Origin: Clostridia bacterium
Lineage (GTDB): Bacteria > Bacillota > Clostridia > Christensenellales > Aristaeellaceae
Assembly (NCBI GenBank): GCA_017543905.1
Contig: JAFYFC010000055.1
Location: forward strand, 1 to 64,000
Reading direction: 5' to 3'
Length of the DNA: 64,000 bases
The position numbers and the translations under genes are program-made. Shown here piece by piece: positions 1-64,000 of the stretch (within the stretch, counting starts at the first letter, position 1; each line of letters begins with the position of its first letter). The notes beneath the pieces are model-generated. The model searched no databases. It was not told the origin of the DNA and worked only from the letters and a program-made list of their open reading frames with translations.

Positions 1-921
1 ATGGATGGCGCGATACTGGTCGTATCCTCTGCGGACGGCCCGATGCCCCAGACCCGTGAGCACATCCTGCTTGCCCGTCAGGTCGGCGTTCCCTACATCG
101 TAGTATTCATGAACAAGGTAGACCAGGTAGACGACGAAGAGCTGCTTGATCTGGTAGAGATGGAAGTACGCGAGCTGCTGAGCGAGTACGGCTTCCCGGG
201 CGACGACATTCCCGTGATAAAGGGCTCCGCGCTGAAGGCGCTGGAAGCGCTGACGGCGGGCGGCGTAGCGAAGGATCTGCCGGAATGCAAGTGCATATTC
301 GAGCTGATGGACGCTGTGGACTCCTACATTCCGGATCCCGAGCGCGATACCGACAAGCCCTTCCTGTGCCCCGTCGAAGACGTGTTCACGATCACCGGCC
401 GCGGCACCGTCGCCACCGGCAGAGTCGAGCGCGGCGTAGTGCGCATGGGCGACCAGGTCGAGATCGTAGGTCTGTCCGACGAGAAGAAGACGACCGTCGT
501 AACGGGCGTCGAGATGTTCAGAAAGACTCTGGACTACGCCGAGGCGGGCGACAACGTAGGCCTTTTGCTGCGCGGCATACAGCGCACTGAGATCGAGCGC
601 GGTCAGGTGCTTGCGAAGCCCGGCAGCATTCATCCTCACACCCACTTCACCGGTCAGGTGTACGTTCTGACCAAGGAAGAGGGCGGCCGTCATACCCCGT
701 TCTTCAACGGCTACCGTCCGCAGTTCTACTTCAGGACCACCGACGTTACCGGCAACATCAAGCTGCCCGACGGAGTGGAAATGGTTATGCCAGGCGACAA
801 CATCGACATGGAAATAACCCTGATCACCCCCATCGCCTGTGAGGAAGGCCTCCGCTTCGCTATCCGCGAGGGCGGCCGCACCGTAGGCAGCGGCGTCGTT
901 ATCAAGATTCTTGACGACTGA
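1..921 (+). CDS. tuf: Elongation factor Tu, 3' part (gene starts before the window)
   Basis: EF-Tu is the GTPase that delivers aminoacyl-tRNA to the ribosomal A site. The 306 residues seen match EF-Tu from about residue 90 of the usual ~395 to the end. The G4 motif NKVD lies near residue 38 and the G5-like GSALKAL near residue 75, followed by the two beta-barrel domains with [14 protein letters not shown] and the C-terminal VVIKILDD. The P-loop and switch I are missing because the window begins inside the gene. The ATG at base 1 is an internal methionine (the usual [11 protein letters not shown] context), not the true start. A rho-independent terminator follows 13 nt after the stop. Confidence 0.97.
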
Positions 922-934
922 TTATAAACGCTCG

Positions 935-962
935 AAAGCCGGCCAAATGGCCGGCTTTTTCT
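935..962 (+). terminator. Rho-independent terminator of tuf
   Basis: A perfect 10-bp stem (935-944 with 949-958) closes on an AAAT loop and ends in a T run. It lies between tuf and the convergent peptidase gene, and the A-rich left arm lets it act weakly in the other direction too. Confidence 0.9.
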
Positions 963-980
963 ATTTCTTAGTATATGGGT

Positions 981-2000
981 TTATATGAATTCTTTTAGCG
1001 AATGCCTTACTTTACCGTTATATCCGATCACTTTGTCGGCATTCAGCATGGAGGAGAGCACTGCTTCCTGAACGGCTTCTGCACATGCCCTGAAGGCATG
1101 GTCAATAACACTTTCGTTTAAGTATTCTGCTTGCCTGAATGCGGAATCTATATTATAGAGCCTGTTTGCCGTAGTAAATCCTATGAAGATATCGCCGCTG
1201 CCGTGTCCGAGATAAGAGCCGTTTCTGATTAATCCGATAGAAGCGCGCTTAAGTATCCGCTTTAACTGCCTGCTGCTGACAGGAAGATCAGTAGCGATTA
1301 TTACTATGCAGGAGCCTTTGTCCGGGGTGTCTTCGTTAAGCGTAGAATTGATTTCCTTGCCTATATCACGACCGCAGATATTCAGGTCTGCGAGCCGCCC
1401 GTGATTTGTCTGCGCGAGCACACCGAGATTGAAAATGCGGCCGTCAAGTGTAATAATACGGCTGGACGTGCCCACGCCGCCTTTTAAGCCGTGACATGTC
1501 ATGCCTTTGCCGCAGCCGACGTCGCCAAGCTCGAAATCAACGGCGGCAGATTCGATTGCCGAAAACACATGCTCCTTATGTACGGCTCTCAAGGATATGT
1601 CGTTAAGGGAAGCGTCGTTGCATTCACATACGATAGGATTTACGCTTGTAAGCGTAATGCCGTCGCGCTTGCAGAGATCAAGCATGTATTCGACCGCAGC
1701 GTCATGCACAAGCCCGACGTTCAGCGTATTTGTAAGAAAAACAGGGGTTTCTAAAGTGCCGAGCTCTTCGAGCTGCACAAGTCCCAGCGTCTTTCCAAAT
1801 CCGTTAAGCACGAAAGATGCCGCTATCAGCTTATCGCGGAAAACATTGCCTTCGCAGGGCATAACGACTGTAACGCCTGTTTTGGAACACGTTGTATCTA
1901 TCGTACAATGCCCGACCTTCACACCTGCTACGTCGCATATTGAATTTAGTTTTCCGTGAGGCATTTCGCCGATGCTTATGCCGAAATCGCGAACATCCAT
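981..2000 (-). CDS. P1 family peptidase (DmpA/BapA-like, S58)
   Basis: A 339-residue member of the DmpA/ornithine-acyltransferase-like fold. These N-terminal nucleophile hydrolases cleave N-terminal or beta-amino-acid peptide bonds and self-process before a catalytic Ser/Thr. The opening DVAGVKVGHCTI is typical. The central GLKGGVGTSSR, around residues 165-180, contains the expected processing region, and the NPIVCECND segment matches the family. The ATG at 2000 is chosen because GAGG sits 7 nt upstream, whereas the ATG at 2006 has it only 1 nt away. The gene begins 2 nt after the stop of the GH2 gene and is surely co-transcribed with it. Its physiological substrate cannot be read from the sequence. 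Confidence 0.88.
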   Translation of the reverse strand: MDVRDFGISIGEMPHGKLNSICDVAGVKVGHCTIDTTCSKTGVTVVMPCEGNVFRDKLIAASFVLNGFGKTLGLVQLEELGTLETPVFLTNTLNVGLVHDAAVEYMLDLCKRDGITLTSVNPIVCECNDASLNDISLRAVHKEHVFSAIESAAVDFELGDVGCGKGMTCHGLKGGVGTSSRIITLDGRIFNLGVLAQTNHGRLADLNICGRDIGKEINSTLNEDTPDKGSCIVIIATDLPVSSRQLKRILKRASIGLIRNGSYLGHGSGDIFIGFTTANRLYNIDSAFRQAEYLNESVIDHAFRACAEAVQEAVLSSMLNADKVIGYNGKVRHSLKEFI

Positions 2001-2002
2001 AG

Positions 2003-4234
2003 TCATTCCTCGTCGATTATTTTTGCCCATTTGAGTGCTCGTGCAGTGTCGAACGGCGGAAAACCGCACAGATAGTGGTTTTTATACTTTCTTCCGTCAA
2101 TGAACCATTCGATTATGATAAGCCTTTGCTTGCTGGCGATCACCCTGAGCGAGCCGATGACGGCATTTTCGTTTGCCTGTGAAAACTCGTCGCCTTCAAA
2201 CAGGACCTCTCCTGTTCCCGCGTCTGCCAGACGCACGTGGACGCCTGCGCTGCGTCGGCTGTCGTTTGCAAGTATTATATCCTGCGACCAGCCCGACGGC
2301 TCGTCAAGTATCACGCAGATGGGTGTCTGGACGCGCCTGATAGTATCGAATGCGCGCTTTTTCACATAATACCAATCGACGACGCTGTCGGAAATCTGAG
2401 GCCAGCCGTCTATCATATTCCACCAGATTATGCCGGTGCGGCGCCATTTTTTGATGCGGGTCTGTTCTATGAAGAATTTTTTAGCTTCCGCCTGAGTGAA
2501 CTGACTCTGAAACGCGAAGGTTTCAAGATCGGTGCTTGCTGCGCCGAAAAGAAGCTCGACCTGATCCTTCATTAGCTTGTTGCGATCGTAACCGCGTTTC
2601 ATGTATGGACGGTATTCACAGCTGTGCGCCGTAAGCGCTTCGCCTTCGCCGGCCTCGAGCTCTGCCTTTGGTATAAAACGCATGAGGCTTTCGGGCGAGG
2701 GACAGCCGTGATAACCGCATTCGCTTATAAAATGCGCGCTCGTGAGCCTGTAAAAATCGTCTTTGTAATATGCGCGCGGTCCCCAGCAGTGCTGTTCGGG
2801 TACAGCGTAACGCCTGAAGCCCTCCGGAATATAGGGACTTGACGGAATAAAAATCCTGAAGGGATCGTTTTCTCTGACTGCACGGGGAAGCACCTCGCGC
2901 GTAAGCGAATTGTATCTGTTTGTATCAGGACTGTATCCGCGTCCTATGTAGGTTTCGTCGACCTCGTTGTCGCCTGCCCAAAGCAGTATGCAGGGATGAT
3001 TGCGGTGTTTGCGGATTACGCTGACGGCTTCTTCATATATAGTCTTTTTGAACTCGTCGTACTGCGGATATACCGCGCAGGCCATCGAAAAGTCGTGCCA
3101 TACCAGAATTCCGTTTTTGTCGCAAAGCTCGAACAGCTCTTTGTCTTCATATACGTTGCCGCCCCAGAGCCGCAGTATATTACAGCCGCATTCTTTGTAC
3201 AGCTCGATTGCGTTTGCGTATCTGGCTTTGTCACGGCTGTGGAACGCATCCATCGGAACCCAGTTTGCGCCTTTCGCTAAAACGGGCACGCCGTTTATTT
3301 TTATAAGGAATTCGCCGGAGTCGCCCTCTAACATTTTATGCACTACTTCGGCAGTACGTATTCCTACGGTTTCGGTTATCTGATCAAGAACCGTACCGTT
3401 TTTAAGCAGCTCTGTCTTCGCGGTATAGGTTTCCGCTTCTCCGTATCCAAGCGGCCACCACAGGCGCGGATTCTGAAGCGTGAACGTATATTCCGCGCTT
3501 GTAAAATGTACGCTTTTTTCATAAACGGTGTTACCGTCAAGGCTTAGCCGTACAATGTAACCGTCAAGGTCGGAGTCTTCTGAGACAAAACGGAATTTGT
3601 GCAGCACCATAGCGAATTTACTGCTTGCAGACTTAACCGCGAAATAGGTCTGGGTAAGTCGCGCTGCGCTTCTGCTTTCTATATAAACACTGCGCCATAA
3701 GCCCGCAGAGGGGAAGCGCGGCATTATATCCCAGCCGAAGGAATGCGCAGGCATTCGAAGATATGTATACTCGTCGTTTCCTTCACAGCCGCTTATGCTT
3801 ACGGGGTAATCGCTTTTTCTTGCATGCAGTATAGCCGAATGCAGATAAACGCACAGCGTATGAGTATCTTCATTATTCAGAAATGAAGTGATTTCAAGCT
3901 CGTGAGGTATCAGAGCGTTTTCGAAATGGGCGGCTGAAATTCCGTCGATAAGAATATCCGCAATACAGTTAACTCCCTCAAAAACGATATACAGCTTTTC
4001 GCTTGTTTTGATATTTTCCGGCAGGCGGAACGTACGGCTGTACTCCCAGTTCCAGGTTTCGTATTTACGGTAAAGGTATTCGTTTGCCGCATAATAAGGA
4101 TCGGGCTCAGTCCCGTTTTTCCAAAGCTCAAGCTCGACATTGTCGGGCACAGAGGCATTCATAGTTATTGAGGCTTCAGATTCACCGGGTTTATAGCCCT
4201 TCAGCAGCCATTCTCCGTCTAAATAGTATTTCAT
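2003..4234 (-). CDS. Glycoside hydrolase family 2, beta-mannosidase-like
   Basis: A 743-residue GH2 enzyme likely to remove terminal beta-mannose from oligosaccharides. The N-terminal jelly-roll sugar-binding domain (about 1-190) is followed by an Ig-like domain and a TIM barrel. The acid/base Glu is in WAGDNEVDE (about E424) and the nucleophile in FISECGYHG (about E505). No signal peptide is seen, so it probably acts in the cytoplasm on imported oligosaccharides. The ATG at 4234 has GAGGTG just upstream, while longer reading frames run through the promoter region. It leads a two-gene operon with the P1 peptidase. Family membership is firm; beta-mannosidase rather than another GH2 specificity is inferred. 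Confidence 0.87.
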   Translation of the reverse strand: MKYYLDGEWLLKGYKPGESEASITMNASVPDNVELELWKNGTEPDPYYAANEYLYRKYETWNWEYSRTFRLPENIKTSEKLYIVFEGVNCIADILIDGISAAHFENALIPHELEITSFLNNEDTHTLCVYLHSAILHARKSDYPVSISGCEGNDEYTYLRMPAHSFGWDIMPRFPSAGLWRSVYIESRSAARLTQTYFAVKSASSKFAMVLHKFRFVSEDSDLDGYIVRLSLDGNTVYEKSVHFTSAEYTFTLQNPRLWWPLGYGEAETYTAKTELLKNGTVLDQITETVGIRTAEVVHKMLEGDSGEFLIKINGVPVLAKGANWVPMDAFHSRDKARYANAIELYKECGCNILRLWGGNVYEDKELFELCDKNGILVWHDFSMACAVYPQYDEFKKTIYEEAVSVIRKHRNHPCILLWAGDNEVDETYIGRGYSPDTNRYNSLTREVLPRAVRENDPFRIFIPSSPYIPEGFRRYAVPEQHCWGPRAYYKDDFYRLTSAHFISECGYHGCPSPESLMRFIPKAELEAGEGEALTAHSCEYRPYMKRGYDRNKLMKDQVELLFGAASTDLETFAFQSQFTQAEAKKFFIEQTRIKKWRRTGIIWWNMIDGWPQISDSVVDWYYVKKRAFDTIRRVQTPICVILDEPSGWSQDIILANDSRRSAGVHVRLADAGTGEVLFEGDEFSQANENAVIGSLRVIASKQRLIIIEWFIDGRKYKNHYLCGFPPFDTARALKWAKIIDEE

Positions 4235-4258
4235 AAGAACACCTCTGCATTTTTTTGC

Positions 4259-4264
4259 ATTATA
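4259..4264 (-). promoter_or_regulatory. Candidate -10 box for the GH2-peptidase operon
   Basis: A perfect TATAAT on the minus strand lies 25 nt upstream of the GH2 start. No good -35 was found at 16-18 nt, so an activator or an extended -10 may be involved. Confidence 0.4.
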
Positions 4265-4375
4265 ACATAAAACTCGGTTGAGCGGTTTGAAATTCAGAAC
4301 TGTAATACTAATGTAATCAATGCACACAACTTAGATAAAAGTGAAATAAATTTTAAAAAATTAAAGAAACATGTA

Positions 4376-4404
4376 TTTACTATACGGCAAGGAAATGATA
4401 TAAT
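4376..4404 (+). promoter_or_regulatory. Candidate sigma-A promoter of the long plus-strand gene run
   Basis: TTTACT (4376-4381) and TATAAT (4399-4404) are separated by 17 nt. They lie 30 nt upstream of the THUMP methyltransferase and are the only clear promoter before the packed 4435-22643 gene run. Confidence 0.6.
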
Positions 4405-4434
4405 TATCTGAGTTGTTATGAGGGGTAAATTCGC

Positions 4435-5598
4435 ATGAAATGGATCGCATCCGCCGCCTTCGGCATGGAGGGTATAACCGGAAAAGACCTGAAGCGTCTT
4501 GGCGCGGAAAACGTGGAAGTAATGAGCATCGGAGGCGCGCGCTTCGAAGGCGGTTTTGACACTGCCATGAAGGCGAATCTCTGGCTGCGCAATGCGGATC
4601 ACGTTTTTATGATAGCTGCGGAATTTCAGGCGAAAAGCTTTGACGAGCTGTATGAAGGCGTCAAGCAGATCGATTGGACTATGTATCTTGAACAAGATAC
4701 AGCTTTTCCGATAAGAGCGCATTGTGTAAAGAGCGTGCTTATGAGCCCTTCAGACTGTCAAAAGATCGTAAAAAAAGCGATTGCGGACAAGCTGGGCGCG
4801 CGTTACGGTCTGCACATTCTGCCCGAAACAGGCAGCACTGTGCAGATAGACGTAAATATCCGAAACGACAATGTGCTGATCATGCTGGACGCTTCAGGCG
4901 AGCCTCTCTCAAAGCGCGGCTACCGCACATGGAACGGAGAAGCGCCTCTGCGCGAAACGCTTGCCGCCGCGCTCGTATTGACGAGTAATTGGCATCCGTG
5001 GCAGCCGCTGTACGACCCCTGCTGCGGCACAGGCACGCTGCTCATCGAGGCGGCCTTTATTGCGTTAAACCGCGCTCCCGGCCTGCGCCGCGCATTCGCA
5101 ATGGAAAAATGGCCATTTGCGGACAAACTAATGATGGAAACGGCCAGACGCGAAGCGCAGAGCAGGTACGACGAATGCGCCGTGCGTGAAATACGCATAG
5201 CCGGCTCGGACATAGATCCCGAAGCTATCGAGCTTGCCGAACGTCATATACGTCAGGCAGGCCTTTCAAATCGGATAGAGCTAAATACAGCCGACATGCG
5301 CGACATCGTGCTGGGCGGCGAACCGGGCGCGATAATAGCCAATCCGCCGTACGGCGAACGTATAGGAGACAGGAGAGCCGCGCACGCGGTAGCAAGGCAG
5401 CTTGGCGAGCTTTCTAAACGCTGCCAGGGGTGGAACGTATACGTCTTCACGGCTGACATGGGCTTTGAACGCGAATTCGGAAAACGTGCCACGCGCAGAC
5501 GCAGATTCTATAACGGCAAAATCGAATGCGAATTCCATATGTTCGAAAACAATACTGCAAAACATGCTGAAGATAAGGCAACCGGGAGGAATAGATGA
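4435..5598 (+). CDS. THUMP-domain RNA guanine-N2 methyltransferase (RlmL/YpsC type)
   Basis: A 387-residue SAM-dependent methyltransferase expected to make m2G in 23S rRNA, like E. coli RlmL (N-terminal half) and Bacillus YpsC. The N-terminal ferredoxin-like/THUMP region (about 1-160) binds RNA. The Rossmann domain carries the SAM motif DPCCGTGTLLIEA near residue 197 and the catalytic NPPYGERI near residue 302, typical of N2-guanine methylation. GAGGGG precedes the ATG by 9 nt. It is the first gene of a long co-directional run, and its stop overlaps the next start in an ATGA. Confidence 0.92.
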   Translation: MKWIASAAFGMEGITGKDLKRLGAENVEVMSIGGARFEGGFDTAMKANLWLRNADHVFMIAAEFQAKSFDELYEGVKQIDWTMYLEQDTAFPIRAHCVKSVLMSPSDCQKIVKKAIADKLGARYGLHILPETGSTVQIDVNIRNDNVLIMLDASGEPLSKRGYRTWNGEAPLRETLAAALVLTSNWHPWQPLYDPCCGTGTLLIEAAFIALNRAPGLRRAFAMEKWPFADKLMMETARREAQSRYDECAVREIRIAGSDIDPEAIELAERHIRQAGLSNRIELNTADMRDIVLGGEPGAIIANPPYGERIGDRRAAHAVARQLGELSKRCQGWNVYVFTADMGFEREFGKRATRRRRFYNGKIECEFHMFENNTAKHAEDKATGRNR

Positions 5599-7502
5599 AA
5601 TCTTTTTTCAACAGAAAACCTCTTACAGCTAACAGCATAACGCACCTGAGTCTCGGCAAAATAAAGCCTGACGGATGGCTGCAGGAACAAATAAGCATAA
5701 TCGCCGAAGCCTTTAATGAAAAATGCGGCTCGGCTCGTCAGAGCACCAAAAATACAGATTACTTTTTGAAACTTGAAGGAGTTGTTCCGTATGCTTTTGC
5801 GGCACTTGTGCACCTTGCATTCGTCTCAGATAACGAGCTTCTGAAAAAACAGGCAGAATGCTGTGTAGAGGCTCTTGTAAAGAGCCAGCGTGAAGACGGC
5901 CTGTTTGCAAGTGCTGAAAAGGAAGACTATCTTTCGCGTACGATTTGCCTCAAGGCCGTGTATGCGTACCTTGAAGCCACGGGGGATCGCCGCATACTCG
6001 CGTTTATCGACAGATATCTTAAATACCTGTACAAAACGCTGCAAACGGTACCGCTGCGCGGTAAAGCCTGTGCCGTCGGTATCGACAATATCTATGTCGC
6101 GCTTAAGATATACAACATAACCGGACAGGCATATCTGCTGGAGCTTTGCAAAAAGCTGCGCACGCAGCTGCTCGACTGGACGAGCATATTCCATACATTC
6201 CCCAACATTCAGCCTCTTTCAAAATCCATGCCGTGGAAGCGTTTAAAGGAAGGCATCGATTCTGAACGCAAGGAGCTGATAGGTGAGGAGCATCCGTTTT
6301 TCGCTGTGTATTACAATCAGTCGAACGGTGAAAACGTTGCATACGGCTTAAAGCAGCCAGCGCTTATCGGAACCTTCAAAACCGGCTATAAGGAGCAAAG
6401 CGGTTTCAGAGTCGGATGGGAGAAGCTTATGCGTTATCACGGCACAGCTGCCGAGATGTATACGTGTGACAGGCACCTTAACGGCGCTGATCCCGCACGC
6501 GGAATAGACACTGCGGCGATAGGCGAGCTTATCGCAAGCCTTTCCGATATACTCGATCTGACGAACGGCGACAGCGACATATGCGAGAAGCTTGAGAAGG
6601 CAGCGTACAACCTGCTGCCCGCCGCATTAAGCTCTGATGCAAGCGCCTCTCAAAAGCTCGAGCAGGTAAACCAAATTAATTGCAGCAGCAGCGGACACAT
6701 ATGGTACAACGCCGAAGAAGACGCAAACGTTTTTAAAGACGAGCTAACACGGGAATACTGCGCGCTCGTGCGCGCATGGCCGTACTTTGCTGCGTCATTA
6801 TGGTATGCCACTGAAGACGACGGACTGTATGCCGCAGGCTATGCTCCGTGTACCGTGAGCCATGTGGTAGACAGCGTACCAATAAAGCTGAGCGTCGGCG
6901 GCGGTTATCCTTTTGCAGACGAAGTGCAGATAAAAATCGAAGCAAAACGCACAGTGGAAATACCGCTATACCTGCGTATTCCGCATTGGGCGCTCAACCC
7001 GATGATAATTCTTCCGGGCGGGGAGATAATGAGTGTTAAAGCGGGTGAAACCGCCTGTCTCAGAGAAAAATGGGAAAACGAATCCGTGATAAAGCTGCTT
7101 CTGAACCGTGATGTAAGGATCACAAGCTGCGCGCGTCATTCCGCGGGAGTGGAGGCAGGTCCGCTGCTGATGGCTTTAAACCTTAAAGCAGAAGAATCCG
7201 CTGAAGGAACCAAAGGCGCGATCTCAGCGTCACAGGATTGGGCTTACGGGTTTTCTTCTGACGAACCGATGAAGCTGGTTTATTCGGACGAAACGCCGCC
7301 CGCATTCAAAAACAGAAAAGCGGCATTGAGCGTACACGCAAAAATATACCCATGCCCGCAGTGGACTGCCGAAAACGGAGATACCGGCTCAATACCGGTA
7401 AGTCCCAAATGCCAGAAAGCCGACGTCATAACAGCAGAGCTTGTACCCTTCGGCTTTACGGATTTAAGGATCGCTCAGTTCCCGGTAGTTCAAACAGACT
7501 GA
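5595..7502 (+). CDS. GH127-like (DUF1680) protein, possible beta-L-arabinofuranosidase
   Basis: A 635-residue DUF1680 protein. Family members are (alpha/alpha)6-barrel beta-L-arabinofuranosidases using a zinc-bound cysteine nucleophile. Family-like features include GWLQEQ near the start, DYFLKLEG, the helical SLWYATEDDGLYAAGYAP block and a C-terminal beta domain. The usual adjacent Cys-Cys before the WP...SLW segment is not visible; EYCALVRAWP has a single cysteine. Catalysis by the standard mechanism is therefore doubtful. The start overlaps the methyltransferase stop (ATGA) behind GGGAGG. No signal peptide is seen. Family assignment is good; activity is uncertain. Confidence 0.75.
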   Translation: MKSFFNRKPLTANSITHLSLGKIKPDGWLQEQISIIAEAFNEKCGSARQSTKNTDYFLKLEGVVPYAFAALVHLAFVSDNELLKKQAECCVEALVKSQREDGLFASAEKEDYLSRTICLKAVYAYLEATGDRRILAFIDRYLKYLYKTLQTVPLRGKACAVGIDNIYVALKIYNITGQAYLLELCKKLRTQLLDWTSIFHTFPNIQPLSKSMPWKRLKEGIDSERKELIGEEHPFFAVYYNQSNGENVAYGLKQPALIGTFKTGYKEQSGFRVGWEKLMRYHGTAAEMYTCDRHLNGADPARGIDTAAIGELIASLSDILDLTNGDSDICEKLEKAAYNLLPAALSSDASASQKLEQVNQINCSSSGHIWYNAEEDANVFKDELTREYCALVRAWPYFAASLWYATEDDGLYAAGYAPCTVSHVVDSVPIKLSVGGGYPFADEVQIKIEAKRTVEIPLYLRIPHWALNPMIILPGGEIMSVKAGETACLREKWENESVIKLLLNRDVRITSCARHSAGVEAGPLLMALNLKAEESAEGTKGAISASQDWAYGFSSDEPMKLVYSDETPPAFKNRKAALSVHAKIYPCPQWTAENGDTGSIPVSPKCQKADVITAELVPFGFTDLRIAQFPVVQTD

Positions 7503-7518
7503 TTAAACGGAGACCTAT

Positions 7519-9024
7519 ATGAAACGTTTTGTATTCGCGCTGGTATTTACGCTTGTAATACTTGGCATAGTTTTCTTCCCGCAAAAGGAAGTTGAGAGCT
7601 CTGTTACCGCATTGGCGGCCGGAGCGCCTGCGGCTACCGCCGTAACTACGCCCACTCCGGTGCCCACGCCTACACCCGTGCCAACGCCGACGCCCACTCC
7701 TACGCCGACGCCCACGCCTACGCCTTATATGATTAAGGTTAACGCGCTGTACGAGGGAATAAACGATACCAAAAACTCAAACGAAGTAAAGCGGCTGCAG
7801 GTCAGGTTAAACGAGCTCGGATATTTCGAAAGCGATATAGACGGCAAATTCGGATCGGCGACCGCTAACGCAGTTAAATATTTCCAGCAGGTCAACGGCC
7901 TGAGCGCAGACGGTATAGCGGACGCTTATACTCAGGACGTGCTTTATTCACGTGATGCGATCAAATCGCCCGGGCCCACCTCGACTCCGGTTGCATTGGG
8001 CGTACAGGGCGACGAAGTAAAAATTCTGCAGGCAAAGCTCATTCAGTATGGTTTTCTGAGCGGAACAGCCGACGGCAGCTTCGGCGCAAAAACAGAAAGC
8101 GCGGTAAAAATGGCGCAGGAATACATACACGCTATGCTTCTGCGCCGTTACGAAGCAAATCCGACGCCTACGCCAGCGCCCACCAAGCCCTGGGTGCTCC
8201 CGACGCCTACGCCGCATGTGACGCCTGAGGTCACGATCGACCCTGAAACCGGACAAACGATAAAGCTTACAGACAAAATGCCTACGCCTACGCCGACTAT
8301 CCGGCTTGCGCCTTCTCCGACTCCGTGGGCTGCGGACGGAATAGTCACCGAGGATTTATTAACGGAGCTTGCGAACCGAAATTTCGAGGCATATTATACC
8401 GATGTAAAATCCGGCGACAGCGGAGACGAGGTAAAGCGCATTCAGAATCGGCTGACGTCGCTTGGCTATATGCGAAATTCCGACGGCGTATTCGGGCCGA
8501 AGACTGAGCGCGCGCTTATGTACTTCCAGTATAAAAACGGTCTTGGTCAAAGCGGCGTAGCCGACAGAAAGACGCAGACGCGCCTGTACTCGGCAAACGC
8601 GACAGTCTCTGACGTCGTCGTAACTCAGTACAAAATAACTGTAAGCACCGCAAAGCAGCGTGTGTATGTCTATGAATGGGTGGGCAACGGCTTCAGCAAG
8701 GAACCGATAAAGACCTTCAAATGCTCAACCGGCCTAAACGATACGCCTACACCGAAGGGGACATTCTGGAATACAGGCCGTATAGGCGGAGAATGGTATT
8801 ATTTTAAGGATTTCGACTGCTGGGCAAGATATGCGTGGGTAATCAACGGAGGCATACTCTTCCATTCGGTTATATACTCGTCAAAGAGCGAGAACTCACT
8901 GCGCAGCGGCACGGTTCGCCAGCTTGGCAGCAAGGCTTCTCACGGCTGCGTACGCCTATCGGTAGAAAACGCAAAATGGATATATCAAAACTGCCCGGCA
9001 GGGACGCCTGTTACGGTGGAATAG
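7519..9024 (+). CDS. L,D-transpeptidase (YkuD) with three peptidoglycan-binding repeats and Thr-Pro linkers
   Basis: A 501-residue cell-wall enzyme predicted to make 3-3 crosslinks or attach proteins to peptidoglycan. An N-terminal hydrophobic signal-anchor (about 1-20) leads to a Thr-Pro repeat linker (about 42-70). PG_binding_1 repeats follow at about 70-135, 150-200 and 288-350, with further TP-rich linkers between them. The C-terminal YkuD domain (about 370-501) has the catalytic SHGCVRLS with Cys477 and an upstream His in GGILFHSV. It starts 16 nt after the previous stop behind a GGAG site. Proline linkers of this kind usually span the wall, so surface-proximal action is likely. Confidence 0.93.
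   Translation: MKRFVFALVFTLVILGIVFFPQKEVESSVTALAAGAPAATAVTTPTPVPTPTPVPTPTPTPTPTPTPTPYMIKVNALYEGINDTKNSNEVKRLQVRLNELGYFESDIDGKFGSATANAVKYFQQVNGLSADGIADAYTQDVLYSRDAIKSPGPTSTPVALGVQGDEVKILQAKLIQYGFLSGTADGSFGAKTESAVKMAQEYIHAMLLRRYEANPTPTPAPTKPWVLPTPTPHVTPEVTIDPETGQTIKLTDKMPTPTPTIRLAPSPTPWAADGIVTEDLLTELANRNFEAYYTDVKSGDSGDEVKRIQNRLTSLGYMRNSDGVFGPKTERALMYFQYKNGLGQSGVADRKTQTRLYSANATVSDVVVTQYKITVSTAKQRVYVYEWVGNGFSKEPIKTFKCSTGLNDTPTPKGTFWNTGRIGGEWYYFKDFDCWARYAWVINGGILFHSVIYSSKSENSLRSGTVRQLGSKASHGCVRLSVENAKWIYQNCPAGTPVTVE
7648..7726 (+). repeat. Degenerate ACNCCN tandem repeat encoding Thr-Pro linker
   Basis: Hexamer-like repeats of ACG/ACT/ACA-CCN encode alternating Thr-Pro in the L,D-transpeptidase. 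Shorter blocks of the same kind recur near 8160-8215 and 8280-8330. The reverse strand reads as an artificial Val-Gly repeat frame. Confidence 0.8.
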
Positions 9025-9029
9025 CATAA

Positions 9030-10358
9030 ATGCGTCACAAGGTAAGATTTATAGAGGACGGCAGCATAGCTCATCAGCTCGGAATAATCCCGGGCGATGA
9101 GCTAATAAGCATTAACGGGCAAAGTATAATAGATCTGATCGATTATCAGGCGCTTTGCGCAAACGATAAGATTAAGCTCGTTATGAGCTCTGACGGCGCC
9201 GAGACCGAATACGAATTCGAAAAGGACGATTACGAGCCCTTGGGGATGGAGTTTTACGACGACATGCTCGGCAAAACGAGAGAATGCGTCAATAACTGCC
9301 GCTTCTGCTTCGTAGATCAGCTTCCTCCGGGAATGCGTCCGTCGCTCAGCGTCAAAGACGACGACTGGCGGCTGTCCCTTATGATGGGGAATTATGTCAC
9401 GCTGACAAACGTCAGCGAACGCGAGCTTCAAAGGATTATAAACCGCCATGCAAGCCCGCTCTATATATCGGTTCACGCGACCGACAATACAGTCAGAGAT
9501 TACCTTTTGCGTTCGCGCGTAAAATGTGATATAATAAAACAGCTCAGGCGTCTTGAGCAGGGCGGTATACAGTTTCATGCTCAGGCAGTAGTATGTCCCG
9601 GCATAAACGACGGATCGGTGCTTGAGAAAACCATAGACGAGCTTGCGTCCATGTATCCGGCCTGTCTGTCGCTTGCAGTCGTGCCTGTGGGCTTGACGGG
9701 ACACAGGAGCGGCCTTGACGACATAAAACCGTTCGACAAATCAAGCGCCGCAAAGCTGCTGGACATGACAGAGCGCAAGCGCACTGAGCTTAAAAAGAAA
9801 ATAGGCACATATTTCGTTTTTCCGTCCGACGAAATGTATGTCATAGCCGAAAGAGATTTTCCGCCCGAGGCACAATACGAGGATTACGCCCAGATAGACA
9901 ACGGCGTAGGTCTTTGCAGACAGCTTATCGAGGAATACGAATACGCTTACGATATGCTGCCTCCTGAATACAAAAAACGCGGCGGGATTCGGCGGACCAT
10001 ATGCATCGCGACCGGAATTTCTGCTCAAGCGCTGCTTGAACGGATGATGAACAAGCATCCGATCACGGGCGTAAACGTCAAGGTATGCGCAGTGAAGAAC
10101 AGGTATTTCGGGGAGAGCGTAACCGTGGCAGGGCTTGTCACTGCACAGGATCTGACCGATAGAATGAAAGACGAAAGCTGCGAAGCTGTTCTGATAACCG
10201 AATGCATGCTAAGAAGCGAAGGCGACAGGTTTTTGGACGATATAACCATCGATACGGTAGTGAGCACTCTCGGAAAGCCTGTTATTCCGGTCGGACGCAC
10301 AGGCGAAGAATTGCTCGAGGCAATAAAACGGTTTTCACCCATCTGCAAGGAGAGTTGA
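9030..10358 (+). CDS. PDZ/radical-SAM-like DUF512 protein
   Basis: A 442-residue protein of the TIGR03279/DUF512 family, widespread in Clostridia and cyanobacteria and of unknown function. A PDZ-like N-terminus with EDGSIAHQLGIIPGDELISI precedes CVNNCRFCFVDQ. Its CX3CX2C (Cys86, 90, 93) matches the radical-SAM [4Fe-4S] ligands. The C-terminal DUF512 part includes GRTGEELLEAI. It starts 6 nt after the transpeptidase gene with GGTGGA upstream and is followed by another radical-SAM gene at 11 nt. Family is certain; substrate is unknown. Confidence 0.88.
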   Translation: MRHKVRFIEDGSIAHQLGIIPGDELISINGQSIIDLIDYQALCANDKIKLVMSSDGAETEYEFEKDDYEPLGMEFYDDMLGKTRECVNNCRFCFVDQLPPGMRPSLSVKDDDWRLSLMMGNYVTLTNVSERELQRIINRHASPLYISVHATDNTVRDYLLRSRVKCDIIKQLRRLEQGGIQFHAQAVVCPGINDGSVLEKTIDELASMYPACLSLAVVPVGLTGHRSGLDDIKPFDKSSAAKLLDMTERKRTELKKKIGTYFVFPSDEMYVIAERDFPPEAQYEDYAQIDNGVGLCRQLIEEYEYAYDMLPPEYKKRGGIRRTICIATGISAQALLERMMNKHPITGVNVKVCAVKNRYFGESVTVAGLVTAQDLTDRMKDESCEAVLITECMLRSEGDRFLDDITIDTVVSTLGKPVIPVGRTGEELLEAIKRFSPICKES

Positions 10359-10368
10359 CAAATATATA

Positions 10369-12213
10369 ATGACACTCAGCGAACGTATAGACGAGCTCAT
10401 GCCTCTTGTGCAGAAGCCGTCGAGATATATAGGCAATGAATACAACGCGGTTATGAAGGACGCGTCGAAAATCGATGTGAGATACGCGTTTTTGTTCCCG
10501 GACGTTTATGAAGTCGGCATGTCTCATCTCGGGATGAAGATACTCTATCATACGCTGAATAAGCGCGAAGATACGTGGTGCGAAAGAGTTTTCACGCCTT
10601 GGCCCGATATGCACAGGCTCATGAGCGAAAGAAATATCCCGCTGTTTTCGATGGAATCGCGCACTCCCGTAAAAGAATTCGACATACTCGGCATAACGCT
10701 CATGTATGAAATGAGCTATACCAACATACTGCTTTGTCTGAAGCTTGCCGGTATACCTCTGTATGCAAAGGACAGAACGGATTCTCCGATAGTTATATGC
10801 GGCGGTACCTGCGCGTATAATCCGGAGCCGCTTGCGCCGTTTGTGGACGTATTCACAGTGGGCGACGGCGAAAACGCGATTCATCAGACTGTCGATCTGA
10901 TGAAAGCGTGCAAACAAAAGGGCTTTTCAAAGCAGGAGTATCTGACGCGCGTGGCACAACAGGTCGAAGGCGCTTATGTACCTTCGATGTACGACATCGA
11001 ATACAATCCTGACAATACCGTAAAATCCGTTACGCCTAAACCCGGAACAGGCGCGAAGCCTATGGTTTACAAGGCGCTTGTAAACGATCTGACCGCAGCG
11101 GATTATCCGGAAAAGCTGATCGTACCATACGGCGAAGTCATCCACGACAGGATCATGCTTGAGATATTCAGAGGCTGCACGAGGGGCTGCAGATTCTGTC
11201 AAGCGGGCATGGTTTACAGGCCCGTGCGCGAACGCAGCATAGACAGGCTGATGGAGATAGCTGAAAAACTCGTAAGCGCCACAGGCTTTGACGAAATATC
11301 GCTTATGAGCCTGTCAAGCGGCGATTATTCGTGTTTGCCTGAGCTCGCGCATGAAATGGTGGAAAGGTTCATAAAGAAAAGGGTCAAAATTTCACTGCCT
11401 TCTCAGCGCATAGACGCATTTTTGAAGGATACGCTCAAAGAGACCCAAAAAGTCAGAAAGACTGCCTTGACCCTTGCGCCGGAAGCCGGCACACAGCGTC
11501 TGCGCGACGTTATAAACAAAGGCGTTACAGAGGAAGACCTGATGCGTGCAGTCACGGATGCGTTTTCGGAAGGCTGGAGCGCGGTAAAGCTGTATTTTAT
11601 GATAGGTCTGCCTACCGAGACCGACGAAGACATTTTAGGCATAGCTGATCTCGCAGCTAAGGTGCGCAGATGCTATTTCTCTGTGCCGAAGGACAAGCGT
11701 TCGCCCGGCTTCAGAATAACCGTAAGCGCGTCTGTATTTGTGCCGAAGCCCGATACACCTTTCCAATGGTGCGCGCAATTGGACAGCGAAACCGTGCGTC
11801 ACAGGCAGTTGCTTCTTAAGCAGGAGCTTGACAAAATAAAAGGCGTGGATTATAAATACCACGAGATGGACGTAAGCTATCATGAGGCCGTGTTCTCACG
11901 CGGAGACAGACGCTGTGCAGAGGTTCTGAAGGCCGCAAGCGATCTGGGCTGCGAATTTGACGGCTGGTCGGAAATGTTCAATAAGGACGCCTGGCAGAAG
12001 GCGTTTGAGACAACAGGCATCGATCCGGAGTTTTATGCCTCGCGCACACGCAGTCTTGACGAAGTGCTGCCCTGGAGCCATATAGACTGCGGGGTAAGTA
12101 TTCAGTACTTAAAATCTGAATACCAAAAAGCCATGAAGGGAGAAATCACTCCAGACTGCAGGAAAGGCTGCAACGGCTGCGGACTTATGCGATACGAGGG
12201 CGCGTGCAGATGA
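10369..12213 (+). CDS. TIGR03960 family radical SAM protein
   Basis: A 614-residue radical-SAM protein with a B12-binding-like N-terminal region (RYAFLFPDVYEVGMSHLG) and the cluster motif CTRGCRFCQAG (Cys270, 274, 277). Family members stand next to, or are fused with, a TIGR03936 partner, and here the partner gene follows with an ATGA overlap. In many Firmicutes the pair sits just upstream of rng, as here, suggesting a role tied to RNA or ribosome maturation. That role is inference; no reaction is established to my knowledge. Confidence 0.9.
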   Translation: MTLSERIDELMPLVQKPSRYIGNEYNAVMKDASKIDVRYAFLFPDVYEVGMSHLGMKILYHTLNKREDTWCERVFTPWPDMHRLMSERNIPLFSMESRTPVKEFDILGITLMYEMSYTNILLCLKLAGIPLYAKDRTDSPIVICGGTCAYNPEPLAPFVDVFTVGDGENAIHQTVDLMKACKQKGFSKQEYLTRVAQQVEGAYVPSMYDIEYNPDNTVKSVTPKPGTGAKPMVYKALVNDLTAADYPEKLIVPYGEVIHDRIMLEIFRGCTRGCRFCQAGMVYRPVRERSIDRLMEIAEKLVSATGFDEISLMSLSSGDYSCLPELAHEMVERFIKKRVKISLPSQRIDAFLKDTLKETQKVRKTALTLAPEAGTQRLRDVINKGVTEEDLMRAVTDAFSEGWSAVKLYFMIGLPTETDEDILGIADLAAKVRRCYFSVPKDKRSPGFRITVSASVFVPKPDTPFQWCAQLDSETVRHRQLLLKQELDKIKGVDYKYHEMDVSYHEAVFSRGDRRCAEVLKAASDLGCEFDGWSEMFNKDAWQKAFETTGIDPEFYASRTRSLDEVLPWSHIDCGVSIQYLKSEYQKAMKGEITPDCRKGCNGCGLMRYEGACR

Positions 12214-12875
12214 AGCTGGTATATGTTTTCGGAAAGGAAGGAAGGCTCAGGTTTTTGTCGCATCTTGATCTGCAGAGATTTCTGATGCGCGCTCTGAACC
12301 GGACAGATCTGCAAATTGCATATTCAAAGGGCTTTAACCCGCATCCGCTTTTATCGCTTGCGGGCGCGCTTGCAATGGGCTATGAAAGCGATTATGAAGT
12401 TTTCGAGCTGCGCATTGAAGGAAGCGTATCGAAAGAATACGCTCATGAAACCATGAAAAACGCCCTGCCCGAAGAGCTGCCGATAAAAGATGTTTTCTTT
12501 GCCGAGGACAATCATCCTTCCTATATGTCGCTCGTCAGGATGTCGGATTTCACGATAACTCCCGCAGAGGATTTTGAAGCTGTAAAAGAAGCGGCTCTGA
12601 AATTTCTGGAGATGGACAGCTATATGGGGATACGTCGCACAAAAACAGGCGAACGCGAAGTCGATGCACGAAAGCTCTGCAAAGAAATGAGCATATCCAT
12701 ATGCTCGCTAAAGGCCCGGCTTATGCTTACGGAGCAGGAGACTCTAAAACCGGATTTACTAATGGAAACGCTGTGTAAAATCGCAGATATAAGCGTGCCG
12801 CAGTACAGAGTGCGCAGAAACGCGCTGCTCGGCTGTGACGATTGCGGAAATATAAAGCTGATCACGGATTTATAA
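12210..12875 (+). CDS. TIGR03936 family radical-SAM-associated protein (DUF2344)
   Basis: A 221-residue DUF2344 protein, the usual partner of the TIGR03960 radical-SAM enzyme. Typical features are the opening KLVYVFGKEGRLRFLSHLDL, then AYSKGFNPHPLLSLA and the MGYESDYEVFEL segment. It has no radical-SAM cysteine triad of its own. The ATG at 12210 overlaps the preceding TGA (ATGA) and has GAGGG 9 nt upstream, so it is preferred to the GTG two codons earlier. RNase G follows after 1 nt. Confidence 0.9.
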   Translation: MKLVYVFGKEGRLRFLSHLDLQRFLMRALNRTDLQIAYSKGFNPHPLLSLAGALAMGYESDYEVFELRIEGSVSKEYAHETMKNALPEELPIKDVFFAEDNHPSYMSLVRMSDFTITPAEDFEAVKEAALKFLEMDSYMGIRRTKTGEREVDARKLCKEMSISICSLKARLMLTEQETLKPDLLMETLCKIADISVPQYRVRRNALLGCDDCGNIKLITDL

Positions 12876-12876
12876 G

Positions 12877-14055
12877 ATGGAACAGATCCTGATTGCGGAA
12901 GAATTTGAAGGCAAAATGTGCGCGGTGCTGCTGGAGGACGGCACTGCGGTTGAAGTGCTCGCATCAGACAGCTCTCATCCGCAGATAAATGGAAATATAT
13001 ATCTCGGGCGCATAGAAAACATAATTCCCGGCATAAATGCCGCCTTCGTCGACATAGGGCTTGACAAAAACGCGATCATAGCCCTTGACGAATTAAAAGA
13101 AGGCCTACATTCCGCACAGGATATAAAATGCGGCCACATGTTGCCCGTACAGGTGATCAAGCTTCCGGGCGGTCAGAAGGGAGTACAGGTAAGCTCAAAT
13201 ATAAAGCTTGCGGGCATGCGCTGCGTATTGCTTCCGTATACAGCAGGTACAGGAGTTTCAAAAAAGATAGAAGACCATGCTGAAGCTGAGAGGCTCAGAA
13301 GTATCGCAAAGAGACTCGCCCCACAGGGCATGGGCATAATACTCAGAACCAACGCTCAGGGAACGGAAGAAACCGAGCTTTTAGAAGAGATAAACCGACT
13401 GAAGGACATATGGGATCGCATAGAAAACAAAAGCCGCATACTAAGACGCCCGACGCTCTTGTATGACGATTCGAACGTTATTTTCAAGGCGGTACGCGAT
13501 ATGGTCTCTTCCTATACCGTAAGGATAATAGCCTCTGACAAAAGGATTTACGAAGAGCTTCATGCTTATATAAACGATTTGTCGCCGGACGCGCTTGATA
13601 AGCTCACGCTTCGAAGTACAGACACAAGCCTTTTTACGCTTTACCGCATAAAAGCGCAGATCGATAAAGCGCTTATGCAAAAGGTTATACTTAAAAGCGG
13701 CGCTTTTCTTGTGTTCGACAAAACGGAGGCGCTTACGGTGATAGACGTTAATTCCGGCAGCTTTACCGGAAAAAGCGACGCTGAAGAAACAGCGCTTAAG
13801 ACTAACCTTGAAGCCGCCCGCGAGATTGCCGTGCAGCTGCGTCTGCGCGATATCGGCGGTATAATAATTATCGATTTCATAGACATGAAGCACGAAGCGT
13901 CAAAGCAAACGCTTTTGGCTGAACTAAGAAACGAGCTCAGAAAAGATCATGACCGTGCGCGCGCGTTCGACATAACGCAGCTTGGTCTTGCCGAGGTGAC
14001 GCGCAAACGCAAAAACGAGAGTCTCGAAACGGTTTTTAACGGGAGAAATCATTGA
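12877..14055 (+). CDS. rng: Ribonuclease G/E, short form
   Basis: A 392-residue RNase E/G family endoribonuclease acting in rRNA processing and mRNA decay. An N-terminal S1-like domain (NIYLGRIENIIPGINAAFVDIG) leads to the 5'-sensor and DNase I-like domains. The catalytic aspartates are in ALTVIDVNSGSF and IIIIDFIDM. The protein ends at TRKRKNESLETVF and lacks the CPxC zinc-link and the small domain that normally follow in E. coli RNase G (489 aa) and many relatives. Dimer or tetramer assembly by the zinc link is therefore not expected. It begins 1 nt after DUF2344 and its TGA overlaps the miaB ATG by one base. Confidence 0.9.
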   Translation: MEQILIAEEFEGKMCAVLLEDGTAVEVLASDSSHPQINGNIYLGRIENIIPGINAAFVDIGLDKNAIIALDELKEGLHSAQDIKCGHMLPVQVIKLPGGQKGVQVSSNIKLAGMRCVLLPYTAGTGVSKKIEDHAEAERLRSIAKRLAPQGMGIILRTNAQGTEETELLEEINRLKDIWDRIENKSRILRRPTLLYDDSNVIFKAVRDMVSSYTVRIIASDKRIYEELHAYINDLSPDALDKLTLRSTDTSLFTLYRIKAQIDKALMQKVILKSGAFLVFDKTEALTVIDVNSGSFTGKSDAEETALKTNLEAAREIAVQLRLRDIGGIIIIDFIDMKHEASKQTLLAELRNELRKDHDRARAFDITQLGLAEVTRKRKNESLETVFNGRNH

Positions 14056-15440
14056 TGTACGATTTAAAGGTGCCGCAATCTGAAATCAGCAGGCAATATG
14101 AATACGCAGAGAAAATCCGCGCGCTGAGCAGCGGCAGGAAGTATACGGTAGTAACGCTCGGCTGCCAGATGAACGTACGCGACAGCGAGACTCTTGAGGG
14201 CTGGCTCAAACGCTGCGGCTTTGTGCCTGCTCAGAATCGCGAGGATGCCGACATAATCATATACAATACTTGCTGCGTGCGGGAAAACGCCGAGAACAAA
14301 GCGCTCGGAAACGTGATTTGGCTTAAGGAGCTCAAAAAAGACAAACCGGGGCTTATAATAGGCGTATGCGGCTGCATGATGCAGGAGGAGGGGATAAGCG
14401 GGCAGCTGAAGGAGAAGTATCCGTTTATCGATCTCGTGTTCGGAACGCATAACGCATATATGTTTCCGGAATATCTTTACAGGGTAATCGCCTCTTCCGA
14501 GCGTGTGTTCGAAGTATGGGATATTAAAGGATACGTGCCTGAAGGCTTGCCGGCTGTACGCAACAGCCGCATAAACGCTTTTGTGAATATTATGTACGGC
14601 TGCAATAATTTCTGCAGTTATTGTATAGTGCCGTACGTACGCGGCCGCGAGCGTTCAAGAGACCCTGAAGATATACTTGCGGAATGCCGCAGCCTTAAAG
14701 CAGCCGGCTTTAAGGAAATAATGCTGCTTGGCCAGAATGTCAACTCCTATATGGGCGGCGGGACCGCTTTTGCCGACCTTTTAAAACGCGTCAACGATAT
14801 CGGGATAGAGCGCATTCGCTTCATGACGTCTCATCCCAAGGATATCACGCGCGAGCTGATAGAATGCTTCGGAACATGCGAGCATTTGATGCCTGCGCTG
14901 CATTTGCCTGTACAGGCCGGAAACAACGAGATACTTAAACGAATGAACAGATCGTATACGAATGAAAAATACCTTGAAACAGTATCCCATCTTCGCAAGG
15001 TAAGGCCGGACATCGGACTTACGAGCGACATAATCGTAGGCTTTCCGGGTGAAACACGCCAGCAATTCGAGGACACGCTAAGGCTAGTCAGGCATGTCAG
15101 ATTCGATTCGGCGTACACGTTTATTTATTCGCCGCGAAAGGGTACGCCCGCCGCGAAATATGACGATCCTGTCAGTATAGAAGAAAAGACAGCCTGGATC
15201 GAAGAGCTTATAGCTTTACAGCAATGCATAACAAGCGAAGCTCTTTCCGGACAAATAGGAAGCATACAGAACGTGCTTGTCGAAAATGTATCTTCACGCA
15301 GCGCTCTGACCGTCGGCGGCAAAACACCGCGAGGATTGATGGTAAATTTCGAGGGCGACGGCAGTCTGATCGGAAAAACAGTAAAAGTCAAGATAACCGC
15401 AGCGGGGAAGAATACATTAAAGGGCACGATGGAGGAATAA
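14055..15440 (+). CDS. miaB: tRNA-2-methylthio-N6-dimethylallyladenosine synthase MiaB
   Basis: A 461-residue methylthiotransferase that adds the ms2 group to i6A37 of tRNAs using two [4Fe-4S] clusters. The UPF0004 domain has Cys37 in LGCQMN, plus NTCCVREN and VCGCMMQ. The radical-SAM motif YGCNNFCSYC supplies Cys183, 187 and 190. A TRAM domain ends the protein. The ATG at 14055 (TGATG junction with rng) is preferred to a TTG one codon earlier, and GGGAGA lies upstream. miaA, which makes the i6A substrate, is four genes downstream. Confidence 0.96.
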   Translation: MYDLKVPQSEISRQYEYAEKIRALSSGRKYTVVTLGCQMNVRDSETLEGWLKRCGFVPAQNREDADIIIYNTCCVRENAENKALGNVIWLKELKKDKPGLIIGVCGCMMQEEGISGQLKEKYPFIDLVFGTHNAYMFPEYLYRVIASSERVFEVWDIKGYVPEGLPAVRNSRINAFVNIMYGCNNFCSYCIVPYVRGRERSRDPEDILAECRSLKAAGFKEIMLLGQNVNSYMGGGTAFADLLKRVNDIGIERIRFMTSHPKDITRELIECFGTCEHLMPALHLPVQAGNNEILKRMNRSYTNEKYLETVSHLRKVRPDIGLTSDIIVGFPGETRQQFEDTLRLVRHVRFDSAYTFIYSPRKGTPAAKYDDPVSIEEKTAWIEELIALQQCITSEALSGQIGSIQNVLVENVSSRSALTVGGKTPRGLMVNFEGDGSLIGKTVKVKITAAGKNTLKGTMEE

Positions 15441-15444
15441 AATA

Positions 15445-15855
15445 ATGAATGAAGTCTTTGCAAAGACTCGCGAGCTCGGCGAGGCGCTGCTCAGAAGCGA
15501 CGAATTTAAAGCCGTAAAGGACGCTGAGAATAAAGCTATGAGCGATCCGGAAGCGGCGCAGATCGTCGGCCGTTTTATAGAGCTCAGATCCGACATGGAA
15601 AAAGCCATGAGCGAAGGAGAAAAGGACTGGGTAAAAATCGGGAATCTTTCAAGCGAAATCGATACCTGCCGTGAAAAAATGAATGGAATCGAAGTGCTGA
15701 ACGACCTCGATTCTGCGCGGGAAGCCTTCTCAGAACTGATCAATCAGATCAATTCCGTGCTGAGATTTATCGTGACCGGAGATATGACTCCGGGCGAAGG
15801 CGCCTGCAGCGGTTCATGCGCCACCTGCAGCGGATGTTCGTCCAAGGTGAATTGA
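15445..15855 (+). CDS. YlbF/YmcA family protein with Cys-rich tail
   Basis: A 136-residue helical protein of the YlbF/YmcA (DUF964) family. In Bacillus, YmcA, YlbF and YaaT form a complex that promotes RNase Y processing, competence and biofilm formation and carries iron-sulfur clusters. The gene sits between miaB and mutS, where ymcA lies in B. subtilis, supporting that identity. The C-terminus carries Cys121, 125, 128 and 131 in a CX3CX2CX2C tail that could bind a metal or an Fe-S cluster. GGAGG precedes the ATG. A similar tail occurs on the GNAT protein at 37504-37983. Confidence 0.85.
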   Translation: MNEVFAKTRELGEALLRSDEFKAVKDAENKAMSDPEAAQIVGRFIELRSDMEKAMSEGEKDWVKIGNLSSEIDTCREKMNGIEVLNDLDSAREAFSELINQINSVLRFIVTGDMTPGEGACSGSCATCSGCSSKVN

Positions 15856-15867
15856 CGGGGGTAATCT

Positions 15868-18453
15868 ATGGCACTCAGCGCAATGATGACGCAGTATCTT
15901 GAAATCAAGCAAAAGCACAAAGACGAGATACTTTTGTTCCGTGTCGGAGACTTCTACGAGATGTTTTTCGACGACGCTAAAGTAGTTTCGCGCGAGCTTG
16001 ATTTGACGCTTACGGGAAAGGACTGCGGACTTGAAGAACGCGCGCCTATGTGCGGAGTACCGTATCATGCCGTCGAGATATATGTAGCAAAGCTGATAAG
16101 CAAAGGCTTTCGCGTCGCGATCTGCGATCAGCTTACGGATCCTGCGCTTTCAAAAGGCATTGTCGAACGCGACGTTACACGCGTAATAACTCCGGGCACC
16201 GTTATCGAAAGCAACATGCTTCAGGAAAAGGATCCAAGCTATATCATGTCCGCAGCGTTCACGGGCACAAAAGCGGGAATAGCCTTCAGCGACATATCCA
16301 CGGGGGAGTTTTTCGTCTATTCCGTAAACGATTCGCAGTATCGCTTCGAGGACGAGCTCGCGCGTATCATGCCAAAGGAGCTTCTCACCTGTGAATCCGA
16401 AAGAATCAATTCTGCTGCGCGTCGCATAAACTGCGCGTGTACCGGCAGAGATAAAACGGCCTTCGAATATGCTCCGGCCAGAAAAGCGCTGCTTGCGCAG
16501 TTTTCAGAGCAGAAGGAATTGATCGGCGAGCTTGATCGCGCGTCTGTACAGGCGGCAGGCGCGCTTATAAGGTATCTGTGCGAAACCCAGATGAACGCAC
16601 TGATGCACATAAACCGTATCCAAAGATTCGAAACGACGCGTTTCATGCTCATAGATCATACAGTCAATGCAAATCTCGAGCTGACTAAATCGCTTAGAGA
16701 CGGTACACGCAAGGGCTCGCTTCTGGGCGTTATAGATAAAACTGTCACCGCCATGGGAGGGCGGCTGCTTAAGAACATGATCGAGGAGCCGCTGCTCGAT
16801 GCCGATATGATAAAAGAGCGGCTCGACGCGGTGGAATGCTTCGTCGACGATCCTGTAATGCTCGACGCGGTGCGCACGGCGTTCGACGGCGTGCACGATA
16901 TAGAAAGGCTCTTAAGCCGTATCGCGTATGGCAATATTAACCCGCGAGACTGCATCGCGCTGTGCGAAACGCTGAAGGCCGTCCCGGCCATAAAAGCACT
17001 GCTTGACGGTAAGCCCGGGCTGATAGGCAAAGCTGCCGCCGGCATAGACGAAATGAGCGAGCTGACGAGGACGCTTGAGGCTGCTCTTGATGACGACGCG
17101 CCGATACAAATAAAGGAAGGCGGCATATTCAAATCCGGCTTCAACGATCAGCTCGACAAATACCGCGAGGCATCCGTAAACGGCAAAAACTGGCTGAATC
17201 AGCTTGAACAAAAAGAGCGTGACGAAACCGGTATAAAAAACCTGAAAATCGGATATACACGGCTGTTTGGCTATTACATAGAGGTCACCAAATCGTTTTA
17301 CGAGCTTGTTCCGCTCAGATATACGCGGAAACAGACGCTTGCAAACTGTGAGCGTTTCATAACCGAAGAGCTGAAACAGCTGGAAAACACGATACTCGGC
17401 GCAGACGAAAACGCCGTCAAGCTTGAATACGAACTGTTTCTTGCGCTGCGCGAGGAATTAAAACGGAATATAGAACGCATACGAAATACTGCCGACAGTC
17501 TTAAAACGATCGACGTTCTTCAGGCTTTGGCCAAGACTGCCGCAGTACAGAATTATGTGCGACCGGGCATCAATTCCGAGGGCAGATACAGTATTAAAAA
17601 CGGCAGGCATGCGGTTGTCGAACAGGCTATCGGCACCGAGCATTTCGTTCCGAATGACGTATATCTTGATGAAGACGCCCGCGTGATGATAATAACCGGG
17701 CCGAACATGGCCGGAAAATCCACGTATATGCGTCAGACGGCTCTTATAGTTATACTCGCGCAGATGGGATCGTTCGTTCCGGCCAAGAGCGCAGACGTTT
17801 CGCTTACGGACAGAATATTTGCGCGTATCGGCGCAAACGACGATCTGTACGGCGGACGTTCCACGTTCATGGTCGAAATGGACGAAATGAGTGTAATACT
17901 TAAAAAGGCGACTGCGAAGAGTCTCGTAATACTTGACGAGGTCGGACGCGGGACCTCCACGTTCGACGGACTTTCCATTGCGTGGGCTGCGGTTGAGCAT
18001 TTAGCGGGTGAGAAATGCAGAGCGCGCACGCTCTTTGCCACGCACTATCACGAACTGTCCGTTTTGCAGGGCAGACTGCCGGGCGTAGTGAATTACAGGG
18101 TCACCGCCTGCGAAGCCGGAGACGAAGTGATATTCCTGCGCAAGGTCGTGCCCGGCGGCGAGGATAAAAGCTACGGCATAGCTGTAGCAAAGCTCGCAGG
18201 CTTGCCTTCAAGCGTTATCTCACGCGCGCGGCAGATAATGGCGCGGCTTGAAGTCGACGACGAACAGCGCGGATCTATCGGCAGCACCATACTCGATAAA
18301 AAGAAGAATTCCGGAGACAGGCAGCTGTCGCTCGACAGCTTTAAGCCAATGGAACTTGTCGAGGAGCTGCAGAAGCTGGATGTGACAGCGCTTACTCCTA
18401 TAGAGGCGCTTAATAAACTGTATACCTTCTGTGAAAAGGCCAGGAGACTTTAA
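15868..18453 (+). CDS. mutS: DNA mismatch repair protein MutS
   Basis: An 861-residue mismatch-recognition ATPase. The N-terminal mismatch-binding domain has GDFYEMF with the Phe-x-Glu that stacks on mispaired bases. Connector, lever and clamp domains follow, then the ABC ATPase with Walker A GPNMAGKST at about 611, Walker B VILDEVGRGTS and THYHELS. Length is normal for the bacterial MutS1 family. It precedes mutL by 2 nt, so both repair proteins are made from one message. Confidence 0.98.
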   Translation: MALSAMMTQYLEIKQKHKDEILLFRVGDFYEMFFDDAKVVSRELDLTLTGKDCGLEERAPMCGVPYHAVEIYVAKLISKGFRVAICDQLTDPALSKGIVERDVTRVITPGTVIESNMLQEKDPSYIMSAAFTGTKAGIAFSDISTGEFFVYSVNDSQYRFEDELARIMPKELLTCESERINSAARRINCACTGRDKTAFEYAPARKALLAQFSEQKELIGELDRASVQAAGALIRYLCETQMNALMHINRIQRFETTRFMLIDHTVNANLELTKSLRDGTRKGSLLGVIDKTVTAMGGRLLKNMIEEPLLDADMIKERLDAVECFVDDPVMLDAVRTAFDGVHDIERLLSRIAYGNINPRDCIALCETLKAVPAIKALLDGKPGLIGKAAAGIDEMSELTRTLEAALDDDAPIQIKEGGIFKSGFNDQLDKYREASVNGKNWLNQLEQKERDETGIKNLKIGYTRLFGYYIEVTKSFYELVPLRYTRKQTLANCERFITEELKQLENTILGADENAVKLEYELFLALREELKRNIERIRNTADSLKTIDVLQALAKTAAVQNYVRPGINSEGRYSIKNGRHAVVEQAIGTEHFVPNDVYLDEDARVMIITGPNMAGKSTYMRQTALIVILAQMGSFVPAKSADVSLTDRIFARIGANDDLYGGRSTFMVEMDEMSVILKKATAKSLVILDEVGRGTSTFDGLSIAWAAVEHLAGEKCRARTLFATHYHELSVLQGRLPGVVNYRVTACEAGDEVIFLRKVVPGGEDKSYGIAVAKLAGLPSSVISRARQIMARLEVDDEQRGSIGSTILDKKKNSGDRQLSLDSFKPMELVEELQKLDVTALTPIEALNKLYTFCEKARRL

Positions 18454-18455
18454 AT

Positions 18456-20291
18456 ATGTCAATAAAACTGCTGGACAGAGACACGATAGAAAAAATAACC
18501 GCCGGTGAAGTGGTTGAAAGACCGGTTTCCGTAGTTAAGGAGCTTGTTGAAAACTCGCTTGATGCGAATGCAACCGGCATAACCGTTGAGATTCGCGAGG
18601 GCGGTCTTGATTATATACGCGTAACCGACAATGGCTGCGGAATCGAGTCTGAGGAAGTCAAGCTTGCGTTTCAGAATCACGCCACAAGTAAAATAGAAGA
18701 CGCGCAAGGTCTTAATAACGTGATGACGATGGGCTTTCGCGGCGAAGCTTTGCCGTCCATAGCAGCGGTTTCAAAGGTGTCGCTCACGACAAAGACAGCT
18801 GCTGCCGAAGGCGGCGTAAGAGTCAAGGTCGAAGGGGGAGCATTCAAAGAAATAACTCAGGCCGGCTGCCCTGACGGCACCACCGTTATTGTCAGCGAGC
18901 TGTTTTACAACGTTCCGGTCAGACGTACGTTTATTAAAAAGGCCTCTTACGAACAGTCGCTCGTATCAGAACTTGTACAAAAGCTGGCGCTTGGTAATCC
19001 GAACGTATCCTTCCGGTTCATATCCGGCGGGAAAACGCTTATGCAGACGTACGGAGACGGTAATATTCTGCATACTGCTTTGGCTGTATACGGCAGCGAC
19101 TATGCTTCCGGTCTTAAGGAAATAAACGAAACAGAAGGAAGCTTTCGTATAAACGGCTATATAGGTGTCGGCGATCAGGAGGCGCCTACACGCGCGCGGC
19201 AATGCTTTTACCTGAACGGACGGCTGATTAACTGCCGCATGCTGTCTCAGGCCTTGGAGGAGGTATGCAGAGGCCGCGTAACGATAGGAAAATATCCTTC
19301 GTGCGCGTTGATGATCAACACGTCGACGGCCAATATCGACGTAAACGTGCACCCGAACAAACTCGAAGTACGCTTTCGGGACGAAGCTTCTTTCAGGCTG
19401 ACTGTGCAAACTCTGCTCGAACGCAGCTTTGTAAGCGACACCATGAGCAATGCGTTTTTTGCAGACAAACACGAAAAAGCGCCTGAAAAATCGGTGACGT
19501 TTAGCGAGACTGTAGCTCCAAAGCCTGCAGAGACGCCAAAAACCGAGCAGAATAATTTTGACTTTTTCAGAACCTTCGGCACAGTAACAGAAAACGAAGC
19601 CGAAGTACACAGCAGCGTGCGCGAAAGGCCGTTGGGTTTTGAACCTAAGTATACCAATCCGCCTGTACAGCTCGCGTTTACAGCAAAGTCAGTACCAACA
19701 GAACAGAGTACCGTTTCTGATGCCGGCTACAGGCTGATAGGAGTATATCTTAACACGTATATTATAATTGAATACAAAGAATCGCTTATAATGATCGATC
19801 AGCACGCTGCGCACGAACGGCTCAATTATGAGAAATACACCGCGCTTCTGAGTGAAGGCACAGCCTCACAGCCTCTGCTGGTGCCGATCATATTAAACGT
19901 AAACCCGCACGAACAGGCCGTGATAAACGACAATATTACGCTTTTGAACGAAGCTGGATATCAAATAGAGCCCTTCGGCGAAGGCAGCATAAAGGTGAGC
20001 GCCGTACCGTTCATATATGGCGAAAGCGATCTGCGGATGCTGTTTACCGAAATGCTCGATTCGCTCGATATGCTGAAAAGAGCCGAAAAGACGCGCAAGC
20101 TGGATTCCGTTATCCAGGCTTCGTGCAAGCACGCAGTAAAAGGCGGAGAGAAGCTTACGCAGCAGGAAATAAACTCTCTGCTCGAACAAATGCGCATCTC
20201 AAACGCTCCGCCTACCTGTCCGCACGGACGTCCCGTTATGCGGGTATACAGCCGCAGCGACATAGAACGATTATTTAAACGTATACAGTAG
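18456..20291 (+). CDS. mutL: DNA mismatch repair endonuclease MutL
   Basis: A 611-residue GHKL ATPase with an endonuclease-type C-terminus. N-terminal ATPase motifs are ELVENSLDA, DNGCGI and GFRGEALPS. The C-terminal domain holds DQHAAHERLNYE near residue 448, the metal-binding endonuclease motif, with SCKHAVKGG and CPHGRP as further conserved metal-site motifs. This is a nicking MutL as expected in bacteria without MutH. The linker (about 335-420) is poorly conserved and rich in polar residues. Confidence 0.97.
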   Translation: MSIKLLDRDTIEKITAGEVVERPVSVVKELVENSLDANATGITVEIREGGLDYIRVTDNGCGIESEEVKLAFQNHATSKIEDAQGLNNVMTMGFRGEALPSIAAVSKVSLTTKTAAAEGGVRVKVEGGAFKEITQAGCPDGTTVIVSELFYNVPVRRTFIKKASYEQSLVSELVQKLALGNPNVSFRFISGGKTLMQTYGDGNILHTALAVYGSDYASGLKEINETEGSFRINGYIGVGDQEAPTRARQCFYLNGRLINCRMLSQALEEVCRGRVTIGKYPSCALMINTSTANIDVNVHPNKLEVRFRDEASFRLTVQTLLERSFVSDTMSNAFFADKHEKAPEKSVTFSETVAPKPAETPKTEQNNFDFFRTFGTVTENEAEVHSSVRERPLGFEPKYTNPPVQLAFTAKSVPTEQSTVSDAGYRLIGVYLNTYIIIEYKESLIMIDQHAAHERLNYEKYTALLSEGTASQPLLVPIILNVNPHEQAVINDNITLLNEAGYQIEPFGEGSIKVSAVPFIYGESDLRMLFTEMLDSLDMLKRAEKTRKLDSVIQASCKHAVKGGEKLTQQEINSLLEQMRISNAPPTCPHGRPVMRVYSRSDIERLFKRIQ

Positions 20292-20292
20292 C

Positions 20293-21240
20293 ATGAAAAA
20301 GCTGTACGGCATTTGCGGCCCGACCGCCTCCGGCAAAACGGCTCTGGCTGTCAGGCTTTGCGAGCGGCTTAAAGGAGAAATAATCTCCGCCGATTCTATG
20401 CAGGTCTATACGGGCTTCGACATTCTTTCTGCTCAGCCTACGCCTGAGGAAATGCAGCGCGCGCCGCATCATCTCGTGTCGTTTGTTCCGCCGGATGAAA
20501 AATACAACGCTTCGAAATATCGCTCCGACGCGCTTTATGCGATAAGCGAGGTCGAATGGCGCGGAAAGCTTCCGGTACTCTGCGGCGGGAGCGGATTATA
20601 TATCGATGCGCTCACAAAGGGCATCAGAATGTCAGTTGCGGCAGATGAAGAAATCCGCCTGCGTCTGAAGGAAACTGCAGCTAAAGACGGCGGTCAGGCC
20701 GAATTGTATGCAGAGCTTAAGCGTGTGGATCCGGCATCCGCACGGAAATACGCGCCTGAGGATACTCGGCGTATAATCCGCTCTCTTGAAATATACTATG
20801 CGACGGGCAAAACCCGCTCAGAACAGGAACGCATCGACGCGCAGCAGGCAGATACGTTCAAGGCAGTTTTGTTCGCTCTCAGATGGGACAAGAAAAAGCT
20901 GTATGAACGCTGCGACAGGCGCGTAGACGAGATGATAAAGCGAGGCCTGATAACCGAAGTCGAAGGCCTTTTAAAATCACCCGTGGCCGTGCAGGAAACT
21001 GCGGCGCAGGCGATCGGATACAAAGAAATCGCAAGGGCGCTGAAGGGCGAAATCAGTATTGAAGCAGCTGTAGAAGAGGTAAAATTACATACCAGACACC
21101 TTGCCAAAAGACAGGAAACGTGGTTCAGGCGCGACACAAGAGTTAGCTTTTTTGACGTGGACGAAGACTCTTTTGATTGCGTGACCGACAAAATATATAA
21201 TATAATAAAAGAGGATATATTAAATGACAGATGCAGATAG
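20293..21240 (+). CDS. miaA: tRNA dimethylallyltransferase MiaA
   Basis: A 315-residue enzyme that adds a dimethylallyl group to A37 of tRNAs reading UNN codons, providing the substrate for MiaB. The P-loop GPTASGKT lies at residues 9-16. ADSMQVY, LCGGSGLYID and QAIGYKEI are all family motifs. It starts 1 nt after the mutL stop and ends with a 17-nt overlap with the next gene. In B. subtilis hfq follows miaA; here it does not. Confidence 0.97.
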   Translation: MKKLYGICGPTASGKTALAVRLCERLKGEIISADSMQVYTGFDILSAQPTPEEMQRAPHHLVSFVPPDEKYNASKYRSDALYAISEVEWRGKLPVLCGGSGLYIDALTKGIRMSVAADEEIRLRLKETAAKDGGQAELYAELKRVDPASARKYAPEDTRRIIRSLEIYYATGKTRSEQERIDAQQADTFKAVLFALRWDKKKLYERCDRRVDEMIKRGLITEVEGLLKSPVAVQETAAQAIGYKEIARALKGEISIEAAVEEVKLHTRHLAKRQETWFRRDTRVSFFDVDEDSFDCVTDKIYNIIKEDILNDRCR

Positions 21241-22444
21241 AATAATAGCCGAGGCTCAAAGGGACTGTGCGGAGGTTTTTGCTTTATTTGAAAAAACCGA
21301 AGAATACAATACCGCAAAAGTGCTTGCAGCGTTCAAGCGTCATCGTGTTTCGGAGCGGCATTTTGCTCCGACGACCGGGTATGGGTATGACGATATCGGC
21401 AGAGATACGCTTGGCGAAATATATGCGGATGTACTGGGCTGCGAGACCGCTTTGGTGCGCCCTCAGATCGCCTCCGGAACACACGCGCTTGCGCTGTGCC
21501 TGTACGGTCTGCTGAGGCCGGGCGACACGCTGCTGTCCGCTGCGGGTAAACCCTACGATACTCTCGAGGAAATAATAGGGCTGAGCGGCAAGCGCGGCAG
21601 CGGCTCGCTTGCGGATTTCGGCATCAACTATAAAGAGGTCGCGCTAAAGGACGGCAAACCTGATACCGACGAGATACTCAAAAATCTTACGCCGGATGTT
21701 AAGCTCGTGCTTATACAGCGTTCACGCGGATACGATCTGCGCCCATCGCTGAGCGTTAAAGAGATAAACAGTGTTATAGAGGCCGTACACAGCGCAAGGA
21801 AAGACGTATACGTTATGACCGATAACTGTTACGGTGAGTTTACAGATACAGTAGAGCCATCGGCGGATATTATGGCAGGCTCGCTGATCAAAAATCCCGG
21901 CGGCGGCCTCGCTCCGACCGGCGCGTATATTGCAGGCAAAGCGGAATGTGTCGACAAGGTAGCCTGCAGACTCACATCTCCCGGCATAGGGGCAGAGGTC
22001 GGATCGTATGCAGCGAGCTATCGGCCTTTCTATCAGGGGCTTTTTATGGCTCCGCATACCGTATGTCAGGCTCTTAAGATCGCTTGTCTGTTTGCGCGCG
22101 TGCTTGGAAACGGGGGCTTAAAAGTTTATCCAGCGTTTACCGATAAGCGTAACGATATCATTCAGGCAGTCTGCTTCGAAGACGAACAGAAGCTGATATG
22201 CTTCATTCAGACCGTGCAGGAATTTTCTCCCATAGATTCAGAAGCCGTTCCCGAGCCCTGGGAAATGCCGGGATATACAGACCGGGTCATAATGGCGGCA
22301 GGCACGTTTGTCGCAGGCGCTTCCATAGAGCTGAGCGCGGACGCCCCGATCAGGCCTCCTTATGCTGCGTATCTGCAGGGCGGTCTTGTATATTCTCACG
22401 GTAAGATCGTGCTGAAGGAAATGCTCCTGAGAGGTATCGTTTGA
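21224..22444 (+). CDS. YnbB-type PLP-dependent enzyme (methionine gamma-lyase family)
   Basis: A 406-residue fold-type I PLP enzyme of the 'methionine gamma-lyase/aluminium resistance' family (Bacillus YnbB). PF06838-type features are HFAPTTGYGYDDIGRDTLGE, the QIASGTHAL segment, VMTDNCYGEF and the likely PLP lysine in GSLIKNPGGGLAPTG. The true reaction is not known and the database names are historical. It lies directly after miaA as ynbB does near miaA in Firmicutes. The ATG overlaps the miaA end by 17 nt. Confidence 0.87.
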   Translation: MTDADRIIAEAQRDCAEVFALFEKTEEYNTAKVLAAFKRHRVSERHFAPTTGYGYDDIGRDTLGEIYADVLGCETALVRPQIASGTHALALCLYGLLRPGDTLLSAAGKPYDTLEEIIGLSGKRGSGSLADFGINYKEVALKDGKPDTDEILKNLTPDVKLVLIQRSRGYDLRPSLSVKEINSVIEAVHSARKDVYVMTDNCYGEFTDTVEPSADIMAGSLIKNPGGGLAPTGAYIAGKAECVDKVACRLTSPGIGAEVGSYAASYRPFYQGLFMAPHTVCQALKIACLFARVLGNGGLKVYPAFTDKRNDIIQAVCFEDEQKLICFIQTVQEFSPIDSEAVPEPWEMPGYTDRVIMAAGTFVAGASIELSADAPIRPPYAAYLQGGLVYSHGKIVLKEMLLRGIV

Positions 22445-22445
22445 A

Positions 22446-22643
22446 ATGTGTAATACGAAGATGTGTATACTCGACGAAGTGAAAGTCTGCGACGGCTGCG
22501 GCGAATGTCTTAAATGCGACCTCGACCCGAACAAAATCTGTGACAATTGCATGAAATGCATAAACAGCGAGGGCGCCGCGTTCCGCGCCATTCAGATAAC
22601 CGGAGTCGAGCTTGCAGATGCCGAAAATGCAAGCGGGTCGTAA
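22446..22643 (+). CDS. Cysteine-rich small protein, likely metal-binding
   Basis: A 65-residue protein with nine cysteines, starting 1 nt after the YnbB-type gene. Cys15, 18, 21 and 24 form a CX2CX2CX2C run and Cys32, 35 and 38 a CX2CX2C run, resembling a ferredoxin or zinc ribbon. The last 52 bp overlap the 3' end of the convergent dus gene, so the final ~17 residues are constrained by dus. I recognise no named family. Position and motif density support a real gene, and an Fe-S or zinc role is inferred. Confidence 0.7.
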   Translation: MCNTKMCILDEVKVCDGCGECLKCDLDPNKICDNCMKCINSEGAAFRAIQITGVELADAENASGS

Positions 22644-23581
22644 TATGGCGCGCTTTTAAGCTCGCATTCATCAAACAAATCGTCGAGCGCTGCGGTGAAT
22701 TCGTCTGTATATCTGGATTTCCGCAGCCTTTTAAGGTATTTGCGTGAGTTTTCAAATACAGCTGCGACGTAGGACATTATCTCGTCCATCCTGCCAAGCA
22801 CAGCTTTTTCGGGGCGGTCGTTTGTGTACGTGTACAGAAGCTTCGTCAAAAAGCGCTTAAGCTCGGCTTTATCAAGAGCTTTGCCGGCACAGATTTCGCG
22901 CGCCAGCGCGGGATTGGCAACCAGACCGCGGCCGCACATAACGGCGCTTAAATCCGGATAGACGCGTTTTATATCAAAAGCATCCTTCGGCGAGAATACG
23001 TCTCCGTTATAAACGATATTTGTATTTTCAAATTCACATACAGAAAGCGCCTCTTTGTAAGGAGCTCCTTTGTAAAACTCGCTTCGCGTTCTCGGATGCA
23101 CTATAATCTCTGTAAAAGGATACTCTGCGAGCACCGAATATATTTGAGGCCAATTGCCCGGATCAGTATAGCCGATACGCGTTTTGACTGACACACGCGG
23201 CAAATCGTGCGCGGCAAACACGGCGTCCAGAAACGCTTTCAGATTGTCGGTATCGCGCAGCAGCGCTGAGCCTTTGCCTTTGGCGGTTACAGTGCCGGAA
23301 GGGCAGCCAAGATTAAGATTTATCTCGTCGTAGCCCAATTCACAGAGCATACGCGTACAGCGCACAAAGCTTTCTGCGTCCTTGGTCAGTATTTGCGGTA
23401 CGCAGAATACATCGCAGTCAAACTGAAGCAAGCTGCGCTTTTCGCGGTTGGTGAGTCCGGAGCCGTTGACAGACGTTATAAACGGGATAAAATACTTACT
23501 TACGCCGGTAAAGCATTCATGATGCGCCGAACGATAAATGCTGTCGGTTATGCCTTCAAGCGGTGCGAAATAAATAGTCAT
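22592..23581 (-). CDS. dus: tRNA-dihydrouridine synthase
   Basis: A 329-residue FMN-dependent reductase that makes dihydrouridine in tRNA D-loops. The TIM barrel opens with FAPLEGITDSIYR. The catalytic cysteine is Cys93 in NLGCPSGTV, followed by KGKGSALLRD, SVKTRIGY and MCGRGLVANP. It converges on the cysteine-rich gene with a 52-bp 3' overlap and is transcribed alone. Whether it corresponds to DusB or DusC specificity cannot be read here. Confidence 0.93.
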   Translation of the reverse strand: MTIYFAPLEGITDSIYRSAHHECFTGVSKYFIPFITSVNGSGLTNREKRSLLQFDCDVFCVPQILTKDAESFVRCTRMLCELGYDEINLNLGCPSGTVTAKGKGSALLRDTDNLKAFLDAVFAAHDLPRVSVKTRIGYTDPGNWPQIYSVLAEYPFTEIIVHPRTRSEFYKGAPYKEALSVCEFENTNIVYNGDVFSPKDAFDIKRVYPDLSAVMCGRGLVANPALAREICAGKALDKAELKRFLTKLLYTYTNDRPEKAVLGRMDEIMSYVAAVFENSRKYLKRLRKSRYTDEFTAALDDLFDECELKSAPYYDPLAFSASASSTPVI

Positions 23582-23660
23582 ACTGCCTCTTATGAATCCA
23601 TGATATAAAGATTATATCACAAATTAAAACGCTTTACAGCAAAATCGCCCGAAATATGGC

Positions 23661-23689
23661 TTGATTTAAGGTTAAAGCAAAGTTATAAT
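23661..23689 (+). promoter_or_regulatory. Candidate sigma-A promoter of the GH95 gene
   Basis: TTGATT (23661-23666) and a perfect TATAAT (23684-23689) are 17 nt apart, 35 nt upstream of the fucosidase start. Confidence 0.7.
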
Positions 23690-23723
23690 ACAAACAATCA
23701 ATGTCAGAGATTGGAGATAGCAT

Positions 23724-25931
23724 ATGAAGGATTATTGTATTTACCTTGACGAGCCTGCGCTGTCGTGGGAGCACGGAACACCTATAGGAAACGGAAGCAT
23801 CGGCGCGATGATATACGGAGGAGTCAGGTCTGAACGCGTGCAGTTCAGCTATGAACGGATCTGGTCGGGAGATAAGATAAATACTGATAACGAGCATTTC
23901 CGTGAAATAATTGACGAGACGCGAAAGCTTTTGCTTGCGGGCGACGGACCTGCGGCAGACGCATATTGCGCCAGGGCACTAAAAAACAGCTTTCACAGAA
24001 TCAAATCGCAGGAAACTGCATGCGAGCTTGTGCTCGAGTTTCCTGAAACCGACATAAACGGATATCGCCGTGAGCTGTTCTTAAACAGCGGCAAAGCCTG
24101 CGTATCGTATAAAAGCGGAGGCGCGATATGTAAGAGAGAGTATTTCGCCTCTTATCCTGATAAGCTTGTCTGTATAAAGCTGAAAAGCGACAAATCCGCC
24201 GGGCTGTCATTCAAGGCTCATATTGAGAGGTATGACAAAAACGATCCAAAGTGCGGCAAACTGCTGAACGTGCAAAGTATAGAAGCCAACGAAAACTCGC
24301 TTACGATGAATGCATCTACCGCATACGGTGGACACGAATTCAAGGCTGTGTTCAGATTCGTAATTTCCGGCAGCGCGCTACGTATATGCAATAACGAGGT
24401 CTGCGTGGACAATGCTGATTCCTGCTGCATTTATGTTTCCGTCGCAATGAAGGAAGAGAACATTAATGAACCGGAATACGATTGGGACAAGCTTTCGGCA
24501 AGGCATGAAAAAGATTTCAGAAGACTTATGGAGAGGGCGGATATTACCCTTGGCAGTACGCTGTACGGAATTGATAAAATGCCTTTTTCGACTCGTCTCA
24601 ACAGGCTCAAAAACGGCGCGCAAGATCCCGGGCTTTTAGAAACTTATTTCCAGTTCGGCAGATATCTTTTGATTTCTTCGAGCAGACCCGGCACATTGCC
24701 GGCAAATCTGCAGGGCGTCTGGAACGATTATATAAACGCACCCTGGAATTCCGACTATCATACAAATATAAACCTGCAGATGAATTACTGGCCTTCCGAA
24801 GTTACAAATCTGTCCGAATGCGAGGAACCGCTGAACGATTATATAAACGCATACCTGCTTAAAAGCGGAAAAAGATGCGCGGAAGTAAATTACAAATGCA
24901 GAGGCGCGGTTTTGCACCATCTTTCGGACATATACGGCTTTGCCGCTCCTGCCGACGGTCTTTGGGGGCTATGGCCGCTGGGCGGCGCATGGCTGTGCTA
25001 TCATCTCTGGGAGCACTATCTTTACGGCGAGGATATAGCATATTTAAAAGAGCATTCTTATGAATATATACGTGAATGCACGCGCTTTTTCCTTGATTAC
25101 ATGTTCAAAGACGAGAAAGGACGCTTATTGAGCGGCCCTTCGACTTCGCCCGAAAACACTTATTACTGTAACGGAAAACGCGCATCGCTTTGTCTGTCTC
25201 CGAGCATGGATATCGAGATCATTTCCGGTCTGTATAATATTTTCATTAACGCCGCAAAGCTGCTTGACACAGATCATGACATGATACAGGAAGCTCAAAC
25301 AGCGCTTTCCGAAATGCCGCACCTGCGCGTGGGCAAACATGGGCAGCTTATGGAATGGCTTGAGGATTACGACGAGCCGGAACCCGGTCACAGACATATC
25401 TCGCATCTTTTCGGCCTCTATCCCGGAAACTGTATCAATTCCGAAACGCCTGATTTGCTTAAGGCCGCCGAAAAAACACTTAAACGCCGGCTCGAACATG
25501 GGGGAGGTCACACGGGCTGGAGCGCTGCCTGGCTTATAAGCCTGCACGCCAGACTGCGCGACAGGGAAGGCGTTTATAATATGATACACAAGCTCCTATC
25601 CGCATCGACGCATGAAAACCTGCTCGACTTCCATCCGCCCTTCCAGATCGACGGAAACTTCGGCGGTACCGCCGGTATTGCCGAAATGCTGATACAGAGC
25701 CACGAAGGATACATAAGTCTTTTGCCGGCACTGCCCAAGCAGTTCCCAAACGGCGAATTTCACGGACTGAAGGCACGCACCTGCGCAGAGGTGGATTGCG
25801 AATGGAGAAACGGACATATACGCTTGATAAAAATACACGGAAAACCCAATACCGTCTACAGGCTCGAAGCAGAGGGGAATATATTCGATGCACTAACCGA
25901 CGTCGAAGGCGAATATGAAATATCTTTTTGA
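23724..25931 (+). CDS. Alpha-L-fucosidase, glycoside hydrolase family 95
   Basis: A 735-residue GH95 inverting alpha-1,2-L-fucosidase/galactosidase-type enzyme. The N-terminal beta domain begins with PIGNGSIGAMIYGG. The (alpha/alpha)6 barrel has NLQGVWND and TNINLQMNYW (Asn348, Asn350), GPSTSPENTY (about Glu477, candidate acid) and DGNFGGTAG (Asp643), matching the catalytic Asn/Asn/Glu/Asp set of Bifidobacterium AfcA. There is no signal peptide, so short fucosylated oligosaccharides are probably imported first. It has its own promoter, and fucI follows 90 nt downstream with a separate promoter, together forming a fucose-release and isomerisation module. Confidence 0.92.
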   Translation: MKDYCIYLDEPALSWEHGTPIGNGSIGAMIYGGVRSERVQFSYERIWSGDKINTDNEHFREIIDETRKLLLAGDGPAADAYCARALKNSFHRIKSQETACELVLEFPETDINGYRRELFLNSGKACVSYKSGGAICKREYFASYPDKLVCIKLKSDKSAGLSFKAHIERYDKNDPKCGKLLNVQSIEANENSLTMNASTAYGGHEFKAVFRFVISGSALRICNNEVCVDNADSCCIYVSVAMKEENINEPEYDWDKLSARHEKDFRRLMERADITLGSTLYGIDKMPFSTRLNRLKNGAQDPGLLETYFQFGRYLLISSSRPGTLPANLQGVWNDYINAPWNSDYHTNINLQMNYWPSEVTNLSECEEPLNDYINAYLLKSGKRCAEVNYKCRGAVLHHLSDIYGFAAPADGLWGLWPLGGAWLCYHLWEHYLYGEDIAYLKEHSYEYIRECTRFFLDYMFKDEKGRLLSGPSTSPENTYYCNGKRASLCLSPSMDIEIISGLYNIFINAAKLLDTDHDMIQEAQTALSEMPHLRVGKHGQLMEWLEDYDEPEPGHRHISHLFGLYPGNCINSETPDLLKAAEKTLKRRLEHGGGHTGWSAAWLISLHARLRDREGVYNMIHKLLSASTHENLLDFHPPFQIDGNFGGTAGIAEMLIQSHEGYISLLPALPKQFPNGEFHGLKARTCAEVDCEWRNGHIRLIKIHGKPNTVYRLEAEGNIFDALTDVEGEYEISF

Positions 25932-25956
25932 TTGATATTTTAGTTCGAGATATCAC

Positions 25957-25985
25957 TTGAAAACCATTTGAATAAAGTGTATAAT
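25957..25985 (+). promoter_or_regulatory. Candidate sigma-A promoter of fucI
   Basis: TTGAAA (25957-25962) and TATAAT (25980-25985) are 17 nt apart, between the fucosidase and isomerase genes. fucI can therefore be expressed independently. Confidence 0.75.
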
Positions 25986-26021
25986 ACAAATAAAGGAATA
26001 AAAAGAATTGGAGGAAATCTC

Positions 26022-27818
26022 ATGGCACAAAACAGGTATATCGGAGAGTATCCGGCAATCGGAATCCGTCCGATAATCGACGGACGCAGAGGCCCGCTCA
26101 AGGTTCGCGAATCTCTCGAAGATCAAACGATGAATATGGCGAAATCCGCCGCCAAGCTGTTTGAGGACAACCTGCGTTATTCAAACAGCGAGAAGGTAAA
26201 GGTAGTAATTGCCGACACGACGATAGGGCGTGTGGCGGAGGCCGCCGCGTGCGCCGAGAAATTCAAAAAAGAGGGCGTCGCGATTACTCTTTCGGTTACT
26301 CCGTGCTGGTGCTACGGCAGCGAGACCATGGACATGGACAAAAACACCATCAAAGCTGTCTGGGGATTTAACGGCACCGAACGCCCCGGCGCAGTATATC
26401 TGGCCGCGGTATTGGCTGCGCACGCTCAGAAGGGCTTGCCTGCATTCGGCATATACGGACGCGACGTTCAGGAGGCGACCTGCACCGAAATACCCGAAGA
26501 TGTAAAAGAAAAGCTGCTTAGATTCGGCCGCGCTGCAGTTGCCGTAGCAACGATGAGAGGCAAGAGTTATCTGCAAATCGGCTCTATCTGCATGGGTATA
26601 GCAGGTTCGATAATAAATCCGGAATTCATTGAGGAATATCTGGGAATGCGCGTCGAATCCGTAGACGAGGTAGAAATCATCCGCCGCATGACGGAAGGCA
26701 TATACGACGAAGCCGAATACCAGAAGGCGCTTGAATGGACACGCAAATACGCCATCGAAGGCTTCGATAAAAACCCCGTCGAGCTTCAGAAAACTCCGGA
26801 GGAAAAGAAAGCCGCGTGGGAGTTCACCGTCAAGATGCTTTGCATAATCAAAGACCTGATGAACGGCAATCCTAATCTTCCCAAGGGACGCGAGGAAGAG
26901 ATGGTCGGTCACAATGCTTTGGCGGGCGGCTTCCAGGGGCAAAGGCAGTGGACGGATTTCTATCCGAACTGCGACTATCCGGAGGCGCTGCTTAATACCA
27001 GCTTCGACTGGAACGGCGCACGCGAACCGTATTCCTTCGCGACCGAAAACGACACCTTGAACGGTATCGGCATGATGTTCATGAAGCTGCTTACCAACAG
27101 AGCTCAGATGTTTGCGGACGTTCGCACGTACTGGAGCCCCGAAGCAGTCAAAAAAGCCACCGGTTACGAAATTGAAGGCAAAGCAAAGGATGCGTGCGGC
27201 TTCATACATCTGATCAATTCCGGTTCATGTTGCCTTGACGCAAATGGACGCTCAGTAGATGCGGACGGCAAGCGTCTTATGAAACAGTGGTGGGAAGTGA
27301 CCGAGCAGGATCAGAAGGAAATGATGGCGCATACCACCTGGAACTATGCAGACCTCGGTTATTTCCGCGGCGGCGGATATTCCTGCAGATTTGTAACCGA
27401 CTGCGAGATGCCGGTAACGATGATAAGGCTCAATATCGTAAAGGGACTGGGGCCGATGCTGCAGATAGCGGAGGGCTGGACGGTCGATCTGCCCGAAAAC
27501 GTTACCGACATACTCTGGAAGCGTACTGACTATACCTGGCCGTGCACATGGTTTGCGCCGCGCACGAACGGAAAAGAAGGGCCCTTCAAGGACGCCTACA
27601 GCGTAATGAACGCATGGGGTGCAAACCACGGCGCGATCTCGTACGGTCATATCGGCGCTGACATAATTACGCTCTGCTCGATGCTCAGAATACCTGTCGC
27701 GATGCACAACGTACCCGAAGAAAAGATATTCCGTCCCGCCTGCTGGAACGCTTTCGGGATGGATAAGGAAGCGGCTGATTACCGTGCGTGCGCCGCTTAC
27801 GGACCTCTTTACAAATAA
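26022..27818 (+). CDS. fucI: L-fucose isomerase
   Basis: A 598-residue aldose-ketose isomerase converting L-fucose to L-fuculose (E. coli FucI is 591 aa). The Mn-binding residues align as Glu342 in [11 protein letters not shown], Asp366 in MFADVR and His536 in [10 protein letters not shown], corresponding to E337, D361 and H528 of E. coli. The ATG at 26022 has GGAGG upstream; an upstream in-frame ATG at 25968 lies inside the promoter and is rejected. No fuculokinase or aldolase is present in the window. A terminator follows. Confidence 0.96.
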
Positions 27819-27829
27819 TCTGCATTCAT

Positions 27830-27861
27830 GGGCTGCCTCACGACAGAGGCAGCCCTGTTTT
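27830..27861 (+). terminator. Rho-independent terminator after fucI
   Basis: A perfect 10-bp GC-rich stem (27830-27839 with 27846-27855) with a 6-nt loop is followed by TGTTTT. Confidence 0.88.
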
Positions 27862-27872
27862 GAGGGAATTGT

Positions 27873-28583
27873 ATGTATCTTACCGTATTAGGCTGTAACG
27901 GCCCGTTTCCCGCGCCTGACAGCGCCTGCTCAGGATATCTGATAGAGTCCGATTCCGGAAATACCAAAATCGCGCTTGATATGGGCAGCGGCGTACTTGG
28001 CCGATTGCTTGCGAAAATCAACGATATTAAGGAATTAGACTGTGTCGTGCTTTCGCATTTGCATTTTGACCATATGAGCGATATGCCTGTGCTTGGGTAT
28101 ATGCTCGATTTTTCGAATATCGAGAGCCTGAGGGTGATCTGCCCGCTTACGCCTGCGGACAACAGAAAGCTTCTCAAAGGAAAGTTCGATCTGTATCCGC
28201 CTGAGGACTGCAGAATAGGGGAATTCAGTTTGGAATTCACAAAAGTGAAGCATCCGGTCGAGACGTATGCAGTTAAGCTGAAATGTGACGGCAGCGTACT
28301 GGTATATACGGGTGACAGCAATATCTGTCCGGAACTGTCGCTGTTTTGCGACAAGGCAGACACTATCCTTGCAGACTGCGGCTTGAGCAGCGCGGTTTGG
28401 ACTAACGCAAAGCCGCACATGGAGCCGCGTGCATGCGCGCACCTCGCAGCGGAGTGCAGCGCGAAGGAATTGATTCTTACGCATTTTTCGCCTCTGTTTG
28501 ATAAAGAGGCGCTGGTAGATGAAGCAAGGCATATTTATGCAAGCACGTACCCGGCTGAGCCGGGCATGCGTATCAGAATATAA
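27873..28583 (+). CDS. MBL-fold metallo-hydrolase (RNase Z-like)
   Basis: A 236-residue metallo-beta-lactamase-fold protein with the di-zinc motif SHLHFDHMSD near residue 60 and further ligands in TGDSN and LTHFSP. Overall similarity is to the ElaC/RNase Z-like hydrolases, without the tRNA-binding exosite arm of true RNase Z. The substrate is unknown. GAGGG precedes the ATG. The gene overlaps comEC by 65 nt, so the two are likely translated from one message. Confidence 0.85.
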   Translation: MYLTVLGCNGPFPAPDSACSGYLIESDSGNTKIALDMGSGVLGRLLAKINDIKELDCVVLSHLHFDHMSDMPVLGYMLDFSNIESLRVICPLTPADNRKLLKGKFDLYPPEDCRIGEFSLEFTKVKHPVETYAVKLKCDGSVLVYTGDSNICPELSLFCDKADTILADCGLSSAVWTNAKPHMEPRACAHLAAECSAKELILTHFSPLFDKEALVDEARHIYASTYPAEPGMRIRI

Positions 28584-30873
28584 AAACTTTTCCGTATTCG
28601 GCGACAGACGTAAGCTGACAGTGGCGGCAATTTCCGCGCTTGCAGCTTGTTTGTGCGCCAAACACGGACTGCGGATTAGCATACCCGCGTGTGCTGTGGT
28701 CTTTATCGTTTTATTTCTGCTCTGCATTTTTAAGAGATTCAGAAGCGCGTTGTTTATTTCGTCGCTTGTCTTTTTAGCCTTTTCAGCTTGGTATCTGTAC
28801 AGGGACATAAGACCACCAGCGCTTCAAACCGATAAATACGAAGTAAGCGGCACGATATGTGCAGATACGATCGTTCAGCCTGCCGATCACAGAACAATCA
28901 TTACGCTCAATAACGTTGCCGCAAACGGAAATAAAATTAAGAATAAAGTACGTCTGTACGTCTATTCGACACACCTCGATTACGAATACGGAGACGAGCT
29001 TTGCATCGCTTCAGCCAAGCTGAGCGTGCCGGACGGCGTGACCAATCCAAACGGCTTCGATTTCAACGCATATCTTTGGAGAAGCGGCGTTGCGTTGACC
29101 GGCTCTGCAAGCTACGACGATATAACGCTCGTGAACAAGCATGCCTCGCTTGAGCGAACGCTGTTGAGACTTAGAAAAGCGCTGGCTGAAAAATCAGACG
29201 ATATTTTCGGCGACGCCTCAGACGTGATGCGAGCCGTGCTGCTCGGCGACAGATCTGCGCTTTCCGATGAAACATACGAGGATTTCAGCCGAGTAGGTAT
29301 ATCGCATTTGATCGCACTTTCCGGTCTGCACGTAAGCGCGATCGCGTTTATGCTCGACTGGCTGCTTAAAAAGCTCAAATTGCCGCGCAACGCGCGTTAC
29401 ATATTCATTATCGTTATACTTTGCATGTACGTGCTGATGACAGGAAAGAGCAATTCAACCATACGCGCGGTTATTATGTATGCTCTTCTGTGCGTGATTA
29501 CAATGCTCGGTTATCCTGCCGATACACTGACGCGCCTGTCCTGCGCGTTTTTGCTGCAGCTCGGCATAAATCCGCTGCTTATCAGCGACAACGGCTTCGT
29601 GCTTTCGTATGCTTCAGTCGCCGCGCTTTTGTGCTTTTCTGAGCTTTTCAGAACGGTGCGCCGCCAAAACGGCTTGGCTTCGATTTGGGGAACGATACGC
29701 CAGAGCGCTGAAGCGTCGTTCGAGGTACAGCTGTTTACCTATCCGCTGCTGTCTGCGATGTTTTACAGCGTTCCACTGTTTTCGGTTCCTGTTAACATGC
29801 TGTGCATACCGTTTGCAATGCTTGTGCTGTACCTCGGAATTGTGGTATTATTATGCGGATGCGTAAGCGCTTCACTTGCATCTGTACTCGCTTATCCTGT
29901 AAAGCTTATATGGCAGGGCATAAAGCTCGTATGCGCGCAGGTCGCCGATCTCAGGATATCGTCCTTGCCCGGCAGTCCGTGGCCGCTGCTTCTGCTTATA
30001 GGCTTCTACCTGCTTGCGGTGTTGTCGTCTGTCTATATCGCGCCTCACAAAACAAGACGTGCGGTAGGTATACTGACGATGGTGCTGATAATACTTGCGC
30101 ATCTCTTGTGGCCTGCAAGCAGGATAGACCACCTGCGGCTCACTTATCTGGATGTGGGATACGGCGACGGCGCGATTGCAGACGCAAAGGGCAGCGTATA
30201 CGTGATAGACTGCGGTCGCAGCAACGGCATAGTTGCAGATTATCTGTCTTCCGAAAAGCGTTACGTGAGCGGCATATTTGTTTCTCATCCGGACAGCGAC
30301 CATGCAGGAGGGCTGAAAGAGATACTTAAACGATATCCGCGTGCAGCGGTATACGTTCCGGCGACATGGGACTGCATGGACGTTCCCGCTGAAATGGCCG
30401 CGCTGCTTTCAAACGCCGACGTAAGGTATCTTGTGCGGGATGACGTAATTGAGCTTGCGGAGGATATATACGCAGAAGTGACCTGGCCGCCGGAGGGATT
30501 TGTGCCTCACGACGACAACAGCGGCAGTCTGGTATTTCGGCTCGTATACGAGGATAAATCAGCCTTGTTTACGGGAGACATAACCGATTCGCACGATGCG
30601 GCGGCAGCAGATGACAGCGATATACTGAAGGTTGCTCATCACGGCTCCAAATACGCGACCACTGCGGAAATGCTCTCACTTGTCACGCCTGAATTATCGG
30701 TTATTTCCGTCAGCGGAAACTCCTACGGGCATCCTACGCAGGATGTACTGGACAGGCTTGAAAAAGCAGGCAGCAGAGTTTACCGCACAGACGAGTGCGG
30801 CGCGATAATCATAGATATACTGCAGGACGGAAGCGTAATCGTAACGCCGTATCTGAATACCGTCGGAGGATAA
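28519..30873 (+). CDS. comEC: ComEC/Rec2 family DNA-uptake channel protein
   Basis: A 784-residue membrane protein that forms the channel for single-stranded DNA entry during transformation. N-terminal transmembrane helices and a DUF4131-like OB region (about 30-200) precede the Competence domain with LIALSGLHVSAIAFML. Many membrane segments follow, then a C-terminal MBL domain (about 530-784) with SHPDSDHAGGL and VAHHGSKYAT. The ATG at 28519 has AAGAGG 9 nt upstream and overlaps the MBL gene; a second ATG at 28537 is possible. comEA and other competence genes are not adjacent. Confidence 0.92.
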   Translation: MKQGIFMQARTRLSRACVSEYKNFSVFGDRRKLTVAAISALAACLCAKHGLRISIPACAVVFIVLFLLCIFKRFRSALFISSLVFLAFSAWYLYRDIRPPALQTDKYEVSGTICADTIVQPADHRTIITLNNVAANGNKIKNKVRLYVYSTHLDYEYGDELCIASAKLSVPDGVTNPNGFDFNAYLWRSGVALTGSASYDDITLVNKHASLERTLLRLRKALAEKSDDIFGDASDVMRAVLLGDRSALSDETYEDFSRVGISHLIALSGLHVSAIAFMLDWLLKKLKLPRNARYIFIIVILCMYVLMTGKSNSTIRAVIMYALLCVITMLGYPADTLTRLSCAFLLQLGINPLLISDNGFVLSYASVAALLCFSELFRTVRRQNGLASIWGTIRQSAEASFEVQLFTYPLLSAMFYSVPLFSVPVNMLCIPFAMLVLYLGIVVLLCGCVSASLASVLAYPVKLIWQGIKLVCAQVADLRISSLPGSPWPLLLLIGFYLLAVLSSVYIAPHKTRRAVGILTMVLIILAHLLWPASRIDHLRLTYLDVGYGDGAIADAKGSVYVIDCGRSNGIVADYLSSEKRYVSGIFVSHPDSDHAGGLKEILKRYPRAAVYVPATWDCMDVPAEMAALLSNADVRYLVRDDVIELAEDIYAEVTWPPEGFVPHDDNSGSLVFRLVYEDKSALFTGDITDSHDAAAADDSDILKVAHHGSKYATTAEMLSLVTPELSVISVSGNSYGHPTQDVLDRLEKAGSRVYRTDECGAIIIDILQDGSVIVTPYLNTVGG

Positions 30874-30874
30874 A

Positions 30875-31978
30875 ATGACGCCTGAAGAATTTGAAAATCT
30901 TCTTGATAAGGGACAAATAAGCGGGTCTTATTTGTTTGAAGGCGATGAGGATTATATAAAACAGGAGCTGCTTACTAAACTTGAAAAATCGCTGCTTGCC
31001 GCGGGCTTCGAAGCGATAGACGAAAGCATACTGATAAAGCCGGAGCTTAACGAAGTGGCGGAGGCTGCCGCGCAGGTCCCGCTTATGAGCAAAATGCGCG
31101 TCGTCATAGTAAAAGATATGCCGCTGTTGTCTTCAAAAGCATCCGCTCAGGATTCGGACGATGCCGATCAGGAAGAAAGCGATAAAGAGAACGGTGACGG
31201 CCGCAAACAAAAACACGGCAGCAAAGAGCTGTCGGAATTCATCAGCACGCCCAATTCGTCAAGCGTAGTTATATTTTATAAAAATTCAGACGGCAAAAAA
31301 GACGCCGACAGCAAACCTGCAAAAAGCAAAAATGCTGCGGCAGGCGTATTTGAAAAAGCAGGAAGAATCGTAACGTTTAATTATCTTTCAGCTGCGGAAC
31401 TCAAAAAAAGGATTACCGAATTATTTAATAAATCCGACGCAAAAATAACAAACGACGCCGTTTACGAGCTTTCAGAGCTGTGCCAAGGCAGCATGCTGAG
31501 GATAAAAGCCGAAGCAGATAAGCTGATCGCGTATAAGGGCGGACGAGGCACGATTACCAGGGAAGACGTCGACAAATTCGTCATTCCCGATACAGAAACC
31601 AACGTGTTCCGTATGATAGACTCGATTCTAAGCGGCAACGCGGCAGATGGTTACGAAAGGCTCAATTCGATGCTCGAGCACAACGAGTCCATGGTGTTTA
31701 TAATATCCATGATAGAACGACAGTTCAGGCTTATGCTGCACGTCAAAGCCTTGAAGGAACGGCGCGTCACGACGGTTCAAATTAAAAGCACTCTTGGATT
31801 TCAATGGGACAGCATGGTTGAAAATTATGCCCGGCAGACGTATAATATAAAATCAAGCAGGCTGGAACGCAGCTATAAAAGTATCGTCGGCATAGATTAT
31901 ATGATTAAGTCGGGACAGATCACGCCGCGAGCAGGACTTGACGAAGCGATGCTGCTTTTGAAAGAACTGAAAACTTAA
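30875..31978 (+). CDS. holA: DNA polymerase III delta subunit
   Basis: A 367-residue clamp-loader delta subunit that opens the beta clamp. It starts with GSYLFEGDEDYIKQELL and has the expected AAA+-like and helical collar domains. Placement directly after comEC (1 nt) is common in Firmicutes. Two charged, low-complexity inserts are unusual: an Asp/Glu/Lys-rich stretch at about 90-122 after MPLLSS and a Lys/Ala-rich stretch at about 143-160. They fall between core beta-strands and are probably surface loops. Confidence 0.92.
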   Translation: MTPEEFENLLDKGQISGSYLFEGDEDYIKQELLTKLEKSLLAAGFEAIDESILIKPELNEVAEAAAQVPLMSKMRVVIVKDMPLLSSKASAQDSDDADQEESDKENGDGRKQKHGSKELSEFISTPNSSSVVIFYKNSDGKKDADSKPAKSKNAAAGVFEKAGRIVTFNYLSAAELKKRITELFNKSDAKITNDAVYELSELCQGSMLRIKAEADKLIAYKGGRGTITREDVDKFVIPDTETNVFRMIDSILSGNAADGYERLNSMLEHNESMVFIISMIERQFRLMLHVKALKERRVTTVQIKSTLGFQWDSMVENYARQTYNIKSSRLERSYKSIVGIDYMIKSGQITPRAGLDEAMLLLKELKT

Positions 31979-32034
31979 CAAATTAACAAAAACAATTTCA
32001 TCAAATATCAGTCTAATCGGAGGGGAGTGATTGC

Positions 32035-32505
32035 ATGAAAAAGCTAAATTTGGTATTATGTGTATTGCTGATATGTTCAGTCTGCTCAATATGCGTATCT
32101 GAAGCGGGCGGTATGCCGCAGCAGCTGTTCGAAGTGTCCCTGCGCGCGATCTCACTTATGTCGAACGGGAATTATGCCGCAGCGATAGAAGAGTTGAACC
32201 TTGGCGGCATATACTCACAGGCGCAGCTTAAAAGACTGCTTGAAGACAGCTTCAAAAAAGCCGGACATATACAAACCGAAACTGCGGTCATCTGGAGCGA
32301 GAACGGCTTTATCTGCCTTGCGTATCCGCTCACGGCGCCCGATGAAGGAAACGCTCAGACTGTGCTTTTCAGCATAAGCTCAGAATACGAGTTTCTCGGT
32401 ATGAGTTTAATAAAGTGGTCAGATGCCGTAAAGAATTATGAAATGGCGGAAAATATTATATGGCTCAGCGAATACAAACCCTCGTTTATGGTTTTTGCCG
32501 ATTAA
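32035..32505 (+). CDS. Secreted hypothetical protein
   Basis: A 156-residue protein with a clear N-terminal signal sequence (Lys-Lys, then a hydrophobic Leu/Val/Ile/Cys stretch to about residue 24). The rest is a small soluble domain of about 125 residues with helix-rich SLMSNGNYAAAIEELN, suggesting a short repeat-like helical pair. No family is recognised. GGAGGGG lies before the ATG. The gene is 56 nt after holA and ends before the minus-strand tRNA terminator. Confidence 0.75.
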   Translation: MKKLNLVLCVLLICSVCSICVSEAGGMPQQLFEVSLRAISLMSNGNYAAAIEELNLGGIYSQAQLKRLLEDSFKKAGHIQTETAVIWSENGFICLAYPLTAPDEGNAQTVLFSISSEYEFLGMSLIKWSDAVKNYEMAENIIWLSEYKPSFMVFAD

Positions 32506-32526
32506 AAAACCCGGATACTATCCGGG
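32504..32526 (-). terminator. Rho-independent terminator of tRNA-Leu
   Basis: A 7-bp stem (32510-32516 with 32520-32526) with a 3-nt loop is followed on the minus strand by six T residues, just beyond the tRNA 3' end. Confidence 0.85.
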
Positions 32527-32529
32527 AGA

Positions 32530-32614
32530 TGCCGGTGGCGGGGGTCGAACCCGCACGGGTTATTAGCCCAACGGATTTTGAGTCCGCCTCGTCTGCCAAT
32601 TCCAACACACCGGC
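32530..32614 (-). tRNA. tRNA-Leu (anticodon CAA)
   Basis: An 85-nt class II tRNA. The acceptor stem GCCGGTG pairs with CACCGGC, with discriminator A. The anticodon loop CTCAAAA reads codon UUG. A long variable arm and a T-arm with GGTTCGACC are present. The 3' CCA is not encoded and must be added by the CCA enzyme. Confidence 0.96.
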
Positions 32615-32625
32615 ACGCAGATAAT

Positions 32626-32654
32626 ATTATACTCAGCCGCATTTCGGAATTCAA
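32626..32654 (-). promoter_or_regulatory. Sigma-A promoter of tRNA-Leu
   Basis: On the minus strand TTGAAT (32649-32654) and TATAAT (32626-32631) are 17 nt apart, with the -10 box 11 nt before the mature tRNA 5' end. Confidence 0.8.
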
Positions 32655-32696
32655 TATAATTTATGTGAAATTTAGTTAGAATGTCAGGTGAGACAC

Positions 32697-33260
32697 TTGG
32701 AGATAAATCAGCAGACTCTGATAAAAAAAGCCGCAAGAGGCGACAGCGCAGCCTTTGAAGCGCTGCTTGCCGGGCATGAAAAAATGATGTACGCGATAGC
32801 CCTGCGTATGACCCGCAACGCAGAGGACGCGAAGGACTGTTTGCAGGACGCAATGCTGCGTATATACAAAGCGCTGCCTTCTTTCCGCGGAGAGTCCACT
32901 TTTTCCACATGGGTATACAGGGTAGTCACAAACACCTGCCTCGATTCTCATCGCAGGAAAAAGGTTCGCAGGTCCGAATCGCTTGACGCGCTGAATGAAG
33001 CGGGCTGGAACGCCCCTGATACAGCCAAAGGGCCGGAGGAGACCGCTGAAAACAGCGGGCTCAGGAGTATTTTATCCGTATCTCTGAACAAGCTTCCTGT
33101 CGAAATAAGATCTGCCGTAGTTCTCAGGGACGTACAGGGATTCAGCTATGAAGAAATATCGGATATATTACAGATCAATATCGGAACAGTTAAAAGCCGC
33201 ATCAGCCGAGGACGCGAAAAACTGCGCGAAATGCTGGCTCCATATATGGAACTGAATTGA
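32697..33260 (+). CDS. ECF-type RNA polymerase sigma factor
   Basis: A 187-residue sigma-70 family ECF factor. Region 2 (about 8-75) has the QDAMLRIYKALPSFRGES and FSTWVYRVV signatures. Region 4 (about 120-180) has LPVEIRSAVVLRD, GFSYEEIS and GTVKSRISRGREKLRE. The TTG at 32697 is chosen because AGGTGA lies 5 nt upstream; a GTG at 32688 would add three residues but has a poor ribosome site. The downstream membrane protein is the probable anti-sigma factor. Target genes cannot be assigned. Confidence 0.93.
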   Translation: MEINQQTLIKKAARGDSAAFEALLAGHEKMMYAIALRMTRNAEDAKDCLQDAMLRIYKALPSFRGESTFSTWVYRVVTNTCLDSHRRKKVRRSESLDALNEAGWNAPDTAKGPEETAENSGLRSILSVSLNKLPVEIRSAVVLRDVQGFSYEEISDILQINIGTVKSRISRGREKLREMLAPYMELN

Positions 33261-33295
33261 TGATCGTGCGTCTAAGTGCTGACGGAGGAATGAGT

Positions 33296-34198
33296 ATGGG
33301 AAACAATCAGAATGCATTGAGCGACAAAGAGCTGCATTTGCTGCTTAAAGGGTTGGACGATAAAATAGAAGTGCCGCGCGACGCAGCTGAAGCGTGGAGG
33401 AAAGCTATACGCAAACAGCAAAAACGGGACGCAGCACTCCGCAGCTACAGACGCTGGTGCGAGCTTGCGGCAGGATTGCTGCTGACGATCGGATTGGGGT
33501 TGTATTTCGGGCGGGATATACTTAAGTGGAACAAGCAGCCCGTACAACCAACTGAAGCGATCTCCGCCGGTCAGGGCAGCGATCTGGGGTCTTCAAATGC
33601 TCTGACTGAATCTGCTGCCGCCTCATTATACGACTTCACAGGCGCCGTGCCCGGAGAAGCGATATATGATGCGGACAGAGCAGCTGTGCTTTACTATGCG
33701 GCAGACGATTCATATGCGCTGAACGACGATTTTGACGAAGTATTCGCAGAAGAGAGCGCATATGACCAAGGCTATGAAATACTTTCGGCGCAGGCTGTAA
33801 TTTTGACAGCAAATACCGAAGCTGCCGTCGCACAGCTTGAAGCTGTAATGCGGGATTACGGCGCGTATACTGAACAAAATATTCAAACCGGCAACGGTAC
33901 GCAGCTTACCGTAAGAGTAAGTCCGGAGGATTTTGAAGCGCTGCTTGCAGAAATCGAAAACGCATTCAACATCGAGACTGAAGCTAAAACCGAGGACGCC
34001 GAAAGCAGACTGCAAAGGCTGAAGGACGAGCTCGATACGCTGTATACAACGCGCGTGAATGCAGAAGCCTCCGTAATGGCTCTCACGGATGAAATCAACA
34101 AAATCGACGACAAGATAAACGAAAAAGAAACCGAATTGGCCGAATTGTACAATCGCATCAGCAGTGCGGCCGTTCAGATTACGATAACTGCAGAATAG
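33296..34198 (+). CDS. Membrane-anchored DUF4349 protein, probable anti-sigma factor
   Basis: A 300-residue protein. A cytoplasmic N-terminal ~55 residues (LSDKELHLLLKGLDD) precede one transmembrane helix (about 57-77, LAAGLLLTIGLGLYFG). An extracytoplasmic domain follows, ending in a DUF4349 region with LTVRVSPEDFEALL, a coiled coil (about 238-285) and VQITITAE. The arrangement next to an ECF sigma suggests it binds the sigma factor inside the cell and senses something outside. No zinc-binding HX3CX2C motif is present. The ATG at 33296 has GGAGG 7 nt upstream; upstream starts at 33260 and 33290 fit less well. Confidence 0.82.
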   Translation: MGNNQNALSDKELHLLLKGLDDKIEVPRDAAEAWRKAIRKQQKRDAALRSYRRWCELAAGLLLTIGLGLYFGRDILKWNKQPVQPTEAISAGQGSDLGSSNALTESAAASLYDFTGAVPGEAIYDADRAAVLYYAADDSYALNDDFDEVFAEESAYDQGYEILSAQAVILTANTEAAVAQLEAVMRDYGAYTEQNIQTGNGTQLTVRVSPEDFEALLAEIENAFNIETEAKTEDAESRLQRLKDELDTLYTTRVNAEASVMALTDEINKIDDKINEKETELAELYNRISSAAVQITITAE

Positions 34199-34243
34199 CT
34201 AATGTATGCACGCAGAAACGGGATTTCACAAGTTTTGAGTTAA

Positions 34244-34412
34244 TACTGCCGGAAGCGCTTCGCCAAAGACCCGAAAGCCGCCGCCCACGACCTGCTGCCG
34301 TGGGCTGATGATGTGCAGCGTCTGTGCCGAGGGTAGTGCGGATTATTGAGCGGTTTAGCTCTTATTATACACCAGTTTGGAGGTTTACACAAAATTTGGG
34401 GTGGACTCTTTG
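34244..34412 (+). mobile_element. Possible insertion-sequence remnant in an otherwise empty stretch
   Basis: The 34199-34574 stretch has no intact gene. A frame from 34244 to the TAG at 34336 reads like a short orphan protein tail (AAAHDLLPWADDVQRL). Bases 34368-34410 (GGAGGTTTACACAAAATTTG and what follows) look like the end of an IS256-type element. Both readings are by eye. The rest of the stretch is the left 71-bp repeat and AT-rich DNA in which I see nothing. Confidence 0.25.
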
Positions 34413-34483
34413 TTTGTAATGTGCTTCGCTTATATCGCTTATGCGACGATATTCTTTTGTCAAGGTGCGATTATTATGTAACT
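34413..34483 (+). repeat. Left copy of a 71-bp direct repeat flanking the RHS cassette
   Basis: Aligned without gaps to 37392-37462, this copy differs at 5 of 71 positions. The 42-bp core 34435-34476 is identical. The core contains a small inverted repeat, TCGC-TTAT-GCGA. The offset between copies is 2979 bp. Confidence 0.93.
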
Positions 34484-34574
34484 TTTGGTTTTACGAGCTA
34501 TCGTCTCTTTTACCTGCCAATTTCTGGAACCGTCCCAAGAATTACATCCTGCGCAGCCATCGAAACATAGAAAC

Positions 34575-35108
34575 CTAAGATTGAATTTCTTTTACTGGGC
34601 GAATAAGTTCACTATTCATAAGATCTTCAATGTGTATTCTCATAGTCTTGATACCATTAACGATACTATTTGTACAATAAGTAAGTTTGACTTCTGCATT
34701 ATACAGATTCAATGAACATGTTATCATAAAGGAACTCTCTGTCCAATCATCCCTTCCCACCTTATGAAATATGTCGTCATTGCTGCCTTTAACGACATTT
34801 ATCCCGACATGCCACTTACTACTATATGATTCTTGACTCACTACCTTAGGACCAAATCTGATTTCAATAAGTGGATTACCTACTAATACCATGTCATGGT
34901 ACACTATATTGTTATACTTATATCCGTATTTACACAACACATCAAAATCATCTATTACACAATAATCTTTTGAAAACCTCTCTCCACTTCTATTTTCTAT
35001 TGCTCTTTCTTTCCAAGTGAAGCCATTCTGTGTAAAACACATTACTAAAACTATTAATATTATGGCGAGAATGGCTATTCCAAGAATAATAAGCCTCTTT
35101 ACGTTCAT
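34575..35108 (-). CDS. Membrane-anchored hypothetical protein in the RHS cassette
   Basis: A 177-residue protein with an N-terminal transmembrane helix (about 5-26, Ile/Leu-rich) and an extracytoplasmic beta-rich domain. AGGTGA precedes the ATG. Base composition is clearly more AT-rich than the flanking core genes, as for the toxin tip. No family is recognised. By position, downstream of an RHS tip on the same strand, it could be an immunity or accessory protein; it could also be a passenger gene. Confidence 0.6.
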   Translation of the reverse strand: MNVKRLIILGIAILAIILIVLVMCFTQNGFTWKERAIENRSGERFSKDYCVIDDFDVLCKYGYKYNNIVYHDMVLVGNPLIEIRFGPKVVSQESYSSKWHVGINVVKGSNDDIFHKVGRDDWTESSFMITCSLNLYNAEVKLTYCTNSIVNGIKTMRIHIEDLMNSELIRPVKEIQS

Positions 35109-35124
35109 AGCATTTCACCTTTTT

Positions 35125-35280
35125 TCACGATTTATCATGCGTTATGTAAAACTCTCTAAGATTTATAGGCCCTTTGGGGTGGCCATGCTCGCTTTTATAA
35201 TAAGAAGAGAGCACATTGTTTATCTTTTCGAGCTTTGTGCGAGGATGGTTTGCCGCGCGCTTATGCCTCCTTTTTCTCTT
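35125..35280 (-). pseudogene. Orphan C-terminal coding relic, possibly an older toxin tip
   Basis: On the minus strand a frame ending at TGA 35125-35127 reads through about 50 codons of natural-looking protein, including KLEKINNVLSSYYKSEHGH and GPINLREFYITHDKS. It has no ATG, GTG or TTG start and no ribosome site, and its upstream end runs into the 3' end of the 159-residue gene. This fits the tail of a gene whose 5' part was lost. The family is not recognised. Confidence 0.4.
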
Positions 35281-35315
35281 AAAGAATATTACTACATTCA
35301 GATTACAATTCCATA

Positions 35316-35795
35316 CTAATAATACAGAAGATTCTCGATGAATTTTTCTATGAAATTGGAGGGTACTTTCCTTCTGATCGCTTTCATATTGTATTTATCA
35401 TACCGTTGCTCCTTATAGCTTAAACGTGTATTGTCAAAAGTATCATATCGAACATCAAGAACTATACTATTGATGCACACTGTATAATCATCAATCCAAT
35501 ATGCCTCGATGTTCTCCTCAAATTGTGCTCGGAATATAGCTTTTTTATAATCTCCTTGTATCGATTGAACCTCTGCCCCCACTGAAAATGGACTCGTTGC
35601 TCCTCCACTCGTATCATAAGCTACAAGAACGAATGATTGGTTGGGAGAAACCGTATTAAAAAGCACCTGGTTCTTAAGCATCCCTATATGGTACTCATGT
35701 ATATACCATAATGAATGAATAGAAAGTATAACAATTATCCCTAAAACAATAGCAGCTGTAGTTAAAACAATTACCCTTTTTGTCCCATGTAGCAT
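35316..35795 (-). CDS. Membrane-anchored small protein, candidate immunity protein of the RHS toxin
   Basis: A 159-residue protein with an N-terminal transmembrane helix (about 8-30) and a soluble domain with SFVLVAYDTSGGATSPFSVG, reminiscent of DUF5412 proteins. Its ATG lies 1 nt after the TAG of the RHS toxin gene, and the ribosome site GAGGAG sits inside the RHS 3' end. Translation is therefore coupled, the classic arrangement for an RHS/polymorphic toxin immunity gene. Immunity function is inferred from position only. Codon use is AT-rich like the toxin tip. Confidence 0.65.
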   Translation of the reverse strand: MLHGTKRVIVLTTAAIVLGIIVILSIHSLWYIHEYHIGMLKNQVLFNTVSPNQSFVLVAYDTSGGATSPFSVGAEVQSIQGDYKKAIFRAQFEENIEAYWIDDYTVCINSIVLDVRYDTFDNTRLSYKEQRYDKYNMKAIRRKVPSNFIEKFIENLLYY

Positions 35796-35796
35796 T

Positions 35797-37374
35797 CTAA
35801 TGCAGCTCCTCTTCGTTGGCCAATTTCCAGCTAATCCACTGGAAAAGGTATGAATCTAGTTTTTCCTTAGCTAAGTATTGACTAATGGAATTTCCGTTTT
35901 TAACTGCATTTGTATACATACCTAATCTATAGCCATATTCAATAGCATAGTAATCTACCGGATCATCAAAACCAGACATTATATATTTCCATCTGGATGT
36001 GCGTGAATAGATTTGATAGAGCCCAGCTCCAGCTTGGGCAAAAGTACTAGAGAATAAGGCAGTGCTTAAGAAGCCAAATTGGATATTTCCGATTTCATCT
36101 CGTCTTAATGGAATGCCACAGAAAGAGTATAAAGCATCACTTTTCAAATTCCAATTTGAGTCGTTTTTTATGTCCCACTCACCATTAGTCTTGACTTTAT
36201 CAATAAAGAAATCAATACTGTCTATATAAGTATGAGTCCTACGGTACTTAACAAGAGCTTCGTAGTTTTTAACCATTTCATTCATTAACCTGAGGCTAAT
36301 ATCTTCTGCATTACGTTCAGCTATTATGTCATGAGCTTGCTTCGCTATGCTATCATTTTTGCTGGATTTTCCATTTTTATCACTTTTCATTACTACTGAA
36401 TTCTCACAGTAGCAATAAAGGTTTCCAGAAATGTTTTCATCCGAATTGATAAACCTAAGCAAGAAACTTGAATATAATCTACTGCTGAGATAATAAGACT
36501 CTATCTCCACATCCCATACATACCCTCTGTATCTGAACGGGTTCAGTTCACCCAATGAAGTTGTCAAGGTGCCTGTGACGCTTATCGGCTTTCCCCACGC
36601 ATCATAGCTGTATTCTACAACAAGGTTTCCGCTGCTGTCAAGTATGCCTATGATGTCGCCCTGCAGGTTATGGGCATAACTGTACAGAGTACCGTTGAAG
36701 TCGACCAATGTCACCCTGCCTTGTGTGTCATAATAGAAATGCAGCCTGTCAGTTGTCGTTGTAGGCGAAGCTTCGGCAGTAACTGTTGTTTTTATCAGTT
36801 CTGCAACATTCTTACCATTCAGAATATACTCGGTCGTTTCAGTCGCGTCGCCGATTGTTACGACCTTCTTCGTCCTGAGTCCGGCATGGTTATAGGTAAA
36901 CTCCATTGTAATCGTGTCGTTCCCCTCGATCTTGCTCATGCTCTTGAGCTGCCGTCCGGCCTGCCAGGTGTATGTCCAAGTGCCGTCGTTTTCCGGGGTG
37001 CCTATTTCGTCGTACACTATGGTATTCCCGTCGAACTTAGTGAGCTTATCTTTCCAGTCAGTATCATACTCATAAGCATAGGTCTTCACAGCAGTGCCTA
37101 CCGTTCCTGTGGTATAAGCATATACTGTTTTTCTAAGAATACTGCCGCCGCGATCATAAGCGTAAACCCATGTCGTTCCGTTGTCGCTTAACGCGCCTTC
37201 GTTGTGCGCAGTAGGATCGTTCGGGTCGTTGACTCTTGTAAGCTGTCCCAGCGCGTCATACTCGTAGGTAGTCGTAACACCGTTCCGCGTTTCACTGGTG
37301 ATGTTTCCACGGTTGTCATAGGTGTAAGAAAAGTTCAGCGCGTTGGTTCCGCTGCCCTGCGTTATGCTCTGCAC
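35797..37374 (-). CDS. RHS repeat-core fragment with C-terminal polymorphic toxin (type 44-like), 5' truncated
   Basis: The frame encodes about 525 residues. YD repeats such as YTYDNRGNI, YEYDALGQLT and FYYDTQGRVTLVDF (about 1-270) lead to an RHS core end with NPFRYRGYVWDVEIESYYLS, LLRFINSDE and NLYCYCENS (about 276-340). The AT-rich C-terminal tip (about 345-525) has GEWDIKN, GNIQFGFLSTALFS, QAGAGLYQ and SGFDDPVDYY, resembling polymorphic toxin type 44. RHS similarity starts at about 37391, at the edge of the right 71-bp repeat; further upstream the frame meets a stop at 37450-37452. There is no signal peptide or delivery domain, and the GTG at 37374 has no evident ribosome site. It is best read as an orphan or silent tip, with expression uncertain. 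Confidence 0.75.
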   Translation of the reverse strand: MQSITQGSGTNALNFSYTYDNRGNITSETRNGVTTTYEYDALGQLTRVNDPNDPTAHNEGALSDNGTTWVYAYDRGGSILRKTVYAYTTGTVGTAVKTYAYEYDTDWKDKLTKFDGNTIVYDEIGTPENDGTWTYTWQAGRQLKSMSKIEGNDTITMEFTYNHAGLRTKKVVTIGDATETTEYILNGKNVAELIKTTVTAEASPTTTTDRLHFYYDTQGRVTLVDFNGTLYSYAHNLQGDIIGILDSSGNLVVEYSYDAWGKPISVTGTLTTSLGELNPFRYRGYVWDVEIESYYLSSRLYSSFLLRFINSDENISGNLYCYCENSVVMKSDKNGKSSKNDSIAKQAHDIIAERNAEDISLRLMNEMVKNYEALVKYRRTHTYIDSIDFFIDKVKTNGEWDIKNDSNWNLKSDALYSFCGIPLRRDEIGNIQFGFLSTALFSSTFAQAGAGLYQIYSRTSRWKYIMSGFDDPVDYYAIEYGYRLGMYTNAVKNGNSISQYLAKEKLDSYLFQWISWKLANEEELH

Positions 37375-37391
37375 AAGCGGGGTAGTGGCGT

Positions 37392-37462
37392 TTTGTAATG
37401 TGCTTCGCCAATGTCGCTTATGCGACGATATTCTTTTGTCAAGGTGCGATTATTACGTTACT
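37392..37462 (+). repeat. Right copy of the 71-bp direct repeat
   Basis: Matches 34413-34483 at 66 of 71 positions in the same orientation, with the 42-bp identical core at 37414-37455. It abuts the broken 5' end of the RHS fragment. Just beyond it, AAACGGGATTTCA (about 37475-37487) also has a counterpart near 34216-34228 beyond the left copy. Confidence 0.93.
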
Positions 37463-37503
37463 CCGGCGCAGATGAAACGGGATTTCAGCGAGCCTGTGAA
37501 AAT

Positions 37504-37983
37504 TTAAGCGCCGCAGCTCTCGCAGTTCCCGGTGCAGGAAGCGTTTCTGCCTTTTTTGCAGCTCCCTTCAAGTATTATATCGTTTGCGTTTACTGACATA
37601 TTTACATTTGCGGAGTTTACATCCTGAACGGCTTTGAAGCCGTATCTGGCAAAAAATCTGACTGTATCAGCGGGAACGGTTACGTGCACGGAGGCGGCGT
37701 TCAGCTGCTGTGCTCTGAATAAGAGCATACGCGCGAGCAGATCGCCTATATACCGACCGCGTTTTGCGGGAACCACTCCCAGCAAATCTATACGGAATTG
37801 ACTGTCGTCGTCTATATAAAGCCTGCCGCAGCCGGAAAGCTCATTATCGTCGTCATACGCAAACACATAAACAGCCATATCGTCATAATTATCGCGCTCA
37901 GCGCTGAACTCCGGTATCAGCGCACGCGCTGTCAGCGCGGTTTCAAGCGCGGATTTGGAAGTCGCATATTTCCCAGTGTACAT
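37504..37983 (-). CDS. GNAT N-acetyltransferase with Cys-rich tail
   Basis: A 159-residue GNAT-fold acyltransferase. Typical features are SGCGRLYIDDDSQFRIDLLG, the acetyl-CoA loop VVPAKRGRYIGDLL and FFARYGFKAV. The last 18 residues add Cys142, 150, 154 and 157, ending CTGNCESCG, similar to the tail of the YlbF/YmcA protein at 15445-15855. The substrate is unknown. GGAGG precedes the ATG. The gene is the first intact core gene to the right of the RHS island. Confidence 0.85.
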   Translation of the reverse strand: MYTGKYATSKSALETALTARALIPEFSAERDNYDDMAVYVFAYDDDNELSGCGRLYIDDDSQFRIDLLGVVPAKRGRYIGDLLARMLLFRAQQLNAASVHVTVPADTVRFFARYGFKAVQDVNSANVNMSVNANDIILEGSCKKGRNASCTGNCESCGA

Positions 37984-38004
37984 AATAACCTCCGTTTTTT
38001 CTTA

Positions 38005-38033
38005 ATTATAACCTACGTTTGCCCGGTTTGCAA
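38005..38033 (-). promoter_or_regulatory. Candidate promoter of the GNAT gene
   Basis: On the minus strand TTGCAA (38028-38033) and TATAAT (38005-38010) are 17 nt apart, 22 nt before the ATG. Confidence 0.6.
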
Positions 38034-38043
38034 TATGCAGCCC

Positions 38044-38072
38044 TTGAAATAATACGGTTAAGTGATTATAAT
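38044..38072 (+). promoter_or_regulatory. Sigma-A promoter of the DUF1292 gene
   Basis: TTGAAA (38044-38049) and TATAAT (38067-38072) are 17 nt apart, followed by AAGGAGG and the ATG at 38096. It is divergent from the GNAT promoter. Confidence 0.75.
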
Positions 38073-38095
38073 CAAAACAAAAAGGAGGCGTTATT

Positions 38096-38407
38096 ATGGA
38101 AAACACTGAAGCGGATCTCGTATACTTCAAAGACGAGGGCGGCAACGAAATCGTAATGGAGGTATTGGACTACTTCTTCTACGAAGGGGAAGAATACGCC
38201 ACTCTTATCGACTACGACCCCGAAAACGATTTCAGCGAAGCTCAGTTAAAGGGCGTCAAGCCTGTAGACATAACCGTAATGAAAATAGTGCCTGTCGGCG
38301 AGGACGAAGAGGAATTCGTGCCGATAGAAGATGATTTAGCGCGCAGGCTTACTGAGATGCTGAATAGCGGCATGTTTGACGAAACAGACTCCGAAGAAGA
38401 CGAATAA
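38096..38407 (+). CDS. DUF1292 domain protein
   Basis: A 103-residue acidic protein of the DUF1292 family (Bacillus YrzB-like). It has FKDEGGNEIVMEVLDYFFYEGEEYATLIDY and an acidic C-terminal extension rich in Asp/Glu. Function is unknown although the family is nearly universal in Firmicutes. It has a strong promoter and AAGGAGG site of its own. ispE follows after 4 nt and probably depends on this transcript. Confidence 0.88.
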   Translation: MENTEADLVYFKDEGGNEIVMEVLDYFFYEGEEYATLIDYDPENDFSEAQLKGVKPVDITVMKIVPVGEDEEEFVPIEDDLARRLTEMLNSGMFDETDSEEDE

Positions 38408-38411
38408 CGTC

Positions 38412-39284
38412 ATGGATCGCATTGCTTTATACCCCTGCGCAAAAATCAACTGGCTGCTGAATATTACAAATGTACGGCCTGACGGGTTTCACGAGCTTGA
38501 TATGCTGATGCAGACGATTGCGCTGCACGACGAATTGATCCTGTCGAAATCTGACGATATCGCGCTCTGTTCGGAAGGCGTTTTCGTTGAATCAGGCGAC
38601 AATCTTGTACTTAAAGCAATTCACGCTTTGCGACGCTATACCGGCAAAGATATAAGCGTGCGTGCACAGCTTAAAAAAAACATCCCTGCGCGTGCCGGTT
38701 TGGGAGGCGGGAGCTCCGATTGCGCTTTTGCGATATACGGTATCAACGAGCTATACGGGCTTGGGCTTTCGCTCAGCGAAATGGCCGATATCGGGTTTTC
38801 GCTCGGAAGCGACGTTCCGTTTTTCTTTTACGGAGGCCTGTGCAGGGTTCGCGGCAGAGGGGAGCTTATCGAAAAACTGACTGATGCGCCCGAATGCAGC
38901 CTTGTGATTACGCATGTCGGCGGCGGTCTGTCTACAAAAGATGTCTATGCAATGTACGACAAGGCAGGCTCAAAAGCGCGTTTCGCTTCATACGAAACAG
39001 TCGCCGAATGCTTATACAGACAGGATTATAAAGCGCTGAATATAAATACCTTTAATGATTTGCAGGCGCCCGCGAGCCTTTTGATGCCGCAGATCGAAAA
39101 AACAATTGAAATTCTAAACGACGCGGGCGCTTCCTTCAGTATGATGAGCGGCAGCGGTTCAGCGGTATACGGCGTTTTTAAAGACAAAGCAGCAGCCGAA
39201 CGCGCGGCTGCCGCAATACCGGATTCGTATCTTACACGCACCTCACGGCAAAGTCTGTGCATGCCTTATGACAGGCAGCCTTAA
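38412..39284 (+). CDS. ispE: 4-diphosphocytidyl-2-C-methyl-D-erythritol kinase
   Basis: A 290-residue GHMP kinase of the MEP isoprenoid pathway, phosphorylating CDP-methylerythritol. The substrate motif ALYPCAKINWLL starts the protein, the ATP-binding PARAGLGGGSSDCAF is at 92-106, and MMSGSGSAVYGVF is near the end. The ATG at 38412 follows the DUF1292 stop by 4 nt without a strong ribosome site, suggesting coupling. Its last 53 bp overlap the convergent SGNH hydrolase gene. Confidence 0.95.
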   Translation: MDRIALYPCAKINWLLNITNVRPDGFHELDMLMQTIALHDELILSKSDDIALCSEGVFVESGDNLVLKAIHALRRYTGKDISVRAQLKKNIPARAGLGGGSSDCAFAIYGINELYGLGLSLSEMADIGFSLGSDVPFFFYGGLCRVRGRGELIEKLTDAPECSLVITHVGGGLSTKDVYAMYDKAGSKARFASYETVAECLYRQDYKALNINTFNDLQAPASLLMPQIEKTIEILNDAGASFSMMSGSGSAVYGVFKDKAAAERAAAAIPDSYLTRTSRQSLCMPYDRQP

Positions 39285-40050
39285 GCAGCGAAAGCTGCTC
39301 TGAAGTGGCCGCAGTACCGGGTATAGGCTCGTATATCGGCTTGCCTGTAGCTCTGTCTGTTCCCGCATACGCGACCGCGCTCGGAATAAAGCCGTTATTC
39401 AGGATACTATTTCCTGTTAACGTCTCATACCACGTCGCTGCCGCAAGATACCTGCCGGGTATGTATGAAAGATGGAAACCGTCACGTGTCAGCGGCAAGC
39501 CTCCGTCTTCAGGCCGGAACTCTACGTTTTCGCGTGCGATGCGCACGGCTTCTCCGACCGGAATAAAGCCCGATGCTATCTTCTCACGCGCTATCGAATA
39601 GGCTGAAAACAGTCTTTCGTGCATGATCTGACGATCTGATTGATAATTAGGAAACGCGCTGTGAGTTGAATTGTACTCATAAGCCCATGTTTCGTTAATA
39701 TAAAGCTTTGCGTTTGGACACTGCTGTCTTACGAAGGAAGCAAGAGTTTCTATATAGGGGTAATACGTGTCCGGTATCCCGCTGAAATGGCTGGCCTGCT
39801 GCAGTGTAATAATATCCCAGTCGTTGTCTTTTAATCCGGTTTGTATCGACGCAGAACCCATCGATACGTTGTTTTTGAAGTATTCATAACAAAGCGCAGC
39901 GCTTTCTATATTGGTACAGTGCTGCTCAAGCGAGCATCCGCCTATATACAGATTACCAAGCTCTACAGATACATTGTCTGCCTCGGCGATGTCTGACACG
40001 TATCTCTGACAGTCCACAGAGAAGCTGTTTCCGATTGAAAGTATTCTCAT
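39232..40050 (-). CDS. SGNH/GDSL-like hydrolase (DUF4886)
   Basis: A 272-residue DUF4886 protein of the SGNH hydrolase superfamily. Block I is ILSIGNSFSVD with the candidate Ser nucleophile near residue 9. The C-terminal RDGFHLSYIPGRYLAA provides the Asp-x-x-His pair. Family members are often carbohydrate esterases, a role that would suit the glycosidases elsewhere in the window, but this is inferred. The ATG at 40050 has GGGAGG upstream. There is no signal peptide. The 3' end overlaps ispE by 53 bp. Confidence 0.82.
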   Translation of the reverse strand: MRILSIGNSFSVDCQRYVSDIAEADNVSVELGNLYIGGCSLEQHCTNIESAALCYEYFKNNVSMGSASIQTGLKDNDWDIITLQQASHFSGIPDTYYPYIETLASFVRQQCPNAKLYINETWAYEYNSTHSAFPNYQSDRQIMHERLFSAYSIAREKIASGFIPVGEAVRIARENVEFRPEDGGLPLTRDGFHLSYIPGRYLAAATWYETLTGNSILNNGFIPSAVAYAGTDRATGKPIYEPIPGTAATSEQLSLLKAACHKACTDFAVRCV

Positions 40051-40079
40051 ACGGTACCTCCCAATTAAGAGTTGTATAT

Positions 40080-40108
40080 ATTTTATCAAACTTACATATT
40101 TTTGTAAA
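40080..40108 (-). promoter_or_regulatory. Candidate promoter of the SGNH hydrolase gene
   Basis: On the minus strand TTTACA (40103-40108) and TAAAAT (40080-40085) are 17 nt apart, about 30 nt before the ATG. Confidence 0.55.
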
Positions 40109-40167
40109 GCTTTATTTATATATAAATCGACTAAAATTGTTAGAATAGATAATAGGAGGGAATCACA

Positions 40168-40869
40168 GTGAAGAGAGTATTGTCGTTAATACTGCTGACG
40201 TGCATCTGTGTGCTGGTATTCGGCGCAGCAGATGCCGAAACGGTCAAGCTTGCTTATAAGGGCGGCTCGCTTAATCTGCGTACAGGTCCGGGCACTCAGT
40301 ACGGAAACAACGGATACGTATATAACGGAGACTATATAACGGTGCTCGAAAGCGGCAGCGTCTGGTCCAAGGTACTCACGTACGATATGCGCGTAGGTTA
40401 CATAAAGAATCTGTATATTTCAGGAAACGGTTCCAAATACGCCGACGGCACGGTATACTATTCGACAAAGCATTCCGGAACTGTTTCGACGAAGTACGCT
40501 GACAGCAAAGTAAACCTGCGCGCGGGCGCCGGCTCTTCAACCGCCGTAATAACCAGTCTCAAAAACGCGACAAAGGTTTCTGTGCTTGGAAAAAACGGAA
40601 GCTGGTATCTTATTTCGACTGCCAGCGGCATGCAGGGCTTCATGCATGAAAAATACATTAAGACCTCGGCATCGAGCACAGTAAATGCCAGAGTTACCGG
40701 CTCTGCGGTAAATATGCGGTATTCTCCGTCTGCAAGCTCCGGCAGAGTAACCACTCTTATAAAGGGTACTGTGGTAAAGGTGCTCGATACTTCAAATTCA
40801 AAATGGTGGCTTGTTCAGTATTCAAGCTATACCGGGTACATGTATTCGGCGTACCTTAAGAAGATATAA
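40168..40869 (+). CDS. Secreted protein with three bacterial SH3 repeats
   Basis: A 233-residue protein with a signal peptide (about 1-23, cleaved near ADA-ET) and three SH3b domains at about 27-85, 110-165 and 172-230. Each carries a version of NLRTGPGT / NLRAGAGSS / NMRYSPSAS. Such repeats usually bind peptidoglycan. No catalytic domain is attached. GTG start behind AGGAGGG. A terminator hairpin follows 17 nt after the stop. Confidence 0.9.
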   Translation: MKRVLSLILLTCICVLVFGAADAETVKLAYKGGSLNLRTGPGTQYGNNGYVYNGDYITVLESGSVWSKVLTYDMRVGYIKNLYISGNGSKYADGTVYYSTKHSGTVSTKYADSKVNLRAGAGSSTAVITSLKNATKVSVLGKNGSWYLISTASGMQGFMHEKYIKTSASSTVNARVTGSAVNMRYSPSASSGRVTTLIKGTVVKVLDTSNSKWWLVQYSSYTGYMYSAYLKKI

Positions 40870-40886
40870 GCGATATCACATTACAG

Positions 40887-40920
40887 CAAGAGCCCGATCG
40901 GATGACCGGGCTCTTGATTT
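40887..40920 (+). terminator. Terminator hairpin after the SH3 gene
   Basis: A perfect 10-bp stem (40887-40896 with 40907-40916) with a 10-nt loop and a short T tract, between convergent genes. Confidence 0.65.
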
Positions 40921-40923
40921 AGA

Positions 40924-41520
40924 TTACGCTCTTGTTACCGACTCCATCATTTTGAACATGATCGATTCCATGTCCGCGTAGCGGGCCAGCGGCCCCGAGA
41001 AGTTCATGAGGTATATCCTCCGGTCGTAATACGCCATTATCGCGAAGCCCTTCATCGGTTCGCCGTTGTCGTCGGTGTAAGTGTATTCTGACGAATAGCC
41101 CTTGAACTTTACTATGGAGTATTCACGCGAGATTTTGCCGCCCCACGAGAAATCCGCGTAAACCGCTTCCATCTCCTTGATGAGGGCGCGGAATTCATTC
41201 TGCATTTTCGTCGAATCGACGTTCGTGGAGGACTTTTTCTTGCTTACATATGCAACTCTGAACCCGCTTACGCCGTCGCTCGTAGGCTCAGAATAGACGC
41301 TGTAGCGCTCTCCTGACGAAGTAAGCTCCCAATGCGTGGGCACCATATAATTCATGTTGCGAGCGGCGTCGTTTTTCCATTGCAGCACATACTGACTGGA
41401 GGTGAGTATCTGAATCTGCGTTCCTTCATTCTGCACGGCAGACTCGCTGTATGCAATCGCTGTACACGCAAAAGCTGCAAGCAGCGATATAACGGTAATA
41501 AAAGAAACAAGCCTCTTCAT
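40924..41520 (-). CDS. Secreted hypothetical protein
   Basis: A 198-residue protein with a signal peptide (about 1-23, ending CTAIAYS) and a single alpha/beta domain with MNYMVPTHWELTSSGERYSVY and AIMAYYDRRIYLMNFSG. The layout recalls the PsbP/DUF1795 style of small exported lipid- or wall-associated proteins, but I do not assign it. AGGAG precedes the ATG. It lies 14 nt downstream of murC on the same strand and is probably co-transcribed. Confidence 0.75.
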   Translation of the reverse strand: MKRLVSFITVISLLAAFACTAIAYSESAVQNEGTQIQILTSSQYVLQWKNDAARNMNYMVPTHWELTSSGERYSVYSEPTSDGVSGFRVAYVSKKKSSTNVDSTKMQNEFRALIKEMEAVYADFSWGGKISREYSIVKFKGYSSEYTYTDDNGEPMKGFAIMAYYDRRIYLMNFSGPLARYADMESIMFKMMESVTRA

Positions 41521-41534
41521 TAAAATCTCCTTTC

Positions 41535-42926
41535 TTAGCTGCGCTGTGTATCGCCGTGCGCGGCTATCTGTTCGTTCAAAAGATAAATATCGCCGCAGCC
41601 GAGCGTTACTACGCTGTCGCCGCTTTGCCAGTGCGCCCGCAGATATGCTTCGGCATCGTCAAACGTGGGCGTCAGGTGCGCCTTTACGCCTTTTTTAAGA
41701 AGGGCATCTACAAGCATGCCGCTGTTGATGTCACCGGGATCCTTTTCGCGCGCGGCGCAAATGTCCGTGACCAGCACCTCGTCTGCATCGTCAAAGCATT
41801 CAAGGAATTGATTGAACAGCGTTTTAAGGCGGGAAAACGTATGAGGCTGCAGAACTGCCCAAAGCCTGTTGTGCGCCTGTCTGGCGGCGACCCCAAGCAC
41901 TGTTTTCGTCTCTGTGGGGTTATGACCGTAATCTGTATAAACCCTTACGCCGTCCGTAACGCTGGTCAGCTCATAGCGCCTGTGAACGCCCTTGAATTCG
42001 TGCAGCGCTTCCGCCACAAGGCTCATCGGCAGCTCGTTTTCGTTTGCGACAGCAATTACCGCAAGCGCGTCCCTGAGATTGTGCTCTCCCGCCACGCTTA
42101 GCTCAATCTCTGCGAGAGGGTGCCCGAAAAAAGTGGCGGTAAAGCTTGCATAGCCGTTTTCGTCATATGAAACGTTCTCAGCCCGTATCTCGTTTTGCGG
42201 CTCGAGTCCGAATGTACGAGTCTTGCAGCCAAGCTTCGAAAGCAGCTTATACACGCGCATGTCGTCGCCCATACCGTACACTGTTCCGTAAGACGGAACA
42301 AGCGCTGCAAACTGCAGAAACGCGTTTTCGATCTCGTCTATGTCCTTGTAGCAGTCGAGGTGATCCTCGTCGATATTGAGTATGATCGCCTGCGTCGGCA
42401 AAAACTCCAGAAAGCTTTTGTGATATTCGCACGCTTCGCATATAAAAACATCGCCGCTGCCCAAACGCGTCGAACCGCCGAGTGCGTCGAGCTCGCCGCC
42501 TATATGTATTGTCGGCTCAGTTCCGGCCTTTAAGAATACTTCAGAAAGCATGGCTGTGGTCGTAGTCTTGCCGTGAGTGCCGGAAACCGCGATCGAATCC
42601 GTGTAATGCTTCATAAGCAAACCGATCAGCGTGCAGCGCTCGATCTGAGGTATGCCGTGATTAAGCGCGTACTGCCTTTCGGGGTTTTCTTCGGATATTG
42701 CCGCGCTGTAAATCACAAGGTCGCTGCCTGCGACATTTTTGCCGTCGTGTCCGATAAAAACGTTTATTCCTTCCGAAACGAGCGCGTCGGTTTTGTGTGA
42801 AGCAGTGCGATCCGAGCCGCATACACTGCAGCCGTGCCATTTCAAAAGCCTCGCAAGACCGCTCATAGAGCTGCCGCCTATGCCGATCATATATATACGT
42901 TTGCCGTAATACTCTTCTATGTCCAT
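41535..42926 (-). CDS. murC: UDP-N-acetylmuramate--L-alanine ligase
   Basis: A 463-residue Mur ligase adding L-Ala to UDP-MurNAc in peptidoglycan synthesis. The Rossmann UDP-binding domain opens with YMIGIGGSSMSGLA. The ATP loop GTHGKTTTT is at 116-124, and EACEYHKSFLEF, NIDEDHLDCY and the C-terminal YTDYGHNPTE are all MurC signatures. GGAGG lies upstream and a good promoter precedes it. Confidence 0.97.
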   Translation of the reverse strand: MDIEEYYGKRIYMIGIGGSSMSGLARLLKWHGCSVCGSDRTASHKTDALVSEGINVFIGHDGKNVAGSDLVIYSAAISEENPERQYALNHGIPQIERCTLIGLLMKHYTDSIAVSGTHGKTTTTAMLSEVFLKAGTEPTIHIGGELDALGGSTRLGSGDVFICEACEYHKSFLEFLPTQAIILNIDEDHLDCYKDIDEIENAFLQFAALVPSYGTVYGMGDDMRVYKLLSKLGCKTRTFGLEPQNEIRAENVSYDENGYASFTATFFGHPLAEIELSVAGEHNLRDALAVIAVANENELPMSLVAEALHEFKGVHRRYELTSVTDGVRVYTDYGHNPTETKTVLGVAARQAHNRLWAVLQPHTFSRLKTLFNQFLECFDDADEVLVTDICAAREKDPGDINSGMLVDALLKKGVKAHLTPTFDDAEAYLRAHWQSGDSVVTLGCGDIYLLNEQIAAHGDTQRS

Positions 42927-42948
42927 ATAAGCCTAAACCTCCATATAT

Positions 42949-42977
42949 ATTATACCCATGTTTTTGCCCGTATGCAA
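42949..42977 (-). promoter_or_regulatory. Sigma-A promoter of murC
   Basis: On the minus strand TTGCAT (42972-42977) and TATAAT (42949-42954) are 17 nt apart, 22 nt before the ATG. Confidence 0.7.
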
Positions 42978-43049
42978 GTACAGCCTTTGCTCGGATTTGC
43001 AGCTTAGTTAAAACTGTTTAAGAATTCGGATAAATTTTCGGAATGCTCT

Positions 43050-43078
43050 ATCACATTTAATCAAATCCGTATTATAAT
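43050..43078 (+). promoter_or_regulatory. purR: Candidate promoter of purR
   Basis: ATCACA (43050-43055) and a perfect TATAAT (43073-43078) are 17 nt apart. The PurBox palindrome lies at the expected transcription start. Confidence 0.55.
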
Positions 43079-43090
43079 TAAAATAATAAT

Positions 43091-43102
43091 CCGAACGTTC
43101 GG
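43091..43102 (+). promoter_or_regulatory. PurBox-like palindrome (PurR operator)
   Basis: CCGAACGTTCGG is a perfect 12-bp palindrome in AT-rich flanks. Each arm equals the CCGAAC core of the Bacillus PurR PurBox. It lies 12 nt after the -10 box and 16 nt before the purR ATG, suggesting autorepression. Confidence 0.75.
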
Positions 43103-43117
43103 AATTTGAGGTATAGT

Positions 43118-43942
43118 ATGGAACATATAAAGCGCAACGAGCGCCTGAGCGTAATAAGTCAGATTCTCACTTCGACTCCAAATATCATACATACATATGC
43201 GGAATTCTGCGAAAAATTCGGCATAGCGAAATCCACCGTGAGCGAGGATATAGATTTTATTACCGAAGCATTCCAAAAATATCGGATAGGCGTGGTGGAA
43301 ACGTTGCCCGGCGCGGCAGGCGGAGTCAGATACCGTCCGTACATGAGCAAGGAACAGATGCTTTCGACGCTTACAGACGTGGCACACAAGCTCTCGGAAA
43401 GCGGACGTTTGCTCACAGGCAGATTCTTATACAGCTCGGATATTGCGAGCAGCCCGGAGATAACCTCAAGGCTCGGACACATAATAGCGTATAAGTATTA
43501 TGACAATTGTCCCGATTTTGTACTCACAATGGAAACAAAAGGCATACCGATCGCTTTAATGACAGCCAAAGCGCTTGGATGCCAGCTTGTAGTAGCGCGC
43601 AGGGATACGAAAGCGTACGAGGGCAGCGCGGTAAAAATAAACTACATGTCCGGCGCGGACAGCGAGCGCATAGAGACCATGGCGTTATCAAAGCGCGCGA
43701 TACAGTCCGGACAGAAGGCTTTGATAGTGGACGATTTCGCCAAAGGCGGCGGCACGCTGCAGGGCATGGTCGAAATGATGCGCGAATGCCAGGTAGAGGT
43801 AGTAGGAGTCGAGGTCATGATTTCCACGCTCCTTCCGGAAAACAAGCTGTGCAAGGACATTTCCTCGCTGCTTATTATGAAAAGCATAAACCGACTGAAT
43901 AATTCATGTGAAGTTGCTGCAAATGAGCATTATTTTGATTGA
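43118..43942 (+). CDS. purR: Purine operon repressor PurR (Bacillus type)
   Basis: A 274-residue repressor with an N-terminal winged-helix (about 1-70, FGIAKSTVSEDIDFI) and a phosphoribosyltransferase-like effector domain with the PRPP loop ALIVDDFAKGGGTLQGM near residue 205. PRPP binding relieves DNA binding in the Bacillus homologue. The ATG at 43118 has GAGG 6 nt upstream. In many Firmicutes purR is close to ispE, as here (about 4 kb). The operator is in its own leader. Confidence 0.94.
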   Translation: MEHIKRNERLSVISQILTSTPNIIHTYAEFCEKFGIAKSTVSEDIDFITEAFQKYRIGVVETLPGAAGGVRYRPYMSKEQMLSTLTDVAHKLSESGRLLTGRFLYSSDIASSPEITSRLGHIIAYKYYDNCPDFVLTMETKGIPIALMTAKALGCQLVVARRDTKAYEGSAVKINYMSGADSERIETMALSKRAIQSGQKALIVDDFAKGGGTLQGMVEMMRECQVEVVGVEVMISTLLPENKLCKDISSLLIMKSINRLNNSCEVAANEHYFD

Positions 43943-43967
43943 CACACGGCTATTCACGGTGTAAAAT
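43939..43967 (+). promoter_or_regulatory. Sigma-A promoter of pth-mfd
   Basis: A consensus TTGACA (43939-43944) and TAAAAT (43962-43967) are 17 nt apart. The -35 box overlaps the purR stop codon. Confidence 0.75.
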
Positions 43968-43983
43968 ATAATATCACATTTGT

Positions 43984-44013
43984 CGGACGGCATTATGTGC
44001 CGTCCGCTTTTTC
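43984..44013 (+). terminator. Terminator-type hairpin between purR and pth
   Basis: A perfect 9-bp stem (43984-43992 with 43998-44006) with a 5-nt loop is followed by CTTTTTC. It would end purR readthrough, but it also lies about 10 nt after the expected start of the pth transcript. Confidence 0.8.
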
Positions 44014-44022
44014 GGAGGCAGC

Positions 44023-44595
44023 ATGTATGTTTTAGTTGGGCTCGGCAATCCCGGCGCCAAATACGAATATACATATCACAACATGGGGTTTCGCGTGCTC
44101 GACGAGCTCGCGGACAGACACTCTATCAGAATCGAACAGAAAAAATGCAAGGCGCTCGTAGGAGAAGGCTTCATAAAAGGCGAAAAAGCCGTGCTCTGCA
44201 AGCCTCAGACATTTATGAACCTTTCCGGAGAAAGCGTAGTGCAGCTTTTAAACTGGTACAAATGTGATCCGGAAGAAATTATTATTATATATGACGATAC
44301 GGATCTTCCTTCAGGCAAGGTGAGATTCAGATCCAAAGGCAGCGCAGGTACGCACAACGGCATGCGCAGTATTGTTGAGCTCACGGGCCGTACAGATATT
44401 CCGCGTCTGCGCGTCGGAATAGGCAGGCCGCCGGAGTATATGGAGCTTGCCGATTTTGTGCTTTCAAGGCCTGCGGCAGAATACAAAGAAGCGATCGACA
44501 ACGCGATAAGCAAGGCCGCCGACGCGGCAGAGGTTTATTTGACGGAAGGGCTGCAAAGCATACAGGCATATTTAGGAAAAGGAAATGAGCTGTAA
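44023..44595 (+). CDS. pth: Peptidyl-tRNA hydrolase
   Basis: A 190-residue enzyme releasing peptides from stalled peptidyl-tRNA. The catalytic His19 in TYHNMGF, the GLGNPGAKYEYT motif, KPQTFMNLSG and IYDDTDLPSGKVR with its catalytic Asp are present. GGAGG precedes the ATG. It overlaps mfd by 11 nt, a conserved pairing in Firmicutes. Confidence 0.97.
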   Translation: MYVLVGLGNPGAKYEYTYHNMGFRVLDELADRHSIRIEQKKCKALVGEGFIKGEKAVLCKPQTFMNLSGESVVQLLNWYKCDPEEIIIIYDDTDLPSGKVRFRSKGSAGTHNGMRSIVELTGRTDIPRLRVGIGRPPEYMELADFVLSRPAAEYKEAIDNAISKAADAAEVYLTEGLQSIQAYLGKGNEL

Positions 44596-47500
44596 CGGAG
44601 ATTTTCTTTTTGAACATATAAAACGACTCAGTGCCTATAATGAGCTAAAATCAGGCATTGAGGAGCACAAGCACGTAAACATTTACGGGCTTGAGGATAC
44701 GTGCGCACTGTCTGTGATCGCTGCGCTGAAAACGGAAAGCACGCAGCAGATGCTGTATCTTTGCGAAAACGATATGCTTGCACGCAGACGCGCCGAGGAT
44801 TTCAGATCGCTCGGCATTAAAGCGCAGGCGCTTGCGTCACAGGAAATCTCCTTTTTCAAGGCGACAGCATCGAGCAACGAGATAAGTCAGCAAAGGCTTA
44901 AAACCCTCGGCGATTTTCTCTGCAAAAAAACAGACGTGCTCGTCGTTTCGGCCGAAGCGTCTTTGACGCGGCTCATGCAGCCGCAGAGATTCCTTGAAAG
45001 AATCACCAAAGTACGCACAGGCATGACCGCAAAGCCGGACAGGCTCATTTCAAGCCTTACGCAATCCGGTTATGCGCGAGTTGATATCGTGGAAAGCCGC
45101 GGGCAGTGCGCGCTCAGAGGCGGCATAATAGACGTTTATCCCGTGGGCATGCCGAATGCTATCCGAATAGAATTCTTTGACGACGAGATCGATCAGATGC
45201 GCGAATTTGACGTGCTTACACAGCGCAGTCTTGAACAGATCGCGGAGGTTGAGATTTATCCGGCAAAGGAGCTGCTGCTAAGCAGCGAAGAAAGCATTCA
45301 GGCGGGCCGCTTCCTTGAGGAGCTTCTGTCGGGAATGACGCAGGAAAACAAGCTCGACAGGCAGCGTATACTCGAAAAGCAGTTCGATCTCACTCCTTAT
45401 GAACAATTCTTCGAATCCGAGCAGACCGAGGCGGACAGTGCGCCCGATACAGAAGAAAACGGCGAAGGCCTAAATGGCAATCATAGACAGGAAAAGAAAC
45501 CTTTCAGGACGAACAGCCTCGAAAGACGGTATATGCCTGTGGCTGACGCTCTCCAAAGCGGCAGAAGCGTGGACATAGATCCGAGCTTTACGTGCATACT
45601 TGACACAAGCAACTGCAGTATTTTTGAATTTGCTTCCGAAGCGCTTATAGCAGTCGAGCAGGCTGACCGCTATAAAGAGCGCTGCACCGGAGTAAGAGAC
45701 GATTTTATTCTAACCTTCAAAGCGGCATTCGAACGCGGCGAAGCATTAAAGCATCAGGCAGCGGCCATCTTATCGTATGACGAAATACTGCCCGCGCTTA
45801 AAGCGCATACGATTATCAGCATCGATTCTTTCCTTCGTTCAAAGCACGATATCGCACCTCAGCGTCTTATAAAGTTTGACTCTTCCGCAGCGATCGGCTT
45901 TTCCGGCAATATATGCGAGCTTGCGGGCGAGATAAAACGTTTGACCGCGAGCAGAATGTATACGGTGCTGCTGTCAGGCGGTATCGCAAGGGGACAGCGG
46001 CTCAGCAAGGAACTGCTGGATTACGATATTGTTGCTCCGTTCAGTGAAGACATTCCGCATAGCATAGATGCCGGGATACCGTATATAATACCACTGGGTA
46101 TTTCAAGCGGTATGGTTTTGCCCGGGATTTCGCTGTACGTATTCGGCGAGGACGATATTTTCGGGAGAGGCAAACATAAAAGGCGCTTGTCGTCATCCTC
46201 AGACAAGCGCATAACCGCTTTTACTCAGCTGAAGCCCGGGGACTATGTAGTACACGAAAACCACGGTATAGGGCAGTATATGGGTACTGTCAGAATGACG
46301 GTGGACGGAGCGGCGCGCGATTTTCTGAATATCCGTTACGGCGGCACCGACAAGCTGTACGTTCCGACTGATCAGATGGATCGGATACAGAAATATATCG
46401 GAGCAGAGGGTGAAGCGCCGAAGCTAAATCATCTGTCCGGTGGCGACTGGCAAAAACAGAAGGCCAAGGCGAAGCGCGCCATAAAAGAAATAGCGGGCGA
46501 ACTGATCAAGCTCTATGCGGAACGCAGTACCGTGCAGGGATATGCGTTTTCACCTGATACGCCCTGGCAGAAGGATTTTGAAGACAGCTTTCCGTTTGAG
46601 GAAACGCCTGATCAGCTGACCGCCATATCCGAAATAAAAGCCGATATGGAAAAGCCGCTGGTAATGGACAGGCTGCTTTGCGGCGACGTAGGCTACGGCA
46701 AAACAGAGGTCGCGCTGCGGGCTATATTCAAATGCGTGAGCGACGGAAAACAGGCGGTACTGCTTGCGCCGACCACTATTCTCGTACAGCAGCATTACGC
46801 TACCGCGCTTAACCGTTTTGCAAACTTCCCTGTAAATATCGAAACGTTGTCGCGCTTCAAAACGCCCGCCGAACAAAAAGAAGTGATCCGAAAGCTGAAA
46901 ACCGGAGAGATCGACTTTGTGATCGGAACGCACAGGCTGCTTGGCAAGGATATAGAGTTCAGGGATTTAGGGCTTCTCGTAGTGGACGAAGAACAGCGCT
47001 TCGGAGTAGGGCATAAAGAAAAGATAAAGCAGTATAAAAAAAGCGTTGACGTGCTGACTCTTTCAGCAACGCCTATACCACGTACACTGCATATGTCGAT
47101 GGTAGGCATACGCGATATGTCGATACTCAAAACGCCGCCGGAGGAACGTTTCCCTGTACAAACTTACGTCGTCGAGTACTCTGACGGTCTGATTCGCGAC
47201 GCGATACTCAGGGAGGTCTCACGCGGCGGGCAAGTATACGTATTGCATAACCGCGTTCAGACGATAGACCTTATGTATTCGCGGCTTAAAAAGCTCGTGC
47301 CGGAGGTAAGCATCGCAATCGGCCACGGGCAAATGCGTGAACAGCAGCTTGAAGACGTGATGCTCGATTTCTACGACGGCAAATTTGACGTACTCTTATG
47401 CAGCACGATAATCGAAGCCGGGCTTGACGTTCCGCGCGCAAACACGCTGATAGTTCTCGACAGCGACCGCTTCGGTCTTGCGCAATTATATCAGCTGCGC

Positions 47501-48238
47501 GGCCGCGTCGGCAGGTCGAACCGCATTGCATATGCATATCTTACAGTCAATCCGAATAAAATACTGACCGACGAGGCGGAAAAACGCCTGAACGCGATAC
47601 GTGACTTCACAGAATTCGGTTCGGGCTTCCGTGTGGCCATGCGAGACCTTGAAATACGCGGCACAGGCAATATACTGGGCGCAGAGCAAAGCGGGCATAT
47701 GGAGGCTATCGGTTACGATCTTTATGTAAAGCTGATCAATGAAACCGTTGCCGAAATGCAGGGCACACAGACCGCAAGCCCGATACAGACACGGATGGAG
47801 CTGAACATAGACGCATACCTCTCCTCGGATTACATCGCCGCAGATACAATGCGCATAGAGATGTATAAGCGTATCGCTGAAATACGCGACAACGAAAGCC
47901 GCGACGACGTTATAGACGAGCTTATCGACAGATTCGGAGACCCCGGAAAGCCCGTAATGAATCTTATAAACATAGCAAAGCTTAAATCTCAATGCGAAAA
48001 GCTTGGAATCGACAGCGTGAGCTTCAAGGACGGTTCTCTGAATATGCGCTTTTCCGAAGAAGCGAATCTGGATTTAAGAAAGCTGCTCGTAGCGGTTTCG
48101 AACGAAAAGCTGCTTAAGTTTATTCCGCGCAAACCCGGAATACTTACATACGGCAACGCAGCAGCTTCACCCGACAAGCTGCTTGAGCCCTGTGCGGACG
48201 CGCTTCACAACGTAATAAACAATATATTCGGCGACTGA
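44585..48238 (+). CDS. mfd: Transcription-repair coupling factor Mfd
   Basis: A 1217-residue ATP-dependent translocase that removes RNA polymerase stalled at DNA damage and recruits UvrA. UvrB-like N-terminal domains (about 1-250) are followed by a charged insert (about 279-305). The RNA-polymerase interaction domain (about 545-610) has GDYVVHENHGIGQY. The RecG-like motor has Walker A GDVGYGKTEVALRA near residue 700, VVDEEQRFG and LRGRVGRS, and TRCF domain D7 ends the protein. The start overlaps pth. Confidence 0.97.
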   Translation: MSCNGDFLFEHIKRLSAYNELKSGIEEHKHVNIYGLEDTCALSVIAALKTESTQQMLYLCENDMLARRRAEDFRSLGIKAQALASQEISFFKATASSNEISQQRLKTLGDFLCKKTDVLVVSAEASLTRLMQPQRFLERITKVRTGMTAKPDRLISSLTQSGYARVDIVESRGQCALRGGIIDVYPVGMPNAIRIEFFDDEIDQMREFDVLTQRSLEQIAEVEIYPAKELLLSSEESIQAGRFLEELLSGMTQENKLDRQRILEKQFDLTPYEQFFESEQTEADSAPDTEENGEGLNGNHRQEKKPFRTNSLERRYMPVADALQSGRSVDIDPSFTCILDTSNCSIFEFASEALIAVEQADRYKERCTGVRDDFILTFKAAFERGEALKHQAAAILSYDEILPALKAHTIISIDSFLRSKHDIAPQRLIKFDSSAAIGFSGNICELAGEIKRLTASRMYTVLLSGGIARGQRLSKELLDYDIVAPFSEDIPHSIDAGIPYIIPLGISSGMVLPGISLYVFGEDDIFGRGKHKRRLSSSSDKRITAFTQLKPGDYVVHENHGIGQYMGTVRMTVDGAARDFLNIRYGGTDKLYVPTDQMDRIQKYIGAEGEAPKLNHLSGGDWQKQKAKAKRAIKEIAGELIKLYAERSTVQGYAFSPDTPWQKDFEDSFPFEETPDQLTAISEIKADMEKPLVMDRLLCGDVGYGKTEVALRAIFKCVSDGKQAVLLAPTTILVQQHYATALNRFANFPVNIETLSRFKTPAEQKEVIRKLKTGEIDFVIGTHRLLGKDIEFRDLGLLVVDEEQRFGVGHKEKIKQYKKSVDVLTLSATPIPRTLHMSMVGIRDMSILKTPPEERFPVQTYVVEYSDGLIRDAILREVSRGGQVYVLHNRVQTIDLMYSRLKKLVPEVSIAIGHGQMREQQLEDVMLDFYDGKFDVLLCSTIIEAGLDVPRANTLIVLDSDRFGLAQLYQLRGRVGRSNRIAYAYLTVNPNKILTDEAEKRLNAIRDFTEFGSGFRVAMRDLEIRGTGNILGAEQSGHMEAIGYDLYVKLINETVAEMQGTQTASPIQTRMELNIDAYLSSDYIAADTMRIEMYKRIAEIRDNESRDDVIDELIDRFGDPGKPVMNLINIAKLKSQCEKLGIDSVSFKDGSLNMRFSEEANLDLRKLLVAVSNEKLLKFIPRKPGILTYGNAAASPDKLLEPCADALHNVINNIFGD

Positions 48239-48251
48239 GCGGATATTTCAA

Positions 48252-50159
48252 ATGAACGAGAACAGAAACCGCGGAATAAATAAAAGCTTCCTGCCCGTTA
48301 CAAAGCAGGAAATGCTGGACAGAGGATGGGACGAGCCGGATTTCGTGTACGTGACGGGAGACGCATACGTCGACCATCCTTCCTTCGGCTTGGCAATTAT
48401 TTCCAGAGTGCTCGAAAAAGCGGGATACAGGGTATGCATACTGCCGCAGCCTGACTGGCATTCCAAGGACGAATTTACGCGCTTCGGCAGGCCGCGCATA
48501 GGATTTCTGGTAACCGCCGGCGTAGTTGATTCCATGGTCAATAATTATACCGTTGCCAGAAAAAAACGCAATACGGATTCTTACTCGCCGGGCGGTAAAG
48601 CCGGCAAGCGTCCGGACAGAGCGACGATAGTATACTGCAACCGTATAAGGGAATCTTACAGAGATATATTTATCGGTATAGGCGGCGTCGAGGCTTCGCT
48701 CAGACGCTTTGCTCATTACGATTACTGGGATAACCGTGTCAGAAACAGCATACTCGTCGATTCAGGCGCGGATATACTGATGTACGGCATGGGTGAAAAG
48801 ACGATAGTAGAGGTGGCGCGCTTTGCCGAGCATACGCACGATTATGCCGCCTGTACTATACCTGGCACATGCGTTATGAGCAGCGAACCGCCTCAAAACG
48901 CACTTGAAATCCCCTCGCAGGAAGAGACTGCGGAGAATAAAGCCGCTTACTGCAAAGCGTTTATGGCTGAGTACGGCAATCAGGATCCGATATGCGGAAA
49001 ACGCCTGTGCCAAAGGCACGGCGACAGGTATCTGGTTCAGAACACGCCCGCAATGCCGCTTAATACGAATGAGCTGGACGAAACATACGATCTGCCGTAT
49101 ACGCGCAGATGGCATCCGATGTACGATAAGGACGGCGGAATACCCGCGCTTTCGGAAGTGGAGTTTTCCATCGTATCAGAGCGTGGCTGTTTCGGCGCCT
49201 GTTCATTTTGCGCGCTCACGCTTCATCAGGGGCGTATAGTTACCTCCCGCAGCAAGCAATCGATACTCAAAGAAGGCAGGCTGCTGACGAGTTTAAACGG
49301 CTTCAAGGGGTATATACACGACGTCGGCGGCCCGACTGCGAACTTTCGTCATCCTGCCTGCGCAAAGCAGCTGAAGGAAGGCACATGTGCGCACAGACAG
49401 TGCCTGTTCCCCGAGCCGTGCAAAAACATCGACGCGGAACAGAACGAATATACTGATATATTAAGAGAACTCAGAAAGCTGCCGAACGTAAAAAAGGTTT
49501 TCGTGCGCAGCGGAATTAGATATGATTATCTTTTGCTCGACAGCAAGAACACGCTGCTTGAAGAGCTGGTAAAGCATCACATAAGCGGACAATTGAAGGT
49601 CGCGCCCGAGCACATTTCACCCAGGGTCCTCCACTACATGGGGAAGCCCGGGAAGGAAGTATTCGAAAAATTCTGCTCCCTGTATGAGCGTACAAATGAG
49701 AAATACGGATTAAAGCAGTATCTCGTGCCGTATTTTATGTCGAGTCATCCGGGCTGTACCTTGGACGATGCGATAATGCTTGCGCAATACATGAAGCGCA
49801 CGCATCTGCATCCCGAGCAGGTACAGGATTTTTATCCCACACCCGGAACGCTTTCGACCTGTATGTATTATACGGGCACTGATCCGCGCACAGGCAAGCA
49901 TGTATACGTAGCAAAGAGCTATGAGGAAAAAGCGATGCAGCGCGCGCTTATGCAGTACAATCTACCTCAAAACAGAGAGCTCGTCATTAAGGCGCTCAAA
50001 AAAGCAGGCAGGCTCGATCTGATCGGCAGAGGCCCGCATTGCCTTATCTCCGATACGACCGATAACACAAGAATCGTAAACAATAAGCCGTCTGACAAAC
50101 GCGGAGGAAAAACACATGAATTGCACGCTAACAATCCTGTCGTCAGAAAACGGAAATAA
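48252..50159 (+). CDS. YgiQ family radical SAM protein (UPF0313)
   Basis: A 635-residue radical-SAM protein with the long N-terminal B12-like region typical of YgiQ (YVTGDAYVDHPSFGLAII). The cluster motif GCFGACSFCALTLHQGR has Cys313, 317 and 320. It ends with the DUF3362 region and a basic tail (HANNPVVRKRK). Function is unproven. It follows mfd after 13 nt and overlaps the ASKHA gene by 44 nt. Confidence 0.92.
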   Translation: MNENRNRGINKSFLPVTKQEMLDRGWDEPDFVYVTGDAYVDHPSFGLAIISRVLEKAGYRVCILPQPDWHSKDEFTRFGRPRIGFLVTAGVVDSMVNNYTVARKKRNTDSYSPGGKAGKRPDRATIVYCNRIRESYRDIFIGIGGVEASLRRFAHYDYWDNRVRNSILVDSGADILMYGMGEKTIVEVARFAEHTHDYAACTIPGTCVMSSEPPQNALEIPSQEETAENKAAYCKAFMAEYGNQDPICGKRLCQRHGDRYLVQNTPAMPLNTNELDETYDLPYTRRWHPMYDKDGGIPALSEVEFSIVSERGCFGACSFCALTLHQGRIVTSRSKQSILKEGRLLTSLNGFKGYIHDVGGPTANFRHPACAKQLKEGTCAHRQCLFPEPCKNIDAEQNEYTDILRELRKLPNVKKVFVRSGIRYDYLLLDSKNTLLEELVKHHISGQLKVAPEHISPRVLHYMGKPGKEVFEKFCSLYERTNEKYGLKQYLVPYFMSSHPGCTLDDAIMLAQYMKRTHLHPEQVQDFYPTPGTLSTCMYYTGTDPRTGKHVYVAKSYEEKAMQRALMQYNLPQNRELVIKALKKAGRLDLIGRGPHCLISDTTDNTRIVNNKPSDKRGGKTHELHANNPVVRKRK

Positions 50160-51576
50160 TATACAGCTTGCATGCAGCGCGGGAGAACGTCTGTATGACG
50201 TGCTTGCACGTAACGGCATAAGGTTTTCCGCTCCCTGCGGGGGCAAAGGCAAATGCGGGAAGTGCCGCGTACATGCATGGGGAGGCATCAAAACCGATAA
50301 CGACGGCACCTGTCTTATATGCAAAACCTATATCGAAAACGATTGCACGATCGATTTTAACGAGAAGCATGCGCGCGTGCTGACGGGCGGAATCGTAAAT
50401 ACATTTGAAACTGACGGGCATAAAGGGCTCGGCCTTGCCGCTGACATCGGCACGACGACTATCGCGGTTTATCTCATGGATATGCTTACCGGCAAGGAGC
50501 TCGCGCGCACGTCCATGCTCAATCCGCAGCGTATACATGGCGCGGACGTAATATCGCGGCTTCAATATGCGCTGATTTCAGAAGATAACCGCCGCACGCT
50601 TTCAAACGAGATACATACGGCGCTTGACGAAGCCGGACGCATTCTTCTGGAAAAGGCAGGGCTAAGCAACCAGAGTATACTTTTGTCGGCATTCGCCGGG
50701 AATACAGTAATGATGCATCTGGCAAGCGGATATGACGCCTCGGGGCTTGCCAAAGCGCCGTTTATTCCGTATTATACAGCTGCACACCGCCGCACAGTTT
50801 ACGGAAAAAAAGTGTTTCTGGGCGGCTGCGTATCGGGCTATGTCGGGGCGGACACAACTGCCGCGATGCTTGCGTGCGGCTTCGACACAGGCGACGAAAC
50901 AGTGCTGCTTATCGATATCGGCACGAACGGCGAGATAGTTCTAAGAGACAAGGGCAGATACTTCTGCTGCTCCTGTGCAGCGGGCCCTGCATTCGAAGGC
51001 GCTCATATCACGTGCGGCACCGGAGCGGTAGACGGAGCGATTGACCACCTAACCGAACGCGGCAGCGGTTTCACTTATACGACTATAAACGGCGCAGAGC
51101 CTTCGGGCATATGCGGCAGCGGTTTAATAGATGCAATTGCTTATCTCGCCCGTAACAAGAGCATAAATCCAATGGGGCGCATGGGGGAAAGATTCTATAT
51201 ATCCGATAACGTTTTCATCGCGCCGGAGGATGTAAGAGAGGTTCAGTTGGCTAAAGCCGCGATTGCCGCCGGAATCGAGATACTTTGCAGCAAAGCACAG
51301 ATATCGTACGGCGAAATCGATAAGGTTTATCTTGCCGGAGGCTTTGGCAACTGTATAAGCGTAGCGTCAGCCTGCAGCATAGGCTTGCTGCCGAAGGAAA
51401 TAGAGCACAAAACGACAGGCGTAGGCAACGCTGCCGGAGACGGTATCAAGATGCAGCTTTTGTCCGAAGCGTCTGTCAGGCGTGCGGAAAAGCTGAGAAG
51501 GCTTACCGAATACGTCGAGCTTTCGGCCGAGCCTGATTTCGAAGATATCTTCTCAGACAATCTGCTGTTTTATTAA
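50116..51576 (+). CDS. [2Fe-2S] ferredoxin-ASKHA protein (DUF4445), RACo-like
   Basis: A 486-residue protein. The N-terminal [2Fe-2S] domain has cysteines in APCGGKGKCGKC plus CLIC. The ASKHA/actin-like ATPase domain has AADIGTTTIAVYLMD and LIDIGTNGEIVL. The family includes reductive activators of corrinoid proteins (RACo, RamA). Two URO-D-type methyltransferases lie 11 kb away at the window edge and could belong to the same chemistry, but no corrinoid protein is seen. GGAGG sits 8 nt before the ATG inside the YgiQ gene. Confidence 0.87.
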   Translation: MNCTLTILSSENGNNIQLACSAGERLYDVLARNGIRFSAPCGGKGKCGKCRVHAWGGIKTDNDGTCLICKTYIENDCTIDFNEKHARVLTGGIVNTFETDGHKGLGLAADIGTTTIAVYLMDMLTGKELARTSMLNPQRIHGADVISRLQYALISEDNRRTLSNEIHTALDEAGRILLEKAGLSNQSILLSAFAGNTVMMHLASGYDASGLAKAPFIPYYTAAHRRTVYGKKVFLGGCVSGYVGADTTAAMLACGFDTGDETVLLIDIGTNGEIVLRDKGRYFCCSCAAGPAFEGAHITCGTGAVDGAIDHLTERGSGFTYTTINGAEPSGICGSGLIDAIAYLARNKSINPMGRMGERFYISDNVFIAPEDVREVQLAKAAIAAGIEILCSKAQISYGEIDKVYLAGGFGNCISVASACSIGLLPKEIEHKTTGVGNAAGDGIKMQLLSEASVRRAEKLRRLTEYVELSAEPDFEDIFSDNLLFY

Positions 51577-51623
51577 AATTAGAAATACTTCAGAAATATT
51601 TTCTTAAAACATCCGAAAAGATA

Positions 51624-51652
51624 TTGACAGACTTCGTTCGGTTCTGTATAAT
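51624..51652 (+). promoter_or_regulatory. Consensus sigma-A promoter with repeated operator, TetR gene
   Basis: TTGACA (51624-51629) and TATAAT (51647-51652) are exactly 17 nt apart. ACAGACTTCG occurs at 51627-51636 and again at 51657-51666, one copy across the -35 box and one at the start site, 30 bp apart. Confidence 0.8.
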
Positions 51653-51666
51653 AATTACAGACTTCG
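51627..51666 (+). promoter_or_regulatory. Putative operator: two direct ACAGACTTCG repeats
   Basis: Two identical 10-mers lie in phase about three helical turns apart, flanking the -10 box. They are likely autoregulatory sites for the TetR protein encoded just downstream. Confidence 0.55.
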
Positions 51667-51701
51667 GTACGTATTTATTTACAAATCGGACGGTGAATCA
51701 G

Positions 51702-52400
51702 GTGCAAAAGGGCGACAGACGCAAGGCAGCTATAATCGACACTGCCGAGAATCTTTTTTACAGCAAGGGTTATGAAAATACATCAATTCAGGATATACTG
51801 GACGCGCTTAAGCTCTCCAAGGGCGGCTTTTACCATCATTTTGAGAGTAAGCTAAGTCTGCTTGTCGCTATTTGCGAAAAACGAGCCAATATTTATGCCG
51901 AAAACTGCCGTGCGGAGATCAAGGCAAATTCGTATACGGGTATAGATAAGCTCAACTGTGTACTTTCGTACAGCTCTTATCTTAAGGACGCATCCTTCGA
52001 GTTCGTTTCGATAATGCTCGACGTGGCTTACCGTCAGCAGCAGGTAATGCTGCGTGAACATATGAGCATGGCCGGGGTAGAGCTTATGCACGAATTGGCG
52101 TACGACGCGATAAACGAAGGCATGGCGCAGAATGTGTTTTTTTCAAAGTTCAGCAGCGAGCTTTCTGATATAGTATTGAATCTTGCGCATATGCTTACTG
52201 ATGAAGTAAGCGAAATAGCAGTTATAACTGATGACGATTATACCCGGACTTCCTGCATAAATCAGAAAATCGAGGCATACACATACGCTTGCGAAACTTT
52301 GCTGAACGCGCCGCACGGTTCGCTGAAGCTTCTGGACGAAAACACTATATCGACGATAAACAATTCGCTGTCATACTGCAACAGCGCGCAGGCGAGCTGA
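51702..52400 (+). CDS. TetR/AcrR family transcriptional regulator
   Basis: A 232-residue repressor. The N-terminal helix-turn-helix (about 5-55) has AAIIDTAENLFYSKGYENTSIQDI and LKLSKGGFYHHFESK. The C-terminal ligand domain is helical and not assignable. There is no ATG near the domain start: a GTG at 51702 with GGTGA upstream, or a GTG at 51693, must be used. Starting at 51624 is impossible because that is the -35 box. The stop abuts the convergent lipid kinase gene. No divergent efflux or target gene is adjacent. Confidence 0.87.
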   Translation: MQKGDRRKAAIIDTAENLFYSKGYENTSIQDILDALKLSKGGFYHHFESKLSLLVAICEKRANIYAENCRAEIKANSYTGIDKLNCVLSYSSYLKDASFEFVSIMLDVAYRQQQVMLREHMSMAGVELMHELAYDAINEGMAQNVFFSKFSSELSDIVLNLAHMLTDEVSEIAVITDDDYTRTSCINQKIEAYTYACETLLNAPHGSLKLLDENTISTINNSLSYCNSAQAS

Positions 52401-53265
52401 TCAGAGACTAAAGCGCAGCTTGTTGCTTATGACGTTCAGCGTCACCTGATCGGCTTTGCGTATTTCGCCGTCAATCTGATAGCGCATATCCTTAGCGCGC
52501 ACCGTTACGGATTTGCAGGCTTTAGTGCTTGCAAGTCCGTATTTGATATGCTTGCCGAGCACGAACAGCGGAAGAAGCCTCATAAGGCTTCGCTTTTTGA
52601 CCGGCTTCACTTCTACGAGCTCGAACATGCCGTCGAATGGATTTGCGTTCGGACAGGCCTTCATTCCGCCTCCGATATACTGTCCGTTGCCGATGGAAAG
52701 CACGCTCAGCTCTTTTTTCTCGAATGCTCCGCCGTCGACGCTTATTTCACAAACGAAAGGTCTGTAGTCTCGGACCGCTTGCCTGACGGCCATTAGGTAT
52801 GCCTTCAGACCGGAAAACCTGATCTTGAACATATCGAGTCTGCGCAATACCTCGACGTCAAAGCCGGCTCCGAATTCGTTCATGAAGTATTCCTCGTTTG
52901 CCGACGCAAAATCGATATGCTTAACCGTTCCGTCAAGCTGCGCCGTGAGCGCTTTTATAGGGTCATTTGGCAGTTTTACACATTTGATAAAATCGTTGCC
53001 TGTACCGCACGGCACATACATAAGCCGCATATCATGACCAGGCAGCTCGTTCATTAAATCGAGAACAGTTCCGTCTCCTCCCAGAATACACACAGTATCG
53101 TTTTCTCTGCAGGGTACGGCTTTATAATGCTCGCGGCGCGGTGGATATGTCGTTTCCAGAACATCGTATTCTATTCCGCGTTCGTCCAGCAGCGCTTTGA
53201 CCTTCGGAAGCGTTCTTATGGCTTTCTTGCCTCCGGAAGTCGGATTTACTTATAACCGTGAACAT
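52401..53265 (-). pseudogene. Diacylglycerol kinase-family lipid kinase, frameshifted near the start
   Basis: The intact part (from about 53246 down) encodes a DAGK-catalytic protein with CILGGDGTVLDLMNEL, YVPCGTGNDF and IGNGQYIGGGMKACP. The ATG at 53265 has a ribosome site (GAGG) but is in another frame. Removing one A in the minus-strand AA at 53250-53251 restores MFTVIVNPTSGGKKAI joined to the rest, giving 287 residues with the family's NPxSG opening. As written, the ATG frame stops early. A GTG at 53093 could give only the last 230 residues without the NPTSGG motif. It is either a real lesion or a sequencing error. Confidence 0.85.
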
Positions 53266-53274
53266 AGCCTCACC

Positions 53275-53709
53275 TCAGTTCATACCGATAAGCTGAGCCT
53301 GCGAAACGCCGTCGATATGCGCTACAGACTCGAGCATCGTATCTGGGCTGATATCTGACGCGTTCAGATCGACGGTAACCGTAACGCTCGCAATTTGACC
53401 GATCGGCAGACTTTGGCTTATTGTCAATACGCTCGCACCAGCGGCTGAAAAATACGAAAGTACATTTGAAAGTACGCCCGGTTCATGCGTAAGCAGCATG
53501 AAAAACGTCGCATAATGCACGTTTTCAAATCTGGTCGCTTCATACACGCTGTCTTTGTATTTATAATATGTACTGCGCGAAATACCGTTAAGCCTCACGG
53601 CTTCCGTAACGCTGTTCGTTTTTCCGCTTTCAAGTAGCTTTTTTGCGGACAGCACTTTAAAAAAGTAATCCGGCAATACTTCGGAGTCGACATAGAGATA
53701 CGTTTTCAT
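53275..53709 (-). CDS. UPF0735 ACT-domain protein (PheB-like)
   Basis: A 144-residue protein. The N-terminal helix-turn-helix-like segment has NSVTEAVRLNGISRSTYYKYKD and the C-terminal ACT domain has THEPGVLSNVLSYFSAAGASVLTI. ACT domains bind amino acids, and PheB proteins commonly sit beside hom and thrC, as here (1 nt from thrC). It may sense threonine or another amino acid; its target is not known. The old name PheB does not prove chorismate mutase activity. Confidence 0.88.
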   Translation of the reverse strand: MKTYLYVDSEVLPDYFFKVLSAKKLLESGKTNSVTEAVRLNGISRSTYYKYKDSVYEATRFENVHYATFFMLLTHEPGVLSNVLSYFSAAGASVLTISQSLPIGQIASVTVTVDLNASDISPDTMLESVAHIDGVSQAQLIGMN

Positions 53710-53710
53710 A

Positions 53711-55177
53711 TCAGATCAGCTCTTGCATGTTTTTCAGTATGTATTCATTTATTCCGGTTTTGGCTATTACGTCGGGATGGATGACGGTTTTCTGTTCAAG
53801 CAGCTTTATGCTGTCCGGAGCCGGCTTTCCGCTTATATTTTCGATTTGTTCGATTTCGCGGAAAGGATCGTCGGTTTCCCGTATGCCAAGCGCCTTGCAT
53901 ATACAGGCAGGGAATTTATATGGGGAAGCCGTAGACAGCACGACGCATACGCTTCCCGGATTATCCCGTGAAAACGCCGCCTGCGCGCAAAGCGCGACGG
54001 CAGTATGCGGATCGGCGAGATAAGCGCCTGCATCGAATGTCGTACGGATCATTTTGAGCGTGGCTGCGTCGTCAAAGCTGTAAGCTGCAAAATCCTCTTT
54101 GATAGTTTTGAGAGTATCCTGTGAGGTTTTATATCTGCCTTCTGCTTTGAGCTGTTCCATCTGGCGAACGACTATGTTTGTATCGTTGTTTTGAGTGTGA
54201 TATAAAAGCCGTTCAAGATTGCTCGAGATGAGTATGTCCATCGAAGGAGAGTATGTGGTCAGAAATTCGCGGCGTTTGTCGTATACGCCTGCATTCAGAA
54301 ACTCGGTGAGCACGTTATTCGAATTTGAAGCGCATACAAGCTTGTCTATCGGCAGCCCCATATGCTTTGCATAGTATCCGGCAAGAATGTCGCCGAAGTT
54401 GCCGGTCGGCACAGCAAAGCAGATGCGCTGACCGTCTTTTATGCAGCCGCTTGAAATAAGCGAAATGTAGGTGCTGAAGTAATAGGTGATTTGCGGCACA
54501 AGCCGCGCGATATTTATCGAATTCGCGCTCGAATAACGGCAGAGCGGTATTCTGGGGAGAGTGGCGAAAGCGTTTTTAACGCCTGTCTGACAGTCGTCGA
54601 AGTTGCCGTCGACGGCGCAGGCTTTGATGTTTCTGCCTGTCATGCAAACCATCTGGCGGCGCTGTACCGTGCTGATCCCTCGGTGCGGGAAAAACGTGAT
54701 AATACCCGTGCCTTCGACATTTCTGAAGCCGTTCATGGCGGCCGATCCGGTATCTCCGGAGGTGGCGGTAAGTATCAGCGTTTTATCTGCTATGCCTAAG
54801 GAGCGGCGTGCCTTGGAAACGAGGCGGGGGAGAAGTGACAGCGCTACATCCTTGAACGCGCAGGTTTCACCGTGAAACAGCTCTGTTATAAATACATCTC
54901 CCGCTTGCTTTACAGGCGCTACGAGAGGCGTATCGAAATGGGACGAGTAAGCGTCTTCGCAGGAAGCGGCTATTTCGTCGTATGTGAAATCGTCAAACCA
55001 TAAGCGGATTATTTGCTTAGCCATATCCGCATAAGACAGTCCGATAAGCTTATGATAGTCTGTCGCGGGTATCGTCTCGGGCACATAAAGCCCGCCGTCC
55101 GGCGACAGACCGTTCATAATCGCAGTGCGTGCGTCCTGTACAGCGTTAACGTTTCGTGTACTAACAAAATATGCCAT
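53711..55177 (-). CDS. thrC: Threonine synthase
   Basis: A 488-residue PLP enzyme converting phosphohomoserine to threonine. The PLP lysine is Lys109 in HGETCAFKDVALSL, with TATSGDTGSAAMNGF and VPTGNFGDILAGYYA as further signatures. The ATG at 55177 has GGAGG 7 nt upstream, so the longer in-frame starts are rejected. It is divergent from hom with overlapping promoters. No homoserine kinase (thrB) is in the window. Confidence 0.96.
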   Translation of the reverse strand: MAYFVSTRNVNAVQDARTAIMNGLSPDGGLYVPETIPATDYHKLIGLSYADMAKQIIRLWFDDFTYDEIAASCEDAYSSHFDTPLVAPVKQAGDVFITELFHGETCAFKDVALSLLPRLVSKARRSLGIADKTLILTATSGDTGSAAMNGFRNVEGTGIITFFPHRGISTVQRRQMVCMTGRNIKACAVDGNFDDCQTGVKNAFATLPRIPLCRYSSANSINIARLVPQITYYFSTYISLISSGCIKDGQRICFAVPTGNFGDILAGYYAKHMGLPIDKLVCASNSNNVLTEFLNAGVYDKRREFLTTYSPSMDILISSNLERLLYHTQNNDTNIVVRQMEQLKAEGRYKTSQDTLKTIKEDFAAYSFDDAATLKMIRTTFDAGAYLADPHTAVALCAQAAFSRDNPGSVCVVLSTASPYKFPACICKALGIRETDDPFREIEQIENISGKPAPDSIKLLEQKTVIHPDVIAKTGINEYILKNMQELI

Positions 55178-55197
55178 GAATTCCTCCATAATATAAC

Positions 55198-55226
55198 TTG
55201 CAAAAGAATATTCAATATGATACAAT
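55198..55226 (+). promoter_or_regulatory. Candidate promoter of hom-asd
   Basis: TTGCAA (55198-55203) and TACAAT (55221-55226) are 17 nt apart. It overlaps the opposing thrC promoter. Confidence 0.5.
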
Positions 55227-55245
55227 GTCGCTCATACAATTACAA
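55217..55245 (-). promoter_or_regulatory. Candidate promoter of thrC-ACT-lipid kinase
   Basis: On the minus strand TTGTAA (55240-55245) and TATCAT (55217-55222) are 17 nt apart. The face-to-face overlap with the hom promoter means only one may fire at a time. Confidence 0.45.
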
Positions 55246-55288
55246 GTGTATTTACTGGGCATACAGGTAAAATTTACGAGGTGCGAGA

Positions 55289-56416
55289 ATGAATATTGCT
55301 ATACTCGGGCTTGGTACGATAGGAAGCGGCGTTTATGAGCTGCTGAAGGCCAATCAGGATATAAATGTCAAACGCGTTCTTGATATCAGAGCATGGATGG
55401 ATATAATGACGACGGATCTTTCCGATATAACCGGCGATTCCGATATCGACGCCGTTGTCGAAACGATGGGCGGTCTGCATCCCGCATACGAATACGCACT
55501 GAGCTGCATAAACTCGGGCAAATCGTTTATCACTGCCAATAAATATCTGGTAAGCGAATACGGGCGCGAGCTTGCTGCCGCTGCAAAAACTCACCATGCG
55601 GCATTTTTGTTCAGCGCCGCTTGCGGCGGTGGAATACCTTATCTTTCGAATCTCGCAAAAGCACGCAGCACTGACAAAATTAAAGAGCTTGGCGGAATAC
55701 TGAACGGCACAACGAATTACATACTCGATAAAATGCATACGTCCGGCGAAAGCTATGACGCAGCACTCGCCGAGGCGCAGAAGCTTGGCTATGCGGAAAG
55801 GGATCCTTCAAGCGACGTAGACGGACTTGATACCCAAAGGAAGCTTGCCCTTGCATGCGGTGTCGGAGTCGGCCGTTTTATAAAGCCCGCCGATATACCT
55901 ACGTTCGGTATAAGGAATATAAGTCGTGACGATATAATGTACGCCTCTAAGCAAAACGCCGTTATACGTCTGGCCGCATACGCACGCTTTGGTGCGGATG
56001 CAACAGAAGCATTCGTAATACCGCGCATGTTCAAACAAGGAAGCGCGGAAAGCAGTATACGCCTGAACCTGAATTATGCATGGTATACAGGCGAGCAGAC
56101 AGGTATTTTCGCGTTTTCCGGGCAGGGAGCCGGTAGATTCCCGACTGCAGCCAATATCATAAGAGATTTGTATGCTGTCAAGCGCGGAGAAACAGCGCTT
56201 TATCCCGAACAGCTTGCGCAGATTAACGTAAGTACTGATGAGAAATACAGCTTCTATATCCGTTTGCCATTTGGGAAGGAAACACTTCCAGAAGCAGCGA
56301 TAAAAGAAAAGCTTAGCGCTTCTGACAGCATGCGATTTATTACCGAGCCCATGACCGTTTCACAGGCTTCGCAGATACGCGAGGCGATACCAGACAGCTT
56401 TATAATGCTTATATAA
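55289..56416 (+). CDS. hom: Homoserine dehydrogenase, without ACT domain
   Basis: A 375-residue enzyme reducing aspartate semialdehyde to homoserine. The NAD(P) loop GLGTIGSG is at 7-14, followed by TANKYLVSEYG, GILNGTTNYILDKM and the catalytic EAQKLGYAERDPSSDVDG. It lacks the C-terminal ACT regulatory domain of many homologues (about 430 aa), so feedback may come from the neighbouring separate ACT protein, which is inference. asd follows after 25 nt. Confidence 0.95.
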   Translation: MNIAILGLGTIGSGVYELLKANQDINVKRVLDIRAWMDIMTTDLSDITGDSDIDAVVETMGGLHPAYEYALSCINSGKSFITANKYLVSEYGRELAAAAKTHHAAFLFSAACGGGIPYLSNLAKARSTDKIKELGGILNGTTNYILDKMHTSGESYDAALAEAQKLGYAERDPSSDVDGLDTQRKLALACGVGVGRFIKPADIPTFGIRNISRDDIMYASKQNAVIRLAAYARFGADATEAFVIPRMFKQGSAESSIRLNLNYAWYTGEQTGIFAFSGQGAGRFPTAANIIRDLYAVKRGETALYPEQLAQINVSTDEKYSFYIRLPFGKETLPEAAIKEKLSASDSMRFITEPMTVSQASQIREAIPDSFIMLI

Positions 56417-56441
56417 GCAGTTTTAAAAGGAAGGATATATT

Positions 56442-57449
56442 ATGAAAAAGTGGAATATCGCCGTTCTCGGGGCGACAGGCGCGGTAGGGCAGGAAATGCT
56501 CAAGGTGCTTAACGAAAGGAAATTTCCGGTAGGCGAGCTCAAGGCGCTCGCAAGCGCTTCGAGCGCCGGCAGGAAGCTGAGCTTCGGAGATAAAGAAATC
56601 ATCGTCGAGGAAACAACAGATAATTCTTTTAAAGGAATGGATTTCGTGCTAGGCGCGGTGAGCAACGCCATGGCTAAGCGTTTCGCGCCTGCGATAGTTA
56701 CGTCCGGCACAGTGTTTATCGACAATTCGTCAGCATTCAGATTGGAGGCGAATGTGCCGCTCGTCGTGCCGCAGATAAATCCCGAAGATGCCTTCAAGCA
56801 TAACGGGAAAATCGCAAATCCCAACTGCTCGACTATCGTCACGCTGATGGCGATCAGCGGCATAGCACGGAAGGTGAAAATCGAAGCGATGACCGCATGC
56901 ACTTATCAGGCCGTATCAGGCGCAGGCAGGGAAGGCATAGAAGAGCTTGAAGCGCAGATTAAAGCCGAGACGAGCGGCGAAGCCAAGATAAGCAAGGTTT
57001 TTCCGTGCCAGATTCTCTCAAACGCGATACCGCGCATAGGCGACGAGCTTGACAACGGTTACACGACCGAAGAAATGAAAATGCAGAACGAAGGCCGCAA
57101 GATACTGCATCTGCCGGATCTGAACGTTTGCTGTACCTGCGTGCGCATACCGGTCATGCGTTCGCATTCCATAAGCGTGCAGCTTAAGCTTGCGGACGCG
57201 ATGTCTGTCGAAGACGCAAAGGCGGCCATCGCGGAAGCGCCCGGCTGCGTACTCGTAAAAGATATAGACGGCCGCAATTATCCGACGCCGCTTGATACGA
57301 CTGATCAGGATCTTGTATACGTAGGCCGTGTACGCCGTGATTTATTGAACGGCGATAAAGGTCTTGCATTATGGTGCTGCGGCGATCAGATACGTAAAGG
57401 CGCCGCGACTAACTGTATAGAAATAGCCGAGCTCCTGATTTCGAGATGA
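56442..57449 (+). CDS. asd: Aspartate-semialdehyde dehydrogenase
   Basis: A 335-residue NADPH-dependent enzyme making aspartate semialdehyde for lysine, threonine and methionine. AVLGATGAVGQEML is the nucleotide loop, the nucleophile is Cys129 in NPNCSTIV, and TYQAVSGAGREG is conserved. GGAAGGA lies upstream. Together with hom, thrC and the distant lysA it covers most of the aspartate pathway branches seen in the window. A 7-bp inverted repeat (57441-57457) overlaps its stop. Confidence 0.97.
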   Translation: MKKWNIAVLGATGAVGQEMLKVLNERKFPVGELKALASASSAGRKLSFGDKEIIVEETTDNSFKGMDFVLGAVSNAMAKRFAPAIVTSGTVFIDNSSAFRLEANVPLVVPQINPEDAFKHNGKIANPNCSTIVTLMAISGIARKVKIEAMTACTYQAVSGAGREGIEELEAQIKAETSGEAKISKVFPCQILSNAIPRIGDELDNGYTTEEMKMQNEGRKILHLPDLNVCCTCVRIPVMRSHSISVQLKLADAMSVEDAKAAIAEAPGCVLVKDIDGRNYPTPLDTTDQDLVYVGRVRRDLLNGDKGLALWCCGDQIRKGAATNCIEIAELLISR

Positions 57450-57470
57450 TATCTCGATACAGCATACTTT

Positions 57471-57510
57471 GCGCGGGGCCGATGATCGAATACGGACTCC
57501 GCGCTTATTT
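57471..57510 (+). terminator. Probable terminator after asd
   Basis: An outer GCGCGG/CCGCGC stem (57471-57476 with 57499-57504) and an inner CCG/CGG pair are followed by TTATTT. The loop is long, so strength is uncertain. Confidence 0.5.
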
Positions 57511-57530
57511 GTATCCGCCGCATAAAACTA

Positions 57531-57559
57531 TTGACAAATATGGCGATGGGTGATATAAT
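57531..57559 (+). promoter_or_regulatory. Consensus sigma-A promoter of the tyrosine recombinase
   Basis: TTGACA (57531-57536) and TATAAT (57554-57559) are 17 nt apart, a perfect match to consensus. Confidence 0.85.
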
Positions 57560-57563
57560 CTAA

Positions 57564-57593
57564 CTATTCGCAAAAGTCAGCTTTTACGAATAG
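57564..57593 (+). promoter_or_regulatory. Long inverted repeat in the recombinase leader
   Basis: CTATTCG-c-AAAAG-tcag-CTTTT-a-CGAATAG is a 30-bp near-perfect palindrome just after the transcription start. It could be an operator, an RNA hairpin or a recombinase binding site. Confidence 0.7.
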
Positions 57594-57620
57594 TAATGCG
57601 TCATTTGGAGGGTTTTACTC

Positions 57621-58718
57621 ATGCCCAGGACAGTCAGCTACAATGACAGGCATAAGCTTGAAATCGTCGAGCTTACACGAAAAATCGTTTCCGAATTGCC
57701 TAACAGCGTCTACGATTATATACTCGCAATCTCAGATACTACGCAGCCGCTTACCAGATACGCATATTCGTACGATCTGAGACTCTTTTTAAATTATCTG
57801 CAAAAAGAAAATCCCCGCTTTTCTTCAAAGGAACTTATCGCATGGACAGACCAGGATTTTGAAAATGTTTCGGTTCGAGACATTACAATGTTTCTTGATT
57901 ATCTGAGCTTGTATTTTAATGAAGACGACGAAATGGTCAGCAATCAGAACGTCGGCAAGCAGCGCAAATTTTATTCCGTCAGATCGTTTTTTAAATGGAT
58001 GTATAAGCAAGGCAGGATCAAATCCGATGTAACAGCGCTTGTCGACGCGCCCAAACGGCACGAAAAGCCTATACTTCGTCTCGATTCCGAGGAAGTAAAG
58101 AAAATGTTAAGTATCGCTGCCAACGGGGAGACCATGAGCGCCCGTCAACAGAAGTATCACACTCTTACCGCAGCGCGCGATCTCGCAATGATTTCGCTCT
58201 TTCTTGGCACCGGAATCCGCGTTAGCGAATGCGCCGGTTTAGACATAGACGATATAAACCTTGACGACAAGAGCTTTCTTGTAACCCGCAAAGGCGGAAA
58301 CCAGGTCATACTCTATATGCCTGACGAGATAATTCCGGCCTTGAAGGACTATATGGATATACGCATCCATGCGGACACCGCAGACGAAAACGAACGCGCG
58401 CTGTTTTTATCGCTTCAGAAACGCAGAATGAACGTAAGAACTATAGAAAACATGGTCAAGAAATACGCCGCAGCAGCCGCTCCGCTTAAAAAACGCATAA
58501 GCCCGCATAAGCTGCGTTCGACGTTCGGAACGAATCTGTACAATGAGACCGGCGACATATACCTCGTCGCCGATGTTCTTGGGCATTCGGATATAAACAC
58601 TACGCGTAAGCATTACGCTGCCATGAGCGAAGACAGGCGGAAATACGCGGCAACCAAAGTACGCTTAAGCGATAATACCAATGCGGAAACAGAAGAAACA
58701 GGCGAGCGCAGCGATTAG
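57621..58718 (+). CDS. Tyrosine recombinase (XerC/D-like integrase)
   Basis: A 365-residue recombinase. The N-terminal SAM-like core-binding domain (about 1-150) is followed by a catalytic domain with Arg in GTGIRVSECAGL, HKLRST (His, Arg), LGHSDINTT (His) and the nucleophile Tyr in RKHYAAM. The full RHRHY set is present. No phage or transposon genes are adjacent, so it looks like a housekeeping Xer-type or lone recombinase rather than a prophage integrase. GGAGGG precedes the ATG. The stop overlaps rnhA by 4 bp. Confidence 0.92.
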   Translation: MPRTVSYNDRHKLEIVELTRKIVSELPNSVYDYILAISDTTQPLTRYAYSYDLRLFLNYLQKENPRFSSKELIAWTDQDFENVSVRDITMFLDYLSLYFNEDDEMVSNQNVGKQRKFYSVRSFFKWMYKQGRIKSDVTALVDAPKRHEKPILRLDSEEVKKMLSIAANGETMSARQQKYHTLTAARDLAMISLFLGTGIRVSECAGLDIDDINLDDKSFLVTRKGGNQVILYMPDEIIPALKDYMDIRIHADTADENERALFLSLQKRRMNVRTIENMVKKYAAAAAPLKKRISPHKLRSTFGTNLYNETGDIYLVADVLGHSDINTTRKHYAAMSEDRRKYAATKVRLSDNTNAETEETGERSD

Positions 58719-59227
58719 CTGTCTTTGAAGAGGCGCGACTGTTCGACCGCGGCCTTATCACAAAGCTCGTTTTCGCTTACTCCGGCATGCCCTGAAACCT
58801 TGTGCCAGCGAACGACGTGCTTTTTTTCAAGCGCGAGCAGCTGCTTCCACAAATCCGCATTGAGGACCGGCTTGCCTGTATTCTCAGCCTTTTCATCAGC
58901 CGTATCTGAAACATGATCGGCTTTTTCGTTCTTATCAGCGCTTGCTTTTTTTCGCCGCCAGTTGTTCTTCTGCCACGCGTCCAGCCAGTGCATATCGTGC
59001 GCGTCCACAAGATATGAACTGTCGGAGTATATATCGGCACTGCACGGCACCTTGAGCGCTTCAAGCGCTTTTATGGCAGCAGTCAGCTCCATACGGTTAT
59101 TTGTAGTAAGTTTTTCTCCGCCGCGCAGCATTTTGCGCGCCTCACCGTATATCAGCAATGCTGCCCAGCCGCCCGGCCCCGGGTTTCCGGAGCACGCGCC
59201 GTCTGTATAAATCGTTACCTGTTTCAT
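58715..59227 (-). CDS. rnhA: Ribonuclease HI with charged insert
   Basis: A 170-residue RNase HI degrading RNA in RNA-DNA hybrids. The catalytic acids are in IYTDGACSGNPGPGGW (Asp), NNRMELTAA (Glu), IYSDSSYL (Asp) and the final SENELCDKAA (Asp), with WHKVSGHAG. About 22 extra Lys/Asp/Glu/Ala-rich residues (about 94-120) interrupt the loop after NNWRRKK, where E. coli has only a few. The ATG at 59227 lies 4 nt after the upstream stop; an earlier in-frame ATG at 59248 lies inside the upstream gene and lacks a ribosome site. Confidence 0.94.
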   Translation of the reverse strand: MKQVTIYTDGACSGNPGPGGWAALLIYGEARKMLRGGEKLTTNNRMELTAAIKALEALKVPCSADIYSDSSYLVDAHDMHWLDAWQKNNWRRKKASADKNEKADHVSDTADEKAENTGKPVLNADLWKQLLALEKKHVVRWHKVSGHAGVSENELCDKAAVEQSRLFKDS

Positions 59228-59231
59228 CGTT

Positions 59232-60176
59232 TTATTCCCGGCATTCATATAGTTTTTTCATATTCGCTTTAAGCATATCGAAGTATCCGTCGCTTGCAAA
59301 CGAGGTATCGCAGTCGAGCATCAGGTCAAGCTTCACGACAGAAAACCCTGCCTGCTCAAAGTTCTTTATGTTATCTGCGTCAGCTTGCTTTTCGATAAGA
59401 ATAGTATTAATGTCGGCGTCCTTAAGCGCCTTGATGCATTCGGATATTTCTTCTTCGCTGAGCGTTTGTCCAGCCCTGCGTCTTATAAGCAACGATACCT
59501 CGAAGCCCAATTCTTCCGCGGGATAAACGAAGGCTTCATGCGCTGCGGCGACCCTTACTTTTTTATCCGTCCTGAATTCCTCGGCCATACCGAGAGCCTG
59601 ATCGAACATGGCGTATGCCGCATCAAGATTATCGTAGTAGGTCTGAGTGTAAACCTCATCGAGCACCGACATGTATATGCAGAGAGATTCACAGATCGTG
59701 AGCCCGCCCGACGTCGTCATATACAGCCACGGTATCGCAGCCTGAGTTGCTTCTTCACCCGTAAAATCGATTGTTTCGTAGTCATCAATGTGCTTCAGTT
59801 CAAGTCCGCTCAGCGCGTTTATGGCCGCCTTGTCGGAAGCGGAATACGCCTGCGCAAACGCTTCAAATCCGTATCCGAAAAATATCAGCGCGTCGGCATT
59901 GTTTATAAGCGCTGTTTCCCAATCCGAGAGCGTGTACGCCGTGTATCCGGAATCCTGCGGCTGTGTAAGCATATGCAGATGCATTCCCGGAACGTCCTTG
60001 ATCAAAAGCCCTGCGAGAGCATATGCCGGATAGCATGACGCATAAATATGAAATACTTCCGGTTCGTTCAGCTTCTGATGTCTGGCAGCGCCTGTAAAGC
60101 CGTATGCAACGCACAGGGATACGCACAGTATTCCTGCCGCGACGTATTTAAGCTTAAGCCTTTTAATTATACTCAC
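59232..60176 (-). CDS. ZnuA-like metal ABC transporter binding protein, divergent
   Basis: A 314-residue exported protein with an N-terminal hydrophobic segment (about 10-28) and a cluster-9 solute-binding fold. FHIYASCYPAYALAGLL, DWETALINNADALIFFGYGFE and AAAHEAFVYPAEELGFEV correspond to the usual landmarks. Of the three expected metal-binding histidines only the last (AAAHEAF) is evident. No permease or ATPase gene is nearby. GTG start overlaps the dipeptidase stop by 14 nt. The transported metal, if any, is uncertain. Confidence 0.75.
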   Translation of the reverse strand: MSIIKRLKLKYVAAGILCVSLCVAYGFTGAARHQKLNEPEVFHIYASCYPAYALAGLLIKDVPGMHLHMLTQPQDSGYTAYTLSDWETALINNADALIFFGYGFEAFAQAYSASDKAAINALSGLELKHIDDYETIDFTGEEATQAAIPWLYMTTSGGLTICESLCIYMSVLDEVYTQTYYDNLDAAYAMFDQALGMAEEFRTDKKVRVAAAHEAFVYPAEELGFEVSLLIRRRAGQTLSEEEISECIKALKDADINTILIEKQADADNIKNFEQAGFSVVKLDLMLDCDTSFASDGYFDMLKANMKKLYECRE

Positions 60177-61080
60177 GATTCCTGTCGGCAGTCTTTAATA
60201 GACGCCAAAGATTCAGATGTGAAATCTTTTCGAGCTGTGTCTGTGTATAGCCGTGAGCCGAAAGCGCGTCTATCAGTTTCGGGAAGCACGATGAATCGCA
60301 CAGACCCTCCGGCCACGCTTCTATGCCGTCAAAGTCAGAGCCAAAGCCCAACACGTCTTCTCCGCCGAGCTCCATTATCGAATCGATATGTCTGACGACG
60401 TCGTCAATCGATGCTGTACTGCTTTTGGTCAGAAAATTCGTATAGAAATTGATCCCGATATATCCGTGACGCTCTATTATCGCCAGAATCTGTTTTTTGT
60501 TCAGGTTGCGCGGCACGTCGCAGATTTCACGGTTATTGGAATGGCTTGCTATCGGCGGCAGGCTCATATTCTCATAAATATCCCAAAAGCCGGCCTCGTT
60601 TAAATGAGAAACGTCGGCGTAGATTCCGAGCTTGTCCATATGTTTAAGCAATTCAAGACCGAACTGCTTAAGTCCGGGTTCCTTGCCGAGCTTTGCGGGA
60701 TATCCGATTTCGTTCTCGAAATTCCAGGTAAGCGCGATCATGCGCAGTCCGGTTCTGGCGTAAAACTCATAAAGTCTTTGGGTATTGCCTTCGAGCGCCT
60801 CTCCGCCTTCCATCGAGATGATTCCTGTCGGAACGCTTGGATATGTGTCAGGCAGCTTCGAAAGCAGCCAATCGACTGAAAGCTGGTCCATACACGAAAG
60901 CATCGCATTTGCATCTTCGTATGCACTGCCGTGCGTGCCGTTTGAGCCTGTAAACAGCGCAAATGTCTGCAGCGTTACGTTTCCGCCAAGCATTTTTTCA
61001 CGGTTAACCATAAGCTCGTCCGGTTTTCTGCCCTTAGCGAGCGCATAGAGCGTATCACAGTGCGTATCGGCGATAAACAT
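60163..61080 (-). CDS. Membrane dipeptidase family (M19)
   Basis: A 305-residue zinc peptidase of the renal dipeptidase family. ADTHCDTLYAL supplies the first zinc His/Asp, SMEGGEAL the bridging Glu, and DVSHLNEAGFWD and ASHSNNRE the further His ligands. GFGSDFDGIE near the end is typical. The second of two ATGs (61080) is chosen because GGAGGG lies 6 nt before it but touches the first. No signal peptide is seen, so a cytoplasmic role is likely. Confidence 0.93.
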   Translation of the reverse strand: MFIADTHCDTLYALAKGRKPDELMVNREKMLGGNVTLQTFALFTGSNGTHGSAYEDANAMLSCMDQLSVDWLLSKLPDTYPSVPTGIISMEGGEALEGNTQRLYEFYARTGLRMIALTWNFENEIGYPAKLGKEPGLKQFGLELLKHMDKLGIYADVSHLNEAGFWDIYENMSLPPIASHSNNREICDVPRNLNKKQILAIIERHGYIGINFYTNFLTKSSTASIDDVVRHIDSIMELGGEDVLGFGSDFDGIEAWPEGLCDSSCFPKLIDALSAHGYTQTQLEKISHLNLWRLLKTADRNREYN

Positions 61081-61205
61081 AAACATCCCTCCAAAATTTT
61101 AATTCGCCTTGTTCTCATTATTTCCTGTATCTTTAACGCAATTTAACTCTAATCGTTTATTTGCATTGTATAATTATTGAAAATTGCTGCATGGAGTGCA
61201 TAATT

Positions 61206-62480
61206 ATGAATTGTAGATTCACCCCCTCCAAAGAGCTTCTCGATAGAATTACAAAGATATACCCTACTCCGTTTCATCTTTATTCCGAAGCGGAGATCAA
61301 ATCACGCGCCGCCAATCTGAACAAAGCTTTCTCGTGGAATAAAAACTATAAGGAGTATTATGCAGTCAAGGCCTGCCCTACTCCCGGAATCATAGAGATA
61401 TTAAAGGATCAAAACTGCGGCGTCGACTGCGCATCCTTATGCGAGCTGATATTGGCCGACAGGCTGGGCTTCAGAGGCGACGATATCATGTTTTCGTCGA
61501 ACGAAACTCCGGGCGGCGAATACTCGTATGCAAAAAAGCTGGGCGCGGTTATAAATCTTGACGATTTCAGCATGATAGATTTTTTGGAGCAGGAATGCGG
61601 ACTGCCTGATAAAATCTGTCTGCGCTACAATCCGGGCGGTGAGCTCAAGCTCGGCAACTTCGTTATGGGCAATCCGCAGGACGCCAAATTCGGCATGACA
61701 CGCGATCAGATATTTGAAGGCGCCGAAAAATGCCTGTCTCGCGGAGTTAAAAAGCTGGGGCTGCACGCTTTTTTGGCGAGCAATACAATAGACGAAAGCT
61801 ATTATCCCACAAACGCGGCTATTCTGATGCGCCTCGCGGCAGATTTAATCAAAACCTTCGGCTGTGAAATCTTCATGATAAACCTGTCCGGAGGCATAGG
61901 CATACCATACCGTCCGGAGCAGGAAGCGCCGGATATATACAGAATAAGCGACGGAGTGCGCCGAGAGTATGAAAGTATACTTGCGCCCGTCACAAAAAAC
62001 GATGTCTGCATAGCAAGCGAGCTGGGACGTTACATGACGGGCCCTGCGGGCATTCTCGTTTCAAAGATAATCCATAAAAAGCACACGCATAAGGAGTATC
62101 TCGGCCTCGATTCCTGCGCGGCGGATTTAATGCGTCCCGCGATGTACGGCGCATATCATCATATAACGATACCGGGCAAAGAAAACGCTCCGCTCACAGA
62201 CAAATATGACGTAGTTGGTTCACTGTGCGAAAACAACGATAAATTTGCGGTGGACAGACCGCTTCCGAAGTGCGAAATCGGAGATTACGTTATAATACAC
62301 GATACAGGAGCACACGGCCGCAGCATGGGCTACAATTATAACGGCCGCCTGCGCTGCGCCGAAGTGCTGCTTAAGGAAGACGGCACATTCGAGCTGATAA
62401 GGAGAGCCGAAACGCCTGAGGATTACTTTGCGACGCTCGATATGACAGGGTATTTTTCGGATATCAAAAATCTCACGTAA
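61206..62480 (+). CDS. lysA: Diaminopimelate decarboxylase
   Basis: A 424-residue fold-type III PLP enzyme making L-lysine from meso-diaminopimelate. The PLP lysine is Lys55 in EYYAVKACPTPGI, with DCASLCEL, MFSSNETP, NLSGGIGIPY and the active-site Cys in VGSLCENND. The ATG at 61206 has TGGAG 9 nt upstream; upstream in-frame ATGs at 61161 and 61191 fit less well. It is transcribed alone and converges on the methyltransferase genes. The closest alternatives, carboxynorspermidine and ornithine-type decarboxylases, fit less well. Confidence 0.9.
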   Translation: MNCRFTPSKELLDRITKIYPTPFHLYSEAEIKSRAANLNKAFSWNKNYKEYYAVKACPTPGIIEILKDQNCGVDCASLCELILADRLGFRGDDIMFSSNETPGGEYSYAKKLGAVINLDDFSMIDFLEQECGLPDKICLRYNPGGELKLGNFVMGNPQDAKFGMTRDQIFEGAEKCLSRGVKKLGLHAFLASNTIDESYYPTNAAILMRLAADLIKTFGCEIFMINLSGGIGIPYRPEQEAPDIYRISDGVRREYESILAPVTKNDVCIASELGRYMTGPAGILVSKIIHKKHTHKEYLGLDSCAADLMRPAMYGAYHHITIPGKENAPLTDKYDVVGSLCENNDKFAVDRPLPKCEIGDYVIIHDTGAHGRSMGYNYNGRLRCAEVLLKEDGTFELIRRAETPEDYFATLDMTGYFSDIKNLT

Positions 62481-62504
62481 GACGGTTGAGCCGATATACT
62501 CTGC

Positions 62505-63572
62505 TTACAAGTATTTGTCCTTAAAGCTTTCAAACAGGCGATTGCTTACTATCGGATCTCTGTCGGGGCCGAAAAGAATGTTCAGTCTTGCGCCTGAATC
62601 GATAAGCGGCTTCAGCAGATGCGCGCGGTGAACGCTTACTCTTACCTGTACGATAATGTCGCTGTGCCCTCTCACAAGCTCCGTGAGCTTTTCGGGATCG
62701 TTTGGGTTTGGATCGCCCGCGTCGATGCAGCAATCGAACATTTGCAGCCCTTTTACTTTCATAAGCTCCGTCAGATTGTGCGTATAGCGGCCGCAGGAAT
62801 GTACGTGCACTCCTCCGAACGCGGCGGCTATCCGTTCAAGATACGGCGCTTCAGCTGCCGCAAACGCAGCAGGTGAAAGTATCGCAAGATTGTCGCACGA
62901 GAGCATGATGCCGTCTGCTCCGAAGCCGGATATCGTAGAGTGTCCGGGCGTACAGAATACGTCTCCGATTTCCTCGATCTGTATTCGGCTGTAATCGATG
63001 ATAGCCTGTGTTATCATGTCCAGCAGCGGAGCTACAGCTTCAGGCTCTTCAAGACAGTCCGCAAAAAACTCCGCCGCGTCCATCATCAGGCTTGCCGTAT
63101 CGTTTGGAGACTGCGTATCGGTAAGCGTTATTCCGATTTGCCCGGAGGTCTGCTGTTTGAAGTATCTGATCCGTGCAAGCACCTCGCTCATTTCTTCCCA
63201 TTCCGATAAGCGTTTGAGCTTAAGCGAAGCAATCTGCGACGGGTCTTTTATAAACGCCAGAGTCTGCGGCGCCGTTTTGTCGGACCATATATACTTCGCG
63301 CCGAAGCCCGCAGCGTATATGCCTACGCCCAACCACGGTTCGAGCGCCTGCAGCAAAATATCCGAATGATAACGCATACTTAAGGCGATATATTCGAGTT
63401 CGTTTTCCAGCTGCTCCTCCCTGTAACGGCAGATGGGACCTGTGAACTGGTAAGACGGTCTTTGCGACACCGCGATACGCGCGCCGGTTCCGTCAAAGAA
63501 GCTTTTAAAAAAAGCACTGCGCTCTTCCCGGAGCCTTAAGTATTTTTCAATTGGAAAATGCTTAAAATCCAT
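62505..63572 (-). CDS. Uroporphyrinogen decarboxylase-family (methyltransferase-like) protein
   Basis: A 355-residue TIM-barrel protein of the URO-D superfamily. GGVHVHSCGRYTHNLTEL carries the His-x-Cys zinc motif found in corrinoid and coenzyme M methyltransferases rather than in true heme-pathway HemE. It lies 13 nt downstream of a second URO-D-type gene on the same strand. Such pairs usually work with corrinoid proteins in methyl transfer from methylated amines or methoxy compounds. The substrate cannot be deduced. Confidence 0.85.
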   Translation of the reverse strand: MDFKHFPIEKYLRLREERSAFFKSFFDGTGARIAVSQRPSYQFTGPICRYREEQLENELEYIALSMRYHSDILLQALEPWLGVGIYAAGFGAKYIWSDKTAPQTLAFIKDPSQIASLKLKRLSEWEEMSEVLARIRYFKQQTSGQIGITLTDTQSPNDTASLMMDAAEFFADCLEEPEAVAPLLDMITQAIIDYSRIQIEEIGDVFCTPGHSTISGFGADGIMLSCDNLAILSPAAFAAAEAPYLERIAAAFGGVHVHSCGRYTHNLTELMKVKGLQMFDCCIDAGDPNPNDPEKLTELVRGHSDIIVQVRVSVHRAHLLKPLIDSGARLNILFGPDRDPIVSNRLFESFKDKYL

Positions 63573-63585
63573 ATCTTCGTCCTAT

Positions 63586-64000
63586 TCAGTTAGCCTTAGG
63601 CGCATTTGAGCTTCGAAATACCGAAAGGTATGCCCTTACTTTTTCAGGCGGCACCTCGGAATCTATGCCGACGCAGGAAAAGCACAGGTTTTTATCTGAG
63701 CCAAACGCGTCGATCGCAGCTTGTGTGTCTTTACGGATCGTGCTTTGGTCCGATGTTTTCAGCTTTACGGGCGAATAACGTATGCACGAAACGATATCCG
63801 ATTTGCCGCATGCTTCAAGCACCGAAGCGATATACTTAAGATTGCTGCCGGCGCCGATCTCAAGGAAATGCAGATTCGGTACGCGCAGATACCCGTCTAT
63901 AACGTTTTCCATATTTGAGCCGCAATGATGTATGCCGAAGTCTGAAAACTCTTCAGCAAGCTCCGTATCGTATTTAAGCAGGTAATCACAATACATCTTA
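63586..64000 (-). CDS. Second URO-D-family methyltransferase-like protein, C-terminal part
   Basis: The last ~137 residues of a URO-D-superfamily protein, open to the right edge. FGIHHCGSNMENVIDGY holds the zinc-binding His-x-Cys and VPNLHFLEIGAGSNLKYI follows. The gene surely starts beyond the window; the ATG at 63996 is internal. It is upstream of, and in an operon with, the gene at 62505-63572. Confidence 0.85.
   Translation of the reverse strand, partial: KMYCDYLLKYDTELAEEFSDFGIHHCGSNMENVIDGYLRVPNLHFLEIGAGSNLKYIASVLEACGKSDIVSCIRYSPVKLKTSDQSTIRKDTQAAIDAFGSDKNLCFSCVGIDSEVPPEKVRAYLSVFRSSNAPKAN

Follow-up and report, generated by a model that had tools for sequence, protein, structure and literature searches.

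An open reading frame immediately downstream of a truncated RHS gene encodes a 159-residue member of the Pfam family DUF5412 (PF17428), which we take, with a probability of roughly 0.8, to be the cognate immunity protein of the Ntox44 toxin domain (PF15607) at the tip of the RHS protein. From sequence comparisons, it would belong to a superfamily of membrane-anchored proteins whose outer domain blocks Ntox44, and Ntox44 itself would act extracytoplasmically. Both genes lie in the window, the 64,000-nucleotide stretch of Clostridia bacterium DNA that was analysed (contig JAFYFC010000055.1); their features are collected in Table 1.

Table 1. Features of the RHS tip/DUF5412 locus, in coordinates of the window.
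Feature	Position	Strand	Basis or remark
5'-truncated RHS gene, 525 aa, GTG start; about 339 aa of RHS repeats/core, then the tip	35797..37374	-	blastp against a same-genus RHS protein
Ntox44 (PF15607) toxin domain; invariant residues of WDxK, GN...G and DDPxD intact	35923..36207	-	Pfam E 8.5e-13
Shine-Dalgarno sequence AGGAG of the DUF5412 gene, within the toxin gene	35806..35810	-	10 nt before the ATG
DUF5412 (PF17428) ORF, 159 aa, ATG start; predicted membrane-anchored immunity protein	35316..35795	-	Pfam E 9.7e-20, residues 10-122
Predicted membrane-spanning helix at the N-terminus (about residues 8-30), basic end inside	35706..35774	-	sequence; AlphaFold2 helix 2-37
Loop Gly64-Gly65-Ala66-Thr67 between strands 55-61 and 71-78	35595..35606	-	alignment of 33 sequences
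ORF of 177 aa with one N-terminal transmembrane helix, AT-rich like the tip and the DUF5412 gene; possible second immunity protein	34575..35108	-	no family
71-bp direct repeat, upstream border of the cassette	37392..37462	+	RHS homology ends just before the repeat
71-bp direct repeat, downstream border of the cassette	34413..34483	+	93% identical to the 37392..37462 copy

A predicted membrane-anchored protein is encoded one base after the toxin gene

The DUF5412 gene is adjacent to and co-oriented with the RHS gene. A single base separates the RHS stop codon (TAG, 35799..35797) from the ATG at 35795, and the ribosome-binding site (35810..35806) lies inside the toxin gene. An earlier note on this DNA had pointed out both features and was right about them, except that the right-hand boundary it gave to the gene, 35810, marks where the Shine-Dalgarno sequence begins; the start codon lies at 35795. 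The encoded protein scores 71 bits against the DUF5412 profile (curated cut-off 25 bits), a family to which Pfam assigns no function and of which a literature search found no mention.

The protein has one hydrophobic segment only, which is N-terminal and preceded by basic residues (..TKR..), and by the positive-inside rule this basic N-terminus favours a C-terminus on the outside. In the AlphaFold2 model (mean pLDDT 82.5) a helix spanning residues 2-37 leads into a confidently predicted beta domain with several short strands (residues 43-114), followed by a poorly predicted tail. Hydropathy, lipobox patterns and the model together give the layout of an extracytoplasmic, anchored immunity protein (an N-terminal transmembrane helix or lipobox and a domain outside), and the single helix and outward-facing domain that the earlier note had described are borne out by hydropathy and the model as a predicted topology. 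A structure search likened the beta domain to the blades found in propellers of the DPP4-like and isopeptidase types (with probabilities reaching 1.0, E about 0.03, TM below 0.4), a likeness that, going by the model, is one of shape only. The designed propeller Tako8, a sequence match from the PDB, was not accepted as a homologue, though it is consistent with the blade-like model. Across 33 sequences of the partner superfamily described below, the Gly-Ala-Thr loop is the most conserved feature, with the alanine and threonine each at 97% and Gly65 at 88%.

The toxin gene is truncated and lies between direct repeats

The first codon of the RHS gene aligns in blastp with residue 1581 of an RHS protein of at least 2119 residues from a same-genus genome (locus L217; 72.5% identity over 342 columns). 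Relative to this homologue about 1580 residues are missing, so that the gene lacks the N-terminal delivery region and long shell of a functional RHS toxin gene; it also lacks a secretion signal, and no convincing ribosome-binding site precedes its GTG at 37374. Homology to RHS stops at one of two 71-bp direct repeats that enclose the RHS fragment with its tip, the DUF5412 gene and the 177-residue ORF, and a third copy of the repeat lies beside an RHS remnant on another contig of the same genome (C39). The GC content of the tip and the immunity gene is about 35% vs about 49% for the RHS core, and the unit of tip and immunity gene looks like a cassette moved by recombination. Elsewhere in this genome (contig C27; L216 5130-5411) a 282-bp fragment is 97% identical to 35222-35503, which includes the 3' end of the immunity gene, and is, judging by this identity, the remnant of a recent duplication. 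The cassette adjoins, at 32688-34198 on the forward strand, genes for an ECF-type sigma factor and then a DUF4349 membrane protein that probably acts as its anti-sigma factor. Two same-genus loci (L217 5641-12000 and L218 4236-5429) have a related RHS core and different tips, one without assignment and one weakly metallopeptidase-like and likewise 5'-truncated.

Because the cassette is 5'-truncated and flanked by direct repeats, activity of the RHS toxin at this locus is doubtful, and the toxin gene may be silent. Whether the locus is dead altogether, with the RHS fragment untranslated and the pair inactive, is evenly balanced: to the lost N-terminus, the lack of a convincing ribosome-binding site and the homology cut at the repeat is added that promoter-like matches are not clearly above chance, but neither frame is interrupted and the toxin has kept its conserved residues and the immunity protein its motif, so that any decay is at most recent. 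A dead locus would in any case be compatible with an immunity role, as it concerns the activity of the two proteins and not their identity.

Ntox44 genes are mostly accompanied by partners with predicted anchors

The RHS tip scores 49 bits against the Ntox44 profile (cut-off 24), and its motif residues D66/K68, G94/N95/G99 and D135/D139 are conserved. Although a structure model of the tip is fairly confident (pLDDT 84, pTM 0.77), a Foldseek search with this model against the PDB and BFVD gave no match at E <= 0.001, and we therefore claim no enzyme class for Ntox44.

A collection scan with an Ntox44 alignment returned 80 genome loci, mostly from Proteobacteria, and 25 loci from the viral collection, and the partner analysis covers the 97 Ntox44 loci that have a downstream ORF. 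This ORF carries an N-terminal transmembrane helix or a lipobox at 93 of the 97 loci on a first count and at 92 on a recount, with lipobox-like motifs at 21, compared with 95 of 405 ORFs of similar length at the same loci (23%; Fisher p 6e-41, an optimistic value since the Ntox44 loci are related by descent). The same-locus ORFs serve as the sole background because the cytosolic-DNase control family, Ntox15, yielded too few loci (no match in 143 genomes and a single viral locus). The commonest overlap between toxin and partner is exactly -23 nt (39 loci). The membrane anchor that the earlier note had proposed is thus both predicted in the protein itself and recurrent among Ntox44 partners.

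When these partners are aligned with the DUF5412 protein, the Ala-Thr pair is near-invariant and stands in a Gly-Ala-Thr context, and an hhalign comparison between a profile of Bacillota DUF5412 proteins and 31 partners outside DUF5412 links the two groups (97.8%, E 8e-13). By these comparisons DUF5412 and the Proteobacteria-type partners are one superfamily, of which the protein described here is a divergent representative (mostly 9-23% identity to other partners). On the toxin side, the Ntox44 proteins of Bacillota that are not RHS proteins mostly have Sec-signal-like N-termini, and a sig_peptide annotation is present on one phage copy. Since the partners have a single transmembrane helix or lipobox with the domain outside, and since these Ntox44 proteins appear to be exported, we infer that Ntox44 acts outside the cytoplasm, in line with the view that the location of an immunity protein usually marks the site of effector action (PMC12669606). 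The earlier suggestion that the toxin may act at or outside the membrane gains good support in this way.

Annotation points elsewhere, to a cytosolic RNase whose passage through the membrane, rather than its activity, would be stopped by the anchored partner. Later papers do call Ntox44 an RNase or nuclease (PMC12165300, PMC6079546, PMC9635880, PMC9134191), but the passages found in them are annotation or citation of earlier work and report no assay. Lipobox partners would moreover leave a toxin delivered to the cytosol by a type VI secretion system (T6SS) unopposed, and solo Ntox44 genes adjoining T6SS genes have the same type of anchored partner, so we regard a cytosolic RNase as unlikely. 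The earlier note had found a membrane anchor unexpected for a cytosolic hydrolase-type tip; there is no genuine conflict, because the tip is Ntox44, for which the passages found offer an RNase label and no demonstrated activity, and because that label is opposed by the topology of the immunity proteins.

Some Ntox44 genes have other surroundings. Different membrane proteins, including 4-TM proteins, adjoin Ntox44 at L035, L195 and L196; at the last two (L195 1132-1920, L196 1381-2148) divergent secreted Ntox44-like proteins, seemingly without WDxK, are followed by a 4-TM protein, perhaps an immunity protein of a different type. No partner was found at L043 or in Paenibacillus larvae phages (L051 2106-2693, L052 2815-3402), where the Ntox44 protein is secreted, with a signal peptide, and has no evident adjoining immunity gene.

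DUF5412 recurs beside Ntox44 in Bacillota

In a phylum sample of 398 genomes, DUF5412 is present in 26, Ntox44 in 12 and both in 8 (Fisher p 4e-8; counted by genus, 4/8, p 5e-4), and a DUF5412 gene is adjacent at 10 of the 14 Ntox44 places. Among 250 Bacilli genomes, DUF5412 lies within about 1 kb at 7 of 12 Ntox44 places, directly downstream at three, upstream at one and divergently oriented at three. The annotated order on the Metabacillus plasmid pB218 is Ntox44 then DUF5412, and one Bacillota RHS-Ntox44 gene overlaps its DUF5412-like partner by 4 nt. When Ntox44 is the starting point, the co-occurrence with the same tip that the earlier note had proposed to look for is therefore positive, and the gene has the hallmarks of polymorphic-toxin immunity, adjacent to and co-oriented with a toxin gene and found with the same toxin across genomes. 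Together with the homologous anchored partners, this comparative evidence gives good support to the immunity role that the note had proposed.

The picture differs from the DUF5412 side, where 70 of 77 places in Bacilli and 21 of 31 in the 398-genome sample are not beside Ntox44, and where the neighbourhoods of these orphans are mixed in content. The earlier note had counted homologues found mostly away from toxin genes as evidence against immunity; this is the case for DUF5412 genes in Bacilli relative to Ntox44, but adjacency holds from the toxin side. Orphan immunity genes are expected in polymorphic toxin systems. Given that most DUF5412 genes in Bacilli are away from Ntox44, the family reaches beyond cognate immunity, and its orphan members may have roles other than immunity. 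One such orphan (L185), near SUKH and DUF2750 genes, possibly belongs to an immunity array.

These data also bear on the second transmembrane protein of the cassette (35108..34575), which would be the real immunity protein if the DUF5412 gene were a passenger or, like many of its relatives, an orphan. This protein too has a single transmembrane helix, and its AT-rich gene lies within the repeat-bounded unit; it belongs to no Pfam family, no homologue was found in plasmids, and sequence comparison shows it to be no relative of DUF5412. Its ORF is 207 bp further on, however, whereas the DUF5412 gene is one base from the toxin gene and has counterparts next to Ntox44 in further genera, which makes this alternative slightly less probable still than a cytosolic RNase. 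Least probable of all is that DUF5412 does something unrelated at the membrane and stands beside Ntox44 by coincidence or hitch-hiking, as the many orphans in varied surroundings might suggest, for the two genes are neighbours in several genera and in three different arrangements, homologous anchored partners occur throughout Proteobacteria, and one orphan adjoins a gene of SUKH, a known immunity family, and a DUF2750 gene.

Discussion

We propose that the DUF5412 protein (35795..35316) would serve as cognate immunity to the Ntox44 tip encoded just upstream. The superfamily comprises DUF5412 in Bacillota and unnamed relatives elsewhere; its members would be anchored in the cytoplasmic membrane through a single N-terminal helix or, in some relatives, a lipid, and would expose the small propeller-blade-like beta domain outside. 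This outer domain, probably through the conserved Gly-Ala-Thr loop, would bind and block Ntox44 arriving from outside, and the toxin would act in the extracytoplasmic space, on the cell wall, a lipid precursor or the membrane, and not in the cytosol. In the host genome the pair is an orphan cassette. Since the RHS gene has lost its 5' part and direct repeats flank the unit, this cassette is probably in storage or in decay, and its immunity gene may still be protective.

On these comparisons, DUF5412 is best read as the Bacillota branch of the anchored Ntox44 immunity family, which proposes a function for a Pfam family without an assigned one and supplies an immunity family for a common toxin domain with none entered before. 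A wider picture, to which we give an even chance, is that Ntox44, a toxin of the cell envelope whose fold the PDB does not yet contain, is common to T6SS, RHS and Sec-secreted systems and is held in check in Gram-positives and Gram-negatives by one ancient anchored, propeller-blade-like immunity superfamily that includes DUF5412. Action outside the cytoplasm is a prediction that contradicts the RNase label in many annotations, including those of T6SS loci in well-studied genera; if it is true, the counting of Ntox44 among RNases would need correction in effector catalogues and metagenome surveys.

Orphan rhs-CT/immunity cassettes of RHS systems consist of a truncated RHS core, an AT-rich tip and an immunity gene, and the locus described here has the same layout, and a related RHS core carries other tips within the genus, but the locus differs in being bounded by 71-bp direct repeats. 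Its tip shares the all-alpha character and the signature DxK, GNxxxG, DxxxD published for Ntox44 (Zhang et al., 2012; PMC3482391); the polymorphic toxin table of that study enters no immunity family for Ntox44, and the later RNase label is at odds with the anchored partners found here. The protein next to it is a member of DUF5412, a Pfam entry without an assigned function. No link was found that would make Ssp4/Sip4 a characterised Ntox44 pair, nor anything to identify Ssp4 as an Ntox44 protein. Sip4, the immunity protein to the periplasm-acting T6SS toxin Ssp4, is an integral membrane protein with four transmembrane helices (PMC12669606), whereas the DUF5412 protein has one, but its location tells the site of the toxin, as we argue for DUF5412 and Ntox44.
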